From: Halorientalis salina
Lineage (GTDB): Archaea; Halobacteriota; Halobacteria; Halobacteriales; Haloarculaceae
NCBI RefSeq assembly: GCF_005049285.1
Contig: NZ_SOSC01000010.1
Coordinates: 1 to 64,000, forward strand
DNA: 64,000 bases
Reading direction: 5' to 3'
Both the position numbers and the translations under genes were made by a program. Positions 1 through 64,000 of the stretch are shown in pieces. A model generated the notes under the pieces. It was not told the DNA's origin and ran no database searches. It saw nothing but the letters and a program-made list of their open reading frames with translations. Position 1 is the first letter of the stretch; every line of letters begins with the position of its first letter.

Positions 1-78
1 TACTGTCTCGGTAGCCGCCGCATTCAAGAAGTCGTCTACCGAAGCTACGTCTTGCAGGGCGTTGGTACTGCTGGACAC
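1..78 (-). CDS. N-terminus of a probable IS transposase (cut by window edge)
   Basis: Read on the minus strand, a GTG at 78 opens a frame of 26 codons that runs off the left edge. The peptide contains ALQDVASVDDFLNA, which I recall as typical of the first residues of haloarchaeal ISH8/IS4-group transposases. A perfect 7-bp inverted repeat (96-111) sits just upstream, in what would be the leader between the gene and the element end. The IS end and target duplication cannot be placed from this side alone. Family assignment rests on memory of a short N-terminal stretch, so it is tentative. Confidence 0.4.
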   Translation of the reverse strand, partial: MSSSTNALQDVASVDDFLNAAATETV

Positions 79-173
79 AGTTTCCAAACCCTGCGGCCTC
101 CCACGGGAGGCTTTCTATGACACGCTCAAAATGCCAAATACAGGCCAACAAGTGCCTTTGTGACATTTTTACC

Positions 174-187
174 GGCATTTATTAATG
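174..187 (+). promoter_or_regulatory. TATA-like element for the FkbM-like gene
   Basis: The A/T-rich run ggcatttattaatga lies about 25-35 bases before the ATG at 210, the usual spacing for a leaderless haloarchaeal transcript. It supports 210 as the start codon. Confidence 0.4.
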
Positions 188-209
188 ACGCAGTAAAATC
201 ATCGAACAC

Positions 210-935
210 ATGACATTGAATATGTTCAAGATACCCGGAAAGTTTCTATTGAGTCAGATGTCCCACTCGAAATTCACATTTCATTTGCAGTGCTTTGCAC
301 TGAATTTCGTTTCTAACCTCCCGAAACATATCCTTGCAGACAAAGGAGATACTGTATTAGCTGCAGGAGTCTGGAGGGTTGAGACAGTCGAAGACTGGGT
401 TGATGCCGTCGGTCCTGACGGCGAGGTCTTCGTCGTGGAAGCCGAGCCCCAGAATGTCGAGATTCTGCGAGTCGAGAAGGAGAGACGAAACTGGGAGAAC
501 GTGACGATTCTCCACCGTGCAGTCTGGAACGATTCCGAGGAGATAGAATTCCTCGTGAGCACCAATTCCGCGATCAATCGAATTTCGAGTGCGGAAACTT
601 TCGTTCCTGACCACCCGCCAGAGGAATACCGAGAACGGGTGCCGGTCCAAGCCGACACGATCGACACCATCATTGAGGACGCGAGCGCCGGTGATGTGGA
701 CCTCGTCTTCACTCAAATTAGCGGGGCCGAGATAGAAGCCGTCGAAGGAATGGAAGAAACCCTTCGCCAACCAGACATACGAGTGTGGATGCGAGCCACA
801 CAGCCCCTCGAAGACGAAGATACCGCCGCAAACGAGAAGATCGCAACGATGCTTCAGGAACGTGGTCTAACAGTTTGCCACGGCAAACATGAACCCGACC
901 GTTACGGAGGAAACGTCTATGCAGCACGACTGTGA
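210..935 (+). CDS. FkbM-family methyltransferase-like protein
   Basis: The 241-residue protein has the FkbM layout: a Rossmann-type segment (GPDGEVFVVEAEPQN), then a central ENVTILHRAVW block, and near the C-terminus the diagnostic VDTI...ISGAEIEAVEGMEE region. Known members O-methylate sugars or lipids using S-adenosylmethionine. The first SAM motif, normally vDvGAnxG, reads VLAAGVWRV here: the Asp is Ala and the second Gly is lost, so catalysis is uncertain, although similar variants occur in haloarchaea as I recall. The first 45 residues are poorly alignable. The gene is A/T-richer than the later genes and lies next to a likely IS end. Probable role: decoration of a surface glycan. Confidence 0.65.
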   Translation: MTLNMFKIPGKFLLSQMSHSKFTFHLQCFALNFVSNLPKHILADKGDTVLAAGVWRVETVEDWVDAVGPDGEVFVVEAEPQNVEILRVEKERRNWENVTILHRAVWNDSEEIEFLVSTNSAINRISSAETFVPDHPPEEYRERVPVQADTIDTIIEDASAGDVDLVFTQISGAEIEAVEGMEETLRQPDIRVWMRATQPLEDEDTAANEKIATMLQERGLTVCHGKHEPDRYGGNVYAARL

Positions 936-1005
936 ACGTTCCTTACAGTCTGGCGGTTTGAATTCAATACATTCATTCGACGGACCAGGTCAGAGGTAAC
1001 ACAGT

Positions 1006-2136
1006 ATGGAGTATTCTTCCGCTGAGATTTTACGTGGAGTTCAAGAAAAGCATCTTCTAGACGACGGTGTTAGCGTCGAAGATGTCGCCAATCGGACTCA
1101 CAACTACTTCAACCAGCGGGGAGAGTTACAGATTCCTGTTTTAGACGAGAAACGAGCAGCTGAGGAGGGACGTCCAGAATATCCGAACGGTAAGGAATTC
1201 GCGGTGTGTCTCACACACGATGTAGACCACATCTGTCCACAAGCACTGAAGCCCCAGATCCGGCAGTTACGGACTACCGTTTCGAATCTCGTGGATAACG
1301 AGGCGAGGTCCTCACTGGTCAAGTCGTGTTTGCGGCAGTTATACGCCTTCTCGCGAGCGGCAATGTCTTCCGGGGAATCGGCCAGTGAGACAGTCTCGGG
1401 GATTGATGCTATCAGAGACGTCGAACGGAAGTACAATGCACCCTCAACGTTTTTCGTTCCACCGGAGCATTCGCTTGTGGAGTCCAGGTTGGACCCACAC
1501 ATCAGTTATTCAACTTGTATCGAGTACGACGGTGAAACGCGTCCATTCACAGAGGTGATGAAGGAGTTGTTGAAGGAGGGCGTTGAGATCGGTCTCCATC
1601 CTTCACTCGGAACATATCGAGATAGTTCAGCACTCCGAACACAGCGCGAGCGACTCGAAACAGTCATCGGTTCGTCCATTGAGAGCGTACGACACCATCG
1701 GTTGCAGTATGACATCCAGTCAACGCCAAGCGTGCAAGCGCAAGCAGGCTTCAAATACGATTCGAGTCTTGGGATCAAGGGTGACAACGGTTTTCGATTC
1801 GGAACGTCATATCCCTGGAAACTCTATGACTGGACGGATACCGACACGAGTGACGTTTTAGAGATTCCCCTTGTCTTGGACGAAGGGTTCTTGAAACCCG
1901 GTCGGGGGGGAATTTCAGACGCCACTTACATGTCGTATGTCGATCACTTCATTAGAGAAGTGAAGGCGGTTTCCGGCACATTAACGCTACTTTGGCATCC
2001 GAGTTTCTTCGACGACGGCGGAAGAGTAGCACTGTACGAGTCTGTCTTGGAACGACTGGCAGAAGCGGGGGCATGGTTCACCACAATCGGGCAACTTGGA
2101 GCGTGGTGGAACGAAAATGTCCAAAGTCCTAGTTGA
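1006..2136 (+). CDS. Polysaccharide deacetylase family protein
   Basis: The 376-residue protein carries THDVDH at about residues 70-75, the metal-binding Asp motif of NodB-type carbohydrate deacetylases (CE4), then IGLHPS near residue 196 and LLWHPSFF near 332, which fit the remaining conserved histidine motifs. There is no signal peptide, so it probably acts in the cytoplasm on a lipid-linked or nucleotide-linked sugar. A gaggt sequence at 993-997, eight bases before the ATG, is a plausible Shine-Dalgarno site. It is larger than a minimal NodB domain, with about 60 extra N-terminal residues of unknown role. The gene converges with the FemAB-like gene; the 171 bases between them show nothing clear. 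Confidence 0.75.
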   Translation: MEYSSAEILRGVQEKHLLDDGVSVEDVANRTHNYFNQRGELQIPVLDEKRAAEEGRPEYPNGKEFAVCLTHDVDHICPQALKPQIRQLRTTVSNLVDNEARSSLVKSCLRQLYAFSRAAMSSGESASETVSGIDAIRDVERKYNAPSTFFVPPEHSLVESRLDPHISYSTCIEYDGETRPFTEVMKELLKEGVEIGLHPSLGTYRDSSALRTQRERLETVIGSSIESVRHHRLQYDIQSTPSVQAQAGFKYDSSLGIKGDNGFRFGTSYPWKLYDWTDTDTSDVLEIPLVLDEGFLKPGRGGISDATYMSYVDHFIREVKAVSGTLTLLWHPSFFDDGGRVALYESVLERLAEAGAWFTTIGQLGAWWNENVQSPS

Positions 2137-2307
2137 AGAATTGGATCGATAGATGGTATGGGAGAGTGTTTCACCATGCATCGGTTCAAGAACGGTCAGC
2201 AGGAGGAGCGAGAAAGGTCGGTTTAAAGGCCGTCATTGATTTCACGGTTACGTGAGGGATAGTGAAGGACTGGAAGCAGGACGGCTTCGATGCTAACAGC
2301 CGATGGG

Positions 2308-3366
2308 TTACAGTTCGTCAAACGGAAGCACGTAGAACCATGGGTACTCATTTACTACCTCGTCTGGAGACAACGAAGTAAGCTCACTAACATCCTCATA
2401 CTGATTAACGAAGTAATAGTACTCAGTCTCTATTGGTTCAAAACTACGTTTGAACTTGTACACACCATCCTGTGTCGTCCACGTCCCACCGAAGTTCCAA
2501 GTATCGTACCCTTCCCTGATACCATCTCGCATCGCTTGATAGATCAGATAGTTCATGGGATAGACATCACGGTACTCCGAAATAGTAACGGGGGTGAAAT
2601 ATTCAATCGTTTGTTGGTGATAAAATAGCAGAAGCAGTCCCACAACTTCGTTATCATATTCTGCGACATACACTTTGAAATCGTCGTTTGGTGAGAAGTG
2701 AGATTCGAGTTCTCTGAAAAACGCAGGTGGTTTCGGCGTCCCACCGACCGCTTCCATATGTTTCGTATGCTCGGTAATGAGCAGTTCGCGAATGCGCTCG
2801 TCGCACGTTCGCTCGGTGACATCAACCCCCTCTTTTTTTGCCTTGCGGATCGCCGTTCGACAGCGTTTTTCGACATCGTAAAGCAGTGTTTCCTCATCGG
2901 CGGATTGCGGGAGCGGTTTTATCTGACCGATTCGTGAATCCGTGTAATCTGGATCCAACTCTTCCTGATATATGGTATCCTCCTCAAACGGAGACGTTAT
3001 GACCGTTGAGAAAACACAGTTTTCTTCACGTGCGACTGACTTGATTGTCGAAAGTAGCTCGGAACGGGCAGTGCTCCGGGTTTCTTGATCAATCTCCGAC
3101 GAGACCAGAACTCCGCCGTGGCTTCCGAAGAATGGAAGTGAATTTAGAACGTTCCCATATTCATCATTTCTCGTGACGAATGTTGGAAGCGCGCCCACGG
3201 GGCGTGAGTCTTCGTACGCGATGAAATACTTCGGCTCATCTCGCATAACCAACTGTAAGTGGTCCCGGTACGCCAACGAATGGAAGAATGTACTGTTTGC
3301 CGCGGTATCAAGTACCGACTCATAATCCGACTCGTTGTCTGCTACAACTTGTTCGATTTCCATCAA
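2308..3366 (-). CDS. FemAB/GNAT-type acyltransferase (BioF2-like domain)
   Basis: The 352-residue protein matches the FemAB-like / Acetyltransf_6 fold found in exopolysaccharide clusters: an N-terminal half with SLAYRDHLQ and GALPTFVTRN, then a GNAT-like half containing RTAIRKAKKEGV, VGLLLLFYHQQ and MNYLIYQAMRDGIREGYDTW followed by NFGGTW. The YDTWNFGGT block near the C-terminus is the clearest family mark. Bacterial relatives move amino acids from tRNA to peptidoglycan precursors; haloarchaea lack peptidoglycan, so the acceptor here is probably a surface sugar. It follows the sulfatase-like gene on the minus strand with a 61-base gap and may share its transcript. The substrate is unknown. 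Confidence 0.7.
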   Translation of the reverse strand: MMEIEQVVADNESDYESVLDTAANSTFFHSLAYRDHLQLVMRDEPKYFIAYEDSRPVGALPTFVTRNDEYGNVLNSLPFFGSHGGVLVSSEIDQETRSTARSELLSTIKSVAREENCVFSTVITSPFEEDTIYQEELDPDYTDSRIGQIKPLPQSADEETLLYDVEKRCRTAIRKAKKEGVDVTERTCDERIRELLITEHTKHMEAVGGTPKPPAFFRELESHFSPNDDFKVYVAEYDNEVVGLLLLFYHQQTIEYFTPVTISEYRDVYPMNYLIYQAMRDGIREGYDTWNFGGTWTTQDGVYKFKRSFEPIETEYYYFVNQYEDVSELTSLSPDEVVNEYPWFYVLPFDEL

Positions 3367-3427
3367 TAGTTAACAGCTGCCCGTTAATTGGAGTTCATTT
3401 GATAGCCGACGCGCCTGGAACATGTTG

Positions 3428-4675
3428 TCAGAGGTACCCGAGGTCTTCAAGTCGTTCCTGGACGATATCCGAATCCGCCCCATCTTTCATCACTCCCACA
3501 TTTTCAATTTCGTCTTCCAGGATTTTCCGAAGTTCGGCGACAACCTCAGTGTTTTGCTCAGAGACATCAGTGCGTTCATCCGGGTCTGACTTGACATTAT
3601 AAAGTTCCTCTGTATCGTTTTCAGGGTCCCAGATGAGTTTCCATGTGTCACGGATGACCGAGAAGTTACTGATGGCCGAGATGTCACGTTCAGACGGGTT
3701 CTCGTATCTCGTGGTGGCGCTGAATGCGATAGAGGGATAATCGACGGCCGCGGTGTCACCTTCGATTGCAGGAGACAGCGAGATTCCATCGAGGTGATGG
3801 TTGACGTCTTTCTCGATCCCAACGGACTCGTACAAGGTGGGCAGGATATCTATCGAACGGACGGGCTCCGTGATGCGGATTCCCGTTTCAGTGCCTAGAT
3901 TATACAGTATTAGGGGCACTTTCAATACCTCGTTGTACAGGGACGGGCCGTGTAAATCGAAGGCGTCCATGTCTGACCGGTCCTCACGACGTTCACCCCA
4001 GGTCTCTCCGTGATCAGCCGTGATTATTATCGCTGTATCTTCCAATAGGTCCTCCCGCTTCAAACGGTCGATGATCGCACGCAGGTACCACTCACTGAAA
4101 TGTTCGATTGCATTCTGGTACCGGTATTTCATCTCTCGTAAATCGTCCTCGTCATTGGAGCGAAGTTTATCGAGTCCTTCCTCCTGTGCTCGATACCAAG
4201 CCTCCTTCGAGTATTTAAGCACGTATGGAAGGTGGGTCCCTCGATAGAGATTGAAGAGGAAAAACGGTTCGTCCCCTTGTTGGGTGATGAAATCCAGAAG
4301 GTTCGTTAGGTCGAGTGATTTCGCGTAGTAATCAACATCTTTGTCCCATTGCTCATAGAGACTTTCACTGTCTAGAAAGGCAGCCGTCGTGTATCCTTTC
4401 GAAGAGAAGTGTTCAAAAACCGTCTGGACCGGTTCATCGTTTAGGTCGAACTCAGATGAGAAAATGTTCATCCGGTGGGCATATTTGCCAGTTAGATGCG
4501 TGGCGACCGAAGGGACCGTCCACGGTGCCGACGACGTGACGTCATCGAATACGACACCGTTGTCAGCAAGTCGGTCAATTTCAGTTGTCAATACAGATTC
4601 ATTTCCATAACAGCCGAGATAATCCGGGCGAAGGGCGTCGACAGCCAGGTAGATGACATTCTTCTTTCGTGGCAT
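3428..4675 (-). CDS. Sulfatase/alkaline-phosphatase superfamily hydrolase
   Basis: The 415-residue protein begins with IYLAVDALRPDYLGCYG, the first metal-binding Asp region of the sulfatase superfamily, and has ITADHGETWG and HGPSLYNEVLKVPL later, which supply further metal ligands. At the formylglycine position the sequence is APWTVPSV: Thr53 replaces the Cys or Ser needed for a type I sulfatase, and the following Arg is Val. Thr at this site is typical of phosphoglycerol or phosphoethanolamine transferases and of phosphodiesterases in the superfamily. There are no transmembrane segments, so it is soluble. Likely job: adding or removing a phospho- or sulfo-group on a surface glycan. It probably has its own promoter within the end of the upstream gene. 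Confidence 0.8.
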   Translation of the reverse strand: MPRKKNVIYLAVDALRPDYLGCYGNESVLTTEIDRLADNGVVFDDVTSSAPWTVPSVATHLTGKYAHRMNIFSSEFDLNDEPVQTVFEHFSSKGYTTAAFLDSESLYEQWDKDVDYYAKSLDLTNLLDFITQQGDEPFFLFNLYRGTHLPYVLKYSKEAWYRAQEEGLDKLRSNDEDDLREMKYRYQNAIEHFSEWYLRAIIDRLKREDLLEDTAIIITADHGETWGERREDRSDMDAFDLHGPSLYNEVLKVPLILYNLGTETGIRITEPVRSIDILPTLYESVGIEKDVNHHLDGISLSPAIEGDTAAVDYPSIAFSATTRYENPSERDISAISNFSVIRDTWKLIWDPENDTEELYNVKSDPDERTDVSEQNTEVVAELRKILEDEIENVGVMKDGADSDIVQERLEDLGYL

Positions 4676-4702
4676 TGCTCTTCCGCAAACCCACGGATGG
4701 AG

Positions 4703-4714
4703 TATTTTTAAATA
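4703..4714 (-). promoter_or_regulatory. TATA-like element for the sulfatase-like gene
   Basis: On the minus strand the run TATTTAAAAATA lies 28-39 bases before the ATG at 4675. It overlaps the last codons of the upstream aminotransferase, so the sulfatase-like gene could be transcribed independently and leaderless. Confidence 0.45.
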
Positions 4715-5832
4715 TTCGTGTTATCCGGGTTCTCGTCCCCGTCAGCATCTCTGAACTCGGCCACCGCCGCATCAACAGCGCTTGCACAATTTCTGACGTA
4801 CTCCTCGCTGACTGTCGAATCTACCCATAGATTAATCGTGTGCAGTGACAACCGAGTTGCTACTTCGACTGGTTCGGCCCCTCCGAACTGACGGTCGATT
4901 GGATAGTAGAGGGTACTCGCGTGGAAATCGTCATCGCGAAGTGATGAGACCACATGCTCTCGACACGATTCCGACGGCATTCGGACGCTATACCTGTAGT
5001 ATGAAGGTTCCCCCAGTGGTGACGGATGAGTCACTGCTGGATGGGATATTTCTGAACGATATATTCCTGCATGACGTCGACGGGTTCGGATTTCGTCCTC
5101 GAGACCGTCCATAGCTGCCTCTATATCGGCTATCGAGTCGATTTCGAACCCTTGCATGTACAGCGGACGAAACTGTTCCGGAAGTACCTCAAAGAGTTTG
5201 CCCCCACGGCGAAATTCAGATTGATAATCCTCGATAGCATAATAGAGTCGACGGTAGTGTTCCGTCATCCGTTCCAGTACATCCTGGTCTCGGACAGGAA
5301 CGGCTTTCTCACGCTCGCGGAGTTCGGCAGCTAACTCGGAATTATCCGTCAGAATTGCCCCACCGTGACCGGCGTCAATCGGTTTCTTGTCGTTGAAACT
5401 GACGAGGCTCACGTCCCCTCCTGAACCGGGTTGTGGACCGTCGTGGCTAGTGCCGATCGCGTGACAAGCATCTTCTATGAGTTTCACATCGTATTCTTCA
5501 CAGACGGTCGCGATAGGGTCTAGGTCAAGCGGGTGTCCGAAAAGGTGTACCGCTACCACAGCATCCGTATCGGTACTAATGACGTCTTCGAGTGCCGCAC
5601 TATCCAGATTGTAATCTGACGCCCTGACATCACAGAACTTCGGCTGCGCTCCCCCGTAGATGCAACTGTAAACGGCTGAGGGACACGTGTAGGCCGGGAA
5701 TATGACATCTCCGCCGTCACACATTGCTTCGATGGCAAGTGCGAGGCCGGTCGTAGCCCTCCCAAAGAGAACGCACGCTTCTCGGTCGAAGTAGTCCGCC
5801 ACACTGCTGGCGAGTTCACGTCGAGAAGTCAT
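4708..5832 (-). CDS. DegT/DnrJ/EryC1/StrS-family aminotransferase
   Basis: The 374-residue protein is a PLP-dependent sugar aminotransferase: FGRATTGLALAIEAM (cofactor phosphate loop), FPAYTCPSAVY, LIEDACHAIG (Asp that contacts the PLP ring, about residue 121), and SFNDKKPIDAGHGG (Schiff-base Lys at 149 or 150). Members transfer an amino group from glutamate to a keto-sugar nucleotide. The first 20-25 residues seen in most relatives are missing before TSRRELASSVADYF. The bases just upstream, read one frame over, would encode a plausible extension and end in an ATGA overlap with this start, so a frameshift or a miscalled start is possible. It lies 90 bases downstream of the 3-dehydrogenase gene and shares its direction. 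Confidence 0.8.
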   Translation of the reverse strand: MTSRRELASSVADYFDREACVLFGRATTGLALAIEAMCDGGDVIFPAYTCPSAVYSCIYGGAQPKFCDVRASDYNLDSAALEDVISTDTDAVVAVHLFGHPLDLDPIATVCEEYDVKLIEDACHAIGTSHDGPQPGSGGDVSLVSFNDKKPIDAGHGGAILTDNSELAAELREREKAVPVRDQDVLERMTEHYRRLYYAIEDYQSEFRRGGKLFEVLPEQFRPLYMQGFEIDSIADIEAAMDGLEDEIRTRRRHAGIYRSEISHPAVTHPSPLGEPSYYRYSVRMPSESCREHVVSSLRDDDFHASTLYYPIDRQFGGAEPVEVATRLSLHTINLWVDSTVSEEYVRNCASAVDAAVAEFRDADGDENPDNTNI

Positions 5833-5922
5833 TTATCGTCCCTCCCAGTGGACGCCTGAGACCTTCTGTTCGGGCGAACGAGAGCTGAAGCCATTTTCTG
5901 AAGGCCATTGCGAACGGGGACA

Positions 5923-6888
5923 TCATTCTCTAAGAATCCTATCGACGATACGTGATGCACACCTGATGGCCTCGATACCGTCTTCCCCGTCGACGCGCGG
6001 TTTGGTTCTGTTCCGAACACACGCCAGGAAATGTTCAATTTCGTTTTTTAGGGGTTCGCGTGTGCTGACGAATGGACGCTCGGTTATTTTCTCCATCCGA
6101 TAGCCACTCTGGTTCTCCAGTCGCGTCATCTGTTCGACTCCACGCCGTTGAATGCGGATGGACTGTTCTTGATACTTGAGTTGGATGTACTTTTCCCGTG
6201 TGGTGATGTCCAAACGCCGGACCTTTCCGTGAGTTACGTGGCTAGACGTCGCAGTTGCAACTACACCACCCTCGAAGTTCATCGTTGCCACTGCGTGGTC
6301 GATCTCTTTGGAGTAGGTCGTCGTTCCGACCGCGTTCAGCGACGTACAGTCCGCATGGACGATATTCCGGATGATGTCGAGATCATGAATCATCAGGTCG
6401 TAGACGACGCTTTCCTGTGTCAGATGCTCGTTAAACGGGCCGAGCCGATGCGCTTCGATAGCGATCAGTTCCTCATCGGAGAGGATGTCATCTAGCAGTT
6501 CTACTGCCGGGTTGAAACGCTCGATGAGACCGACTTGCAGAATGGCATCGTTTGACTTTGCAGTGTCGACAATAGCGGTTGCATCCGCAACAGTCATCGC
6601 GAGTGGCTTCTCAACGAGGAGATCTAGTCCCATTTGGAGACAGGTTTCGGACACCTCGCGGTGGCGATGGTTGGGCACAGCCACCGTTGCCGCATCGGCT
6701 ACGGCGATATCCTCCGGCGAATCGAGAACGGTAACATCGTACGTATCACGGACTTCTGCTGCTCGGCTCGCATCAGGTTCAACGACTTCGACGAGTTCTG
6801 CACCAGGGAGTTCGTCGTACACCCGGAGGTGGTTTGCACCCATGTTACCGGCGCCGATGACAGCCACTGGAACGGTCTTCGATGTCAT
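5923..6888 (-). CDS. Gfo/Idh/MocA oxidoreductase, likely UDP-GlcNAc(A) 3-dehydrogenase
   Basis: The 321-residue protein has a Rossmann motif IGAGNMG at residues 11-17, the EKPLA motif with the catalytic-region Lys at about 94, and GLIERFNPAVE and VYDLMIHDLDII, which in WlbA/WbpB-type enzymes line the sugar site. That group oxidises C3 of UDP-GlcNAc or its uronic acid to a 3-keto sugar. Its start overlaps the end of the aminotransferase gene by 4 bases, and that gene overlaps the acetyltransferase gene by 4 bases, so three steps of one pathway are translationally coupled. This arrangement supports the WlbA-like call over a generic sugar dehydrogenase. The exact substrate cannot be fixed from sequence. 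Confidence 0.8.
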   Translation of the reverse strand: MTSKTVPVAVIGAGNMGANHLRVYDELPGAELVEVVEPDASRAAEVRDTYDVTVLDSPEDIAVADAATVAVPNHRHREVSETCLQMGLDLLVEKPLAMTVADATAIVDTAKSNDAILQVGLIERFNPAVELLDDILSDEELIAIEAHRLGPFNEHLTQESVVYDLMIHDLDIIRNIVHADCTSLNAVGTTTYSKEIDHAVATMNFEGGVVATATSSHVTHGKVRRLDITTREKYIQLKYQEQSIRIQRRGVEQMTRLENQSGYRMEKITERPFVSTREPLKNEIEHFLACVRNRTKPRVDGEDGIEAIRCASRIVDRILRE

Positions 6889-7973
6889 GACTCTCTTTGA
6901 GTTCGGTTGATAGTATTGCCAATCCGTTCGATGTCAGCTTCCAACAGCGTCGGATGGGTTGGGACTGAGATCACCTGCTCACTTAGCTCCCTTGCTATTG
7001 GATACAGACCACAGTCGTCATACACATGTTGGCTCGAAATCGGTGTTGGGTAGTAGATGCCATACCCGATGTCGGCCTCTTTTAGACGGGTTTCGAGATG
7101 GTCACGTAGGGGCGAGGTGATCGTGTACTGGTGGAATGCGTGGATTCTATTCTCAGGTATGTAGGGGGGAGAGGCGACGGTAGATTCGTGGATTTTTGTA
7201 GTGAGAGACCGAGCGTTCTCACGTCGTTTCTCGATCCAGTCCGGGAGCCGTCGTAACTGCTCCCTGCCGATGGCCGCGTGAACATTCGTCATCCTAAAAT
7301 TGTATCCTATCTCCACATGCTCGTACCGACTGGTACGGCCGTGGTCGATGAGACGCCGTGCTCGATCGGCCACCTCGTCGTCATCGGTCGTGATCATCCC
7401 GCCCTCACCGGTCGTCATGTTCTTCGTCGGATAAAACGAGAACGCCCCAGCATCACCCAGTGACCCAACCATCTCGCCGTCGAACGTAGCGCCATGGGCC
7501 TGGGCAGCGTCTTCGAACAGTTGGAGCCCGTATTCCCGGGCGATGTCCCTGAACGCGCCCATGTCTGCCGGAAGCCCGTAGAGATGGACCGGCATGATCG
7601 CCATCACGTCGTCGCGTTCGGCCAGTACGTCCCGGACGGCGTCGGGGTCAAGGTTGAACGTATCGCGCCGTACGTCGGCGAAGGCTACCTCGGCACCCGC
7701 ATGTCGAATCGCGTTTGCGGAGGCGATGAACGAGAACGGCGTCGTCAGGACGACGTCGCCGTCACCGATCCCGGCCGCCTCAAGCATCGCGTGCAGCGCT
7801 GTCGTTCCAGAGGACGTCGCGATAGCGTGGTCGACGCCGACGTACTCGGCGAACTCGGCTTCGAACTCGCGGACCACCGCACCGTCGGCGAGCATCCCCG
7901 AGTCCAGTACGTCACAGACCGCTTCCTTGGCGGCTTCTGAGACCTGTGGGTCGGCGATGGGGATCTCAGTCAT
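6885..7973 (-). CDS. DegT-family aminotransferase, likely UDP-3-keto-GlcNAc(A) 3-aminotransferase
   Basis: The 362-residue protein is a full-length sugar aminotransferase: [21 protein letters not shown] at the N-terminus, [12 protein letters not shown] (PLP phosphate binding), [11 protein letters not shown] (ring-contact Asp, about 155) and [16 protein letters not shown] (Schiff-base Lys184). Length and motifs match WbpE/WlbC, which aminate the 3-keto group made by the neighbouring dehydrogenase. It sits in the middle of a three-gene set with 4-base overlaps on both sides. Perosamine-type C4 amination is the main alternative, but the genes beside it argue for C3. Confidence 0.85.
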
Positions 7974-8548
7974 AGATCGTTCTCACCAGCCAGTTCCGGC
8001 GGGAGGTCCTGGACCGTCGCTGGGACGCCCGCGGCCAGCATCCTCGCCGGCACGTCGTCAGTCACCACGGCACCAGCGGCCACGAAGGCCCCTTCACCCA
8101 CGGTCACGCCCGGCAGCACAGTCGCGTTCGCGCCGACGGAGACGCCGTCTTCCAGCGTCGGTCCCGTCAGGTCGACGTCCTGCCGGAGGGGATACGGGTC
8201 GTTCAACAGCGTCGCGTTCGGGCCGAGGAAAACGTTGCTCCCGATGGTCGTGTTCCGGGGGACGTAGACCCCCGTCTGCATGCTGACGTCGTCGCCGACA
8301 GTCGTCGCCCCATCGACCACCGCCTGTGTGCCGACGAGGACATCGTCACCCACGTGGGTCTCCTCCCGAACCAAGGCGTGGTGGCCCGTCGTAAACGAAC
8401 GGCCGGCCGTCACGTCATCGTAGACGATAGTCCCTGCTCGAATGACGCTTCCCGGGCCAAACTCCGGCGGGGCCGTCTCGTCATCGTAGGCGACGCCGAC
8501 CGTCGCGCCATCCGAAACGACAACGTCCGGCACTGTCTCGTCGTCCAT
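7970..8548 (-). CDS. Left-handed beta-helix acetyltransferase, WbpD/WlbB-like
   Basis: The 192-residue protein is built of hexapeptide repeats ([54 protein letters not shown]) ending in the usual [12 protein letters not shown] loop. Such trimeric enzymes use acetyl-CoA; WbpD and WlbB, of about 190 residues, acetylate the 3-amino group of UDP-GlcNAc3NA. I chose the ATG at 8548 because the longer frame upstream to 8995 lies antisense to the start of the epimerase gene and has no family character. It is first in a three-gene operon and diverges from the epimerase at 8693. Confidence 0.85.
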
Positions 8549-8692
8549 GCTTCGTTGCCTGTGGCCTGTAGTCGAGTACGTATGTGTATTTCGCCCGAGT
8601 GGACGGGAACGAGAGAGATGTCGAGGGAGGGAGTTCGGATGACCCCTCGGGGGACCGAAGGTTCTAAGCGGATACTGAACGCAATCCCGCAT

Positions 8693-9601
8693 ATGGATAT
8701 TGCCGTCTTCGGCGCGTCGGGCTTCGTCGGCCGGAACCTCCTCGACGAACTCGCAGACACACAGCATCGCGTTCTCGCCTGTGACATCGAACAGATCGAC
8801 CACGACGCAAGCAACGTCGAGTACCGCGACGTCGACATTACCGACGAGCAGGCCGTCGAAGACGCGGTCGGCGACGCCGACGCGATCGCACATCTCGCCG
8901 CCCATCCGTTGCCCGCCAGCACCGACGACCCGAAACTGAACGCCGAGATCAACGTCGTCGGGACGTTGAACATCCTCGACGCGGCGCGTGAACACGACGT
9001 CGAGAAGGTCTTTTTCTCCTCTGCATCCTCACTCGTCGGCGAGGTCGAGACGGTCCCGGTCCCCGAGGACCATCCGGCGAGCCCGCAGTCGCCCTACGGC
9101 GTCGCCAAACACGCCGTCGAGGAGTATCTGGAGGTGTACAATCAGCTGTACGACCTCGACTATCTGGTCTTTCGTTTCTTCAACGTCTACGGCCCCTACC
9201 AGTACCCGGAGTCGGGCGCGCTGGTTCCCGTCGTTCTCTCGCGCCTGTCAGATGACAAAGGCGTCTTCGTCACCGGCGACGGCCAGCAGACGCGGGATTT
9301 TATCTACGTCCGGGACATCACGTCGTTCATCGTCGAGGGCCTCGAGAGCGACGTGAAAAACGAGGTCGTGAACATGGGTCGTGGCACCGATACGGCGATC
9401 CTCGACGCCATCGAACTGATGGCGGACGTCGTCGGCGTCGACCCGGACATCGACCGCAAGCCCGAACGACCCGACGAGATCGACGACTTCTACGCCGACA
9501 CCAGCAAGTGTGAACGGCTCTTCGGTCGGACGCCGGACACCGAGTTCCGTGACGGACTGGAACGGACGTTCCAGTGGCTGACGGAGGATACCGACCAGTA
9601 A
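8693..9601 (+). CDS. NAD-dependent nucleotide-sugar epimerase/dehydratase
   Basis: The 302-residue protein is an extended [16 protein letters not shown] at residues 4-16 for NAD binding, [20 protein letters not shown] (catalytic Ser/Thr region), [14 protein letters not shown] (the YxxxK pair) and [12 protein letters not shown]. It resembles UDP-glucose or UDP-GlcNAc 4-epimerases. The start at 8693 ([10 protein letters not shown]) is preferred because the frame upstream overlaps the divergent acetyltransferase. Its stop overlaps the start of the amidotransferase by one base (TAATG), so the two are coupled. Substrate is not resolvable; it could supply a Gal-type sugar or act on the uronic acid of this island. 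Confidence 0.8.
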
Positions 9602-11544
9602 TGTGCGGTATCAGCGGCGTCGTCGGTATCGAGGACCCGTCGCTGCTCGACGAGATGACGGACTGTCTCACCCATCGGGGACCCGACAGCCGCGGGACGT
9701 ACTGTGCCGATGGGGTCATGCTCGGCAGTCGGCGGCTCAGCATCATCGACCTCGCGGGCGGCGACCAGCCCATCTACAACGAGGACGGCGACGTCGTCGT
9801 CGTGTACAACGGCGAGATATACAACTACCGCCAGCTCCGCTCCGCGCTCGAAGCGCGAGGCCACAGCTTCACGACCGAGACCGACACCGAAGTCCTTGTC
9901 CACGGCTACGAGGAGTACGGCATCGACCTCTTCGAAAAGCTCAACGGGATGTTTGGCGTCGCTCTCTGGGACGAGACCGCCGAGCGCCTGCTGCTCGCGA
10001 GGGACCGCGCCGGCATCAAGCCGCTCTACTACGCCCCGTTCGACGACGGGTTCGCCTTCGCGAGCGAACCGAAGAGCATCCTCGAGAGCGGGCTCGTCAC
10101 CCCCGCGGTCGACACCGAGGCGCTCCAGTACTTCCTCCAGCTACGGTTCTCACCGTCTCAGACGACGCTGTTCCAGGGTATCGAGACGGTGCTTCCCGGC
10201 ACCGTCCTCGAACTGGAGCGTGAGGGAAGCGAGTGGACGCGAACGGACCACGAGTACTGGCAGCCGTCGGCCACCGGACGGGAGCCGCCGTCGGACCCGG
10301 CGGCCGCGGTCGAGGACGCGCTGTACAACGCCGTCGAGCGGCAACTGGTCAGCGACGTTCCGGTCGGGTTCTACCTGTCGGGTGGCCTCGACACCAGTAG
10401 CGTCGTGGCCATGGCGTCGGAGATCAGCGACGACCCCATCCAGACCTTCTGCATGGGCTTCGAGGACCAGGAGTGGGACGAGCGTGCCGACGCGCGCGTC
10501 GTCGCGGATCACTTCGGAACGGACCACCACGAACTGACGCTGGACGGGGACTTCATGCAGGATTTCCCCGAGATGATCTGGTACGCCGACGAGCCAAAGC
10601 GGAACCTGTATCCGTACTACGTCGCCCAGGAGATGCGCGAGAACGTGAAGGTCGCCCTCGGCGGTCTCGGTGCCGACGAGTTGTTCGGTGGGTACATCTA
10701 CCGCTACAGTCGCTTACAGGAGTATCAACAGCTTCGTGCCACCGAGACAGCGGACAGCAAAGCCGCCATCCGACAGACCGCAACGTCGGTGCTCCAGGAC
10801 CATCTCGCCGCCGCCGACCTCGAATCCGACGATGCGCTCAAAGACACCTCGCTCCAGCGCCACATCGACGACCCGGCCCGCCTCTACGTCCTGCTCAACA
10901 ACAGTGACGTCATCGGCGACATCGAGGTGTTCCGGGAGCGGGCCTTCAGTGATGGGCTTCCCGACGATTTCGTCCCTGCGGACTGGGTGCGCCAACGCGC
11001 CACGAGGGTCGACGACGGGTCGCTCGTCGAGCAGGCCTTCGACTGGGATTTCAGCATCAAACTGCCGGACGACTTCCTCCTCGTCGAGGACCGGATGAGC
11101 ATGGCCCACTCGCTCGAATCCCGCGTCCCGTTCCTGGACAACGAACTCGTCGACCTGGCACTCTCGCTCCCGCTGTCCGAGAAGTTCGGCTCCGGGCCCA
11201 TCGACGGGACGGCCGGCAAGAAGGTGCTACAGGAGGCCATGCGTGACAGACTCCCCGATGCAGTGTTCGCCAAGGACAAACAGGGGTTCACCATGCCGAC
11301 CTTCCCCTTCGTCAGAGACGAACTGTTACCCCACGCACGGAGTATCCTCGATGACCCACACATCGTCAGGGAGGGATACGTGCAGGAATCGTACGTACGG
11401 ACGCTGCTGGAACAGGACCCCACGGAAGCGCTCACACCCCACTACAAACTCCTCTGGAAACTCGTCGCGCTGGAGATCTGGTATCAGATGTACATCGTCG
11501 AGGGTGCAGTAGGGCCCAGCGGGATCGAGCAGCACTACAGCTGA
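9601..11544 (+). CDS. asnB: Asparagine-synthase-type glutamine amidotransferase
   Basis: The 647-residue protein starts MCGISGVVG, so Cys2 becomes the N-terminal nucleophile of the glutaminase domain (residues 1 to about 200: HRGPDSRG, YNGEIYNY, GMFGVALWD). The synthetase domain carries the ATP PP-loop SGGLDTSS at about 260-267, LGGLGADELFGGY, and SLESRVPFLD. True AsnB makes asparagine from aspartate, but paralogues within surface-polysaccharide clusters amidate sugar uronic acids. The one-base overlap with an epimerase and the adjacent uronic-acid-forming dehydrogenase favour the sugar role. Both functions fit the residues seen. The ATG at 9601 is fixed by the requirement for Cys at position 2. 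Confidence 0.9.
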   Translation: MCGISGVVGIEDPSLLDEMTDCLTHRGPDSRGTYCADGVMLGSRRLSIIDLAGGDQPIYNEDGDVVVVYNGEIYNYRQLRSALEARGHSFTTETDTEVLVHGYEEYGIDLFEKLNGMFGVALWDETAERLLLARDRAGIKPLYYAPFDDGFAFASEPKSILESGLVTPAVDTEALQYFLQLRFSPSQTTLFQGIETVLPGTVLELEREGSEWTRTDHEYWQPSATGREPPSDPAAAVEDALYNAVERQLVSDVPVGFYLSGGLDTSSVVAMASEISDDPIQTFCMGFEDQEWDERADARVVADHFGTDHHELTLDGDFMQDFPEMIWYADEPKRNLYPYYVAQEMRENVKVALGGLGADELFGGYIYRYSRLQEYQQLRATETADSKAAIRQTATSVLQDHLAAADLESDDALKDTSLQRHIDDPARLYVLLNNSDVIGDIEVFRERAFSDGLPDDFVPADWVRQRATRVDDGSLVEQAFDWDFSIKLPDDFLLVEDRMSMAHSLESRVPFLDNELVDLALSLPLSEKFGSGPIDGTAGKKVLQEAMRDRLPDAVFAKDKQGFTMPTFPFVRDELLPHARSILDDPHIVREGYVQESYVRTLLEQDPTEALTPHYKLLWKLVALEIWYQMYIVEGAVGPSGIEQHYS

Positions 11545-11571
11545 CTGGCCCGGACAGCGGGAAGGGAGGGT

Positions 11572-12912
11572 CTAGAGGTCAGTCGTTCCGTCACCGACGC
11601 GGGCGTACGTGAACCGGGACGTCTCGTCGGTCTCGAAGAAGCTCCGCCCGTCGACGAGCACCGGCGTCCGCATCGCGTCCGCGAGGGCGTCCAGATCCAG
11701 CCGTTCGTACTCCTCGTGGCCGGTCGCGAGTACGACGGCGTCCCACGCGCCGTCGAGCGGGTCGTCGACGGCACTGGCCCTGGTCGATTCGATCTCGGCG
11801 GGAGCGAGCAGGGGGTCGTGTGCGGCGACGGTCGCACCCCGGTCGCCGAGCGCATCGATGACGTCGAAGGCGGGCGCGAACCGCGTCTCCTCGACCCCGG
11901 GTCGATACGTGAGTCCGAGGACGAGGACGGTCGCGTCGTCGAGTGAACGCCCCGCCGCGCTGAGGAGCGATTCGGTCACGGCGACCGTGTGGTCTGGCAT
12001 CCCGTCGTTGACCTGCCGGGCGGTTCGCAACAGCGGCGTCTCCTCGGCCCGGTTCATCACGAAATGTGGATACACCGGGATACAGTGGCCGCCGACGCCG
12101 ACGCCGGGGTCGTGGATGTCACAGTACGGCTGGCTGTTGGCCGACTCGAAGACGGCACCGGCGTCGAGCCCCCACTCTTCGCAGGCCTTCGCGAGTTCGT
12201 TCGCCAGCGCGATGTTGACGTCCCGGTAGACTCCCTCGAACACCTTGACCGCTTCCGCGGCGGTCGCGTTCGGTTGCTCGATGACGCCGGGGTCGTTGAA
12301 TTGTCGGTAGAGTGCCGCCGCAGCCTCGGTCCCCGCCTCGCTGAGGCCGCCGACGATCTTCGGATACGACTCCGTGAGGTCGGTGATCACGCGCCCCGAC
12401 GACGTTCGCTCCGGACAGTGTGCGACGCCGAAGTCGACCCCCGCAGTCAGATGCTCGGGTTCGACGGCCTCGGCGAACGCGCCGGCAGTCGTTCCCGGCG
12501 GGACGGTACTCTCCAGGATGACGAGGTCGCCGGCCGCGACGCCCTCGCTGATGGTCTCGGCGGCGGCGAGTACCGGACCGAGGTCGGGTTCGTACTCGTC
12601 GTCGACGAGCGTGGGAACGAGAACGATGCTGACATCGGCGTCACGGGCGGCCGCTCGACCGTCTGTCGTCGCCGTCAGACGGGACCCGGCGTGTCTGTCC
12701 AGCAGACGCTGTAGTCCGGGTTCCGAGACGGGGGAGCGCCCGTCGTTGATCGTCGCAACCGTCTCTTCGTCGATGTCGACACCGGTGACCGTTGCACCGT
12801 TGTCGGCGAGCACTGCCGCCAGCGGCAGTCCCATTTTGCCGAGTCCGAAGACGGCGACAGTGATCGGAGCGAGGTCGTCGGCGTCGACGAGGTCGGCAGT
12901 CGCGAGTTCCAT
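11572..12912 (-). CDS. UDP-glucose/GDP-mannose-family nucleotide-sugar 6-dehydrogenase
   Basis: The 446-residue protein has the NAD motif VFGLGKMGLPLAAVL (residues 21-35), LVLIVPT-type loops, ESTVPPGTT, the catalytic region GVGVGGHCIPVYP with Cys near residue 277, and GLTYRPGVEETR near the C-terminus. It performs a two-step oxidation of C6 to a uronic acid. The HCIPVYP signature and STVPPGTT place it with WbpA/WecC-type enzymes acting on UDP-GlcNAc or UDP-ManNAc rather than UDP-glucose. With the three overlapping genes at 5923-8548 it completes the steps to a UDP-2,3-diacetamido-uronic acid. It converges with asnB (27-base gap) and diverges from the aminotransferase at 13015. Confidence 0.85.
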   Translation of the reverse strand: MELATADLVDADDLAPITVAVFGLGKMGLPLAAVLADNGATVTGVDIDEETVATINDGRSPVSEPGLQRLLDRHAGSRLTATTDGRAAARDADVSIVLVPTLVDDEYEPDLGPVLAAAETISEGVAAGDLVILESTVPPGTTAGAFAEAVEPEHLTAGVDFGVAHCPERTSSGRVITDLTESYPKIVGGLSEAGTEAAAALYRQFNDPGVIEQPNATAAEAVKVFEGVYRDVNIALANELAKACEEWGLDAGAVFESANSQPYCDIHDPGVGVGGHCIPVYPHFVMNRAEETPLLRTARQVNDGMPDHTVAVTESLLSAAGRSLDDATVLVLGLTYRPGVEETRFAPAFDVIDALGDRGATVAAHDPLLAPAEIESTRASAVDDPLDGAWDAVVLATGHEEYERLDLDALADAMRTPVLVDGRSFFETDETSRFTYARVGDGTTDL

Positions 12913-13014
12913 CTTCGCCGAGAGTTACCCGTCAGCACGGTAATCACTTCTGGTCGTCCGGAGAGTGCGGTGAACCATCACAGCCAAGTACGCACTGGCG
13001 CATGCTACGAGCAG

Positions 13015-14136
13015 ATGACGGACACAATCCCGCTTATCGATCCCGTAGTCGGTAACGAGGAACTGGAGAACATCGAAGCCGTCCTCGACTCCGGCTACAT
13101 GACACAGGGGCCCTACGCCGAGGAATTCGAAGACGGGTTCGCCGAACGGGTCGGTGTCGACCACGCAATCACGGTCACGTCCTGTACGACCGGGATGGAA
13201 CTCGCCCTCGAAGCGCTGGGCGTCGGTCCCGGCGACGAAGTACCGCTCCCCGATTTCACGCACCCCGCGACCGCGAATGCCGTCGTCCGCGTCGGTGCAG
13301 AGCCGGTTCTCGTCGACGTCGATCGCGACACGTACAACATCGACATCGATGCGCTGTCCGATGCCGTGACCGACGAAACGGGCGCCATCCTCCCCGTGTC
13401 GTGGGGCGGCCAACCACTGCCGACAGCGCCCATCAACGACATCGCAGCGGCCCACGACGTCCCGGTCCTCGAAGACGCCGCCTGTTCCTCCGGTGCCGAA
13501 TACGACGGGTCCCCGGTCGGCTCGCAGTTCGACGTGAGCGTGTTCAGTTTCCATCCCCGGAAGGTCCTGACAACCGGTGAGGGCGGGATGATCACCACCG
13601 ACGACGACGACCTCGAAGAGACGGTGCGCAGCATCAAGAACTTCGGGACCGACCAGCGCGAGGGCGAGATCGGGTTCGTCCGTGCGGACGCGACGAACTT
13701 CAGGTTCAGCGACATCCTCGCCGCCGTCGGTGTCGCACAGCTCGACCGTCTCGACGACATCGTTGCCCGTCGCCGCGAGATCGCACATCGATACACGGAC
13801 CTGCTGGCGTCGGTCGATGGCGTCACACCCCCGACAGAGCCGTCCGAGGCCGTCCACAACTACCAGAGCTACTGTGTCTACGTCGAAGCCGGCGACGAAA
13901 CCACGCGTGAAGAACTCATCGAGCTCCTCGCCGAGGAGGACATCGAGAGTCAGATCGGCACCTACGCCGTCCACCAGACCAGCGCCTTCGCGGATGCGAA
14001 ACGTATCGGCGACCTCGAGACGTCCCGTTCGCTCTATCACAACCTGCTCACGCTTCCGGTCGCACACGGCATGAGCGACGCCGACCAGGACCGCGTCGTC
14101 GAAGCACTGGAAACGGCACTCGAAACCGTTCGGTGA
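13015..14136 (+). CDS. DegT/DnrJ/EryC1/StrS-family aminotransferase
   Basis: The 373-residue protein begins IPLIDPVVGNEELENIEAVL, the canonical family N-terminus, followed by TSCTTGMELALEAL, LEDAACSSGA (Asp about 153) and FSFHPRKVLTTGEGGM (PLP Lys183). I chose ATG 13015 over the frame start at 12970 because homology begins there. It is the third such enzyme in the island. The stretch FHPRK and ACSSGA resembles perosamine- and 4-amino-sugar synthases, so a C4 amination of a deoxysugar is one option. It faces the 6-dehydrogenase across a 102-base divergent spacer and converges with the ABC exporter. Confidence 0.82.
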   Translation: MTDTIPLIDPVVGNEELENIEAVLDSGYMTQGPYAEEFEDGFAERVGVDHAITVTSCTTGMELALEALGVGPGDEVPLPDFTHPATANAVVRVGAEPVLVDVDRDTYNIDIDALSDAVTDETGAILPVSWGGQPLPTAPINDIAAAHDVPVLEDAACSSGAEYDGSPVGSQFDVSVFSFHPRKVLTTGEGGMITTDDDDLEETVRSIKNFGTDQREGEIGFVRADATNFRFSDILAAVGVAQLDRLDDIVARRREIAHRYTDLLASVDGVTPPTEPSEAVHNYQSYCVYVEAGDETTREELIELLAEEDIESQIGTYAVHQTSAFADAKRIGDLETSRSLYHNLLTLPVAHGMSDADQDRVVEALETALETVR

Positions 14137-14158
14137 CGGTCATTACAACCGCGTCGTA

Positions 14159-15967
14159 TCACTCGCCCCGGGACTGAATCGCGTACAACTCGGCGTACTG
14201 CCCGCCGCGCTCGATCAATTCCTCGTGTCGGCCGGCTTCGATTATCTCACCGTCATCCACGGTGTAGATGCGGTCGGTGTTCTTTACGGTCGAGAGACGA
14301 TGTGCAATCCCAATCATCGCATAGTCCCACTCCATTCCCTCAATGGAGGCTTGCACCTGCTTTTCGAGACTCGAATCGAGGTCGCTGGTCGCTTCGTCCA
14401 GCACCAGGATATCAGCGTCTTTCAAAAGCGCACGGGCCAGAGCAACACGTTGTCTCTGTCCGCCAGAGAGACGAACACCGTCATCGCCGAGTTGGGTATC
14501 GTAGCCCTCCGGCATATCGTCGAAGAACTCGTCAACCTTGGCGATTTCACAGACCCGGTCGAGTTCCTGCTGAGATACCGTCCGATTCCCGATGGTAAGG
14601 TTGTACCTGAGTGTGTCGTTGAACACGAACGGATCTTGGCGAACGACGGCGATACGTGACCGCCACTCGTCGATGTCCATCTCGTGAATCGGCCGCCCGT
14701 TGGCTCGGATCTCACCTGCATCGGGTTCGTACAGCCGCGCCAGCAACGAAACGATAGTCGACTTTCCGGCCCCCGACTGACCGACGAATCCGATGAACTC
14801 TCCTTTCTCGAACTCGAACGAGAGTTCGTCTAGTGCTGTCTCTTCCTGTTCCTCATACGAGAAGCGCACGTCGTCGAACTCGACGGTTCGAACCTCGTCG
14901 GGGACCGGTTCCGAATCGGACGTCGGTTCGCTGTTCTGTTCAAGTTCGTCGATGAATTCCTGGGTCCGAACCAGATGTGGGAGGGTGTTCTCGATCTGGT
15001 AGGCCGTCGAGTTCAGGCCACTCGCTTTCGGCCCAAGTCGGAACATCGCAAACAGGAACACGCCCAGCGATCCCAGGGACATCTCCGCGAACGAGATTGC
15101 TAAGTAGATGAGAATAAACACTGAAATAGCAGTCAGCAGATTGTAGAAATTCTGAATTGCCTGCTGGTTCCGTCGTTGTCTGATACTGAACTGTGCGTAC
15201 TGATTGACAGCCTCTAAGAAGTCGTCAAACAGTTCCTGTTTCAGGCCGAAGAGTTTCGTGTCCCGGATACCCTGTGTCCCTGCTTGAGCGGTCTGCTGGA
15301 CGCATTCATTCGCCGTAGCGACTCTATCACCGAGTTCGTATCCCGATTCAATAACGTTCCGAAACAGCACTGAAAACCCTCCGAGAAACACGATAGCAAA
15401 TAGCGCTAGTCTCGGAGCCAGCACGACTGCGGCACCGAGATACATTAGTGCCAAAAAACCCTGCTCGATGAAGTTGACAACATGCTGAATGACTCTACCA
15501 GCATACCGTACCTGAGTGACCACAGCGTTGAGGATGTCGTCTGACCCTTCATGATCGAAGTACGCAATGCGTGCATCAACCGCGTTGTTGAAAGATTGTT
15601 TTTGCATCGCTCGCGTGTAATCGACCGACAATGCGCCTCGCAGCCACCGGACGGCAAACGTTAGCGTCCATCTGACAGTCAAGACAGAACTAACGCCAGC
15701 GACGACATATCCGAGCGTAAACGGGATACCAAGGAACTGATACGCAGAAACGAATAGACCCATTGCACCATCGGCCTGTTGTGCTGGGTCACCAGGAGCC
15801 TGTACAATTTCGACGATAGGTAAGATGAAACTTAGACCAATACCTTCTAACAGTGCAGCGAAGATACCTCCAACGATAATTGCGATAGTAAAAACCGGTC
15901 TGTATCTTGCAACCCGTAGTAGGGCATGGAGTTGCTGTCGACGACCGATTTCCTCGGCCTCACTCAT
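14159..15967 (-). CDS. ABC exporter, fused membrane and ATPase domains
   Basis: The 602-residue half-transporter has a six-helix membrane domain (about residues 20-330) and a C-terminal ATPase with Walker A GQSGAGKST near 400, signature LSGGQRQRVALARALL near 499 and Walker B ILVLDEATSDLDS. It would work as a homodimer. Family members export lipids, lipid-linked oligosaccharides (PglK, MsbA) or drugs. Its place in a glycan island makes a PglK-like flippase the best guess, since no Wzx-type flippase is visible. The DNA is A/T-richer than its neighbours, especially the membrane half, which suggests separate acquisition. Confidence 0.85.
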   Translation of the reverse strand: MSEAEEIGRRQQLHALLRVARYRPVFTIAIIVGGIFAALLEGIGLSFILPIVEIVQAPGDPAQQADGAMGLFVSAYQFLGIPFTLGYVVAGVSSVLTVRWTLTFAVRWLRGALSVDYTRAMQKQSFNNAVDARIAYFDHEGSDDILNAVVTQVRYAGRVIQHVVNFIEQGFLALMYLGAAVVLAPRLALFAIVFLGGFSVLFRNVIESGYELGDRVATANECVQQTAQAGTQGIRDTKLFGLKQELFDDFLEAVNQYAQFSIRQRRNQQAIQNFYNLLTAISVFILIYLAISFAEMSLGSLGVFLFAMFRLGPKASGLNSTAYQIENTLPHLVRTQEFIDELEQNSEPTSDSEPVPDEVRTVEFDDVRFSYEEQEETALDELSFEFEKGEFIGFVGQSGAGKSTIVSLLARLYEPDAGEIRANGRPIHEMDIDEWRSRIAVVRQDPFVFNDTLRYNLTIGNRTVSQQELDRVCEIAKVDEFFDDMPEGYDTQLGDDGVRLSGGQRQRVALARALLKDADILVLDEATSDLDSSLEKQVQASIEGMEWDYAMIGIAHRLSTVKNTDRIYTVDDGEIIEAGRHEELIERGGQYAELYAIQSRGE

Positions 15968-15988
15968 TGTTTGTGCTTGTACGGTCGT

Positions 15989-15998
15989 TATTTATAAA
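15989..15998 (-). promoter_or_regulatory. TATA-like element for the ABC exporter
   Basis: The minus-strand run tttataaata lies 22-31 bases before the ATG at 15967, matching a leaderless haloarchaeal promoter. The start codon is supported by this spacing. Confidence 0.55.
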
Positions 15999-16048
15999 CA
16001 CTGCGAGGTAACTGGAAGGTGATAATGCATAAGACAACAAAATCGCAT

Positions 16049-16231
16049 CTACTCCTGGTATGATCTTCTAGATAATTCTCCCCAAGCGTAGTCAGTGAAT
16101 TTCAGGTAGGCGCTCACAGATTTGCCGAGAGCGATTATCACCGCCAGCAAACAAAGATAGGAGAAAACACGCCATCCAATCGTTAATACGGAGATGTATA
16201 TGCAAGTAGTCACATACTCAGGGATATACAT
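16049..16231 (-). CDS. Possible 60-residue membrane protein or gene remnant
   Basis: The 288-base gap 15968-16255 holds one open frame on the coding strand of its neighbours. The predicted peptide has a hydrophobic stretch (about residues 8-36, with VFSYLCLLAVIIALG) and a charged tail. I recognise no family. It could be a real small membrane protein, the C-terminal scrap of a deleted polysaccharide-transport gene, or chance. The surrounding DNA is A/T-rich, like the exporter gene, and I see no tRNA or other RNA gene here. Confidence 0.25.
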   Translation of the reverse strand: MYIPEYVTTCIYISVLTIGWRVFSYLCLLAVIIALGKSVSAYLKFTDYAWGELSRRSYQE

Positions 16232-16255
16232 CCTTACCGGTGAATATTAGATATC

Positions 16256-17230
16256 CTACGATAGCAGGGTTCGAATCGATTCTCTCACCGACTCACTCGC
16301 CTTCCAGCCCAACTTCTCGCGGGCCGATGCGGTCGACACTTGGAACGTATCGACGAGTGTTTCGTTCCCACGTGGATTCCCGACTAGTTCGATATCCGCG
16401 TCGATGCCACGCTCCTCGGCGGCAATCTCTGCAACCCACTCGGCCAGCGTCATCACGCTCGGGTCCTCGTCGCTCGCGACCTCATACTTCTCCACCCCGG
16501 TCTCACCAGCATCCAACTGCTCAATCATCTGCTCGCCGCTCCGCAGGTACGCCCGCGCAACGTCTTTCACGTGCACGAAGTTCCGCGACTGCGTACCTGG
16601 CTCGTACACCGTCAGCGTCTCTCCGGCCAACGCGCGGTTGACGAAGAAGTTGGTCACCGTCCCTTTCGAGACCGACTGGCCACTGATCTCGTGTTCCCCG
16701 TACAGGTTCGAGATCATGAACTGGTGGGCCGGGAACGCTCCGTCGGCGAAGTCCTCGATGGCCCGTTCGCTAATCAACTTCGTCCGCCCGTACCAGTTCA
16801 TCGGGTCCCGCGGATGATCCACGGTGATCGGGAATTCCTGGGGATCGCCCAGCACGGCCATCGAGAAGGGGAAGATCAGCCCCGCTCCCGTCTTCCGGCA
16901 GAACCAGGCGACGTTGTTCGTCCCCTGGACGTTGGCCTCGTAGGCCAAGTCCGGTTTCTCCTCGCAGTCGTCCACCCCGGAGATCGCAGCCAGGTGCATC
17001 ACTACGTCCGCGCCCGACAGTGCCGCTTCCAGCCGGTCACGATTGCGAATGTCGACGTGTTCGACCGGGACGTCGCCGATCTGGCGAACGTCGCCGAGGT
17101 AGAAGTTGTCCAGTGCGGTGATCTCCCAGTCGGGGTGTTCGTCCTGGAGGACCCGAACCACGCGACTGCCGATGTAGCCCGCGGCACCGGTGACCGCGAC
17201 GGTAACGTTCGATTCCGGTGACTTCGTCAT
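16256..17230 (-). CDS. NAD-dependent epimerase/dehydratase
   Basis: The 324-residue extended SDR has VAVTGAAGYIGSRVVR for NAD binding, DVVMHLAAISGVDDC, FPFSMAVLGDP (Ser of the catalytic triad) and NWYGRTKLISE (YxxxK). The start at 17230 (MTKSPESNVTVAV) is chosen because it falls about 25 bases after a good TATA box. Its relatives include UDP-glucose 4-epimerases and dehydratases; the insert FPITVDHPRDPMNWYGR replaces the more common SPYGxSK segment, so its product is not clear. It marks the right end of the glycan island and diverges from the nucleotide-metabolism gene at 17351. Confidence 0.78.
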   Translation of the reverse strand: MTKSPESNVTVAVTGAAGYIGSRVVRVLQDEHPDWEITALDNFYLGDVRQIGDVPVEHVDIRNRDRLEAALSGADVVMHLAAISGVDDCEEKPDLAYEANVQGTNNVAWFCRKTGAGLIFPFSMAVLGDPQEFPITVDHPRDPMNWYGRTKLISERAIEDFADGAFPAHQFMISNLYGEHEISGQSVSKGTVTNFFVNRALAGETLTVYEPGTQSRNFVHVKDVARAYLRSGEQMIEQLDAGETGVEKYEVASDEDPSVMTLAEWVAEIAAEERGIDADIELVGNPRGNETLVDTFQVSTASAREKLGWKASESVRESIRTLLS

Positions 17231-17251
17231 ACCCAGGATGTCGGTACGCCG

Positions 17252-17259
17252 GTATATAC
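17252..17259 (-). promoter_or_regulatory. TATA-like element for the epimerase at 16256-17230
   Basis: The minus-strand gtatatac is 22-29 bases before the ATG at 17230, the right place for a leaderless start. On the plus strand, a weaker ggtttaaga at 17309-17317 could serve the divergent gene. Confidence 0.55.
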
Positions 17260-17350
17260 GCGCCGTGGTTCGGACCACGCCGTCCAGACGGAGCCTATGA
17301 CACCGGATCGAGAGGTTTAAGACTGCGACACCACTTCGAAATTGTCGGCT

Positions 17351-18433
17351 ATGGACGAACTGCGAACGGGACTGAGCTACGGTGACGTGTTACTCGTGCC
17401 ACAGCGGTCTCCCGTCGACAGTCGGAGCGACGTCGACCTCTCGACGAACCTCACGCCGGCCATCGAACTTGACACCCCACTGGTGTCGGCGGCGATGGAC
17501 ACGGTGACCGAGGCCGAACTGGCCAGCAGTCTGGGGCAGGCCGGCGGCGTCGGGACGATCCACCGGTTTCTCACCGTCGAACAGCAGGCCGAGGCGGTGG
17601 CGGACGTCGCCGCCGATGGCGTCCCGGTCACGGCCGCCGTCGGCATCGACGAGGACTACGTCGGCCGCGTGGAGGCAATCGTCGAGGCGGGCGTCGACGC
17701 CGTCGTCGTCGACGTGGCACACGGCCACTTAGAGCGGACGCTCAACGCTGTGGCCGACATCCGGGGCGAGTTCCCCGACATCGAGATCGTCGCGGGGAAC
17801 GTGGCGACGCCGGCCGGCGTCGAGGACCTCGCCGCGGCGGGTGCCGACTGCGTGAAAGTCGGGATCGGTCCCGGTTCGCACTGTACGACCAGGAAAGTCG
17901 CGGGCGCGGGCGTCCCCCAGTTGACGGCCGTCGACGACTGTGCCGAGGTCGCCGAGGACCTCGGCGTGACCATCTGTGCCGACGGCGGCATCCGCACCTC
18001 CGGCGACGCCGTCAAGGCGCTAATGGCCGGGGCCGACACGGTGATGATGGGCAGCCTCTTCGCCGGAACGGAGGAAGCCCCGGGCGAGACCATCGAGGTC
18101 GACGGGGTCCGGTACAAGCGCTCCCGCGGGATGGCCACGACGACCGCGGCCGAGGAGCGCGGCGACAAGGAGGAGAACGTCACCGCGGACGAGGGCGTCG
18201 AGGGACTGACCCCCTACAAGGGAGAAGTCGCCGACGTCGCCGAGGAGTTCTGTGCGGGCATCAAGTCCGGGCTGTCGTACTGCGGCGGCCACACCATCCC
18301 GGAAGCGCGCGCGAACGCCGAGTTCATGCGCGTCGCCGGCAGCGCGAAAGAGCGGGAAGGTGCCCACTCGGACCACGAGTGGGAGTCGGTCAGCGTCGAC
18401 AGCACGAAACACGCCACGGCCGACGACGACTGA
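17351..18433 (+). CDS. IMP dehydrogenase/GMP reductase family enzyme without CBS domains
   Basis: The 360-residue protein has the family barrel: [39 protein letters not shown], the catalytic loop [17 protein letters not shown] with nucleophile Cys, [11 protein letters not shown] and [15 protein letters not shown]. It lacks the CBS pair inserted in normal IMPDH (about 490 residues) and has GMP-reductase length. The mobile flap keeps KRSRGMAT and [11 protein letters not shown], but I do not find the Arg-Tyr pair that activates water in IMPDH. GMP reductase, or a diverged IMPDH, are both possible. It lies near purine salvage genes. I chose ATG 17351 over a TTG at 17342. Confidence 0.8.
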
Positions 18434-18456
18434 TACCGGAAATCTCGAATTCGTAG

Positions 18457-18480
18457 ACCGTTTTGATTACACCAAACGGT
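18457..18480. promoter_or_regulatory. Candidate operator: ACCGTTT inverted repeat
   Basis: ACCGTTT (18457-18463) and AAACGGT (18474-18480) form a perfect inverted repeat with a 10-base spacer, about 30-50 bases before the ATG of the toxin-antitoxin-like pair. This is where an autoregulating antitoxin would bind. No binding evidence exists beyond symmetry and position. Confidence 0.45.
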
Positions 18481-18508
18481 TATCACTCCTGCGTGAGTAT
18501 CCGTCTGT

Positions 18509-18871
18509 ATGGCGACGCAGAACCGCGACGACAGCGGGCAGTTCGGCGAGAAGATGCGCAACCAGGACATACTGAAAGCGTTCGACTTCGAGGCGAGTGC
18601 CGACGACCCCTACCTGACTGTCAGTGAGGTTCGGGCGGCACTGACCGAACACTGGGACATCGACGTCACCGACGAAGCCGTGCGGACGCGCTTAGAACAG
18701 ATGATCGAAGAGGAAACGGTCCAGCGGCGGGATTTCGGTCCGGGCGTCGCGTATCGGGCACTGGTTGGTCCGCGACTCGATTCGGACCTCGAAGACGAAC
18801 TGGAGACCACTCGCGAGGACGCATGGGACGATAGCACATCGATCGATGACCTCGACTTCGACAGCCAGTGA
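18509..18871 (+). CDS. Putative winged-helix antitoxin/regulator partner of the RelE-like protein
   Basis: The 120-residue acidic protein has a central segment (about residues 17-80) that reads like a winged helix: ILKAFDFEASADDPYLTVSE, then VRAALTEHWDIDVTDEAVRTR and LEQMIEEETVQRRDFGPGVAYRAL. The tail is very acidic and unstructured-looking, as in antitoxins that wrap a toxin. Its TGA overlaps the GTG of the RelE-like gene by three bases, typical of type II toxin-antitoxin pairs. An inverted repeat upstream fits autoregulation. No named family is certain. Confidence 0.6.
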   Translation: MATQNRDDSGQFGEKMRNQDILKAFDFEASADDPYLTVSEVRAALTEHWDIDVTDEAVRTRLEQMIEEETVQRRDFGPGVAYRALVGPRLDSDLEDELETTREDAWDDSTSIDDLDFDSQ

Positions 18872-19119
18872 CGATGCACGTCGAGTTGTCGGACCGCGCC
18901 GAGGAGTGGCTAGAAAAGGCAGAACCGGACGTTCGTGACCGAACACTCTCGAAGATTCGGGATGCAAGTGACTTCCCGGATCACTATCTTACACGTCTGA
19001 AAGGATCGACGTTCTACAAGCTCCGTATCGGAGACTACCGCGCTATCGTCGACGTGAATCGGGATCGCGACGCAATGCTCGTTCGTCGAATCGGCAAACG
19101 TGAGGGATTTTACGAGTGA
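18868..19119 (+). CDS. RelE/ParE-superfamily toxin-like protein
   Basis: The 83-residue protein fits the RelE fold: VELSDRAEEWLEKAEPDVRDRTLSKI (two helices), then DFPDHYLTRLKGSTFYKLRIGDYRAIVDVNRD and MLVRRIGKREGFYE (beta-sheet with KLRIGDYRAIV, the family hallmark). RelE toxins cut mRNA in the ribosome, while ParE toxins act on gyrase; the Arg-rich sheet fits RelE better. The start may be the GTG at 18868, overlapping the upstream stop, or the ATG at 18874. The pairing with the preceding antitoxin-like gene supports a toxin role. Confidence 0.75.
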   Translation: MTMHVELSDRAEEWLEKAEPDVRDRTLSKIRDASDFPDHYLTRLKGSTFYKLRIGDYRAIVDVNRDRDAMLVRRIGKREGFYE

Positions 19120-19153
19120 GGACCGTCAGGCTCCGTACGAGTGACGTGTAGCG

Positions 19154-20533
19154 TCAGTCGTCGCTCGAGACGAGTCCCATCGATTCGGCGGGCGTCTCAC
19201 CCGGCTCGGCGTCGAACAGCGGGCTCTGCTCGCCGGGAACGAACGTGTTCAGGATGAGCGCCGACATCGCGGTGAGGATGACCGGCTGGCCGAAGAACGT
19301 CTGAGCGGCCGAGGGGAGCCCCTGGAGCGCTTCGGGCCGGGTGGCGACGCCGAGGCCCAGGCCGAGCGAGACGGCCATGATGACCATGTTCCGGCGGTCG
19401 AGGTCGGTATGCAGGAAGATGAGCCGTGCGCCGCTTGCGGCGACCATCCCGACCATCAGCAGGACCGCACCGCCGAAGACGGCACTGGGGATCGTCGTGA
19501 CGGCGGCTCCGACCTTCGGACTGAGACCGAGCAGCGCGAGGATGACGCCCCCGATGCCGACGACGTGGCGGCTCATCACGCCGGTGAAGTTGACGATGCC
19601 GACGTTCTGGGAGAAGGAGGTGATCGGGAAGGCGGCGAAGGCCGACCCGACAGAACTGAGCAGCCCGTCGGTAAAGAGGCCGCCGCGGAACTCCTCGTGC
19701 GTCGGGTTTCGGCCCTCGGCGGCCGTGACGCCGGACATGTCGCCGACGGTCTCCATCGCCGAGACGAGGAAGAGGAACGCGAACGTGACGATCGGGACCG
19801 GCTCGAAGGCGAAGCCGAACTCGCCGGGTCGCGGGACCGCGAACCAGCCGGCCTGTCCAACGGGGCTGAAGTCGACGACGCCGAGCGCGACGGCGACGGC
19901 GTAGCCGATGGTGATGCCCGCGAGCACCGAGAGGAGTCGCGTGACGCCGCTCGTGAACATGTTGAGCACGACGGCGATGCCGAGAACCAGTGATGCGAGA
20001 CCGAGGTTCGTGAGCGAGCCGTAGTCGGCGGCACCGACGCCGCCGGCCGCGTAGTCCATGCCGACCGGGATAAGATAGAGGCCGATGATGACGACCACCA
20101 ATCCAGTGACGAGCGGCGGGAAGAAGGGACGGATACGCTTGAACTGCCAGCCGACGAGGCCTTCAACGACGAAGCCGGTCACGAGAATCGAACCGAAGAC
20201 CGCTCCCAGTCCGTAGCTCGCGCCGATCGAGGAGGCCGCGCCGACGAACGTGAAGCTCGTCCCCATCACGATCGGAAGTCGCGACCCCACGGGGCCGATG
20301 GCGTAGGTCTGGACGATCGTCGCGATCCCGGAGAACAGCAGCACCATCTGGACGAGATACGCCGTGTCGGCACCACTGAGACCGACAGCGCCGGCGACGA
20401 TGTACGCCACGGCGGTCGCCGGGACGATCATCACCGCGACGTGCTGAATCCCGAGCAGAATCGACTTCGGCAACGGGGGCTTGTCGTCGACTTCGTAGTC
20501 GAGATCGATCTCACCCTCGGTCTTGGTTCCCAT
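19154..20533 (-). CDS. NCS2 uracil/xanthine permease
   Basis: The 459-residue protein has about 14 hydrophobic segments with the NCS2 signatures: IQHVAVMIVPATAVAYIV at the start, a Gly-rich VMGTSFTFVGA loop, the substrate-site VSAMETVGDMSGVTA (Glu of TM8) and TSFSQNVGIVNFTGV (TM10 region, with QN). It imports a nucleobase using an ion gradient. The gene follows the purine phosphoribosyltransferase gene on the same strand, separated by 141 bases, and together they suggest purine uptake and salvage. A TATA-like ttcttatag near 20640 suggests a separate promoter. I looked for a purine riboswitch in the spacer and saw none. Confidence 0.88.
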   Translation of the reverse strand: MGTKTEGEIDLDYEVDDKPPLPKSILLGIQHVAVMIVPATAVAYIVAGAVGLSGADTAYLVQMVLLFSGIATIVQTYAIGPVGSRLPIVMGTSFTFVGAASSIGASYGLGAVFGSILVTGFVVEGLVGWQFKRIRPFFPPLVTGLVVVIIGLYLIPVGMDYAAGGVGAADYGSLTNLGLASLVLGIAVVLNMFTSGVTRLLSVLAGITIGYAVAVALGVVDFSPVGQAGWFAVPRPGEFGFAFEPVPIVTFAFLFLVSAMETVGDMSGVTAAEGRNPTHEEFRGGLFTDGLLSSVGSAFAAFPITSFSQNVGIVNFTGVMSRHVVGIGGVILALLGLSPKVGAAVTTIPSAVFGGAVLLMVGMVAASGARLIFLHTDLDRRNMVIMAVSLGLGLGVATRPEALQGLPSAAQTFFGQPVILTAMSALILNTFVPGEQSPLFDAEPGETPAESMGLVSSDD

Positions 20534-20674
20534 CTATAGCCGTTTCCAGCGGACATCGTATCATAACGGTTTCGTTATCCCCTCAATCCAGGGATTTCAC
20601 CGGGTTTCGGTCCGGATTCTCGAAGATGAAGAACTATAAGAAAATGTGAATTTTCGGTCGGAGCACTGCTTCGG

Positions 20675-21220
20675 TCAGTGGATCGTAACCTCGCCGTCGT
20701 CGACGGTGATGTCGATGAGGCTCTCAGCGTCGTACTCGGTGTCGTCGAGCGCGGACTCGCCGACCTTCCGGATGACCACCACGATGTCGCTGATCTCCGC
20801 CCCGATATCGTCGAGCGCGTTGCAGATAGCGGCCAGCGTCCCGCCAGTCGACAGCAGGTCGTCGACGATGAGCACCCGGTCGTCGGGTTCGACGTCGTTG
20901 ATGTACATCTCCGATTCGGAGTAGCCCGTGGACTTGTGCAGCGCGACTTCGTCGGGGAGGCCGTACGAGCGCTTGCGGATGACGACCAGCGGGATGTCGG
21001 TCTGCAAGGAGAGCGCGGTCGCCAGGTGAATGCCCATCGCCTCGGGCGCGACGATCTTGTCGACGTCCATGTCGGCCCGCTGGATGACCTCGACGACGAC
21101 CTCCCGGAGCAACGCGGGGTCGAGCATCGGCACCCCGTTGCTGATGGGGTGGACCATGTACTCGTAGCCGTCCTTGTCGATGATCGGGGCCTCGTGTAAC
21201 GATTCCCGCAGGCGTTCCAT
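20675..21220 (-). CDS. Hypoxanthine/adenine-type purine phosphoribosyltransferase
   Basis: The 181-residue protein begins [21 protein letters not shown] and contains the PRPP-binding motif [14 protein letters not shown], with [17 protein letters not shown] and [14 protein letters not shown] before it. This is the archaeal HGPRTase-like group, close to adenine phosphoribosyltransferases; some haloarchaeal members have uncertain base specificity. It makes purine nucleotides from free bases and PRPP in the cytoplasm. The ATG at 21220 is chosen because the upstream 20 residues lack family character. The neighbouring permease supports a salvage role. Confidence 0.88.
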
Positions 21221-21347
21221 AGCCCCGGTTCGGGGGAGTCTCGGAAAAGCGAATCGTTCCCGACCGGTCACGATCGGCACGTGATTTTCGTCTCGGGGAA
21301 TCCGAAGTAGCGAAACGACCTTACCCTAAGCAGCGAGTATTGATAGT

Positions 21348-21566
21348 ATGTCCAGGAACATCTCAGTTTCCGACGAGGTGTACCGAAAACTGAAGCGTGA
21401 GAAGGGAGATCGGAGCTTCAGTAAAGTCATCGAGGAGCAGTTGGAATCGGGCGGCAAGCTGGCGGATGTGACTGGGCAGAAGATCTTCCAGCCGGGAACA
21501 TATGAGGCTGTCAAAGACGAAGTCCAGCAGTCCTGTGAGGACGGACGTGACGATGAAATGCCCTGA
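21348..21566 (+). CDS. VapB-type antitoxin without a visible toxin partner
   Basis: The 72-residue protein starts MSRNISVSDEVYRKLKREKG, the typical N-terminus of archaeal VapB antitoxins, with SFSKVIEEQL as the second part of the DNA-binding region and an acidic tail. Usually a VapC PIN-domain nuclease gene overlaps its end. Here the next gene downstream is the convergent epimerase beginning 31 bases later, and no PIN domain is encoded nearby. It may be a solitary regulator, act on a toxin elsewhere, or be what is left of a lost pair. Confidence 0.7.
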   Translation: MSRNISVSDEVYRKLKREKGDRSFSKVIEEQLESGGKLADVTGQKIFQPGTYEAVKDEVQQSCEDGRDDEMP

Positions 21567-21597
21567 TTTGTGGTGATCTGCGAGGGTTACAGTCTGT

Positions 21598-22569
21598 TTA
21601 GCTTCCGCCAGTGAACCGCTCGGCCAGGTCCCGAACGCCCTCGCGGAGCGTCCACTCGGTCTCGAACCCGGTCTCGGCCAGCCGGTCGAAGTCGACGTGA
21701 TACGACGGGCCGGGGTGTTCGTCCTCCAGGTAGGTGATATCGACCGGGCCGACCTCCTCCCGGACGATGTCGGCGATCTCGGAGATCTGGAAGTTCCCGT
21801 CGTTCGTGCCGACGTTGTACACCTGCCGGTCCCAGTCGTCGGGCTGCAGTGCCGCTGACTTGTAGGCTCGCGCGGCGTCCTCGACGTGAATGAACGGTCG
21901 CCAGTTCGAGCCGTCGCCGTACACCGTCAGCGCGCGGCCGGTCAGCGCCCGGAACACGAAGTAGTTGACCACGAGGTTGAACCGCACTCCGGGCGAATAG
22001 CCGTAGTTCGTGGCCATCCGCAGAGCGGTCCCCCGCATCTCGTGGTCTGCGCAGTAGTCCGCGAGCAACGATTCGGCCTCGTACTTGGCCTCGGCGTAGG
22101 GGTTGATCGGATCGGGTTCGACCGACTCGTCGATGTCGGTCGAGAGCGCCCGGCCGTAGATGTTACACGAGGAGGCCGACACGACGTTTCCGACGCCGAG
22201 TTTCCCCGCGGCCTTCAGCACGTTCTCGGTGCCGTCGTAGTTGACGCCGAACGTCTCGTCACGGCGGTCGTGGGTGCTCGCCGCACCGGTGATGGCCGCG
22301 AGGTGGATGACGGTGTCGACGCCGCGCATCGCACCCTCGACGTCGCCGTACTCCCGGACGTCGCCGCGCCGGAAGTCCAGTGCCTGCTCGCCCCCGTCGT
22401 CACCGTCACCGTCGCTGTCGACCGGCGAGAGCGTCCCCAGCAGTGCCCGGGGCGACCCGCTCTCCAGGCTGTCGAAGACGACGATCCGGTCGACGGCGTC
22501 GTCGTCGCGCAACATCGGAACGAGCGCGCTGCCGATGTAGCCACAGCCGCCGGTGACGAGGACGTCCAT
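21598..22569 (-). CDS. NAD-dependent nucleotide-sugar epimerase
   Basis: The 323-residue extended SDR has VLVTGGCGYIGSALVP at the N-terminus, TVIHLAAITGAAST, SASSCNIYGRALS (catalytic Ser) and INPYAEAKYEAESLL (YxxxK). It begins only three bases after the sulfoquinovose-synthase-like gene, so the two are one operon. UDP-glucose/galactose 4-epimerase is the usual label for this group; the substrate may instead be the product of its partner. An acidic loop around residues 50-65 with DSDGDGDDGGE is a halophilic insertion. Confidence 0.8.
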   Translation of the reverse strand: MDVLVTGGCGYIGSALVPMLRDDDAVDRIVVFDSLESGSPRALLGTLSPVDSDGDGDDGGEQALDFRRGDVREYGDVEGAMRGVDTVIHLAAITGAASTHDRRDETFGVNYDGTENVLKAAGKLGVGNVVSASSCNIYGRALSTDIDESVEPDPINPYAEAKYEAESLLADYCADHEMRGTALRMATNYGYSPGVRFNLVVNYFVFRALTGRALTVYGDGSNWRPFIHVEDAARAYKSAALQPDDWDRQVYNVGTNDGNFQISEIADIVREEVGPVDITYLEDEHPGPSYHVDFDRLAETGFETEWTLREGVRDLAERFTGGS

Positions 22570-22572
22570 CCC

Positions 22573-23742
22573 CTAGTCCTCCAGCACGCCCGGGAGGAAC
22601 CGGTCCTCGTGGGCTTCGATGGTGTCGTCGTACTGGGTCAGCGTCTCGAAGATGTCACGGACGCCGCCCTCGAAGTCCTGGGCCTGCTCGCCGATGAGCG
22701 CCTCGTACTTTCCGTTCTCGATCTCCATCTTGTGGGTCTCGTCCTCGTCGCGCGGGTTCTCGAAGTGCTCGACGTCGACGTCGAGGTCGAACTCGTCGCC
22801 CACGTCGGCGATGGTCTCGGCGATCTCGACGATGGAGATGGCGCGGGTCACCTGGTTGTACACCGTCAGGTCGTCGGGGCGGTCGTCGGGGTCTGCGAGC
22901 GCCAGCTGTGCCAGCCCCTCGACGGCGTCCTCCAGACTGATGAACGGCTTGCGCTGTTCGCCCTTGCCGTAGACGGTGACAGGGTAGCCCGCGACGGCCT
23001 GGGCGGCAAAGCGGTGGCCGACGGTCCCGAAGTAGTAGTCGAAGTCGAAGCGCGTCTTCAGCGCGTCGTGGTCGCGCGTCTCCTCGGTCTCGGTCCCGTA
23101 GGTGATCGCCGTCCGCACGTCCGAGATCGGGATGTCGAACTGCGAGTGGGCCAGGCGCATGTTCGCCGCGTCGTGGCTCTTGGTCAGGTGGTACCACGAC
23201 CCCGCCATCGCCGGGAAGGGCACCTCGTCGCGCTCGCCGTCGTTCTCCATGACCGCACCGCCCTCGGGGATGGGGAACTCAGGAGCGCCGTAGACGCCGG
23301 TCGTCGTGGTCTCGATGAAGTGCGTGTCGTTCAGGTCGTGCTCTTCGAGGCCCCACAGGAGGTTCCGCGTGGCCTGCATGTTGTTGTGCTGGGTGTAGTT
23401 GGCCCGCTCGCCGTTGATCTGGGAGTACGGCGCGGAGGGCTGGGCCGCGGCGTGGACGATGACCTCCGGTTCGTGGACGGCCAGCAGCTCCTCGACGAAG
23501 GACTTCTCGGCCAGGTCGCCCTGGACGAAGGAAAGGTTGGTGACGCCGTGGACCTCCTCGGCGACGTCGAGTCGCTCGTCCATCCAGGAGACCGGCACGG
23601 CACTCACCGAGCCGACCTCTTCGACCCACTCGCGACGGGCGAAGTTGTCGACGGCCAGCACGCGGTCGTCCGTTCGAGTCGCGATTCGCAGGGCGGCGGG
23701 CCACCCGATGTAGCCGTCGCCACCAGTGACGATGATCGTCAT
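22573..23742 (-). CDS. UDP-sulfoquinovose synthase-like (SQD1/Agl3 family) SDR
   Basis: The 389-residue protein follows plant SQD1 closely along its length: VTGGDGYIGWPAAL, VDNFARR, SAPYSQINGERANYTQHNN, ETTTTGVYGAPEFPIPEGG, SWYHLTKSHDAANM (Tyr184 and Lys188 of the YxxxK pair), YGTVGHRFAAQA-type and VTVYGKGEQRKPFI segments. SQD1 makes UDP-sulfoquinovose from UDP-glucose and sulfite; Agl3 does so for a Sulfolobus N-glycan. At 102 there is Pro where SQD1 has Arg before SAPYS, so the sulfonate donor step may differ. It heads a two-gene operon with an epimerase. A sulfonated sugar for S-layer glycans or glycolipids is the natural inference. Confidence 0.78.
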   Translation of the reverse strand: MTIIVTGGDGYIGWPAALRIATRTDDRVLAVDNFARREWVEEVGSVSAVPVSWMDERLDVAEEVHGVTNLSFVQGDLAEKSFVEELLAVHEPEVIVHAAAQPSAPYSQINGERANYTQHNNMQATRNLLWGLEEHDLNDTHFIETTTTGVYGAPEFPIPEGGAVMENDGERDEVPFPAMAGSWYHLTKSHDAANMRLAHSQFDIPISDVRTAITYGTETEETRDHDALKTRFDFDYYFGTVGHRFAAQAVAGYPVTVYGKGEQRKPFISLEDAVEGLAQLALADPDDRPDDLTVYNQVTRAISIVEIAETIADVGDEFDLDVDVEHFENPRDEDETHKMEIENGKYEALIGEQAQDFEGGVRDIFETLTQYDDTIEAHEDRFLPGVLED

Positions 23743-23744
23743 TA

Positions 23745-23765
23745 GTTACTCAGAAAGTGAGTAAC
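23745..23765. promoter_or_regulatory. Candidate operator: GTTACTCA inverted repeat
   Basis: GTTACTCA (23745-23752), a five-base loop and TGAGTAAC (23758-23765) form a perfect 8-bp inverted repeat beginning two bases before the ATG of the SQD1-like gene. It lies between that start codon and the likely TATA box, so a protein bound here would cover the transcription start. Confidence 0.45.
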
Positions 23766-23770
23766 CAACC

Positions 23771-23783
23771 GCGCATAAACTTT
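23771..23783 (-). promoter_or_regulatory. TATA-like element for the SQD1-like operon
   Basis: Minus-strand AAAGTTTATGCGC lies 29-41 bases before the ATG at 23742, consistent with a leaderless transcript starting at or near the adjacent inverted repeat. Confidence 0.4.
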
Positions 23784-23897
23784 GTGTCATCGCCATCCGA
23801 CCTGTCCGGTCTGATGGGCGTTCCCTCTAAGTCGGTGGCTGGGGGGTTTACGGGCCGAAACCGATATACGGCCACCCCGAGAGGACCGAACCGACAG

Positions 23898-24644
23898 ATG
23901 GTGGACTGGGACAGCGCCCGGAGCGGCTCGCGACTCCTCGGCGGAGTCACCGGGTTTCGACGGCGGCTCGCGGCGGCAGCGGGCGAGTCGTTGATCCTGC
24001 GCCGACTCGACGCCGTCCAGTCGGCGCTCGACCGCGCGGCGACGAACAGCAGCGTCGGTGCGGGTGGGCGGACAGTCGGGCGGTGGACCCGTGGGTCGTG
24101 GCTCTACCGGTGGCTCACGAAAGAGCCCGACCCAGACGTCATCGTGATCGACCTCCGAGAGACCTGGACGGTCGGTCCGGTCATCGCGGGACTCGACTGG
24201 CTGGCGGGCGGTGCAGGGAAGCTGGTTCAACGCAGCGGACTCGGGGAGATGGGCCGTGGAGTAGAACAAGCCTTCCGGACGGCACCGGTCCAGATTATGG
24301 GCATCGTCGCGTTCGTCGCAGTACTCGTCAACACGGTCGCGATAACTGCCCTCGGCGGGCTCGACGACGCGGGACTGGGCGTGCGGCTGGTTTTGCTGGC
24401 GATGGCGACGCTGGCGACCCGGGTCGAGACGTCGTGGGACGAACTCCGCGAGGGTCGCGTCGGCCGGTTCGTCTCGGCGATCTTCGAACCGCCGCCAGTC
24501 CCCGAGGCGGACGACGAAGTGACGACTGCAGCGGAATCGAGTAACGCCGAAGTCGATCGGGAGGACGTGGAAGACGAGCCGGAAGTCGAAGGCGGGCCGA
24601 CAATCGAAGACGTCGCGACGCTCGAAAACCGCGACGACCGCTGA
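23898..24644 (+). CDS. Conserved haloarchaeal membrane protein of unknown function
   Basis: The 248-residue product has a basic, helical N-terminal half (GGVTGFRRRLAAAAGES, DAVQSALDRA), the segment PDVIVIDLRETWTVGPVIAGLDWL, and two hydrophobic stretches near residues 135-175 (MGIVAFVAVLVNTVAITAL, VRLVLLAMATLATRV). The last 60 residues are acidic and low in complexity. The ATG at 23898 is preferred over one at 23757, since the intervening residues look non-coding and overlie the divergent promoter. It converges with glmS, the two stop codons meeting directly. I do not recognise a function. Confidence 0.65.
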   Translation: MVDWDSARSGSRLLGGVTGFRRRLAAAAGESLILRRLDAVQSALDRAATNSSVGAGGRTVGRWTRGSWLYRWLTKEPDPDVIVIDLRETWTVGPVIAGLDWLAGGAGKLVQRSGLGEMGRGVEQAFRTAPVQIMGIVAFVAVLVNTVAITALGGLDDAGLGVRLVLLAMATLATRVETSWDELREGRVGRFVSAIFEPPPVPEADDEVTTAAESSNAEVDREDVEDEPEVEGGPTIEDVATLENRDDR

Positions 24645-26434
<1,790 letters not shown>

Positions 26435-26435
<1 letters not shown>

Positions 26436-27628
26436 CAGCGCATCACCTCCGCGCCCTCGGCGATCCGACCCTGGACGTGCGCGCCGGTGTGAAGATGTGC
26501 CGAGGGACCGACGAGCGTGCCGGGGTCGAGACTGACGTTGCCGTCGGCGGTGACCCGGTCGGAGAGCACCGCGCCGAGTCGCTGGTCCTCGAAGACCCGG
26601 TTGCCGACCCGAACGTCCGCGTCCCCGCCGGGGGCGACCGTTCCGGCCCCGACGTGGACGTCCTGCCCGGCGACCGTGTCGAACAGCGTCGACCCGGCGT
26701 CGACGCGCGTGTCGGCGTCCAGCACGGAGCGCTCGACCGTCGCGTTCGCACCGATCGTGACGTTGCGCCCGAGCGCCGTGTCGGGACCGACGACGGCACC
26801 GGGGCCGACCTCCGAGTCGGGCCCGACGACGACCGGCGCGCGGAGCGTCGCGGCATCGTGGACGAGCGCGTCCTCGTGAACCCAGATCCCCTCATCCTGG
26901 GCGGCGGTATCGACTCGGCCGCGGGCGAGAACCTCCCGGCCCATCTCCAGTAAGTCCCAGGGGTAGGTCGCGTCGACCCACATCCCCTCACAGTGGACGC
27001 CCTTGACCCGGTCCCGATCCATCAGGCGAGCGATGGTATCGGTCAGCGCGAGTTCGCCTTCCGTACGGGGCGTGTCCGCGATCTCGTCGAAGATGTCCGG
27101 TTGGAAGGCGTAGATCCCGGCGTTGATGAGCCGGTACTCGTCGGTGGTCGGTTTCTCGATCAGTTCCGTGATCTCGTCGTTCTGCAGGGAGATCGCGCCG
27201 TACTGACTAGCTTTCGGGTGCTCGAGGACGGCCAGCGCCGCCGCCGGCTCGTCGCGCTCGTAGGCGTCGGCGACGGCCTCGATCATCTCCGTCTCGATGA
27301 GCCGGTCGCCGTTGACTACCAGCGGCGGGCCCTGGACGGCCGAGCGGGCCTGCAGGAGGGCGTGCCCGCTCCCGAGCTGTTTGTGCTGGCGGACGTACTG
27401 GACGGGGACCGACCGGTACGTCGGGCCGAAGTGGTCCTGCACCCGGTCGTGTTTGTAGCCGACGACACAGACCAGCCGTTCCATGCCGGCCTCGACCAGG
27501 GCGTCGAAGACGTGTTCGAGGATAGGGCGGTTGGCAGCGGGTAACATCGGTTTCGGGCGATTGCGCGTCAGCGGGCGCAACCGAGTCCCTTCACCCGCTG
27601 CGAGGACGACCGCAGTGCTGACGCTCAT
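26435..27628 (-). CDS. glmU: Bifunctional sugar-1-phosphate nucleotidylyltransferase/acetyltransferase (GlmU-like)
   Basis: The 397-residue protein has the pyrophosphorylase signature LAAGEGTRLRPLTRNRPKPM at residues 10-29, VNGDRLIE and INAGIYAFQPD, then from about 250 a left-handed beta-helix (VVGPDSEVGPGAVVG, VTIGANATVERSVL, VHVGAGTVAPG). Archaeal enzymes of this type use glucosamine-1-phosphate and glucose-1-phosphate with acetyl-CoA and UTP or dTTP to give UDP-GlcNAc. The one-base overlap with glmS supports the UDP-GlcNAc role. GlmM is not in the window. Confidence 0.88.
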
Positions 27629-27739
27629 ACGCCATGGTATCCGTCAGGCGGTTTCAAGGTTCCGGCTCCGGCAGTCTCTTTTTGCTCTCTTTCGGCAGTA
27701 GTCGGCGTTTAACCATACAATCAACCAATTAGTTGGCGA

Positions 27740-28597
27740 CTACTGATCACTCATCGCGTCACTCGCCATGTTTCGCCCACGAGCGTTCAGTTCGACTTCC
27801 GTCCGGACCCGGACCTCGTCAACGGCCCCGATTTCGAGGAGGTGCTGGTAGACCTCCTCTACGTCGTCGACCGGCATCCCGACGAACTCTGACATCTCGA
27901 AGGGCGAAACGCCCGAGTACAGCGCCATCAGCACCTGGCTCTCCTGTTCGTCGAGTTGGTCGACGTTCGCCTCGTTTTTTTCGACGGCGGTGGAAAACAG
28001 TGAATCCAGCGCCTGAGTGTGCGTTTCGGTCCCGGTGAGATACGTTTCGACGCTGATATCGTCCTCGGTGTGTTCGACGGAGACGACCAGGCGCTCTTTG
28101 CCCCGGACCTGCGTGTCGGTCGTGTCGATATTCCCCACGTTGTCCATGTCGATCGTGAGGCGACCGTCTGAGAGCGCCATCTTGATCGTGTCGTCGACGT
28201 AGCGGAACTTCGCTTTCTCCCAGTCGGTCTCCTGGACGACGCCGCCTTTGACGGCCGGGTGTTTCACCAAAATGATCTGGTCGTGGAGCATCGCCCGGCA
28301 GACGTCCTCCTCCAGGCCGCCCTCGCCCGCGGCGAGGAAGATGACGTTGTTGCCGACCGAAAGCGGCGTGATGTTGGTCATGTGCGCCGTCGCGCCGATG
28401 TCCGGTGGCTCGTCCTCGATCTCGACGTTCGATATCGGAACCGTCTGTTTGTTCCCGCTGGTCGCCAGGACCAGGCGCTTGTTGGTGATTATCAGTCGGC
28501 AGGACTTCCAGGTCGCCCCGTCGTTGACCTGGCCGTCCCTGACGGCGTAGAGGTAATCGCCCTGCGTGTCCACGAGTTTCTGTTCGCCGTCGCTCAT
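27740..28597 (-). CDS. cheF: Taxis protein CheF
   Basis: The 285-residue protein matches the haloarchaeal CheF (DUF439-type) family: MSDGEQKLVDTQGDYLYAV, WKSCRLIITNKRLVLAT, a middle region NVIFLAAGEGGLEEDVC, and a C-terminal winged-helix-like part ESQVLMALYSGVSPFEMSEFVG. CheF links CheY, CheD and CheC2 to the archaellum motor in Halobacterium. It usually lies in a che cluster; here no other che genes are near, so this may be a paralogue. The ATG at 28597 is preferred to a TTG at 28609. A TATA-like run on the minus strand near 28707-28715 would give a leader of about 85 bases. Confidence 0.82.
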   Translation of the reverse strand: MSDGEQKLVDTQGDYLYAVRDGQVNDGATWKSCRLIITNKRLVLATSGNKQTVPISNVEIEDEPPDIGATAHMTNITPLSVGNNVIFLAAGEGGLEEDVCRAMLHDQIILVKHPAVKGGVVQETDWEKAKFRYVDDTIKMALSDGRLTIDMDNVGNIDTTDTQVRGKERLVVSVEHTEDDISVETYLTGTETHTQALDSLFSTAVEKNEANVDQLDEQESQVLMALYSGVSPFEMSEFVGMPVDDVEEVYQHLLEIGAVDEVRVRTEVELNARGRNMASDAMSDQ

Positions 28598-28780
28598 ACG
28601 TACCGGCAATCACCTCGGCGACCGGTCGGCGTCCAGTTCATGCGAGAGCGTGCGGCCGGGGCGCGGGACCCCCGATACCCGTTCGTCCGTACATACCAGT
28701 TCGAGAAAATAAACGTTATCGGAACGTTCTCAGGATCTGAAGCGGTCAGGTCGGTCGCTGACGACAGCCCCTATTCCCGA

Positions 28781-30400
28781 TCACAGCCGAACGGCGTCCG
28801 CTCCAGCCAGCGATTCGGGGACGACGAGACGAACAGTCGTTGCTGTTCCCGATGCTGTAGTCATACGAACGGAGGCTGTCTGGCCCTCGTCGAGTCCGGT
28901 ATCACGAATCGTAACGGCGTCACTGGGTTCGTCGAACACGCCCGGCATCTCGCCGCCCTCGACGCCCTGGGGCCCGAGGTCGACGACCAATCGCGCGCGA
29001 TCGTCGGCCTCGGTTATCATGGTTCCACCGCCGGCGAGCGAGTCGTCAGGGTCTTTGATCGCGCCGTGTGCGAACGCGCCGTCGGTGTTCGCCTCGTCGA
29101 ACTCGGACTCGTGGACGAGGTCGTACGTCCCGGCGTCGTCGACCCACTGCATCGTCACGCCGGACAGATCGATGTCCTCGGCACCGGGTGCCTTGCCCAC
29201 GGTCATCTCGGCCGCACCGACCGTCGCCTCGCCGTCAACCCTCGCCACTCGGCCAGTGACGTTGAAGACCTGCAGGCGGTTCGTCACCTGTTCGTGGGAC
29301 TGTTCGCCCGTCTCCTCGGCCTCGGTCTGGAGGAACCCGGCCGTGTTGAGGAACAACCCCGATAGCGGGAGGAAAAGAGCCGTCCCGACCGTTTCGGGCG
29401 GGCCGGTGTAGGTCGCGCTGACGGTCGTCCCGTCTCGAGACACCGACGCGTCGTCCAGCGCCGATTCGAGGTCCGCGACGACTGACTCCATCTCGGGTTC
29501 GATCTCCTCGTCGGACAGGCCGCCGACCCGGTCCTCGGCCAGCACTCGCCCGGCATCGACGACCGATTCGATGTCCTCGGCGTCGTCCTCTGTCCCCGCG
29601 TGAAAGGTCAGTTCCAGCGTCCGGTCGCTGCCGTTCTCCGCGAACGACCCCGAGGCGTATTTGGCGGCCGAAATCGGTTGCGGGTCGATTTCCGCCCCGT
29701 CGCTCGACGACGGGACCCACGACTCGGGCACGGCGGTCGCGAACCGGATCGATCCCTCCGTTCCGGCGTAGGTGTCCCGGAACGACCCCGAGACCGCGTC
29801 CGCGTCGCCGTTGTCGACGTCGATGGCGTCCTCGACTGCGTCCTCGGTGCCGAGGACGAACCGCCCGGACCCGAGGACGCCGACGCCCGCGTTACCGGAC
29901 TGCTCGTAGACCGTGTTCCCCTCGTACTCGCTCTCCTCGGCGCTGGCGATGACGCCGGTCGATTCGAGCGCGTCGACGAACTCGTCTTCGTCCAGGTCCG
30001 ACCAGACGAGGACCCCGCCGTATCCGGCGTCACCCTCGACATCGGCAAACAACAACAGCTCCGAGAGGGCAGTCGGGTCGACCCCCGCCGCGTCCTCGGC
30101 AGTCCCGAGCATCTCGTCGACCGACGCCGGACCCGAATACCCGTCCGTCGCCGAGAGGTCGGCGAGGTGGTCGTCGATCCCGGCTTTCAGTTCCGAGTCG
30201 GCGAGCAGCGTGTCGGCGTCGGCGTAGAACACCGCCGACGCGTCGTCCGGAACCGCGTCGGCGCGGCCACCGGCAGTCTGGTCCGGTTTCGAATCGTTCA
30301 GCACTGAACAACCCGCCAGCGAGCCGACCGTCGCGGTTCCGAGGAGGGCACCACTGGCTTGCAGGAGGGTTCGTCTGCTATGGGAAGGGTCGGGCGACAT
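28781..30400 (-). CDS. TAT-exported haloarchaeal lipoprotein of unknown function
   Basis: The 539-residue protein starts with SRRTLLQASGALLG, a twin-arginine signal, and a lipobox LAGC at about residues 28-31, so it should be exported folded and anchored through a lipid-modified Cys. The mature part is very acidic, with repeated alpha/beta patterns (SAVFYADADTLL; VLVWSDLDEDEFVDALESTG; RFVLGTEDAVEDAIDVDNG) that suggest a ferredoxin-like or PsbP-like tandem. Before the C-terminus it carries AEMTVGKAPGAEDIDLSGVTMQ and an archaellin-like TLLW-poor beta region; I do not recognise a catalytic motif. It is monocistronic. Function unknown. Confidence 0.75.
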   Translation of the reverse strand: MSPDPSHSRRTLLQASGALLGTATVGSLAGCSVLNDSKPDQTAGGRADAVPDDASAVFYADADTLLADSELKAGIDDHLADLSATDGYSGPASVDEMLGTAEDAAGVDPTALSELLLFADVEGDAGYGGVLVWSDLDEDEFVDALESTGVIASAEESEYEGNTVYEQSGNAGVGVLGSGRFVLGTEDAVEDAIDVDNGDADAVSGSFRDTYAGTEGSIRFATAVPESWVPSSSDGAEIDPQPISAAKYASGSFAENGSDRTLELTFHAGTEDDAEDIESVVDAGRVLAEDRVGGLSDEEIEPEMESVVADLESALDDASVSRDGTTVSATYTGPPETVGTALFLPLSGLFLNTAGFLQTEAEETGEQSHEQVTNRLQVFNVTGRVARVDGEATVGAAEMTVGKAPGAEDIDLSGVTMQWVDDAGTYDLVHESEFDEANTDGAFAHGAIKDPDDSLAGGGTMITEADDRARLVVDLGPQGVEGGEMPGVFDEPSDAVTIRDTGLDEGQTASVRMTTASGTATTVRLVVPESLAGADAVRL

Positions 30401-30469
30401 TACGCAGCGATTACTATCACTCAGACGTAAGCTTTGGGGAGCTATCGCGTCGTCGAGTCCACCGCGAGA

Positions 30470-31288
30470 TCAGAGCAGCAACAACAACCCGCCGACGACG
30501 GCCAGCGAGCCGAAGCCGATGCAAATCCCCCAGAACGCGATCCGGCGAGCCAGCGCCACGAGCGCGCCGACGGTCAGATACCCCACGACGCCGCTGACCG
30601 CGAGCGCGAGGACGGCCGACGCCGGCGAGATCCCGGCGACGCCCGTATCGAGGACCGCCAGCAGTCCCGCACCGAGCGCTGCGGGAATCGACAGCAGGAA
30701 GGACAGCCGCAGGGAGTCGACGCCCTCGTATCCCCGCAACAGGAGCGCGCTGACGGTCGTCCCCGATCGGGAGACGCCGGGGAGAATCGCCAGACCCTGA
30801 AGACCGCCCACGAGCACGGCGTCGACCAGCGTCGGCTGTTTCTGTGCGGGTCCACCACCGCGGGACTCGGCGACCCGCTGGACGAGTCCAGTCACGATCA
30901 GGAGCGCGCCGATGAACGCGACGAACGCGCCGCCGGCCAGTTCTGACACCAGATGGTCCAGCGCCGCGTACGCAGAGAGCCCGACGATCCCCGAGACGAC
31001 CGTTCCAACGCCGAGAAAGGCCAGGTCAGCCGTCGACCGCTCGAAGGCCCTCCGCGGTCGGAGCGCCGGGAGCGTTCCCAGCACCTCGCGGATCTCGGTC
31101 CGGTAGAAGACCGTCGCGGCCATCGCGGTCCCGGCGTGGAGAAAGAGGGCGTAGCTGACGGCCGCGTCCGGCGAGGCGTCGGCGACGACGGTCAGCGTCA
31201 GCGCGATCGCGCCCTCGCTTGAGACCGGGATCCACTCCAGAGCACCCTGCACGACGCCGACCAGCACGGCGACCAGCCACTCGTCCAT
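30470..31288 (-). CDS. Undecaprenyl-diphosphatase family membrane phosphatase (UppP/BacA-like)
   Basis: The 272-residue protein has about eight membrane helices and the two BacA signatures: VVQGALEWIPVSSEGAIALT near the N-terminus and ILPGVSRSGTTVSALLLRG in the middle. BacA hydrolyses undecaprenyl pyrophosphate; archaea lack undecaprenol, so recycling of dolichyl pyrophosphate from N-glycosylation is the likely role. The His that normally follows SSTG in the first motif (SSTGH) is Ala here (SSEGA), which may alter activity. ATG 31288 is preferred to 31342, because the added residues overlap a nested palindrome and have no membrane segment. Confidence 0.85.
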   Translation of the reverse strand: MDEWLVAVLVGVVQGALEWIPVSSEGAIALTLTVVADASPDAAVSYALFLHAGTAMAATVFYRTEIREVLGTLPALRPRRAFERSTADLAFLGVGTVVSGIVGLSAYAALDHLVSELAGGAFVAFIGALLIVTGLVQRVAESRGGGPAQKQPTLVDAVLVGGLQGLAILPGVSRSGTTVSALLLRGYEGVDSLRLSFLLSIPAALGAGLLAVLDTGVAGISPASAVLALAVSGVVGYLTVGALVALARRIAFWGICIGFGSLAVVGGLLLLL

Positions 31289-31340
31289 GTCCGGGCCAGC
31301 ACACCGAAAGGAGAAAGGCGATTCGGTTGTCGGAACGGTC

Positions 31341-31422
31341 ATACGGTTTGCTGTAGCTGGTTACCGATACGACCGCACGACCTCGTGCGGTCGATTCGGG
31401 ACTGTTCTACAGTAATCCGTAT
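31341..31422. repeat. Nested inverted-repeat element after the R2lox stop codon
   Basis: Outer arms atacggtttgctgtag (31341-31356) and ctacagtaatccgtat (31407-31422) match at 14 of 16 positions. Inside, 31364-31399 forms a hairpin: 10 perfect pairs (GACCGCACGA with TCGTGCGGTC) around a two-base loop, extended to 17 positions with two mismatches. The right arm overlaps the TGA of the R2lox gene. The design resembles the element at 35247-35356. A MITE-like remnant, a regulatory site or an RNA structure are all possible. Confidence 0.6.
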
Positions 31423-32360
31423 CAGTCCGCGGTCGCGCCGGCCTCGGACTCGTCCATGTCGACGAGTTCGTGGACCGGCGGCACCGCCGCGTCGGCGTCA
31501 GTGATGATGTCGATACGTCGCGTGAGTTTGTCGCGGGCGTACATCACGAGCGGCGTCGGGTCGATGGCCTCGCCGAAGTCGCTGACCGTGCCGGCGACGT
31601 GGGGCATCAGGTCCTGTAGCGTGTCCTGGACGACCTGCTCGTCGACCGCACCGTCCTGGACGAGGCCGCGGACCTTCTGCATCCCGAAGCCGACGTGACG
31701 GCCCTCGTCGCTCCGGATCTTCGTGATCCCGTTGACGATGCCGTCCAGATCGGGCCACTCGCGCTTTGCCACCTCGTCGGACCCGCCATCCGAGAAGGCC
31801 GACTGAAAGCCGTAGTAGCCGGTCTGGGCCAGTACGCTCTCGACGGTCAGGTGATAGTGACAGTAGGCCTTGGCCCGGTTTTCGGGCGTGTCGTCGGTCA
31901 GCAATCGTTCCATGGCGGCCTCGGTCTTGTCGAACAGCGCGACGTAGTCGTCGTTGAAGTAGTGCTGGGCCGTCGGCCTGGTCTGCTCGTAGCCCAGTTC
32001 CGCGGCCACGGGGTCGATGACCTCGCGCCAGTAGCGGTCGAAAAACTGGGTGTGCTTGCCCTCCTCGTAGATCTGGCTGGAGAGGAACATCTGGTCGTTG
32101 ATGTCCTCCAGGACCAGGGCGAGGGGCATCAGGTCCTCCGTCACCGCCTCCTCGCCGGCACCGAAGCGGGAGACCGCGGTTCGGAACTCCTCGAACTCGG
32201 CTTCGGTCGGCTCGTATTCGAGGAACTTCGCTTTGTCACCCTCGAGCCCCTCGATTTCGTAGGGGTCCCAGTGACGGTAGACGGCGTTTTTGAAGTAGCC
32301 CTGTGCGAACGAGTCCGGGTCGAGTCGCATGTCGCGACTGTCGTCTTCTACCTGTGTCAT
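31422..32360 (-). CDS. R2-like ligand-binding oxidase (R2lox)
   Basis: The 312-residue protein is a ferritin-like di-metal protein of the ribonucleotide-reductase R2 superfamily. The ligand set is complete: Glu70 (GEEAVT), Glu100 and His103 (EEGKHTQFF), Glu174 (LTVESVLAQ), Glu219 and His222 (SDEGRHVGFG). Val73 and Tyr169 occupy the positions that form the valine-tyrosine ether crosslink in the mycobacterial Mn/Fe R2lox, with the same spacings (Glu+3 and Glu-5). That, and the lack of an R1 gene nearby, argues against a nucleotide reductase subunit. Substrate is unknown in the family; a bound fatty acid-like ligand is known from structures. A divergent Bat-like regulator follows. Confidence 0.85.
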   Translation of the reverse strand: MTQVEDDSRDMRLDPDSFAQGYFKNAVYRHWDPYEIEGLEGDKAKFLEYEPTEAEFEEFRTAVSRFGAGEEAVTEDLMPLALVLEDINDQMFLSSQIYEEGKHTQFFDRYWREVIDPVAAELGYEQTRPTAQHYFNDDYVALFDKTEAAMERLLTDDTPENRAKAYCHYHLTVESVLAQTGYYGFQSAFSDGGSDEVAKREWPDLDGIVNGITKIRSDEGRHVGFGMQKVRGLVQDGAVDEQVVQDTLQDLMPHVAGTVSDFGEAIDPTPLVMYARDKLTRRIDIITDADAAVPPVHELVDMDESEAGATAD

Positions 32361-32536
32361 CGTCCACCCGTTCGTTACCCGGAAACTCCCCTATCGTTGC
32401 TGCAAATTTGTCACGGGCCTTTTATCCGTGGTACTGGGAGACGTGCGAAAGGGTGGCGTGGGCGGCAGTCCGCGGCCCGAGCAGTCGGGCATCGGTATTC
32501 GAGGGAACCACGAAACCCAAGAGGGGGTAGTTCGAT

Positions 32537-33199
32537 ATGGCTGACATGCGCAGCGCGGAGTTGTCTCTGCGACCGGGGCGGGAGGGGTTTCATCCGGCGG
32601 ACAGGGCACTGCTCGACGCCGACGAGGTAGAGCGGGTCGCTATCCACCACATCAACCAGTTGGACGACGGGACCATCGTCTTCCTCTACCAGTTACACGG
32701 GGACCTAGAGCGGGCACGGGAAATCATGGACGGGCACAAGGACGTGCTCTCACACAGCATCTCCGGCGACGGGCAGGACCTCGTCGCGTACATCCACTTC
32801 CGGCCCAACGAGACCGTCGACACGCTCTTTCGGCTCCCACAGGAGTACAGTCTGGTCGTCGACACGCCCATCGAGTGCCTCGCCGATGGCGGCATTCGCG
32901 TCCGGTCGCTGGGCGACCAGGAAACGATCACCAAATCGATCGGGCTCATCCCCGAGAACATCGACGTGGAACTGGAGTCGATGGGCGAGTACCACCCCGA
33001 CGACCGACAGCTGTTCTCGATGTTGACCGACCGCCAGCGCGAAATCCTGGTGACCGCCATCGACGCGGGCTACTACGACGTGCCGCGGGGCGCGACCTAC
33101 GAGGACATCGCCGCCGAGATGGATCTGGCCCCCGTCACCGTCGGCGAACACCTCCGCAAGATCGAATCGCGCGTTCTCAAAGAGATCGTTCCGGGGTAA
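32537..33199 (+). CDS. Bat-like HTH_10 transcriptional regulator
   Basis: The 220-residue protein ends in the haloarchaeal HTH_10 domain: LTDRQREILVTAIDAGYYDVPRGATYEDIAAEMDLAP followed by VTVGEHLRKIESRVLKEI. The N-terminal 150 residues look like the sensor part of bacterio-opsin-activator relatives (AIHHINQLDDGTIVFLYQLHGDLE; VVDTPIECLADGGIRVRSLG). The ligand or signal is unknown. It lies divergently from R2lox across 176 bases holding a TATA-like cttttatcc at 32418-32426, so R2lox is a candidate target. The start could be the ATG at 32537 or that at 32546. Confidence 0.85.
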   Translation: MADMRSAELSLRPGREGFHPADRALLDADEVERVAIHHINQLDDGTIVFLYQLHGDLERAREIMDGHKDVLSHSISGDGQDLVAYIHFRPNETVDTLFRLPQEYSLVVDTPIECLADGGIRVRSLGDQETITKSIGLIPENIDVELESMGEYHPDDRQLFSMLTDRQREILVTAIDAGYYDVPRGATYEDIAAEMDLAPVTVGEHLRKIESRVLKEIVPG

Positions 33200-33217
33200 G
33201 CGACAGCTGGCTCACGA

Positions 33218-33484
33218 CTACTTGAGAACTTCCGGCAGTTCGTCGCCGCTCGCGTCGTCCTCAGGATCGATACCCAGTTCGCGCAGTTCCTCGTCGGTGG
33301 GTTCGCGTCCGATCTCCCCCTCGTGAAGAGCAACTGCCTCATCGAGGTTTTCGAGCGCGGCCGAGCGGGACTTTCCCTGAGTCGTGACACCCGTCTCGAC
33401 ATCCGTCGCGATCCACCAGTCGTCCGCACGCCACAGGCGAATCTCCTCCTCGTGGGGTTCCCCGTTTCGCGTCGAACTGGCCAT
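33218..33484 (-). CDS. HicB-family antitoxin-like protein, no HicA seen
   Basis: The 88-residue protein has the HicB pattern IRLWRADDWWIATDVETGVTTQG, followed by SRSAALENLDEAVALHEGEIG and the haloarchaeal tail PTDEELRELGIDPEDD. HicB usually blocks a HicA RNase encoded next to it. No HicA-like frame overlaps or follows: the gene ends 19 bases from the end of the Bat-like gene, which is on the other strand. A solitary regulator or a decayed pair is likely. Confidence 0.75.
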   Translation of the reverse strand: MASSTRNGEPHEEEIRLWRADDWWIATDVETGVTTQGKSRSAALENLDEAVALHEGEIGREPTDEELRELGIDPEDDASGDELPEVLK

Positions 33485-33583
33485 TCCACCGGGGGTTGCA
33501 GGATGAGGAGTATAAGCGTTCGGCTCGGACAGTATCGCTGACTCCGTTCAGGATGACAAGAGGTGTGACAGCCGCCTCGACGG

Positions 33584-35158
33584 CTAGAACAGGATCGTCG
33601 GCCAGACGAACTTGAACAGCAGCCAGATGAGGCCGGTGAGCACGAGCGTCATCAGGACGTTCAGGACCATTCCGGCGCGCATCATGTGACGCTGTTTCAG
33701 GTGCCCGCTGCCGAAGACGATGGCGTTGGGGGGCGTCGCGACCGGGAGCGCGAACGCGAAGCTGGCGGCGATCGCGCCGCTGACCGCGAGGAAGACGGCC
33801 GCAGACACCTCCGAGAGCCCGAGCGTCGACGCGAAGATCCCTCCGATCCCGATGAGGATGGGGACGATGATCGTCGAGGTTGCCGTGTTCGAGGTCAGTT
33901 CGGTAAGCAGGACGACGACGAGCACGACCGCCCCGACGACGAGCACGATGGGCGCGCCGGTCAGCGATCCGAAGATGGTCTCGGCGAGCCACTTCGTCGC
34001 GCCGGTCGCGGCGAGCGCGTCGGCCAGCGCGATGCCCCCGCCGAACAGCAGGATGGTCCCCCAGTCGATGTCGACGATGTCCTCCCACTCGACGGTGTCG
34101 GCCAGGACGAGCGCCGGGATGGCGTACATCCCGACCATGACGTAGTACAGCAGCCCCTGGTGGCCGGTGACGCCGAGGACGGTCATCCCCTCGTCGGTGC
34201 CGAACAGCGTGTTGAACCAGGTCGTCGGCAGCACACCGAGTTGTTCGACGAACAGATCGAGACCGCCGACGACCCACAGGATCGCCGTCGCGGCGAAGAT
34301 GTACGCGACCCGGCGACCCCGGGGTGAGAGGGGCCCTTCTTCGTCGAGGTACTCGCGTGCCTGCTCGCGGGCGTCGCTGACGTCGTCGATTTCGGGCGGG
34401 TACAGCCGGAACGTGAGCACGTACCAGACCAGCGGGAGGGTGACGGCGACGATGGGCAGGCCGATGGCGAGCCAGTCGACGAAGCCGATCTCGTAGCCCA
34501 GAATGGCGTTGAGCTGGGTCGCGAGCACGGCATTGGGCGGGGTCCCGATGAGCGTCCCGACGCCGCCGACGCTGGCCGCGTAGGCGGTCCCCAGCAGCGT
34601 CGCGATCTGCATGTTCGAGAACGCCTCGTCATCGTCCTCGGCTTCTCGGATTTCCTCGCGCCCGATCACCTGGGCCAGGACGCCCAGCGCGATGGGGGTC
34701 ATCATCGCGGTCGTGGCGGTGTTCGAGACCCACATCGAGAGAAACGCCGTCGCGAGCATGATCGCGAGGATGAGCCGCCGCGGGGACGACCCCATCTTGG
34801 TCATGATCCACAGCGCGATCCGGCGGTCGATGTTGTACTTCTGGAGCGCGTTCGCGATCATGAAGCCCGCGATGAACAGAAAGATCAGGTGGTCGGCAAA
34901 GCCTGTCAGCGCCGCGTCCATGTTGTCGTACACCCCGAAGGCGGTCAGTAAGACGGGAATCGACAGCGCGGTCACCGCCAACGGCACGACGCCAGTGACC
35001 CACAGCACCGCCGCGAAAAACATCGTCGCGATCGCGTACTGTCCCCTCGTCGACAGGTTGGACGGATCAGCGACGAACGCGATCAGTCCGGCCCCGAACA
35101 ACGCGACCGCGAAAACGGCCAGTTTCCCGCCTGCCGTGTCCCTCCGTAGCTGTATCAT
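33584..35158 (-). CDS. DASS/SLC13-family anion symporter
   Basis: The 524-residue protein has about 11-12 membrane helices and two copies of the SNT motif (WVSNTATTAMM in the first half and LTSNTATSTIIVP in the second), each before a substrate-binding turn, plus GTPPNAVLA and VATPPNAIVFGSGHL. These are the sodium and carboxylate sites of DASS transporters such as VcINDY. It imports a dicarboxylate, citrate, sulfate or phosphate with sodium, which suits a high-salt cell. Substrate cannot be chosen from sequence. The 197 bases upstream hold the inverted-repeat element at 35247-35356. Confidence 0.9.
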   Translation of the reverse strand: MIQLRRDTAGGKLAVFAVALFGAGLIAFVADPSNLSTRGQYAIATMFFAAVLWVTGVVPLAVTALSIPVLLTAFGVYDNMDAALTGFADHLIFLFIAGFMIANALQKYNIDRRIALWIMTKMGSSPRRLILAIMLATAFLSMWVSNTATTAMMTPIALGVLAQVIGREEIREAEDDDEAFSNMQIATLLGTAYAASVGGVGTLIGTPPNAVLATQLNAILGYEIGFVDWLAIGLPIVAVTLPLVWYVLTFRLYPPEIDDVSDAREQAREYLDEEGPLSPRGRRVAYIFAATAILWVVGGLDLFVEQLGVLPTTWFNTLFGTDEGMTVLGVTGHQGLLYYVMVGMYAIPALVLADTVEWEDIVDIDWGTILLFGGGIALADALAATGATKWLAETIFGSLTGAPIVLVVGAVVLVVVLLTELTSNTATSTIIVPILIGIGGIFASTLGLSEVSAAVFLAVSGAIAASFAFALPVATPPNAIVFGSGHLKQRHMMRAGMVLNVLMTLVLTGLIWLLFKFVWPTILF

Positions 35159-35246
35159 TGATACATGGTTCTCACGAGTGCCAGTATTTACTATTTACTT
35201 TCTCTGACAGAAGCGTTAACACACCCCGACAGCGGCCGGTGGTCTC

Positions 35247-35356
35247 ATACTACCGGACAGAAGTCCGTGAACACCTGATCGGTGCTCGCACCGGACTATT
35301 GTGGATAGATGCCCGCTTGATACCCGTTGGTTGCGAAAATTTCTGTCCGGCAGTAT
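35247..35356. repeat. Inverted-repeat element with 16-base arms
   Basis: Arms atactaccggacagaa (35247-35262) and ttctgtccggcagtat (35341-35356) pair at 15 of 16 positions and enclose 78 bases. Inside is a perfect 6-bp hairpin CGGTGC/GCACCG with a TC loop (35280-35293). The right arm overlaps the TGA of the small HTH gene. No transposase frame lies within, and no clear flanking duplication is seen. It could be a MITE-like remnant or an operator for the transporter. Confidence 0.6.
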
Positions 35357-35610
35357 CAGAAGTGCGTGACGAGCGCGCGGACCTGTTCGGTGGTGAGTTC
35401 GGCACTGTACAGTTCGAAGAGGGCGCGCCGACGCGCGGAGGACAACCCTCGGCTTCCGTTCTCCAGCATCGAGATGTGTGCCTGCATCAGGTCGTCGACC
35501 TCCTTTTCGACGGTTCGCTGTTCGTAGCCGGCAGCCGTACGGAGCAGTCGCCAGGCGTCGGGAGAGACGTCATCGACGTCGACATCGGCCGTGTCTTCCG
35601 ACGACTCCAT
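35356..35610 (-). CDS. Small XRE-like helix-turn-helix protein
   Basis: The 84-residue protein has an acidic N-terminus and then a five-helix XRE-like block: WRLLRTAAGYEQRTVEKEV, MQAHISMLENGSRGLSSARR and RALFELYSAELTTEQVRAL. The phrase HISMLENGSRGLS matches the recognition helix and its following turn in Cro/C1 proteins. Its partner and target are unknown; the inverted-repeat element just after its stop, upstream of the DASS transporter, is one candidate site. I see no TATA box close by. Confidence 0.65.
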   Translation of the reverse strand: MESSEDTADVDVDDVSPDAWRLLRTAAGYEQRTVEKEVDDLMQAHISMLENGSRGLSSARRRALFELYSAELTTEQVRALVTHF

Positions 35611-35834
35611 CAGCCGATACTACACGCGATAATCCGTAAAAACGTTCCCACCTGACAAGCCACGCGACGCCACGGCACGGGCGGGCGAGACGGACCGCTG
35701 AGCCAGTATATCGGACGGCACCGGATCGGATCTGTTAATCGGAGAGTGCACTGAGACAAGAATTCGGTAACGCTCAACCCTCGAATACTACCATCGAATG
35801 TTATTTTCCGAGTTACTCGACCGTTGTAAACGGG

Positions 35835-35844
35835 TAAATATATA
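35835..35844 (+). promoter_or_regulatory. TATA-like element for the esterase
   Basis: taaatatata lies 26-35 bases before the ATG at 35870, a strong leaderless promoter. It sits within the longer frame beginning at 35798 and so argues for the later start. The other 220 bases of the 35611-35869 spacer show nothing I can name. Confidence 0.6.
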
Positions 35845-35869
35845 TGCTAAACGTTCACACGAAACAACC

Positions 35870-36766
35870 ATGTCTACGCAACGGGGGCCATCGGGACCGT
35901 CGAACGTCCTGGGGAAGCTCACTTCGAATCTGATGGGACTGCGACGCTGTCGCCGGAACGGCGGTTGTCGGGTCGACTGCGAGCACGACCGGACGGACGA
36001 CGAACGCCTCCCCTGGGAGACCGACGCGTACGGCGGCTGGGGCGGCCACGAGTACCACGGGACCGATCCCGGCACGGACCGGACGCCGGTCGTATTCGTC
36101 CACGGAAACCAGCGTGACGCCTGTGACTGGGAGGCCCACTCGGAGTTCTTCCGCGAGCGGGGGTACTGCGGCGACGCGCTCTGGGCGATCACCTTCGGTA
36201 GCGGGAGCCCGAGCCACGACGAGATGGCTGCCCAACTCGACGCGTTCGTCGCCAACGTTCGGGATCGCACCGGCGCGTCGTCGGTCGCCGTCGTGGGCCA
36301 CAGTCTCGGCGTCACCGGCACCCGCTACTGGCTCCACCGCAGGGACCGCTACGACTGGGTGGAGACGGTCGTCGGCCTCGCGGGCGCGAACCACGGCACC
36401 GTCCTGAGTTCGATGGCCGCCAAGACCGGGCTCACGACCGGGACCTACAAGATGAGCCACTTCCTGCGAGAGGACTACGACGAGCTCTCGGACCACCCGC
36501 TGGCCGAGCTCAACACCGACGAAACACCCGGTGATATCGACTACTACACCATCAGGGGGACCGAGGACCCGCTGTTCTGGAACTGCCTCGAGAGCCCCGC
36601 CCTCGAGGGCGCGACGAACATCGCCGTCACGGCCGACCACGACGGCGTCCGGTCGAGTCTGCTGAGTCTCGAACGGATCTTCGAGTGGTGTAGCGGCCAG
36701 AAGCCGTACAACCTCAGGACCCTCTCGGCTGCCGCCGGCGAGCGACCCGAGCGAGAACGGACCTAG
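35870..36766 (+). CDS. Alpha/beta-hydrolase, lipase/esterase-like
   Basis: The 298-residue protein has TPVVFVHGNQRDACDWE (oxyanion strand), VAVVGHSLGVTGTRYWL with nucleophile Ser near residue 144, and an Asp/His end VTADHDGVRSSLLSLE. The layout resembles PGAP1- and LipA-type lipases, with GLAGANHGTVLSSM after the nucleophile. No signal peptide is seen, although a Cys/Arg-rich stretch (RRCRRNGGCRVDCEHD) precedes the hydrolase domain and could be structural or bind a metal. Substrate unknown. Confidence 0.8.
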   Translation: MSTQRGPSGPSNVLGKLTSNLMGLRRCRRNGGCRVDCEHDRTDDERLPWETDAYGGWGGHEYHGTDPGTDRTPVVFVHGNQRDACDWEAHSEFFRERGYCGDALWAITFGSGSPSHDEMAAQLDAFVANVRDRTGASSVAVVGHSLGVTGTRYWLHRRDRYDWVETVVGLAGANHGTVLSSMAAKTGLTTGTYKMSHFLREDYDELSDHPLAELNTDETPGDIDYYTIRGTEDPLFWNCLESPALEGATNIAVTADHDGVRSSLLSLERIFEWCSGQKPYNLRTLSAAAGERPERERT

Positions 36767-36818
36767 GCCGCGCCGGAAAGGGCAAGGGAATTACCGCCGC
36801 CCCGCCTTGGGACGCGTA

Positions 36819-38126
36819 ATGACTGTACTGGAGACTGCCCGTCGGGCCATCGACACCGGGCCGCTCTGTGACGCCTGCCTGGGCCGACTGGTCGCCGACC
36901 GGAGTTTCGGACTGACCAACGCCGAGCGGGGCCGCTCACTGCGCGTGTCGGTCGCCCTCGAAGACGACGCGGACATCGGCGACCTCGAACCGGACGGGGA
37001 CTGTTGGGTGTGTGAGGGCGAGTCCGCCCGCGCCGAGGAGTGGGCCGAGCGCGCCGCCCACGCCCTCGAAGCGTACGATTTCGACACCTACCAGACGGGA
37101 ACGACTGTCCCGCCGCTGTTGGAGGAGAACGATCACCTGCTGCGCGAGGACCTCGGCCTCGACGCCGACGCCGGCGAACCGCTCAAGCGGGAACTCAACC
37201 GCGAGGTCGGCAAGCGACTCGGCCGACTGACCGATACCGAGGTCGACTTCGAGCGCCCGGACGTGCTCGTCGTCCTCGATCTGGCGACCGACGAACTCGA
37301 CGTACAGATCAACTCGGCGTTCGTCTACGGCCGCTACCGCAAACTCGAACGGGACATCCCCCAGACGAAGTGGCCCTGCAACGACTGTGGCGGGACCGGC
37401 CTGAAACGCGGGGCCGCCTGTGACGGCTGTGGCGGATCGGGCTTTCGCTACGACGAGAGCGTCGAGCAACTGTCCGCGCCAGTGGTCGAAGCGGCGATGG
37501 ACGGCGAGGAAGCGGTCTTCCACGGCGCCGGCCGCGAGGACGTCGACGCGCTCATGCTGGGTTCGGGTCGCCCGTTCGTCATCGAGGTCAAGGAACCCCG
37601 AACGCGGGACGTGGACCCCGAACGGCTGGAGGAAGAGATCAACGAGTTCGCCGAGGGGAAAGTCGAAGTCGAGAACCTTCGGCTGGCGACCCACGACATG
37701 GTCGAGCGCGTCAAGGGCCACGACGCCTCGAAGACCTACCGGATGGCCGTCGAGTTCGACGGGGCGGTTTCGGCGGCCGAACTCGACGAGGCGCTCGCGG
37801 CACTCGACGGCGCGACGATCCACCAGGACACCCCCCAGCGCGTCTCCCACCGGCGCGCGGACATTACCCGGACCCGCGAAGTGTACGAGATCGACGGTGA
37901 ACTCGATGGAGAGTCCCCCGACACGAACGCCACCATCGAGGTTCACGGCGAGGGCGGGCTCTACGTGAAGGAACTCGTCTCGGGCGACGAGGGCCGCACC
38001 GACCCCAGCCTGTCGGGCCTGCTCGACGTCGGGGCCGTCGTCACCGCCCTAGACGTGCTGGACGTGGAGGGCGAAGACGAGCCGTTCGCACTGCCCGAGT
38101 TCTTCGCAGACGAGGCCGAATCGTAG
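36819..38126 (+). CDS. pus10: tRNA pseudouridine(54/55) synthase Pus10
   Basis: The 435-residue protein has an N-terminal zinc-binding part (LCDACLGRLV and DCWVCEGES), a THUMP-like region, a second Cys set CNDCGGTGLKRGAACDGCGG, and the catalytic block GAGREDVDALMLGSGRPFVIE with Asp near residue 240. Archaeal Pus10 makes pseudouridine 54 and 55 in the T-loop of tRNAs, replacing bacterial TruB for position 55. The C-terminal half ends with the conserved KELVSGDEGRTDPSLSGLL motif. ATG 36819 is chosen from homology (MTVLETARRAID). Confidence 0.95.
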   Translation: MTVLETARRAIDTGPLCDACLGRLVADRSFGLTNAERGRSLRVSVALEDDADIGDLEPDGDCWVCEGESARAEEWAERAAHALEAYDFDTYQTGTTVPPLLEENDHLLREDLGLDADAGEPLKRELNREVGKRLGRLTDTEVDFERPDVLVVLDLATDELDVQINSAFVYGRYRKLERDIPQTKWPCNDCGGTGLKRGAACDGCGGSGFRYDESVEQLSAPVVEAAMDGEEAVFHGAGREDVDALMLGSGRPFVIEVKEPRTRDVDPERLEEEINEFAEGKVEVENLRLATHDMVERVKGHDASKTYRMAVEFDGAVSAAELDEALAALDGATIHQDTPQRVSHRRADITRTREVYEIDGELDGESPDTNATIEVHGEGGLYVKELVSGDEGRTDPSLSGLLDVGAVVTALDVLDVEGEDEPFALPEFFADEAES

Positions 38127-38193
38127 TCCCGACGGCGGTTCGCCCCAACGTTTAGGACTGCGCAGGGCCAACGTTTTCTCGAGGCGTGATACC

Positions 38194-38379
38194 ATGTGTC
38201 ACCACCTCAAAGACGAACCCATCGACTGGCGGATGGAGTGGGGCGAAGCCGAGGCCGACGAGGAGCGTGAGGAGGCCGAGGAGTCGGCCGACCCGCCGGA
38301 AGTCGACCTCTCCAAGCCCGGTATCGGCGAAGCCGAGATTCCCGAACCCGAGATCGAGCAGCCCGAACTGGACGATTAA
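38194..38379 (+). CDS. Small acidic haloarchaeal protein
   Basis: The 61-residue product begins MCHHLKDEPIDWRMEWGEAE and continues as an acidic low-complexity run with PEVDLSKPGIGEAEIPEPEI. About a third of the residues are Glu or Asp. The same start (CHHL) recurs in haloarchaeal small proteins as I recall. It could bind a metal through Cys2-His3-His4. It lies between pus10 and rnhB on the same strand with short gaps. No function is known to me. Confidence 0.6.
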   Translation: MCHHLKDEPIDWRMEWGEAEADEEREEAEESADPPEVDLSKPGIGEAEIPEPEIEQPELDD

Positions 38380-38418
38380 GCGGAGCCGAGCGGGGATCGA
38401 TCGGTCGAGAACCCACCG

Positions 38419-38427
38419 ACTTTATTC
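38419..38427 (+). promoter_or_regulatory. TATA-like element for rnhB
   Basis: actttattc is 27-35 bases before the ATG at 38454, fitting a leaderless transcript. Confidence 0.45.
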
Positions 38428-38453
38428 CGGTCGCAAGCCGACCAGCCCACAGT

Positions 38454-39101
38454 ATGCGACTGGGCGTCGACGAGGCCGGCAAGGGACCCGTGCTCGGGTC
38501 GATGTTCGCGGCGGCGGTGCGGGCCGATCCGGAGGCGCTCCCGGAGGACATCGACGACTCGAAGAACCTCTCCCCGGCGCGCCGCGAGGAGTTGGCCGAG
38601 AAGTTGCACGGGGACGACCGCGTCAGCGTCGGCGTCGCCGAGATCCCGCCGGACCGCATCGACGACCCTGAAACGGACATGAACACGCTCACCGTCGCGG
38701 CGCAGGCCGATGCGCTCTCGGCGGTGGCGGCGGACGGGGACGCGGGAATCGTCGACGCGGGCGACACGGACGCCGAGCGGTTCGGCCGTCGCGTCACCGA
38801 GCGCGTGAGCGCCGACGTCGACATCGGGGCCGAACACGGTGCCGACGAGGCCCACGCGATCGTCGGGGCCGCCAGCGTTATCGCGAAGGTCGCGCGCGAC
38901 AGCCACGTCGCCGAGCTCGCGACGGCGTACGAGGAGTACGACGGCATCGGCAGCGGCTACCCGAGCGACCCGACGACCCGCGAGTTCCTCCGGTCGTACG
39001 TCGACGACACCGGCGACCTCCCGTCGTGTGCCAGAGCCTCCTGGCAGACGAGTCGAGACGTGCTCGCGGCCGCAACGCAGTCGGCACTCGACGAGTTCTG
39101 A
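38454..39101 (+). CDS. rnhB: Ribonuclease HII
   Basis: The 215-residue protein begins MRLGVDEAGKGPVLGSM, giving the catalytic Asp6 and Glu7, then DDSKNLSPARREEL, a DAGDTDAERFG segment, and EAHAIVGAASVIAKVARD with GSGYPSDPTTREFL. It removes ribonucleotides and RNA primers from DNA-RNA hybrids. The GKGP instead of GRGP is common in archaeal forms. Confidence 0.95.
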   Translation: MRLGVDEAGKGPVLGSMFAAAVRADPEALPEDIDDSKNLSPARREELAEKLHGDDRVSVGVAEIPPDRIDDPETDMNTLTVAAQADALSAVAADGDAGIVDAGDTDAERFGRRVTERVSADVDIGAEHGADEAHAIVGAASVIAKVARDSHVAELATAYEEYDGIGSGYPSDPTTREFLRSYVDDTGDLPSCARASWQTSRDVLAAATQSALDEF

Positions 39102-39334
39102 GTGTGGAAAGAGAGGAGATACCTGGAAAAGGGGGGAATGTGGTGTGTGGGTGGTGTTGGGGTGGCCTGGGGGAGCCACGTGGGGAGAGAGTGAGAGGCC
39201 AGCGCATCGCGCTGGCGTCTGACTGCACCTGATCGTACGTACTACACCCACACAAAAGGCTGTGAGCGTTTTCTGTCGCTGAAAACACCCGATCTTCTGA
39301 GACGCGAAAGGAAAACTGAAATCGGCGGTCGAAA
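39102..39334 (+). other. G-rich intergenic region with a perfect hairpin
   Basis: Between the convergent rnhB and secD the plus strand carries G-runs at 39131-39136, 39149-39151, 39159-39162 and 39169-39173, so a G-quadruplex is possible though one loop is long. A perfect hairpin follows at 39198-39216 (GCCAGCGC, ATC loop, GCGCTGGC). No open frame or known RNA family is seen. It may end the rnhB transcript. Confidence 0.5.
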
Positions 39335-40891
39335 TTATTCCTGGCGCTGTTGTTCGCTGAGCATCAGGTGCCGGAGGATGTCACCGTAGGCCGGTCGCGT
39401 GACCAGCACGCCCAGCAGGACGCCGACGATGGTGACGATGGCGAACCCGGTCAGGTCGCCCAGCGAGAGGACCGTCAGCGGGCTCATGGCGATGATGGTC
39501 GTCGCCGCGGCGGCGCCGATGACCCAGAACGCCTTCCGGAACCGGTTCTGGAACACCCTGCCGGTCGCGACATCACCCTGTTGTAAGATCTCGTCGGCGA
39601 TGATGATGAGGTCGTCCACCCCGGTCCCGATGACGGCGATGAACCCGGCGATGTGCGAGAGGTCCAGCGCCAGGCCGACGACCGACGCGAAGCCGAGCAG
39701 CAGGAACACCTCGGCGGCCGCGGTCCCGAGCATCGGCACGGCGACGCGCGGACTTCCGTAGCGAATGAACACGACGAGGCTCACTGCCATCCAGGCGGCC
39801 AGGGCCGCGATCACCGAGAAGAGTTTGAACTCCTGGGCGAGGCTCGGTTCCAGATAGTAGGTCGTCCCGTTCTCCTCGATGGCCAGTTCGGTCGGGAGCG
39901 CGCCGGCCTTGAGGTTGATCGAGAGCTGCTGGGCCTCGGACATGTTCTGGGCGGTGATGATGAACGACGGATCGTTCACGAAGTCACCGCTCTCCATCTC
40001 CTGTGCGAGCCCCTGACTCATCTGTGCCGCGTAGACGACTTTCCCGTCCTGCACCGTGTACAGACAGTAGCCCGACGCGTTGTCCGGATCCTGCCGGGCG
40101 GTCCCGGTCGGACAGTTCGCGATCCCTTCCCGGCTGGTGAAGCCGAACTCCTGCATCGCCGCGGAGTAGTTCCCCGCGGCCTCGTCGGTCAGCGCGACCG
40201 AAACGAAGGGATTGGGCTGGTTCCCGCCGGCCGGCTGTGCCGACCCGATGTTGACGAAGTCCTCGTTGGTCAGCAGCGAGACTTCGCGGTAGCTCCCGTT
40301 CCCGTCCGGGAAGTGTGCGACCATCTCGACCTGCCCGCGGTCCTGAACGATGTTCAGCACCTCGGTCCGGTTCTGGTTCGGCACCTCGATGACGACGAAG
40401 TGTTTCCCGGTCCCGGAGGTCGTCAGCCGCGCGCCACCGCCGGTCAACCCCGCCTGGTTGACCTTCTCGTCCAAGATCGAGACCACGTCCTCGCGAGTCT
40501 GTTGGGTGACGCCGCGCCGAACGTCGTCCTGACTCACGTCGAGCCCCTGCTGACTGAGTGCTGATGCGAGTTCCCCTTTCGTGACGTTCTTCGAGTAGAC
40601 CTCGACCGCGCGTTCCTGAGTCCGGAAGTTCACGTCCCGTTCGGAGACGTTCAGGTCGCTGGCGATCGCCGCCCGCACCCGGTTCTCGTTGTCGACGTTC
40701 TGGCTGACGTTGACGTTCTCGGCGGTCATGCCGATCAGTGGCGCGCGGATACTCGTCCCGCCTGACAGTTCCAGACCGTACTGCAGTCCGGATCCACCAT
40801 CACCCATCGCCATGGGTGCGAACAGTGCGACCGCACTGGCCAGCACGAACACGCAAAGGAGGACGATCCGCCAGTTCTCGCGCAGGTTCAT
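39335..40891 (-). CDS. secD: Protein-export membrane protein SecD
   Basis: The 518-residue protein has an N-terminal membrane helix, a large periplasm-side domain (YGLELSGGTSIRAPL as the D1 mark; VQDRGQVEMVAHFP; INLKAGALPTELAI), and five C-terminal helices with the SecD motif FIAVIGTGVDDLIIIADEI. Archaeal SecDF assists late translocation through SecYEG and uses the ion gradient. It overlaps the secF gene by four bases, so the pair is co-translated. Confidence 0.95.
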   Translation of the reverse strand: MNLRENWRIVLLCVFVLASAVALFAPMAMGDGGSGLQYGLELSGGTSIRAPLIGMTAENVNVSQNVDNENRVRAAIASDLNVSERDVNFRTQERAVEVYSKNVTKGELASALSQQGLDVSQDDVRRGVTQQTREDVVSILDEKVNQAGLTGGGARLTTSGTGKHFVVIEVPNQNRTEVLNIVQDRGQVEMVAHFPDGNGSYREVSLLTNEDFVNIGSAQPAGGNQPNPFVSVALTDEAAGNYSAAMQEFGFTSREGIANCPTGTARQDPDNASGYCLYTVQDGKVVYAAQMSQGLAQEMESGDFVNDPSFIITAQNMSEAQQLSINLKAGALPTELAIEENGTTYYLEPSLAQEFKLFSVIAALAAWMAVSLVVFIRYGSPRVAVPMLGTAAAEVFLLLGFASVVGLALDLSHIAGFIAVIGTGVDDLIIIADEILQQGDVATGRVFQNRFRKAFWVIGAAAATTIIAMSPLTVLSLGDLTGFAIVTIVGVLLGVLVTRPAYGDILRHLMLSEQQRQE

Positions 40892-41757
40892 CGTTTGATC
40901 CCCTCGTATTTGTACCAGCGAAGCAGACTGAGATTGAGCAGATACGTGTTCATGAGGTCGGCTGTCAGCCCGAAGACGAGGATGATACCGATCTCGGGCA
41001 ACAGCGGGATGCCCAGCAGGAACGCCGTGATGGTCATCACTGCCATCGCCGAGATGGAAGTCAGCGTCATCGTCACACCGGTCCGCATCGCCCGGTAGGT
41101 CGACTCGTAGAAGCCCCCGCGACGCCGGAGGATGTGGTTGTTGAGCAGGATGTCCGAGTCGACGCTATACCCGATCAACATCAGGAGTGCGGCGACGGTC
41201 CCCAGCGAGAGCTTGATCCCGAAGACGTTCATCAGCGCGACCGGGATCACGATGTCGGAGAACGCCGAGATGACGACGGCGATCGAGGGGACGAAGGTCC
41301 GAAAGAGGACGAAGACGATCAGGCTCATCCCGACGAACGCCACGGCGACCCCCATCAGCGCCAGCTGGACGGAGTCGGCCCCGAAGCTCGCGGCCGTCTC
41401 GCTTTTGGATATCTCCTCGTACCCCGCCGAGTCGATCGACTGCTCGATCTGGTCCGTGTTTGTCGACTGGGTCGTCACGATGTAGCGGTCGCTCCCGCGC
41501 ACCGGCTGGACCGAGTCGACCTGGAAATCGAGGTTGCTCTCGATCTCCGACGGCGAGTCGTTCGCGACGATCTGTACCTCCGTGCCCCCGGTGAACACGA
41601 TGCCTAGCGACACCGGGACGCCGTTCATGACGTACCAGCCGGCGAGGATCAACAACGAAACGCCCAGCACTGCGAGCGGGATCGCAGCGAGCTGGCGGTT
41701 CGTGTACTTCGTGTAATCGATCTCGGGTAAGCGGTCCGGCAGGTCTGTCACGCTCAT
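40888..41757 (-). CDS. secF: Protein-export membrane protein SecF
   Basis: The 289-residue protein has an N-terminal helix, a small outer domain (LGIVFTGGTEVQIVAND), and the SecF membrane signature GYSVDSDILLNNHILRRRG with FGIKLSLGTVAALLMLIG before it. It partners with SecD. The start at 41757 (MSVTDLPDRLPEIDYTKY) is preferred; the frame extends upstream to 41898 but those residues cover a spacer with a likely TATA box near 41844. Confidence 0.93.
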   Translation of the reverse strand: MSVTDLPDRLPEIDYTKYTNRQLAAIPLAVLGVSLLILAGWYVMNGVPVSLGIVFTGGTEVQIVANDSPSEIESNLDFQVDSVQPVRGSDRYIVTTQSTNTDQIEQSIDSAGYEEISKSETAASFGADSVQLALMGVAVAFVGMSLIVFVLFRTFVPSIAVVISAFSDIVIPVALMNVFGIKLSLGTVAALLMLIGYSVDSDILLNNHILRRRGGFYESTYRAMRTGVTMTLTSISAMAVMTITAFLLGIPLLPEIGIILVFGLTADLMNTYLLNLSLLRWYKYEGIKR

Positions 41758-42013
41758 CCGGACCACCCCCCGTGCCCGGCTGCCGGTACCTCGAACTCCA
41801 CCATGTGCCTCCGTGTGCAACAGCCCCGAATAAGCCTTCTTATCTCGGTTCAGTTCACGCGCGGGGGTGCCGAAACCAGACGACGCCGCGGACGACACCG
41901 ATCCGACACGTCAGGACGCTGTCGACAGGAATTCCTGCCAACCTGTCGACCGGACGACGTACAGGCAGGGGGGACAGCCAAGGGTTTTGGCCCACGCGGG
42001 CGTACCTCGGATC

Positions 42014-42358
42014 ATGTCACCGGAGAACAGTCCCACGCAGGAGGGAGCCGCAGCCGCGCGCCGCGTCGTCCTCTCCTACCCGGAAGACCTCTCGGCGTGG
42101 GGCCGATCCCAGGTGTCGACACCGCACTTCCAGGCGTACCTCCGGACGGTCCACGACACGGTCGAGCCGGGCGACACCTGGGCGGAGTTCGTCGGCGTCG
42201 GCTGCTGTGGCGACAGTCTGGACGTGCCGCTCCGCGTCAAAGCGGTCGACGGGGGACACCGCGTGAGCGACGAAACCGACTTCGAGTACGAGGTGCGGGC
42301 GTCCTGCGACGTCGACGGCGGCTGGCACGTCCAGAGCGCTGCCGGCCCGACGGAGTAG
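42014..42358 (+). CDS. Conserved haloarchaeal protein of unknown function
   Basis: The 114-residue protein has AARRVVLSYPEDLSAWGRSQ, TPHFQAYLRTVHDTVEPGD, FVGVGCCGDSLDVPLRVKAV and FEYEVRASCDVDGGWHV. The paired cysteines in GVGCCGD and one later Cys could bind a metal, but no named family is evident. The start at ATG 42014 is preferred to 41867 because the earlier residues look non-coding. Its stop abuts the stop of the convergent histidine kinase. Confidence 0.65.
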   Translation: MSPENSPTQEGAAAARRVVLSYPEDLSAWGRSQVSTPHFQAYLRTVHDTVEPGDTWAEFVGVGCCGDSLDVPLRVKAVDGGHRVSDETDFEYEVRASCDVDGGWHVQSAAGPTE

Positions 42359-44122
42359 TCAACTCGCGTCGATGGGCGACTCGGTGCCCGAATCGGCCGG
42401 AACCACTGGCTGGCGGTGCGGAATGGTGATCGTGACGACGCTGCCGCGGGGGCCGGTATCCTCACCCTGCGACGGTTCATCCTCGTCGTCTCCCCGATCC
42501 GTAAACTCGATCTCGCCGCCGAGCATGGACACGCCCCAGTTGACCAGCCAGAGGCCGAGCCCGCTCCCGTGTTCCAGCGGTGTCTCCGTGCCCTTGACGA
42601 GCACCTCGCGTTCCTGATCCGGGATACCGGGACCGTTGTCGGCGACCGAGATCTCGATCTCCCGGGCCGTCGGGAACTCCTCGATGGCCACCTCGATCCG
42701 AGGGTCGGCGTTGTCGTTGTGGACGACGGCGTTCTCCAGAACGTTCTGAAGGACCGATTCGAGAACGCCGGTCGATCGGATCTCCAGCGAGTCTGGGAGG
42801 TCGGTTTCGACGTCGACCTCCGGGTACTCGTGACGGATCGTATCGACCTGGCGCTTGACCAGTGGCGGCAGGTCGATCGGCTGGGGGTCGTTGTGCCGCC
42901 GGGACATGATGCGTTCGATCTCCCGGGCTTTCGTGCCCGTATCGGCCAGGTCACGGGCGACCATCCGGATGCGGTCGGCCAGTTCGGCGTTCTCCTGGTC
43001 GAGTCGGTCGGTCAACTGGGTCGCACAGACGTCGATGACGTTCATGTCGTTGCGGAAGTTGTGCCGGAGCACCCGGTTCAGTACCTGCAGTTGCTGGCGG
43101 CGGTTCGTTCGGTCGGTGATGTCACGGACGACGAGGACGCGCCCGACCGTCCGGTCGTGCTGGTCGGCCACCGTCGAGGCCTTGATCTCGTACTCCATGG
43201 GCCCCGGCGCGGACCAGACGACGGTGTCCTCACCGTCGGGGACCTCGACGGCCAGTTCACGGAACGCGTCGCGGACTGACTGGCCGATCACGTCGGCCGC
43301 CTCGCAGTCGAACTGGGTCTCCGCGATAGGGTTGATGTCGATGATCACGTCGCTGTCGTCCAGAACGACGACCCCGTCGCGCATGTTCCGGACGACGGCG
43401 TTGCGGCCGATGCGTCGCGTCGCCGGGACCCGCTCCAGGAGATCGGACTGGAAGAGCGCGTAACCGAAGGTGACGCCGCTGATCGTGAACGCGAACGGCG
43501 TCAGGTCCAGTCCGGGGACGGGTGCCAGGCCCGCGATGGAGAGCAGGTTCGCCGCTAGCGGGACGAGCGCCCCGATGAGCATGGCGAGGGCCTGATCCGC
43601 GAACAGGTGCTCGGCCGTGAACACGAGTCTGAGCAGCAACACGACACCAGCGAGGACAAGCGTGTACGCGTACAGGAGATGGATCCAGAAGGCGGGACCG
43701 TACGTCTGGAAGACGATCGTCAGGCCCCCGGTCGTGACGATGTCGGAACTCGTCCAGACCAGGTGGTGAAACGGGTTCGTCACCGCGAGCGCCGCCGTCG
43801 CGACCGGCAGGACCGAGAGCGCAGCGACGGTTCGTCGGGTGACCTCGTCGCCGTGTCCCGTGTACTGGAGCACGAAGACGATCCACGCGACCGGCGTTCC
43901 GACCGACAGCAGTGTGAGCAGTCGCTGCAGAGCGATTCGCAGCGTGCGGTCCTGTACCGTCAGCGCGACGGCGTAACAGCTGGTCCAGAGAACGACCGAC
44001 ACGAGCAGGAGACTCAAGGCTCGCGTCCCGGGTTCGGGTCGCCGCCGCCACGTCAGCGCGGCGAGCCCGACCGCGACGACCACCGAAAGACCGAGTGCCG
44101 CGATGTATGGTGAGACAGACAC
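42359..44122 (-). CDS. Membrane histidine kinase (7TM-PAS-HisKA-HATPase)
   Basis: The 587-residue protein has seven N-terminal helices (about residues 5-225) of the haloarchaeal HisKA_7TM type, a PAS domain (VRNMRDGVVVLDDSDVIIDIN), a dimerisation helix with phospho-acceptor His (RVLRHNFRNDMNVI, near residue 353) and an ATPase domain (ENAVVHND; NGPGIPDQE; GSGLGLWLV). The ligand of the membrane part is unknown. No response regulator gene is adjacent. The adjoining spacer (44123-44260) has two TATA-like runs. It converges directly with the preceding small gene. Confidence 0.9.
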   Translation of the reverse strand: MSVSPYIAALGLSVVVAVGLAALTWRRRPEPGTRALSLLLVSVVLWTSCYAVALTVQDRTLRIALQRLLTLLSVGTPVAWIVFVLQYTGHGDEVTRRTVAALSVLPVATAALAVTNPFHHLVWTSSDIVTTGGLTIVFQTYGPAFWIHLLYAYTLVLAGVVLLLRLVFTAEHLFADQALAMLIGALVPLAANLLSIAGLAPVPGLDLTPFAFTISGVTFGYALFQSDLLERVPATRRIGRNAVVRNMRDGVVVLDDSDVIIDINPIAETQFDCEAADVIGQSVRDAFRELAVEVPDGEDTVVWSAPGPMEYEIKASTVADQHDRTVGRVLVVRDITDRTNRRQQLQVLNRVLRHNFRNDMNVIDVCATQLTDRLDQENAELADRIRMVARDLADTGTKAREIERIMSRRHNDPQPIDLPPLVKRQVDTIRHEYPEVDVETDLPDSLEIRSTGVLESVLQNVLENAVVHNDNADPRIEVAIEEFPTAREIEISVADNGPGIPDQEREVLVKGTETPLEHGSGLGLWLVNWGVSMLGGEIEFTDRGDDEDEPSQGEDTGPRGSVVTITIPHRQPVVPADSGTESPIDAS

Positions 44123-44210
44123 GGTACTTGCTACGTCCCCCTACGCCTCCCTCGGGCGTAAGCACCGCTTACCGGTCTATCTCAATAAGAATATAGCCGG
44201 TAGACGCCGG

Positions 44211-44220
44211 TTATATTTAA
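44211..44220 (-). promoter_or_regulatory. TATA-like element upstream of the histidine kinase
   Basis: Minus-strand TTAAATATAA is about 90 bases before the ATG at 44122; a second A/T run, ctatattcttattg, at 44184-44197 is closer. Either may be used, so a leader of 30-60 bases is expected. Confidence 0.4.
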
Positions 44221-44260
44221 GTACTAGATCGGGTACACCGCAGAGAAGCGGAAAATACTG

Positions 44261-44719
44261 TCACGGCATGTACCGGACGCTGACGACGCCGTCCGCCGCG
44301 CGCACCTCGACGCGGGCGACGCCGAGTCGGGCAGCCCGTGCAATGGTCTCCTCGTCGTCGACCACTTCCGCGGCTGCGTCGGCGGTCTGCTCCGGTGGAA
44401 CGGTGAGGACGTGTAGCTCGCCCTCGCCGGCCCGTTCACGGGTCGTCAGGTCCCCGACGGGCTGGTCGCCCGCCAGCTCACGCGCCAGTTGTGTCGGCGG
44501 TTCCTCGCTGTGCTCGACCGGAATCGACCGCTGGGTGTCGAGGGTCGTGACCTGCCAGGCCACCTCCATGGGTGGCTCCGGTTCCAGCGTCGCCTCAAGA
44601 ACCTCGCCGACGGCCAGCCCCGGGTTGTCCGCCAGCGTGTGAACCTGACTGTCGGCCACGTCCTGCACCACTGCAGACCCCTCGTCGGCGTGGGTCACGA
44701 GAAACGTCCCCTGTTTCAT
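44261..44719 (-). CDS. Conserved haloarchaeal protein (DUF5812-like)
   Basis: The 152-residue protein begins MKQGTFLVTHADEGSAVVQDV and continues with QVHTLADNPGLAVGEVLEATLEP, then EVAWQVTTLDTQRSIPVEHS and a C-terminal GVARVEVRAADGVVSVRYMP. From memory this is the haloarchaeal DUF5812 family. The domain looks like two small beta barrels. No catalytic motif is visible. Function unknown; it is transcribed towards the kinase on the same strand. Confidence 0.7.
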   Translation of the reverse strand: MKQGTFLVTHADEGSAVVQDVADSQVHTLADNPGLAVGEVLEATLEPEPPMEVAWQVTTLDTQRSIPVEHSEEPPTQLARELAGDQPVGDLTTRERAGEGELHVLTVPPEQTADAAAEVVDDEETIARAARLGVARVEVRAADGVVSVRYMP

Positions 44720-44782
44720 GGGTTCCCGGTATGAACTGGGTCTTTTTCCGCGTTGCGTTCGGCAGCGACCGGCTCACCGCGC

Positions 44783-45391
44783 TTACGCCAATCGACGGTG
44801 GACGAGATACAACAACACCACGGCGACGATCGGCGGCACCAGCCCGGAGATGGCCGGCAGGTCGTAGAACACCTCGACGATCGGAGCGGTCACGCCCGAC
44901 ACCGGCTCCTGTTGTTCCGGGGGGATCGAGAGCAGCAGCGTCAGGTACAGCGAGAAGACGAAAACGTACCCGCCGAGGCCGACGGCGGCGTCGTAGCGGG
45001 GCGTCGACGCCGACCGCCGATGTCTACGAGCGACCGACAGGATCGGTGCCATGAGCGGGAAGACGACGAGCATCCCGACGAAGATGATGAACGCCCGCGA
45101 AAAGGAGAACGTTCCGCCCGTCGTCCCCGTCGTGCTGGCGACGACGCCGATCAGCGAGAGGGCGAACATGAACGCGCCGATGGCCGCCAGCAACCCGCCG
45201 ACGACGCCGTAGCTCTTGAACAGCCGCGACTCGCTGGTACGGATCGCGTACGGGAAGGCACCGAACACGCCGTTGTACGCGTCTTCCTCGGGCCCATCGT
45301 CCGGTTCGTCGGCCGCGGTCCCCGAGGCCGGCGAGCGTGACGCGCGGTCGTCGCTCTCGGGCGCGGACTCGCCGGGTGCCTCCTCCGTCAT
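44783..45391 (-). CDS. Haloarchaeal membrane protein, unknown function
   Basis: The 202-residue protein has an acidic N-terminal 45 residues and then about five hydrophobic segments (VVGGLLAAIGAFMFALSLIG; FIIFVGMLVVFPLMAPIL; VGLGGYVFVFSLYLTLLL; IVAVVLLYLVHR). The frame continues upstream to 45526, but those codons overlap the divergent promoter of pgi; ATG 45391 is the best choice. No motif suggests a function. Confidence 0.7.
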   Translation of the reverse strand: MTEEAPGESAPESDDRASRSPASGTAADEPDDGPEEDAYNGVFGAFPYAIRTSESRLFKSYGVVGGLLAAIGAFMFALSLIGVVASTTGTTGGTFSFSRAFIIFVGMLVVFPLMAPILSVARRHRRSASTPRYDAAVGLGGYVFVFSLYLTLLLSIPPEQQEPVSGVTAPIVEVFYDLPAISGLVPPIVAVVLLYLVHRRLA

Positions 45392-45501
45392 TGGCTCGGC
45401 GTAGGCACCCGACTCCGTTAAGCACCGCGATTCGCCCCCTGGGATCGGAGACTCCGACGCAACGAGGAAGTGTTTTCTTCGGGGGGAGACCAGGGACGCC
45501 C

Positions 45502-46824
45502 ATGAAGGTAGACATCGGCAACGCACTCGCGAGCGAGGCGGACCCGGGGATCGCCCGGGACGCGCTCGACCGGCTCGACGAGGACGTCGCCCGCGCCCAC
45601 GACCGCATCGAACGCGGTCGCGCCGACGAGGCGTTCGGCTACGCCTCGCTGAACCTCCCCGACCGCACCGACGCCGCGGCCATCGAGGACGCGGTCGAAC
45701 CGCTCATCGACGCCGAGGCCATCCTGACGGTCGGCATCGGCGGCAGCGCTCTGGGCGCAGCGACGGTCTCGGGGGCGCTCGGCGGCATCAATGCCGACGG
45801 AGCGGACGCCGAAGCCCCGCCGCTGTACGTCCTCGACAACGTCGACCCCGAACGCGTCCGGGAGATTCTGGCCGAGGTTCCGCTGGAGAAGACCGCCGTC
45901 AACGTCGTCTCCCGCTCGGGCACCACGGCCGAGACGCTGTCGAACTTCCTCGTCGTCCGTGAGGCCATGGACGCCGCGGGCGTCGACTGGACCGAGCGAA
46001 CCGTCGTCACTACGGGCGAGGACGGGCCGCTCCGGGAACTGGCCGACCGCCACGACATGCCCGCGCTGGACGTACCAGACGGCGTCCCGGGCCGGTTCTC
46101 GGCGCTGTCGGCCGTCGGGCTGGTCCCCGCGGCCATCCAGGGCCACGACATCGAGGGCCTGCTCGCGGGGGGTCGGGCCGCGGCCGACTCGCTGTCGGGG
46201 TCGCTGTACGACTCGCCGGCCTACGCCTACGGCGCGGTGAGTTACGCCCTGGACCAGCGCGGGGCCTCGGTCTCGGCGATGATGCCCTACGCCGAGCGCC
46301 TGGAGTACTTCGCCGAGTGGTTCGCCCAACTGTGGGCCGAGAGCCTGGGCAAGGACGGGTTGGGCCAGACGCCCGCCCGCGCGCTCGGCGCGACCGACCA
46401 GCACTCCCAGCTCCAGCTCTACCGGGCCGGCCCCCGGGACAAGATGGTCACGCTCGTCCGCACGCGCGAACGGGCCGACAGCGAGATCCCCGAAACGGAC
46501 ATCGACGGGCTGGCTTACCTGGGCGGGTCGACGCTCGGCGAACTCCTGGATGCGGAGTTCGAGGCGACCGAGGCGAGCCTGGCTGCCGCCGGCCGGCCGA
46601 ACGTCCGGGTCGAACTCGACCGCCTGGACGCCGAGAGTGTCGGTGAACTCCTCTACGGCATGGAGGCCGCCTGCATCATGGCCGGCGAACTCTACAACGT
46701 CGAGACGTTCGACCAGCCGGCCGTCGAGTGGGGCAAACGAGCGGCCCGCGGCCTGCTGGGCGGCGGGGAGTTCGAGGAAGCCGACGCCGTCGCAGAGAAG
46801 ACGGAACTGGTCGTCCAGGACTAA
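45502..46824 (+). CDS. pgi: Glucose-6-phosphate isomerase
   Basis: The 440-residue protein has TVGIGGSALGAATVSGAL, NVVSRSGTTAETLSNFLVV (SIS sugar-phosphate site), and EWFAQLWAESLGKDGLGQTP as the conserved PGI core, with VGELLYGMEAACIMAGELYNV at the C-terminus. It interconverts glucose-6- and fructose-6-phosphate, the latter being the GlmS substrate. The start at 45502 (MKVDIGNALASEADPG) is chosen because upstream codons overlap the divergent gene. Confidence 0.92.
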   Translation: MKVDIGNALASEADPGIARDALDRLDEDVARAHDRIERGRADEAFGYASLNLPDRTDAAAIEDAVEPLIDAEAILTVGIGGSALGAATVSGALGGINADGADAEAPPLYVLDNVDPERVREILAEVPLEKTAVNVVSRSGTTAETLSNFLVVREAMDAAGVDWTERTVVTTGEDGPLRELADRHDMPALDVPDGVPGRFSALSAVGLVPAAIQGHDIEGLLAGGRAAADSLSGSLYDSPAYAYGAVSYALDQRGASVSAMMPYAERLEYFAEWFAQLWAESLGKDGLGQTPARALGATDQHSQLQLYRAGPRDKMVTLVRTRERADSEIPETDIDGLAYLGGSTLGELLDAEFEATEASLAAAGRPNVRVELDRLDAESVGELLYGMEAACIMAGELYNVETFDQPAVEWGKRAARGLLGGGEFEEADAVAEKTELVVQD

Positions 46825-46899
46825 CGGCGGCACCGGGTGTCGGAGCGTGTTCGACGGGAAGCACAGGCCATATACCGGCACGGTCCGACGCTGAAACCA

Positions 46900-48057
46900 A
46901 TGGCAACAGCACAGACGGCCGAGGGTGGCGCACCCGCAAGCGGGGCAGCGCCGACGCTCGGTCTGGTCCTCGCGGGCGTCGCGCTGGTCGCCTCGTTCCT
47001 GCCCTGGACCGGTCAGCCGGCGTTCGTCGCCGTCGACGGGATCGAAGGTAGCGCCCTGGCTGCCGGCCTCGCCCTGATCGCGACAGCCACGTTTTCGCTC
47101 CGACGCCACGGCAAACTCGACCGCCCGATCGGCTCCGTCGTCGCCGGCCTGTTCGCGGCGGCGGTCGCCGTCGTCGCCCTCGCTCGCCTCGTCACGCCGG
47201 CACTCGGCGAGGGTGCCACGCCCACGGTCGCGCTCGGGCTGCCGATCGCCGGGCTCGCGGGGCTGTTCGGCGCAGTCGTGGCAGTCGCGGACGGACGGGC
47301 GGTGTCCGACGACCAGCTCTGGACGCAGGTCCGGGCCGTCGTAGCGGCGACCCTCCTCGGCTTCGCGGGCTTCCTGGTGAGCATGCTCATCGCGTACGCC
47401 GTCGTCATCGTTCCGATGATCGTGTCCCCCGCGTTCGGGACGAGCCAGGCATATCCGGTCCTCACTGCCGGCTCGGGGATCGGACTCGGGTTGTTCACGC
47501 TGGGCTATCTCCGGTATCGCGGCCTCGGGCTGGACTACATCGACGTGGAGTGGCCCGACCTGCGGGACGTGGGATACAGCATCGGCGGCCTGTTCGTCAT
47601 CTTCCTGTCGGCGGGGCTGGTGTCGTACACGTTCACGCAACTGGGATTACCTACAGCCGACAGCAGCGTCCAGACACTCGCCGAGCAGGTCGAAGAGCCG
47701 GTCTTCCTCCTGCCGCTGATCCCGCTGTCGTGGCTCGCCATCGGGCCCGGCGAAGAACTGGTCTACCGCAACGTCGTCCAGAAGTACCTCTACGAGTCCT
47801 TCTCGCGACGGACGGCCGTCTTCGTCGCCAGCGTCGCCTTCGCCGCCGTCCACTTCCAGCAGTACGCGAGTCCCGACCCCATCGCGATGCTGTCGACGCT
47901 GTTTATCGTGTTCGTCCTCTCGCTCGTGCTGGGCTACAGCTACTACAAGTCCGAGAACCTGCTGGTCCCGATTTTCATTCACGGGACTTTCAACGCCATC
48001 CAGTTCTTCGCGCTGTACGCCCAGCTGACGGGCAACGTACCGAGTCCAGGCATGTAG
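46900..48057 (+). CDS. CPBP-family intramembrane protease
   Basis: The 385-residue protein has about ten membrane helices, with the CPBP/Abi motifs in the C-terminal part: GPGEELVYRNVVQKYLYE (EExxxR), AAVHFQQYASPDP (FxxxH) and FIHGTFNAIQFFALY (HxxxN). These form a glutamyl-type membrane protease such as Rce1. Substrate unknown in haloarchaea. The N-terminal four helices form a separate module. ATG 46900 follows from the position of the first helix. Confidence 0.85.
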   Translation: MATAQTAEGGAPASGAAPTLGLVLAGVALVASFLPWTGQPAFVAVDGIEGSALAAGLALIATATFSLRRHGKLDRPIGSVVAGLFAAAVAVVALARLVTPALGEGATPTVALGLPIAGLAGLFGAVVAVADGRAVSDDQLWTQVRAVVAATLLGFAGFLVSMLIAYAVVIVPMIVSPAFGTSQAYPVLTAGSGIGLGLFTLGYLRYRGLGLDYIDVEWPDLRDVGYSIGGLFVIFLSAGLVSYTFTQLGLPTADSSVQTLAEQVEEPVFLLPLIPLSWLAIGPGEELVYRNVVQKYLYESFSRRTAVFVASVAFAAVHFQQYASPDPIAMLSTLFIVFVLSLVLGYSYYKSENLLVPIFIHGTFNAIQFFALYAQLTGNVPSPGM

Positions 48058-48114
48058 CCGCCGGGCCGGGAGTCACATCGCTCCGTACGACCCGTGAGAC
48101 AGTTGTCTGACGGG

Positions 48115-48122
48115 TTTTTATG
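48115..48122 (+). promoter_or_regulatory. TATA-like element for the 44-residue CopG-like gene
   Basis: tttttatg lies 25-32 bases before the ATG at 48147, so the small gene has its own leaderless promoter. This is good evidence that it is real. Confidence 0.55.
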
Positions 48123-48146
48123 CGTGAAAATCGCCAAGTGGGTAGT

Positions 48147-48281
48147 ATGCCGACCCAGTACTCGGTCGTCTGCGACGACGACCTCGCAACGGAGGTCAGG
48201 ACGCTGGCCCAGGAGTACGACCTCACCGAGGAGGAGGTCCTCCGCCAACTCATCGACGTCGGCCTGGAGCACCTGGACTGA
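48147..48281 (+). CDS. Tiny ribbon-helix-helix (CopG-like) protein, 44 residues
   Basis: The peptide runs MPTQYSVVCDDDLATEVRTL, then AQEYDLTEEEVLRQLIDVGL and ends EHLD. A beta strand, two helices and the turn EYDLTEEEVLRQLI match the RHH fold of CopG and Arc repressors. It is short even for that fold, and a dimer would form the DNA-binding unit. A TATA box at the right distance supports expression. No toxin gene accompanies it; the neighbouring nob1 encodes a PIN domain, but of the housekeeping type. Confidence 0.7.
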   Translation: MPTQYSVVCDDDLATEVRTLAQEYDLTEEEVLRQLIDVGLEHLD

Positions 48282-48324
48282 GCGGGATTTTCCCGCGTCC
48301 GACTGAGCGGGCTGTTGTGCCGTA

Positions 48325-48783
48325 CTAGGCGGGGTTCTTCCGCGTGAGTTCGCTCCCACAGATCGGACAGCGGTCGTGGTTCTCGTCGAACTCCCGGCCG
48401 CAACCGGAACACTGGAAGATCCACTCGCGCTGTTCGTCGATGCCCTCCTGTGCGATGACCTCCACCGACACGTCGAGTTTCTCCGCGACGTTTTGCATCG
48501 CGTAGTCGTCGGTCACCAGGTGTCCGTCGAGTTCGAAGGCGGCGGCGACGAGCCGGATGTCGGTGCGGGACAGCCCGTCGAAGTCGCCGGTCTCCCGGGC
48601 CGCACGTTCGATACGCTCGACGGTTTCGTCCTCCGGGATGTGGAGGTGCATGCCCGACCCTTCGAGGGCGTCGAAGCGGTAGGAACTCTCGCCTTCGAGT
48701 TCCTCGCGGACCATCGGAATCGAGGCGATGGGCTCTTGGGTGTGATACTCGTTAATGAACGCCGAGGAATCCAGAACGTACAT
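48325..48783 (-). CDS. nob1: rRNA maturation endonuclease Nob1 (PIN plus zinc ribbon)
   Basis: The 152-residue protein starts MYVLDSSAFINEYH, with the PIN Asp at position 5, has LSRTDIRLVAAAFELDGHLVTDDYAMQN (further PIN acids), and ends with a four-Cys zinc ribbon FQCSGCGREFDENHDRCPIC. Nob1 trims the 3' end of 16S rRNA in archaea. It lies 15 bases from the PRC-barrel gene on the same strand. Confidence 0.92.
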   Translation of the reverse strand: MYVLDSSAFINEYHTQEPIASIPMVREELEGESSYRFDALEGSGMHLHIPEDETVERIERAARETGDFDGLSRTDIRLVAAAFELDGHLVTDDYAMQNVAEKLDVSVEVIAQEGIDEQREWIFQCSGCGREFDENHDRCPICGSELTRKNPA

Positions 48784-48798
48784 CGAAGTGAAAACGGG

Positions 48799-49038
48799 CT
48801 AATGCTGAACGATCATGTGGTCTTTGACCGCCTGCACGCGAGTGACGGGGATCAGGAAACGACCGGTCTCGTCGGTGTCGAACTCCGCGTCCCGGACCAT
48901 CTCGTCCGGTTCGACGACGAGATTGTGTAAGCGACCGGAGTTCGCATCCATCGTGATGTTGTACAGCATCCCGAGTTCGGTGCCGTCAGACCCCATGACG
49001 GCCTTCCCCGAGAGGTTCTCCGCGAGTATCTCTGCCAT
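48799..49038 (-). CDS. PRC-barrel domain protein
   Basis: The 79-residue protein is one PRC-barrel: MAEILAENLSGKAVMGSDGT, ELGMLYNITMDANSGRLHNLVVEP and FLIPVTRVQAVKDHMIV. Such proteins are found in archaeal RNA-processing and reaction-center H-subunit relatives. It probably forms an operon with nob1, a common archaeal link, suggesting a role in rRNA maturation or translation. ATG 49038 matches the family start. Confidence 0.88.
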   Translation of the reverse strand: MAEILAENLSGKAVMGSDGTELGMLYNITMDANSGRLHNLVVEPDEMVRDAEFDTDETGRFLIPVTRVQAVKDHMIVQH

Positions 49039-49227
49039 ACCGGGGACTGTGTATTCCACTCACATAAACGCCACGGGCCGTGTGACGCAGGTCTGACGGA
49101 TGAGCCCCTCACATTGGTTGTGCTCGCGGCTGTTGCGTGACGAGTTGACAGAGCAGTCGACGAAAGAGCAAACGTGAAGTCACATTCATCCCCGGGTACG
49201 GTAACCCGGAGAATTCTGCTGTCGAAC

Positions 49228-49236
49228 TCTTTAAAT
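49228..49236 (+). promoter_or_regulatory. TATA-like element for infB
   Basis: tctttaaat is about 50 bases before the ATG at 49284. A GGTGA at 49273-49277, six bases before the start codon, is a likely Shine-Dalgarno site, so this transcript has a short leader. A 6-bp hairpin (49192-49209) lies upstream. Confidence 0.5.
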
Positions 49237-49283
49237 CCCGCGCACGGTTGGTATCGGACAAGGATTTTCCACGGTGATATGCA

Positions 49284-51107
49284 ATGTCTGACTCTGACCC
49301 GGATACCGAGACCGGACTGGCGGGGGACGAATCGACTGGACTCAGGACGCCCATCGTCGCGGTGCTCGGCCACGTCGACCACGGCAAGACCACGCTGCTA
49401 GACAAGATTCGGGGCTCGACGGTGACCGAGGGCGAGGCCGGCGCGATCACCCAGCACATCGGCGCGACCGCGGTGCCGCTCGAAACCATCTCCGAGATGG
49501 CCGGCAGCCTCGTCGATCCCGACGACTTCGACCTGCCCGGCCTGCTGTACATCGACACGCCGGGTCACCACTCCTTTTCGACGCTGCGCTCACGGGGCGG
49601 CGCGCTCGCCGACATCGCAGTACTGGTCGTCGACGTCAACGACGGGTTCCAGCCCCAGACACTGGAGGCCGTCGACATCTTGAAGCGGACCCAGACGCCC
49701 TTCATCGTCGCCGCGAACAAGGTGGACACGGTTCCCGGCTGGAACCCCAACGAAGGTGAACCCATCCAGCCGACGATGGAAAAACAGTCCGAGCGGGTCC
49801 AGGGCGACCTGAACGAGCGGCTGTACGGCATCATCGGCGAACTCAGCGACCAGGGCTTTTCCGCGGACATGTACTGGCGCGTCCAGAACTTCCAGAAGAA
49901 CGTCGGCGTCGTCCCCGTCTCGGCGATGACTGGCGAGGGCGTCCCCGACCTGCTGACCGTGCTGATGGGCCTGTCCCAGCGGTACATGAAAGACGAGATG
50001 GCCATCGACGTCGAGGGACCGGGGGCCGGCACGGTCCTGGAGGTCAAGGACACCCAGGGCTTCGGCGCGACGGTCGACGCCGTTCTCTACGACGGAACCA
50101 TCCAGGCCGACGACGAAATCGTCGTCGGGGGACTGAACGCCCCCATCACGACCGAGGTCAGGGCCCTGCTCCAGCCGCGGCCGCTGGCCGAGATCCGGAC
50201 TGAAAAGCAGTTCGAGAAGGTCCCCGAGGTTTCGGCGGCAGCCGGGGTCAAGATCGCCGCCCCGGAACTCGACGACGCCATGGCCGGCGCGCCCATCCGC
50301 GTCGTCCGCGACCGGGACAAACCCCAGGTCATCGCCGAGGTCGAGGAGGAACTCGCCGAGATCGAGGTCCGGACCGAGGAACAGGGCGTCGTCGTCAAGG
50401 CCGACACCCTCGGGAGCCTGGAAGCCATCGCGAGCACGTTAGACGAGTCCGAGATTCCCATCGTCCGCGCGGAGGTCGGCGACGTGGCCCCGCGAGACAT
50501 CCGGGTCGCCGAGACCGCCGACGAGGGGAAACACGAGGTCATCCTCGCGTTCTCGGTCGACGTCCTGAGCGACGCCGAGCAACTCGCCACCCAGGAGGAC
50601 GTCCGCATCTTCGAGAACGACGTCATCTACCGGCTCATCGAGGAGTACGAGGAGCACGTCGAGGAGATCGAACAGTCCCAGCAGGAACAGGTCATGGAGA
50701 ACATCACCCGGCCCGCGCGGTTCCAGATCCTCCGAGACCACACGTTCCGTCAGTCCGATCCCGCCGTCGTCGGCGTCGAGGTCGGCTCGGGGACCCTCAA
50801 GCGCAACTCCGACGTCGCGAAGTTCGAGAACGGCGAGTTCAACCGCATCGGGAACCTCAAATCGATCCAGGACGAGGGCGAGGACGTGGACGAACTCCGC
50901 GCCGGCGAGCGCGCGGCCGTCTCCATCGACGGCCCGACTGTCGGCCGCCAGATCGAGGAGGAAGACGAACTGTGGGTGTACCTCCCCGAGAAACACGCCA
51001 AAATCCTCGAACAGGAACTCGCCGAGGACATCCCCGCCGACGAACGGGAAGCGCTCTCTATGTATCTCGAAAAACAGCGCAATCGCGACCCCTTCTGGGG
51101 GAAGTAG
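49284..51107 (+). CDS. infB: Translation initiation factor aIF5B
   Basis: The 607-residue protein has the GTPase domain at the start: GHVDHGKTTLLDKI (G1, residues 29-42), DTPGHHSFS (G3) and AANKVD (G4). Then follow the EF-Tu-like domain II (KDTQGFGATVDAVLYDG), domain III (KADTLGSLEAIASTLDE) and domain IV with the C-terminal helix. It joins the ribosomal subunits in the last step of initiation. No intein interrupts the GTPase domain. The gene is monocistronic. Confidence 0.97.
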   Translation: MSDSDPDTETGLAGDESTGLRTPIVAVLGHVDHGKTTLLDKIRGSTVTEGEAGAITQHIGATAVPLETISEMAGSLVDPDDFDLPGLLYIDTPGHHSFSTLRSRGGALADIAVLVVDVNDGFQPQTLEAVDILKRTQTPFIVAANKVDTVPGWNPNEGEPIQPTMEKQSERVQGDLNERLYGIIGELSDQGFSADMYWRVQNFQKNVGVVPVSAMTGEGVPDLLTVLMGLSQRYMKDEMAIDVEGPGAGTVLEVKDTQGFGATVDAVLYDGTIQADDEIVVGGLNAPITTEVRALLQPRPLAEIRTEKQFEKVPEVSAAAGVKIAAPELDDAMAGAPIRVVRDRDKPQVIAEVEEELAEIEVRTEEQGVVVKADTLGSLEAIASTLDESEIPIVRAEVGDVAPRDIRVAETADEGKHEVILAFSVDVLSDAEQLATQEDVRIFENDVIYRLIEEYEEHVEEIEQSQQEQVMENITRPARFQILRDHTFRQSDPAVVGVEVGSGTLKRNSDVAKFENGEFNRIGNLKSIQDEGEDVDELRAGERAAVSIDGPTVGRQIEEEDELWVYLPEKHAKILEQELAEDIPADEREALSMYLEKQRNRDPFWGK

Positions 51108-51369
51108 CCAAAGCGGCTCCCTTCCTGGTCTCGTTGCAGTAGCGTGATATCCCACTCGGACTTCAGAAACGGGCAGCAGCAGTTCGGTAGCGGACGATAT
51201 CCGACGTTACAAAATGAGCAACAGCCAGGACCTGGTCTCGACCGCCTGCTATCGGTTTGCAACTCAGAACAAGTGTTTTACGCAGTCTGTAACGTTGGTG
51301 CGTAATCCTGGTTAGCTCGTCGGTAGTAAATCACCGCCCCGAGACCGGATTGATAGGTGGTAGACACCT

Positions 51370-52083
51370 ATGGAAAAACCGAATCGAACGCGACGAGATA
51401 TGCTGGCCTTGACTGGAACAGTTACGCTGGCTGGAATCGGCCTTGGTTCCGCGGGGAACGTACTGGCACAGGAAACAGAGACAGTGACAGGGTCAGAACA
51501 GGAACGGACTCTCGAATGGGCTGGCCAGGGTGAAGAGAATGCCGAACAGGACTGTGACGCAACGGAACAGGGATTCTGGCACTGGATACTGACTCCCGGT
51601 GGTTCCACACCACTCGTGGAGGCAGGCGCAGAACTAACCGTCGAATTTGCGGACGGGACAACGAAGACGGTCGACGGGTCCCGTCGAGGACAGGGAAGCG
51701 GTGCCCTGCATTTCGAGATGACAAAAGACGGTGGCGGAACCGTCACAGCCGCAGCAGTCACATTCAGTGGTGGCGGAAACAACCCCGTCCTCACCATTTC
51801 TGACGCCCGGTGTGAGCAGAAGCCGGAGGAACCACCCGAGGAGTTCGAGGACCTCATGGTCACCCCCGAGTGCGTGCACGGGAACGGGAGCATAACCGTG
51901 TCGAACAGCAATGATGTCACTGTGTCAGTAACGGTCTCGGGTCCGAACGGCTATGAGCAGGAAAAAGGAGTTCCACCAGGAGATGCTATCGAATTCGGTG
52001 GCCTCGAGAACGGCACGTACGATCTCGAAACAGCGTCCGACGATATCGGTCTTGACCATTCGAGTGTGGAAATCGATTATTGA
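51370..52083 (+). CDS. TAT-exported surface protein with a Trp-rich repeat domain
   Basis: The 237-residue protein starts with RTRRDMLALTGTVTLAGIG, a twin-arginine signal cleaved after about VLAQ. The mature part contains CDATEQGFWHWILTPGG, LTVEFADGTTKTVDGSRRG and VTFSGGGNNPVLTISDARC, a beta-sandwich closed by two cysteines, and then a second Ig-like region (ECVHGNGSITVSNSNDVTVS). The FWHWILTPGG block resembles a segment I recall from secreted bacterial adhesin-like proteins. The DNA is A/T-richer than the neighbours. I do not recognise a function. Confidence 0.65.
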   Translation: MEKPNRTRRDMLALTGTVTLAGIGLGSAGNVLAQETETVTGSEQERTLEWAGQGEENAEQDCDATEQGFWHWILTPGGSTPLVEAGAELTVEFADGTTKTVDGSRRGQGSGALHFEMTKDGGGTVTAAAVTFSGGGNNPVLTISDARCEQKPEEPPEEFEDLMVTPECVHGNGSITVSNSNDVTVSVTVSGPNGYEQEKGVPPGDAIEFGGLENGTYDLETASDDIGLDHSSVEIDY

Positions 52084-52381
52084 CGCGCCGATGCTGGGAG
52101 GTGGGAGTCGGCCCACCATGCCGACACCGAACCCACCGTTCGGCTACGTGCGGGCGAACACCCGTAGCTGCGAATCTCTGGACGGCGACTGAGTCCCGCA
52201 CACGCACTTGGTTGTGTTCCGTGTGTGGAATTGCCCCCGATTTGGACTGGGGAATCGGTCCCGTCCCGTGTTTCTTGTCATGGAACGATATTCCCCGGTA
52301 GCAACAGTGAGACCAGGAAATGATGGCATGGTACCCGACGCTACAGCCGAGTGTCGTTCCCTCTGTTCGTTGCCAGGTAAT
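52084..52381. other. Intergenic stretch with no gene seen
   Basis: The 298 bases after the secreted protein gene show several short frames on both strands, but none has a family match, a start site or consistent codon bias. I find no tRNA, box C/D RNA or strong hairpin. It may hold the end of the upstream transcript. Confidence 0.5.
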
Positions 52382-52393
52382 AATATTTAATTA
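52382..52393 (+). promoter_or_regulatory. TATA-like element for the small membrane protein
   Basis: aatatttaatta lies 21-32 bases before the ATG at 52414, a clear leaderless promoter that supports the small gene. Confidence 0.55.
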
Positions 52394-52413
52394 GGACTGG
52401 ATGGACAGTGGGA

Positions 52414-52647
52414 ATGGAGGCAACCATCTCAGACACTCGCTTGAATCAGGTGTCCGAGCCTGACCTGGTCCTCTCGTTTATTCCGGGACCGCTGCTAGTG
52501 GCGGTTGTCGTCGGCTTCCTCGTGGGGGTCCCGCTCTCGCTGGCGCTGGCAGCCGGGAGTCTGCCCGCGAGCGCCGCGATGGGATACGCGCTGTTCTACG
52601 CTCCGCCGATCGACGGCGAGGAGAGGGCTGGAGAGACGCAGCCGTAG
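52414..52647 (+). CDS. Small haloarchaeal membrane protein
   Basis: The 77-residue protein has a polar N-terminus (MEATISDTRLNQVSEPD) and two helices (LVAVVVGFLVGVPLSLALAAG and SAAMGYALFYAP) before a short acidic tail. It resembles small hairpin membrane proteins of haloarchaea. The start could also be the GTG at 52408. A TATA box supports 52414. Function unknown. It is followed by the terminator-like hairpin array. Confidence 0.6.
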   Translation: MEATISDTRLNQVSEPDLVLSFIPGPLLVAVVVGFLVGVPLSLALAAGSLPASAAMGYALFYAPPIDGEERAGETQP

Positions 52648-52710
52648 CAGGCGGGTGAGAACCGCTGGTTTCGCCGAATCCGATAGCGAAGAAGTTGTCG
52701 TTTCCAGCAT

Positions 52711-52949
52711 CGGGCGAGCTTGCTCGCCGGTTCACCGGAAGACGCGGAGCGTCTTCCGAGCCTGCGTTCGTGCGGGCCACTCACACAGACACCGCCAGAG
52801 CGGGCTTTGCCCGCGGAGGCGGCTTTTTGGCATCATCAGAACCGCAAAGCGGTTCTGATTGGCAGTCAGAACGCCCCGCGTTCTGACAGCATCAACGGGT
52901 TTTGCCGGGGGTTGAGGCGGGCGTCGAAGACGCCCGCCGATGCCCCCGG
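52711..52949. repeat. Array of six tight hairpins between convergent genes
   Basis: Six perfect inverted repeats with 2-3 base loops lie in 239 bases: 52713-52728 (7 bp, TT), 52736-52758 (10 bp, GGA), 52800-52814 (6 bp, TTT), 52835-52859 (11 bp, AAA), 52865-52887 (10 bp, CCC) and 52916-52938 (10 bp, GAA). All but the first have a three-base loop closed by C-G. The last is enclosed by a second stem, CCGGGGG (52905-52911) with CCCCCGG (52943-52949). The fourth and fifth share TCAGAAC arms. No frame, CRISPR spacer pattern or transposase explains them. Confidence 0.85.
52792..52828 (+). terminator. Probable intrinsic terminator of the small membrane protein gene
   Basis: An outer stem CCGCC (52792-52796) with GGCGG (52818-52822), the inner GCGGGC/GCCCGC stem at 52800-52814 and a T5 run at 52824-52828 form a textbook stem-loop with a T tract on the plus strand. 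The gene at 52414-52647 would end here. Archaeal termination relies mainly on the T run. Confidence 0.6.
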
Positions 52950-52963
52950 GAAAAGAGGTTGTA

Positions 52964-53317
52964 TTATTGCGCGGTCGGCGACGCGGAGTTGGCCATCGCC
53001 TGCTTGACCTGCAGGGCGGCGCTGGCGGCGAGTCCCTGTGCGATGTCGGTCCGTTCGTCCTCGCCGATGCGGAGGTCGGCGGTGTCGTCGGGCGTGTAGC
53101 CGGCACTGACCATGGAGCCGACGGGGGGCTGGACGGCGACGGTCGCCCGGGGACCTTCGGGGCTGGCGGAGAGTTCCAGCCCGACGGCGAAGTCGTCGGG
53201 GAGCAACTCGCGGGTCCGCGCGGCGACGTTGGCGAGATCGCTCCGGAGGTGCCGCCGCTGCTCGGCGTTCAGGGTGGGCACGTCGTCGGAACTCCCGAAG
53301 GAAGTGTTTCCGTACAT
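52964..53317 (-). CDS. Conserved haloarchaeal protein (DUF5811-like)
   Basis: The 117-residue protein begins MYGNTSFGSSDDVPTLNAEQ, has ARTRELLPDDFAVGLELSAS and VQPPVGSMVSAGYTPDD, and ends with GLAASAALQVKQAMANS. From memory this matches the haloarchaeal DUF5811 family. It is all-cytoplasmic with no catalytic motif seen. It lies 40 bases downstream of the arginine decarboxylase on the same strand and ends against the hairpin array. Confidence 0.7.
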   Translation of the reverse strand: MYGNTSFGSSDDVPTLNAEQRRHLRSDLANVAARTRELLPDDFAVGLELSASPEGPRATVAVQPPVGSMVSAGYTPDDTADLRIGEDERTDIAQGLAASAALQVKQAMANSASPTAQ

Positions 53318-53357
53318 TTCCCCTGAGGTATGGGTGTCGAACGTATAAACCCGCCGA

Positions 53358-53834
53358 CTATCGCAGTATTGGTCGGCTCTCGCCGTAGGCCGCGACGACC
53401 ACCGCGGTCGTGTACGCGTCGGGATCGGGTTCGGCGTCGACCACGACGGAGTCCCCCTCGACGAACGTCCAGTCGCGCAGTTCCTTGCCTGCGTCCAGTC
53501 CCTGCTCGATGCGGTCGCGCACGGCCGCCGCGTCCTCGCCCGAGGACTCGTAGAACAGGCCCTTGCCGGATTCGCTTCGCGCCCAGCCGATCCCCGCAGC
53601 GGCCGGGTCGCCGGGGTCGCGCGTCGCTCGGGCCTGGACGACCGTCAGCGAGTCGCCCACGTCTCCCAGGTCCGGGGCGGTCCCGACGGCTTCGAGGTGG
53701 GCCTCGGCGGGGATGACCGAGGAGACGGTGATCAGGTTGAAGTTGTGGACGTTGGCCGCGGCGAGTGCCGCGTCGTAGGACGCCGTCGGCGTCGGCCCGG
53801 TCGCTCGTCCCCAGGCGAGCCTGATAACGCTCAT
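53358..53834 (-). CDS. pdaD: Pyruvoyl-dependent arginine decarboxylase
   Basis: The 158-residue protein has HNFNLITVSSVIPAEAHLE, where cleavage between Ser38 and Ser39 would make the pyruvoyl group, then ARATRDPGDPAAAGIGWARSE and GLFYESSGED. It decarboxylates arginine to agmatine, used in archaea for polyamines and for the agmatidine base of tRNA-Ile. The size matches the Methanocaldococcus enzyme. Upstream, 53835-54123 holds 289 bases with no gene that I can support and a TATA-like tatacag near 54016. Confidence 0.92.
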   Translation of the reverse strand: MSVIRLAWGRATGPTPTASYDAALAAANVHNFNLITVSSVIPAEAHLEAVGTAPDLGDVGDSLTVVQARATRDPGDPAAAGIGWARSESGKGLFYESSGEDAAAVRDRIEQGLDAGKELRDWTFVEGDSVVVDAEPDPDAYTTAVVVAAYGESRPILR

Positions 53835-54123
53835 ACCTGACGGTACACGCCAGTCGGTGGTAAGGGGTTACGATTCCCGACGCCAGCGCGGTGTCGCCTG
53901 TCCGGCAATCCCAGAAACCGGTAATCCAACTCCCGACACCACAACAATCCGGCAACAAAACCGGCTCGTGTTGAGGGAACGGGCACACACATTCCGAGAA
54001 CCTGGTTGAAAGGCCTATACAGCCAGTCTACAATTGCCGAATGTGAAAGCGGGTATCGGACACGAACGATGACACGAAGCCGGTGCGAGTGGCGGTATCG
54101 CGGCCGCGTTCATCCCTCTGACA

Positions 54124-54486
54124 ATGAGACAAGCCACAGAGCCCACAGTCGACGAGTTGCTCCGAGCACTGGCCCATCCCCACAGGCGTCACCTCCTCGA
54201 AGAGTTGCGTGCACGACGGACTGCGGAGGGCCGGAACCGCGTCCCGCTGAACGCGATCCACGCGTCGCTCGACGTACCCGAGGAGCGGGCGCGGATCGAA
54301 TGCCACCATCAGCACCTGCCCACGTTACGGGCGGTCGGCCTCATCGAGGATTCAGACGGTGGACGGACTGACGGCGGTGCCGATACAGGCGAGTCTGCCC
54401 GCGACGCGGCCGTCGCGCCGGGGCCGCGATTCGACCGGGCGGTAGCAGTCCTCGACGTTCTCAGCGAGGTGGATCAGCGAGGGTAG
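54124..54486 (+). CDS. Winged-helix DNA-binding protein (ArsR/DUF7344-like)
   Basis: The 120-residue protein has ELLRALAHPHRRHLLEELRAR, the first helix of a haloarchaeal winged helix, followed by VPLNAIHASLDVPEERARIE and HLPTLRAVGLIEDSDGG. The C-terminal part is low in complexity with FDRAVAVLDVLSEV. It probably represses or senses a small ligand. It converges with the HemQ-like gene, whose stop lies 13 bases away. Confidence 0.7.
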   Translation: MRQATEPTVDELLRALAHPHRRHLLEELRARRTAEGRNRVPLNAIHASLDVPEERARIECHHQHLPTLRAVGLIEDSDGGRTDGGADTGESARDAAVAPGPRFDRAVAVLDVLSEVDQRG

Positions 54487-54498
54487 GCCCCGGGCCGG

Positions 54499-56436
54499 TC
54501 ACGCCAGGAAGACGTGTCGCGGCCGGTCGGCGAGGACGTCCTGGCCCCACGAAACCGTCTCGGAGAACGCATCGGAGCGGAAGAAGTCCATCGCGTCCTC
54601 TTTTGCGCGCCACTGACTGGAGATGAACATGTCGTTTTCGTCCTCGTGGTTGACCATCAGCGTCGTGTCGTGGTGGCCCTCCATGTCCGCCAGCAACTCG
54701 CCGACGTCGCCGAACTTCTCGACGAAGTCCTCGCGGTGTTCGGGCTTGACCGTGTAGAACATGCCCATCGTCCCGAACCCGGACTCTTCACCGGCTCGAC
54801 CGACGATGTCGGGCAGGTCCGAGAGGAAGTCCGACGCCGTGTCGGCCGCGTCCTGGGTCTCCCAGATGGAAACGACGGCCGTCCGGTCGGTCCCGCCGGA
54901 CTCTGCGTCGTAGAGGGCCGTCTTCACGTGGGTGTCGTAGCGGTCGAAGCCGTCCCGGAGGTCGTCGACTTCCTCGAACAGTTCCTCGCGGTCGGCCTCC
55001 GAGTAGAGGACGAGAGCGTACACGTCCTCGCCGTGGGGCTTGCCCGCGTAGATGTTCAGGTCTTCGAGTTCGCCGCGGATCTCGTCGCCGGTGTCCGCGT
55101 CGACGTCCTCGGTCTCGCCGTCGCCCTCGCCCAGCGGCCCGCGGTACCCCTCGACGACCCCCGGGAGGTCGTTGAGGAAGCCGCTGGCCGTGTCGGCGGC
55201 GCTTTCGGTCTCCCAGACGCTGGCGATGGCCGCCCGGCCCTCGTTGGCCCGGACCGCCGTCAGCACGTGCGTGTCGTAGTGCTCGAAGTTGCTCCGCAGA
55301 CCGTCGACCTCGTCGGCGAGGTCCTGGGCGTCGGCCTCCGAGTAGAGCACCAGTCCGTAGGTCCCCTCCTCGTAGTCGTCGCCGGGATAGATACCCAGGG
55401 TGCCGAGTTTCGCCTGGATGTCCCCGTCGGGTTCGACGTCGACGTCTTTCTCCTCGACGGCCTGGCTGGGCGGGCCGCCGCCGTGGGAGTCGCCGTCGGA
55501 CTCGCCGTGGGAGTCACCGTCGGACTCGCCGTGGGAGTCACCGTCGGCATCGCTGGCGTGCCCGTCGGCACCGCCGGCGTGGGCCGGAGCCTCGGTTTCG
55601 GCGTGCTGGCCGGCGGTTTCGGCGTCCCCAGTGGGAACGTCCTCGCCAGCGAGGACGGCCGGCAGGTCCGCGGGCGGGAACTTCCGGCCGAAGTAGAAGG
55701 GGCCGAACTCGGCGAAGTGGCTGGAGGAGGGGTCGAAGCGCATCTCGTTCAGGAGGTCCTTGACGTCGGTGGGATCGTCGGCCCAGAGGGTGATTCCCCA
55801 CTCCCAGTCGTCCAGGCCGACGCTGCTGGCGATCATCTGGTTGACCTTCCCGGCGTAGCCTCGGCCGATGTCGCCGTGGTCGGCCATAATCTCGGCCCGC
55901 TCCTCGAAGGGCATGTCGTACCAGTTCTGCTCGGGCTGGCGACGCTTGCTCATCGGGTAGAAACAGACGTGCTCGGCGTCGGGCACGTCCGGATGCAGGC
56001 GCTTCTGGATGTACTGGGCCAGTCCCGAGTCGTCGTCGACCTCGCCCTCGAAGTAGCCGCGGGCCTCTTCCGTGTAGCCCGACGCCTCGGTCACCGAGAG
56101 GTACGACGACGGCTGCTCGGTGAACTGGGCGAAGGCCGTCTGCTCGAACTGGCGCTCTGCCGTGTCCAGTTCCGCGACGGTCTCGCGCAGGTGCAGGACC
56201 AGGATGTCGGCCTTGTGTCCGACGATAGTATAGACGACCGTGTCGCCGCCGCCGAACTCGTCGGGGTCGGTCACGTCCGCTTGGTTCGCGTGGGACTGGA
56301 GGTAGTCGATGCCTTCTTCGAGCGCCCGCTCGCGGCGGTGCTCGGGCGCGTCGCGCCAGGCGTCCCAGTCGATCGTTCGGAAATCGTGCAGGGCGTACCA
56401 TCCTTCGTCGGTCGGTGGCGGGTCGCGCTGTTCCAT
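54499..56436 (-). CDS. Multi-domain HemQ/chlorite-dismutase fusion (PitA-like)
   Basis: The 645-residue protein joins four parts. Residues 1 to about 255 are a HemQ-type chlorite-dismutase domain (GWYALHDFRTIDW; YPMSKRRQPEQNWYDMPFEE; MADHGDIGRGYAGKVNQMI with heme His187; EMRFDPSSSHFAEFGPFYFG). An acidic His-bearing linker follows, with a tandem repeat. Two homologous segments of about 90 residues (LYSEADAQDLADEVDGLRSN and LYSEADREELFEEVDDLRDG) come next. The last 90 residues are an antibiotic-monooxygenase-like domain (GMFYTVKPEHREDFVEKFG). The first part would make heme from coproheme or handle heme. Relatives of the PitA type have fewer parts as I recall. Confidence 0.85.
   Translation of the reverse strand: MEQRDPPPTDEGWYALHDFRTIDWDAWRDAPEHRRERALEEGIDYLQSHANQADVTDPDEFGGGDTVVYTIVGHKADILVLHLRETVAELDTAERQFEQTAFAQFTEQPSSYLSVTEASGYTEEARGYFEGEVDDDSGLAQYIQKRLHPDVPDAEHVCFYPMSKRRQPEQNWYDMPFEERAEIMADHGDIGRGYAGKVNQMIASSVGLDDWEWGITLWADDPTDVKDLLNEMRFDPSSSHFAEFGPFYFGRKFPPADLPAVLAGEDVPTGDAETAGQHAETEAPAHAGGADGHASDADGDSHGESDGDSHGESDGDSHGGGPPSQAVEEKDVDVEPDGDIQAKLGTLGIYPGDDYEEGTYGLVLYSEADAQDLADEVDGLRSNFEHYDTHVLTAVRANEGRAAIASVWETESAADTASGFLNDLPGVVEGYRGPLGEGDGETEDVDADTGDEIRGELEDLNIYAGKPHGEDVYALVLYSEADREELFEEVDDLRDGFDRYDTHVKTALYDAESGGTDRTAVVSIWETQDAADTASDFLSDLPDIVGRAGEESGFGTMGMFYTVKPEHREDFVEKFGDVGELLADMEGHHDTTLMVNHEDENDMFISSQWRAKEDAMDFFRSDAFSETVSWGQDVLADRPRHVFLA
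55481..55552. repeat. Three 24-base tandem repeats within the HemQ-like fusion gene
   Basis: Units 55481-55504, 55505-55528 and 55529-55552 differ at only one to three bases (ccgtgggagtc then g/a, ccgtcgga). On the coding strand they give repeated GDSHGESD octapeptides in the His-rich linker. The length is likely to vary among strains by slippage. Confidence 0.85.
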
Positions 56437-56473
56437 GCGTGGCCCTTCGAAGCGGTCCGTAAGGAGGTTTCCG

Positions 56474-57400
56474 TTATCCGTCGCCCGCCTCGGACCGTTC
56501 AGCGGCTTCCGAGGCGGCGATGCGGCGACGGAGGTCGCGCGGTGGCGGGTTGAGCCGCGAGTCGTTGATGTGCGCCCAGTCGTCGAAGGGCGCCTGCCGG
56601 GAGAATCGGAGCCCGTCCCCGGCGTAGTTGTAATTCATGATGCTCCGATACCGGGTCCCGGAGACGGAATGTGAGTCGACGCCCTCGTAATCGCTGGAGT
56701 CGATCCCGAGCGAGTGCCCGAGTTCGTGCATGAACGTGGCGGCGAACTCGCCGTGCTGGTACTCAACAGCCATCTGTCGGTAGCCCCGCCCCGAGGACTG
56801 GAACCCCGTCCGCGTGAACCCGGCGTCGCTGACGTCGTCGACGATCACGGCGTAGTGGTAGCCCGCCGACGAGTTGTTGAAGTAGATGTCCCGCAGCTGG
56901 GAGAGGTCCTCCGGCGTCGTCCGATCTGACACTGGGATCGCGTCGTCGACGACGAGGTGGAGATCGATCCCCGATGAGCCGTCCGGGTTCTCGACGGGCG
57001 CGGTGGCGAACCGCTCGGCGATCCGGTCGAGTTGGTCCCGCAAGGGCCTGTGTCCGGCCATGTAGTCGATCTCGACGTAGACGTCTTTCCGAAGCGGGTC
57101 GGCACCGGCCACCGGCGTGGCGGCGGCGACCTCGACACCGTCCGGGTACGAGTCACCGTCCGTGTCAGCCACCGTCGGGTCGGTCCCGTATCTGGTGACC
57201 TCCAGCCAGTCGCCGAGGCCGTCGCCGTCGGTGTCCGCGTCGAAGGGGTTCGTCCCCAGCTCTCGCTCCCGCTCGTTGTCGAGACCGTCCCCGTCGAAAT
57301 CGCGGTCGGGAAACAGCGGGAGCTGTGTCACCTGAAAGAGCCCCTGTGTCCAGGCGAACAGCAGGAGCACGACGAGTACGACGCCGACCCGTTTGGCCAT
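56474..57400 (-). CDS. Secreted/anchored metalloprotease with calcium-binding repeats
   Basis: The 308-residue protein has an N-terminal membrane or signal helix (RVGVVLVVLLLFAWTQGLF), then three thrombospondin type 3-like calcium loops (DRDFDGDGLDNERE, DADTDGDGLGDWLE, VADTDGDSYPDGVE). A metzincin core follows: FMHELGHSLGIDSSDYEG, about residues 224-241, and a Met-turn SIMNYNYAG. Zinc is held by the two His of HELGH, with a third ligand at SLGID or a nearby His. It probably cuts surface proteins in high salt. Specific substrate unknown. Confidence 0.8.
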   Translation of the reverse strand: MAKRVGVVLVVLLLFAWTQGLFQVTQLPLFPDRDFDGDGLDNERERELGTNPFDADTDGDGLGDWLEVTRYGTDPTVADTDGDSYPDGVEVAAATPVAGADPLRKDVYVEIDYMAGHRPLRDQLDRIAERFATAPVENPDGSSGIDLHLVVDDAIPVSDRTTPEDLSQLRDIYFNNSSAGYHYAVIVDDVSDAGFTRTGFQSSGRGYRQMAVEYQHGEFAATFMHELGHSLGIDSSDYEGVDSHSVSGTRYRSIMNYNYAGDGLRFSRQAPFDDWAHINDSRLNPPPRDLRRRIAASEAAERSEAGDG

Positions 57401-57470
57401 CCACCCGGCACGGACGGACAGCGCCCACCTTGTACGTCAGTGGTTACCACGGTTGGGCGGGCATACAGGC

Positions 57471-57491
57471 GTGTTAGTATACCGCTAACGC
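57471..57491. promoter_or_regulatory. Candidate operator/promoter upstream of the metalloprotease
   Basis: gtgttag (57471-57477) and ctaacgc (57485-57491) flank tataccg, forming an inverted repeat with one mismatch around a TATA-like core. It is 70 bases before the minus-strand ATG at 57400. The rest of the 57401-57575 spacer shows nothing else. Confidence 0.35.
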
Positions 57492-57575
57492 GGACAGTCG
57501 TCCATCGGCGGCGTCGCGACGTGCCACGGCCAGAAGCCGGGAAAATAAACGGCCGGGGCGGTGGGCGATCGCCTG

Positions 57576-59396
57576 TTAGGAACCCATTCCGGCCAGCAGC
57601 CCGGGACCGAAGATCATCAGGAACAGGCCGGCGATCATCACCAGGCTAATCGAGATGGTGACGGCCGTCGTCAGCCGGCGGCCACCCTCGATGGGGAGCC
57701 GCGAGATGAGTGCCTCGGTACTCGCCCGGAGGATGTGGCCGCCGTCCAGCGGGAAGGAGGGAACGAGGTTGAACAGCCCCAGCTGGAGGTTGATCCACGC
57801 CGTCCAGAACATGACGTTCGCCAACGTGAACACCCAGCCACCGAAGACGGAGAGCGGCCCCTCGATCGTGTAGAAACCGACGACCGACGGGAGGAAGCCG
57901 GCGAAGTTGTAGGAGAGGTTCGGGACGATGACGCTCGCGAAGGGCAAGACGAGGACGAAAAAGATCTGCTGGATGAATCCGATCGACTCACCGGCCGGGC
58001 CGTTGCCGCCGCCCAGCAGGCCGAGGAACCCCTCTGCCGGGTAGGTGTCGATGCCGAAGTCGTTGACCGCCACCCCGCTCGTGCCGCCCTGCAGGAAGAC
58101 GCCGAGGTACGCGCTACCGTCGTCGTCTTCGGTCAGGGTGACGTTGTACGTCGTGGCCCTGGGCCGTTCACCGTCGAGAACGTACGCTTCGATCGTCACC
58201 TCGTCACCGGGTTCGTGACTGGAAAGCGCCGTCTGGAGCGCCCCGGTGTCGGTGATCCGCTCGCCGCCGAACTGCGTGATGACGACCGCCGTGCCGTTGG
58301 TCGGGGCACCGGCCGCCGCCAGCGGATCGCCCTCGCTCGCTCGGGTGACGTAGGCACCGACGGGGAAGGTCGCGTTCCCCGCGGTCGTCGACACGGTGGC
58401 GACGGGCCGGTTCTGGACGGCCTCGGAGAAGCCCTGTTCGGTGTAGACCGGCGTCCCGTTGACGGCGGTGATGGTCGGCGGCGTGTCGCCGCTGATGTCG
58501 ACGCCGGACTCCCCGGGCCAGCCGTCGAGCACGCCGGGTATCGCCCGCGTGATCATCAACTTCCGATCGACCCTGACCGTCGAGCCCTCCCGTCGCTCGA
58601 CTTCGACCGTCCGGTCCGTGGTGTTTTCCAGCACCGCGTCGAGTTCCGAGGCGTTGGCGACCGGCTGCCCGCCGACGCCGGTGATGACGTCGCCGCGCTC
58701 GATGCCGGCGTCCTGAGCGGCCGACCCCGGGAACGACTTCCCGACGGGAGCACCGTCGACGACCGAGATCGCACCGGCGATGGGGCCGAACAGGAGCAGG
58801 AAGGCCACGAGCGTGATGGCGAAGTTGTTGGTGACGCCGGCGGCGAACATGCGCGTCTGTGCGCCCCGATTCGCCTCGTTGCGGCTCTCCTCGCTCGGTT
58901 CGACGAACGCGCCGATGGGGATGAAGGCAAAGAGCGCCAGTCCCATCGAGTCGATGTCGATGTCCTCGACCCGGCAGAGCAGGCCGTGCCCGCCCTCGTG
59001 GACGATGAGGCCGGCGACGAGGCCGAAGACGATCTCCGGGGCCGCTGCCACCGGGAGGAAGTCGTTGACGCCGGGGATCACGAGGACGTTCTGGGGGTTC
59101 CGGACCGGGGTCGCCTGCGGTTCCGTGACGGACCTGACGCCGGCGAACAGCACCGTCACGAACATCCCGATCATCGTCACCAGGGCGATACCGACCCCGA
59201 AGTTCCCCCAGGCGCGCCAGAGCCGGCGCGGGGAAGCCAGCCAGTCCAGGAAGGCCCGGCCACGCTTCGTGTGTATCGTGGTGATCGGCCCCTGGACCCG
59301 GATGTATTCGGGAATCCGTCCCCGGGCGCGCAGCGCCATCGCGACGAGCGTGTAGAGGAGCACACCCGCGAGCACCCAGGTCAGCGTACGTACCAT
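57576..59396 (-). CDS. Site-2-type intramembrane metalloprotease with PDZ domain
   Basis: The 606-residue protein carries the M50 zinc motif GLIVHEGGHGLLCRVED near residue 133 and the second Asp motif FNLVPSFPLDGGHIL near residue 540. Between them lie a PDZ domain (GDVITGVGGQPVANASELDAV) and a second PDZ-like part (NGTPVYTEQGFSEAVQNRPV). Such proteases cut membrane-bound regulators. The start MVRTLTWVLAG gives an N-terminal helix. Target unknown; no sigma-like or anti-sigma-like gene is nearby. Confidence 0.9.
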   Translation of the reverse strand: MVRTLTWVLAGVLLYTLVAMALRARGRIPEYIRVQGPITTIHTKRGRAFLDWLASPRRLWRAWGNFGVGIALVTMIGMFVTVLFAGVRSVTEPQATPVRNPQNVLVIPGVNDFLPVAAAPEIVFGLVAGLIVHEGGHGLLCRVEDIDIDSMGLALFAFIPIGAFVEPSEESRNEANRGAQTRMFAAGVTNNFAITLVAFLLLFGPIAGAISVVDGAPVGKSFPGSAAQDAGIERGDVITGVGGQPVANASELDAVLENTTDRTVEVERREGSTVRVDRKLMITRAIPGVLDGWPGESGVDISGDTPPTITAVNGTPVYTEQGFSEAVQNRPVATVSTTAGNATFPVGAYVTRASEGDPLAAAGAPTNGTAVVITQFGGERITDTGALQTALSSHEPGDEVTIEAYVLDGERPRATTYNVTLTEDDDGSAYLGVFLQGGTSGVAVNDFGIDTYPAEGFLGLLGGGNGPAGESIGFIQQIFFVLVLPFASVIVPNLSYNFAGFLPSVVGFYTIEGPLSVFGGWVFTLANVMFWTAWINLQLGLFNLVPSFPLDGGHILRASTEALISRLPIEGGRRLTTAVTISISLVMIAGLFLMIFGPGLLAGMGS

Positions 59397-59533
59397 TGTT
59401 CGGTTGGACGGCCCTGGCGGTCAAGAGGGTTTGGTTCACGACACCGACGCGGGGCGGTCGCGCCCGCCGGCCCACCATTTTTTAGGCTAGCCAAAATCGG
59501 CAGGATTTAACCGGAGTTCTCCCCAGTCCCGAT

Positions 59534-60931
59534 ATGGTCGAACACCCGCTGACACGTCGGCACCTCCTCGCTGCGGTCGGTGCGAGCGGATTCGCCGGAT
59601 GTACCGGCTTCCTCGGGGGAGCACCGACGAACCGTACCCCCGGGTCGTCGTCCACACCCGGCGACGGGACGACGCCGTCGGACAGACCGGAGCAACTGCC
59701 GTACGACACGTCGGTCACCCACGACGAGACCGCCTGGGACGGATACGCGCCGGACTGGTCCGCGCCGACGGACACGCCCGCGACCGACGACCTGGGCGCG
59801 GAGGTGCTCGTCGAGAACCTCGAAATCCCCTGGGACCTGTCCGTTGCCCCCACAGGAGAGCTGTTCGTCACCGAGCGGACCGGTCGCATCGTCCGCTTCG
59901 AGGCGTTCGCGGACGGTCGCGGCGAGACCGTCGCCGAACCCGGGGCCGTCATCGACGCCGAGGCGGTCGACCCGGGTGCCGAGGAGGGGAGCTGGTGGGT
60001 CGAAGGCGGGGAAGGCGGCCTGCTCGGTATCGCGGTCCACCCGACCTATCCGGACCCACCGCTCGTGTACGCGTACTTCACGACCGAAACGGACAGCGGG
60101 ACGCAGAACGCGGTCCGGGCCTTCGACGTGCGTGACGACGACCCCGCGAGCACCTCGTGGCCGATCGTCGAGGGGATTCCCGCCGACACCATCCACAACG
60201 GCGGTCGCATCGAGTTCGGGCCGGCGAACTACCTGTGGATCACCACCGGTGACGCCAGCGAGGGCGAGCGAGCACAGGACCCGACCGACCTGGGGGGGAA
60301 GATCCTGCGCGTGACGCCCGGCGGCGATCCGGCACCGGACAACCCCGACCTGGGTTCCGACGCCGACCCCCGGATCTTCACCCTTGGCCACCGGAACCCG
60401 CAGGGTATCTCCTGGTTGCCCGACGCCACGCCCGTCGTCACCGAACACGGTCCGGGCGGCGGCGACGAGGTGAACGTCCTGCGGGCGGGTGCGAACTACG
60501 GGTGGCCAGAAGCGCGCAACGGCGAGGGATACGCGGACTACGCCGACACGGACTACCAGCCGCCGGTCGCCGACGCCGTCTCCTGGGCACCGGCCGGGAG
60601 CGTCTTCTACACCGGCGACGCCGTCCACGGCCTCCGGAACCGGCTGCTGTTCGGCGGTCTCATCGGGCAACTCCTCGTCGCCGTCACGCTCGGGACCGAC
60701 GCGAACCCCCCGGCCGTAGGCGACGGCGAACTGTACGATGGCGACCGGTACGACGACCGCTACCTGGCGGCGACGCAGGAACGACTCGAAGACGAACTGG
60801 GACGCATCCGTCACGTCGAACAGGGTCCGGACGGCGACCTCTACGCGATCACCTCGAACCGGGACGGACGCGCGAGCGGGCCGTTCCCCGGCGGCCGGGA
60901 CGACGTGCTGGTCCGGCTGACAGCGGAGTGA
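59534..60931 (+). CDS. TAT-exported PQQ-dependent sugar dehydrogenase-like lipoprotein
   Basis: The 465-residue protein starts TRRHLLAAVGASGFAGCTGF, a twin-arginine signal with a lipobox Cys at about residue 22. The beta-propeller begins VLVENLEIPWDLSVAPTGEL and has GLLGIAVHPTYPDPPLVYAY, TGDASEGERAQDPTDLGGKI and GHRNPQGISWLPD, the marks of soluble glucose dehydrogenase (Gdh/YliI) proteins. Cofactor may be PQQ. It would oxidise sugars outside the cell. A TATA-like gatttaacc precedes the ATG by about 25 bases. Confidence 0.88.
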   Translation: MVEHPLTRRHLLAAVGASGFAGCTGFLGGAPTNRTPGSSSTPGDGTTPSDRPEQLPYDTSVTHDETAWDGYAPDWSAPTDTPATDDLGAEVLVENLEIPWDLSVAPTGELFVTERTGRIVRFEAFADGRGETVAEPGAVIDAEAVDPGAEEGSWWVEGGEGGLLGIAVHPTYPDPPLVYAYFTTETDSGTQNAVRAFDVRDDDPASTSWPIVEGIPADTIHNGGRIEFGPANYLWITTGDASEGERAQDPTDLGGKILRVTPGGDPAPDNPDLGSDADPRIFTLGHRNPQGISWLPDATPVVTEHGPGGGDEVNVLRAGANYGWPEARNGEGYADYADTDYQPPVADAVSWAPAGSVFYTGDAVHGLRNRLLFGGLIGQLLVAVTLGTDANPPAVGDGELYDGDRYDDRYLAATQERLEDELGRIRHVEQGPDGDLYAITSNRDGRASGPFPGGRDDVLVRLTAE

Positions 60932-60947
60932 GCGCGGTGCCAGGGAT

Positions 60948-61856
60948 TCACTCGTCGCGAGACATATTGATCTCACCGAGCGGGACGTAGTGGAAATCCC
61001 CTTCGGTCATCTTGCTGGGAGGCTGGGTCTTGAGCCGGTACTCGTGGCCGGCGCGAACGTCGAAGACGACCGCTCGGGTGAGCCGTTGGTCCGGTTCGAC
61101 GCGCACCTGAGAGCTCTCGACGCGACCGAGCCCCAGTTGGTCGGATTCGAACTCCTCGGCCGCCAGAATCCGACTCGCGTTCCGTCTGGCCGCGTAGTAG
61201 TTCCCGCCCTCCGTGACGACGCCCAGATCTGAGCTGTAGAGCGACACAGGCTCGTCGCCGTCGTGGTCGATTACCAGCGTCACGACCAGGAACGCGTCGT
61301 AGTCGGGCGTGACCAGCTCGTCGTCGCCGGGTGGGCTGACCGCGGTCGTCATCTGGATTCCCGTGACGGTGTACTCGAGGTCGGCGTCGTCGCCGGCGTT
61401 GACAGTAAAGGCCTCGCCGGGGTCGTGTGTGACGTTGCCCCGCTCGGGGGGCGTGTTCATCTCGACGTAGACCGGCCCCACGGCGGCCGCCGCACCGACG
61501 AGAACGACGGCAGCGACGACGGCGCGCCCCGGTCGGACGCCGGTCCGCTTCGCGAGCTGGGACCGGACCGGCGGAATCGCGAACAGCCCGGTCACGACAG
61601 CAGCAGCGCCGGCCGGCGGAATCTGGGGCGCGACGACGAGCCCGAACAGCACCAACAGGAGGCCCACGAGCCAGACGCCGAGGTCCGTGGCCGTGGTATC
61701 GATGGCGTACCGCTCCCGGACCGGCGGAAACACGAACAGGCCGAGCAGTATCGTGACGACGCCAAGCGGGGGTGCGCTGACGAGAAAGAGCACGCCGAGC
61801 ACCAGCAACGTTCCCCCGCCGAGCCACGCAATCAGTTCCCGAGCGGAGCGGTTCAC
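60948..61856 (-). CDS. Membrane protein with C-terminal extracellular beta domain (DUF4352-like)
   Basis: The 302-residue protein has five hydrophobic segments in the first 145 residues (GGTLLVLGVLFLVSAPPLG; GVWLVGLLLVLFGLVV; AVVAAVVLVGAAAAVG) and a C-terminal domain of about 150 residues (DADLEYTVTGIQMTTAVSP; FLVVTLVIDHDGDEPVSLYS; VRVEPDQRLTRAVVFDV). This last part matches DUF4352-type telokin-like folds that stay outside the cell. Function unknown. Confidence 0.7.
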   Translation of the reverse strand: MNRSARELIAWLGGGTLLVLGVLFLVSAPPLGVVTILLGLFVFPPVRERYAIDTTATDLGVWLVGLLLVLFGLVVAPQIPPAGAAAVVTGLFAIPPVRSQLAKRTGVRPGRAVVAAVVLVGAAAAVGPVYVEMNTPPERGNVTHDPGEAFTVNAGDDADLEYTVTGIQMTTAVSPPGDDELVTPDYDAFLVVTLVIDHDGDEPVSLYSSDLGVVTEGGNYYAARRNASRILAAEEFESDQLGLGRVESSQVRVEPDQRLTRAVVFDVRAGHEYRLKTQPPSKMTEGDFHYVPLGEINMSRDE

Positions 61857-61917
61857 TACCGGGACCCTCTCGGTTCGACGCCTAAAATCCTGTCACTTCG
61901 ACCGACAGAACGACCGA

Positions 61918-63597
61918 TCAGTCCTCACGGCGGAGCCGCTCTAAGACGAACTGCTCGTCCAGGGCCGCCAGGAACGGGCCGAGTCGCGGTCCCTGATCGG
62001 TGTCGAGGAAGAGTTCGTATCCCGCCGCAAAGAAGTCACCCACCTCGACGTCGTTGCGCTTGGCCGCCTCGTAGATCTCGCCTTGAATCTCCTCCCCGTC
62101 GTGTCCCGCTTCGACGAAGTCGGCGAGTTCGTCCAGCGCCGCCTCGGTCGCCGCCTCGAAGTCGGTCTCGGGCAGGTCCTCGGCCAGCCGGTAGTTGTAC
62201 TCGTTGTCGGTCCGCTTGGCCCACCGGCGGGCGCGTTCGACGCGGTCGAGCGCGGCCTCGATCTCCACCTCGGTGGCGTCCTCGGGGATGTGGCCCTCCC
62301 GTCGCGCCATCTGCTCGCGGAGTTCCGGGTCGTCAGTCATCCCCAGGACAGCGGCGAAGGTGTAGGGGATGCGGATCGGCTGGTCGTCCGCAACCTCGGT
62401 CACCATCGGGTACGCGCGCTCGACCAGTTCGGCTTCCTCCTCGTCCCGTGGCTCCTCGGCCCCGTAGAAGACGCGCTCGAACCGGTCGAACTCCTCGACC
62501 AGCTGGTCGAGCGTCGTCACGTCGAAATCGCGCTGTTTGCGCGGGTTCTTGGTGAAGAAGTACCGGAACACCTCGGGTTCGAGCAGGTCCAGCACTTCGG
62601 CGACAGTGACGATGTTGCCCGCCGAGGACGAGAGCGCCTCGCCGTTGAGCGTGAACCACTCGTAGACCATCGGCACCGGCGGCTCGATGCCCAGGACGTT
62701 CCGGGCGATGTCCGTCCCGCTGGGCCAGGACCCCTCGGCGTGGTCCTTCCCGAACGGCTCGAAGTCCACGCCCAGGATCTCCCACTGGGCCGGCCACTCG
62801 AAGCGCCACGGCAGTTTGCCCTCGCGGAACGTCGCCGTCCCTTCGTGGCCACACCCCTCGATGGTCCGGTCGCCGGCCTCCATGTCCGAGCAGACGTACT
62901 CGACGGTGCTCCCATCTACGTCCACGTCGACGACCTGGCCCGTCAGCAGTCCGCACTCGCTACACTGGGGGGTGAAGGGGACGTAGGAGTCGCCGACGCT
63001 GGCCTGGTACGCCGAGAGCGTCTCCCGAGCCAGTTCGGTGTGTTCGAGCAGGTCCCGTGTGATCGCCTCGAACTCGCCGTCGGCGTAGAGGTCGGTGTTC
63101 GAGACGAACTCGACGGGTACGTCCACGAGCTCGGCGCTCTGTTCGAGCAGTTCGGTGAAGTGCGCACCGTACGAATCACAGCAGCCGAAGGGATCCGGGA
63201 TGTCCGTGTAGGGCTTCCCGAGGTTCTGGCCGACCGCGCCCGAATCGACCGATTCGTCACCGAAGTCGACGACGTTCCAGTCCAGGTCGGCCAGCGTCCG
63301 GGGGATCTTCCGGAGCGGGTCCTTGTCGTCGGTGGAGAACACCTGTCGGACCTCGTGACCGCGGTCGCGCAGCGCCTCGGCGACGAAGTAGCTCCGCAGG
63401 ATCTCGTTGAAGTGCCCGATGTGAGGCACGCCCGAGGGCGAGACGCCGCCCTTGATGACGATGGGTTCGTCGGGGTCACTCGCGAGGATGGCGTCGGCCA
63501 CCGCGTCGGCCCAGAAGGCCCGGCCGCCGATGTTCCCGACCTCGTAGGGGTCGTAGAGGTCGACGTCCTCGACGTCCGTCCCACCGTCGTCACTCAT
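61918..63597 (-). CDS. lysS: Lysyl-tRNA synthetase, class I
   Basis: The 559-residue protein has the HIGH motif VPHIGHFNEIL near residue 58 and a KMSKS-like SSSAGNIVTVAEVLDLLEPE, both typical of class I LysRS. A Zn-binding pair (QCSECGLL) comes with a later C..C set. The signature VKGGVSPSG-type loop before HIGH is present (IKGGVSPSGVPH). This class replaces the class II enzyme in many archaea. It overlaps the UMP kinase gene by eight bases. Confidence 0.95.
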   Translation of the reverse strand: MSDDGGTDVEDVDLYDPYEVGNIGGRAFWADAVADAILASDPDEPIVIKGGVSPSGVPHIGHFNEILRSYFVAEALRDRGHEVRQVFSTDDKDPLRKIPRTLADLDWNVVDFGDESVDSGAVGQNLGKPYTDIPDPFGCCDSYGAHFTELLEQSAELVDVPVEFVSNTDLYADGEFEAITRDLLEHTELARETLSAYQASVGDSYVPFTPQCSECGLLTGQVVDVDVDGSTVEYVCSDMEAGDRTIEGCGHEGTATFREGKLPWRFEWPAQWEILGVDFEPFGKDHAEGSWPSGTDIARNVLGIEPPVPMVYEWFTLNGEALSSSAGNIVTVAEVLDLLEPEVFRYFFTKNPRKQRDFDVTTLDQLVEEFDRFERVFYGAEEPRDEEEAELVERAYPMVTEVADDQPIRIPYTFAAVLGMTDDPELREQMARREGHIPEDATEVEIEAALDRVERARRWAKRTDNEYNYRLAEDLPETDFEAATEAALDELADFVEAGHDGEEIQGEIYEAAKRNDVEVGDFFAAGYELFLDTDQGPRLGPFLAALDEQFVLERLRRED

Positions 63598-64000
63598 CGG
63601 CCATCACCGGCAGGATCTCGGTCCCATCGTGGTCGTTCTCGTCGACGGCGCGCGCGACGGCGTCGGGGTCGGTCCCGTCGAGGACGATGGCACGCAGGCC
63701 CGCCCGCTGGATGACTTTCCCGGCCAGCAGGTCCACAGGAGCGTTACTGCCGGCGTCCATCTCGATGTCGGCGATGATGTCGACCAGCTCGTCGGGCGTC
63801 ATTTCCGTGAACTTCGTCGCGTCGTCATCCTCGTTCGGGTCGGCGCTGAACACGCCGGGGACGCTCGTCGCGTACACGAGCAGGTCCGCGTTGACGTACT
63901 CCGCGAGCACGGCGCTGACGGCGTCGGTAGTCTGAGCCGGGGCGACCCCGCCCATGACCGGCACGTCGCCGCGGTGCATCGCGGTGCCGGCGTCCTCGTA
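63590..64000 (-). CDS. pyrH: UMP kinase, C-terminal part (cut by window edge)
   Basis: At least 136 codons run from the right edge to a stop at 63590. The fragment includes VMGGVAPAQTTDAVSAVLAE, YATSVPGVFSADPN and NAPVDLLAGKVIQRAGL, the substrate and ATP-binding parts of archaeal UMP kinase of the amino-acid-kinase fold. It makes UDP, needed for UTP and thus for the UDP-sugars of this window. The N-terminus lies beyond 64,000. It overlaps the start of lysS by eight bases, a pairing also seen in other haloarchaea as I recall. Confidence 0.9.
   Translation of the reverse strand, partial: YEDAGTAMHRGDVPVMGGVAPAQTTDAVSAVLAEYVNADLLVYATSVPGVFSADPNEDDDATKFTEMTPDELVDIIADIEMDAGSNAPVDLLAGKVIQRAGLRAIVLDGTDPDAVARAVDENDHDGTEILPVMADE

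Follow-up and report, generated by a model that had tools for sequence, protein, structure and literature searches.

What kind of element is formed by six small hairpins packed between the 3' ends of two convergent genes? The question is raised by a locus in a 64-kb stretch of DNA (64,000 nucleotides; the whole stretch that was analysed, hereafter the window), for which a preliminary description had reported six hairpins in succession, five of them with three-base loops closed by C-G, between convergent genes. All six hairpins were recovered where that description had placed them, C-G closes all five triloops, and the array is indeed flanked by convergent genes at their 3' borders. Two parts of the structure had escaped it, namely the stem that closes around the last hairpin and the T5 run at 52824-52828. 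It had rightly set the array apart from simple repeats and CRISPR, and such an origin was rejected here as well, only short chance repeats being found. The features are the following, without strand unless one is given.

52414-52647, + strand: small flanking gene, 78 codons including the stop codon, conserved in congeners
52705-52961: whole composite element, set by the frame that it has in common with other copies and by its fold
52713-52728: hairpin 1, 7 bp with a TT loop, between GCATC and GGTTCAC as in other copies
52734-52790: module M2 (57 nt), an insertion that a matching copy lacks and that recurs elsewhere
52736-52758: triloop hairpin of M2, 10 bp, CGGAAGACGC-GGA; M2 also has a second, irregular part
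52792-52822: frame hairpin 2, a CCGCC/GGCGG outer pair enclosing GCGGGC-TTT-GCCCGC
52800-52814: inner stem of frame hairpin 2, 6 bp, TTT loop
52824-52828, + strand: first T-run (T5), a T-tract on the + strand, the same in G102
52829-52892: long spacer with two triloop hairpins that have TCAGAAC in common
52835-52859: spacer hairpin with an AAA loop, 11 bp
52865-52887: spacer hairpin with a CCC loop, 10 bp
52893-52961: closing stem and last hairpin, CAAC-GGG-TTTT-(CCGGGGG-TGA-GGCGGGCGTC GAA GACGCCCGCC-...)-AAAA-GAG-GTTG
52916-52938: last hairpin, 10 bp, GAA loop, nested in a 7-bp outer stem
52951-52954, - strand: A4 run, which is the T-tract CTCTTTTC on the - strand
52964-53317, - strand: flanking gene, 117 amino acids, conserved in congeners

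As delimited, the element starts on the GCATC side and ends where the closing stem has its foot, the left boundary being provisional. The closing stem around the last hairpin has 33-nt arms that are 76% complementary, and it appears also in the DNA folds. The T5 run of the + strand lies about 177 nt past the stop codon of the + strand gene, and the T4 run of the - strand about 10 nt past that of the - strand gene.

The hairpin cluster is real and far from chance. No other triloop stem in the window is as long as its four perfect ones of 10-11 bp. When the 261-nt stretch is folded as single-stranded DNA, the + strand gives -92.5 kcal/mol and z = -10.6 and the - strand z = -9.9, values that 0 of 200 shuffles reached in either case. 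An equal density in shuffled or ordinary intergenic DNA had been named in the preliminary description as speaking against it; the density proved far above that of simulated DNA in 1.25 Mb of the same genome, about a third of it. Intergenic DNA there holds 30 triloop stems of at least 9 bp, where a third-order Markov model predicts 1.05, and 13 stretches with at least two triloop stems of at least 8 bp against 0.05 expected in simulated intergenic DNA; the intergenic triloop density is also above that of coding DNA. A chance effect of GC content was ruled out by Markov and dinucleotide controls. Among triloops with stems of at least 8 bp, C-G closes 46 of the 48 intergenic ones and 39 of the 91 coding ones, and the loop is GNA or TNC in 28 and 14 of them, respectively.

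Other arrays of this kind were seen in passing. Four successive triloop hairpins with short, even spacing (stems TCGACGCGAC, GTGAATC, CGACGCGGC and GCCAATC) lie at G000:C18:89387-89479 in the same genome, outside the frame of T- and A-runs described below, and at G000:C18:240880-241000 tandem triloop hairpins made of NAVEHGSTSNRTSSDDAVEHGG-like repeats fall in the ATPase domain of an apparent histidine kinase, the hairpin DNA being kept in frame. Four loci from other haloarchaeal families (L335, L336, L339, L343) have arrays of between three and five hairpins, with stems of 9-11 bp, loops of 3 nt and linkers of roughly 5 nt, near a conserved TAGCA-GTCAGAACGC...GACATC.

Stretches matching the array recur in its own genome and in many relatives, and they are organised in a repeated frame, GCATC-hairpin-GGTTCAC-hairpin-TTTTT-spacer-TTTT(T)-hairpin-AAAA(A)-right end, with a spacer that is usually 8 nt long. 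This frame occurs about 20 times in the 1.25 Mb, the first hairpin is missing in some copies, and its inner part spans 23 to about 250 nt. Copies within the genome differ in nearly all stems, and stems differ also between species at one site, while the T-runs are unchanged and the bases that adjoin them covary. The long spacer of the array is 91% identical over 77 nt to a stretch in a genome of another family (G102), within the same T5...A4 frame and again between convergent genes. The array is a single representative of a mosaic DNA element that consists of swappable mini-hairpins and is found between genes across haloarchaea, and the copy at 52705-52961 is a subtype of the frame in which the spacer is long and one module has been inserted. 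Our literature searches on haloarchaeal hairpin repeats, which covered mainly papers outside the subscription journals, returned no description of this element.

The two ends of the frame are coupled. The last bases of the spacer are complementary to the first bases past the A-run, and both change together between copies: AGCGTAGA goes with GGTAC in 15 of 15 copies, CACCCATG with GATGG in 12 of 12, and ATACTAAA and GTACTAAA with TTTAG in 5 of 5. The mean complementarity of spacer and right end is 3.46, as compared with 2.41 in shuffled pairings (maximum 2.64). Since several spacer/right-end classes are found in one genome and a single class spans several genera, the coupling is not explained by shared ancestry alone.

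Smaller modules are nested in the frame. A matching copy in the same genome (G000:C18, near 35663) is without M2 and reads GGTTCACCGCCAGAGCGGGC, and M2 occupies the same frame position in L024 and L120; in L002 and L025 it lies elsewhere in the frame, inside the spacer. A sister module, M1, consists of two hairpins with the linker TGACCATGCGA and a GAGCAGA end; it is absent from the array at this locus. A covariance model built from 31 copies of M1 found it in at least 114 of 145 related genomes and at least 41 of 51 genera (lower bounds, as few candidates were scored per genome), the hosts including Haloarcula, Halomicrobium, Natrinema, Halorientalis, Halococcus and Natronomonas. At the frame position TTTTTGCGAG^GAGTGG, M1 is present in 53 cases and absent in 91. 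It is located at other places of the frame in L118, L160 and L192, beside or within tnpB genes in five further loci (L095, L096, L107, L115, L117), and also between codirectional and divergent genes.

The stems of M1 are maintained by compensatory change. In 113 aligned copies 97.5% of the cells pair, both sides have changed in 18 of the 19 pairs, and the double-change cells number 246 as compared with 46.7 in shuffles, none of 500 shuffles reaching that count. Decay of the stems without compensation, which the preliminary description had named as speaking against it, is thus not what the sister module shows. RNA helices selected on one strand should favour G-U pairs. The M1 cells include 31 G-U, 25 A-C and 1975 Watson-Crick combinations, with no excess of G-U over A-C, so that what is constrained is the pairing of DNA or that of both strands equally; compensation of this type points to DNA folding, or to pairing required on both strands. 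A structured RNA, regulatory or scaffold, that is transcribed from one strand would be in line with covariation as strong as in structured RNAs and with the conserved, unpaired linkers, among them a tandem G-A/G-A that never varies and is flanked by a compensated pair. We nevertheless regard such an RNA as very improbable, given that the G-U excess is lacking, that T-tracts lie within the frame on both strands, that closely related species differ in copy number and modular make-up and that no Rfam family matches: with the Rfam 15 covariance models nothing came near the gathering score over the array or M1, and in 18 related loci only nearby tRNAs scored above their own.

Comparison of equivalent sites, made at the species level with one genome per species, revealed that presence of the element at a site differs between species. 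In six congeners the ends of the flanking genes, taken as the distance between the ends of DNA matches, are 8-74 nt apart as compared with 342 nt here, and the array is lacking in all six; in a seventh (L012, G005) a tnpB-type sequence fills the convergent border that carries the array here. Because all seven congeners are without the array, its gain here is the simplest reading. In genus g14 the 3' end of one gene is followed by a whole element in three genomes (G020, G038, G145), by a variant in G061, by half an element in G049, by a remnant in G146 and by none in G119. Each genome has hairpins of its own there, although the identity of the gene itself is 86-96%.

Direct repeats flank 17 of 120 copies: what precedes the element, often the 3' end of a gene, is found again behind it. 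For 14 of the 17, this second occurrence sets in 3-10 nt beyond the A-run or nearby. The cases counted score at least 17, whereas random pairings reached 15.4; four of them (L061, L303, L304, L314) involve the same gene and some share an ancestral event, which lowers the number of independent cases. The position of the junction at the foot of the terminal stem marks this foot as the right end of the element, and the direct repeats are read as putative duplications that are precise at the right end. Simple target-site duplications were rejected, since several cases (L303, L314) consist of the gene end and the element in tandem, and since one ancestral event is common to some of them. At L314 (G020:C1, near 4262041-4262333) the gene 3' end and the element stand in tandem as nearly identical units.

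Another proposal is that perfect hairpins arise and are repaired through template switching on folded strands, a process at the DNA level, with neither a function nor an element as such behind them. Stems that are nearly always perfect on both strands would be its natural product, and it would also fit the loops, which at one oriented position are GNA or the reverse complement TNC with few intermediates (33 and 17 of 69 for P2, 15 and 55 of 90 for P3), as well as direct repeats that start at the foot of the closing stem. However, linkers, T-runs and coupled ends that are conserved across families need common descent, which the process alone does not give, and for loops of 6 to 9 nt, hairpins are hardly, if at all, commoner in intergenic than in coding DNA. 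As a complete account we consider it distinctly unlikely.

The position of the hairpins relative to genes is strongly biased. In the same genome, convergent gene pairs have 0.96 hairpins per kb between them, codirectional pairs 0.29 and divergent pairs 0.08, the orientation classes being approximate because genes were called by our own codon-usage script. In Haloferax, termination reached 95% of transcripts with T5C and 59% with a hairpin that was tested, and a T-tract alone suffices for termination (PMC7237163). The T-tracts of the element probably terminate transcription from both sides; RNA covering the whole terminal stem would then be rare, and this rarity would favour DNA as the folding strand. 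Could the array be primarily a selected two-way terminator or 3'-end element, with a T-tract soon past the stop codon on each strand and hairpins that protect 3' ends, spread by recombination rather than by transposition? The bias to convergent 3' borders, the constant T-runs beside covarying bases and the absence of strand bias in M1 pairing, which fits a need on both strands, are consistent with it, and both T-tracts and one hairpin do end transcripts in Haloferax (PMC7237163). Yet a T-tract that suffices by itself (PMC7237163) makes nested hairpins superfluous, six congeners manage the same convergent border without an array, and M1 is found also between codirectional and divergent genes and in tnpB. 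We consider this reading unlikely.

On balance, we favour as reasonably probable the explanation that the array is a copy of a non-autonomous modular hairpin element, related in kind to small mobile repeats and located at the 3' border of convergent genes, whose hairpins act as DNA structures and whose T-tracts probably terminate transcription both ways. The frame would carry smaller hairpin modules inserted into it, module movement being the putative cause. A single DNA strand exposed in replication or strand transfer would fold into perfect triloop hairpins and may be the form recognised in vivo; the terminal stem would close the folded strand, with its foot as the right end. The element would be tolerated at gene 3' ends, where T-tracts on both strands probably end transcripts arriving from either side. 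It looks mobile, although the copies within one genome are unlike a recent burst from one master copy. The preliminary description had been right to single out the uniform triloops, and the two-way terminator, DNA structure and hairpin-making process that it proposed all had to be weighed here, but the family, the nesting and the absence from congeners had gone unnoticed in it.

In the IS200/IS605 group, the Y1 transposase reads single-stranded ends whose subterminal hairpins are recognised by shape, and at IS608/IS605 ends the cleavage site, which follows the hairpin, base-pairs with a guide sequence located ahead of that hairpin. A bolder version of the favoured explanation, which we hold as possible but doubtful, is that the frame is a single-stranded-DNA mobile end whose spacer would be a guide pairing with the right-end cleavage site as in IS608, so that guide and site would change together; the stems would be continually rewritten by DNA-level copying and not only inherited, and the elements would make up a haloarchaea-wide self-nesting class. 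These elements occur in most of the haloarchaeal genera tested and yet are absent from the RNA library searched, and their large-scale compensatory change without G-U excess makes them a natural system in which to study how DNA forms hairpins in living cells. They bear as well on how small hairpins move without an obvious enzyme and on how transcription ends at convergent archaeal genes.

How does the element compare with known systems? The guide/cleavage pairing of IS200/IS605 ends resembles, by analogy, that of spacer and right end here, and the element differs in having no transposase inside; the frame was not found around a transposase. Three Y1 genes are present in the same genome, and a Y1 transposase was not seen in some M1-rich genomes (G001, G029, G009), a distribution that does not support it as an obligate mobiliser. 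In one subfamily of the tnpB genes of the same genome, 3 of 10 examined, paired triloop hairpins built like the TCAGAAC pair stand at one or both ends (G000, C19:84283-85173, C19:105271-106846 and C19:216001-216045). That the TCAGAAC pair is a fresh IS605-type end was set aside, since the same long spacer stands in the same T5...A4 frame in another family. A viral or plasmid origin was also discarded (no phage match, three weak partial matches in viral contigs, and matches in 12 haloarchaeal replicons among plasmids).

With archaeal T-tract terminators the element has in common T4-T5 tracts shortly past stop codons on both strands, but those described so far do not require an intricate array of hairpins, nesting of modules or coupling of the ends (PMC7237163). 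The REP/BIME sequences of bacteria are likewise intergenic, present in many copies, mosaics of palindromes and linkers, and associated with gene 3' ends and termination (PMC2817692, PMC3733652), and the family described here is also an intergenic palindrome mosaic that avoids promoters. REPs keep a palindrome with a GTAG or CGTC tag (PMC3733652), whereas here it is the linkers that are conserved, the palindromes being free to vary.

The claim that no such array had been described holds for the architecture, within Rfam and the searchable papers, but the PATE and SMR repeats of Haloquadratum are close in kind (PMC3119063). SMR-A of Haloquadratum walsbyi resembles the element in its size of about 110 bp or less, its lack of coding capacity, its inverted-repeat build and its nesting inside palindromes of other elements and IS605-type transposons (PMC3119063); correspondingly, the closing stem gives the frame terminal inverted repeats, M1 and M2 lie within the frame, and M1 lies in or beside tnpB. 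SMR-A copies are reported to be highly conserved in sequence (PMC3119063), whereas in the present family the stems vary and the linkers, the T- and A-runs and the pairing are kept; the family is set apart from SMR-A (HqIRS42, HqIRS43, HqIRS55) by description rather than by sequence comparison. PATEs, which are related to IS605-type transposons, are like the element short, non-coding and haloarchaeal, with palindromes near their ends, but they are without terminal inverted repeats (PMC3119063), whereas the right part of the element is closed by an inverted, covarying stem with T- and A-runs. The family is thus filed under neither PATE nor SMR-A, though it behaves like both.
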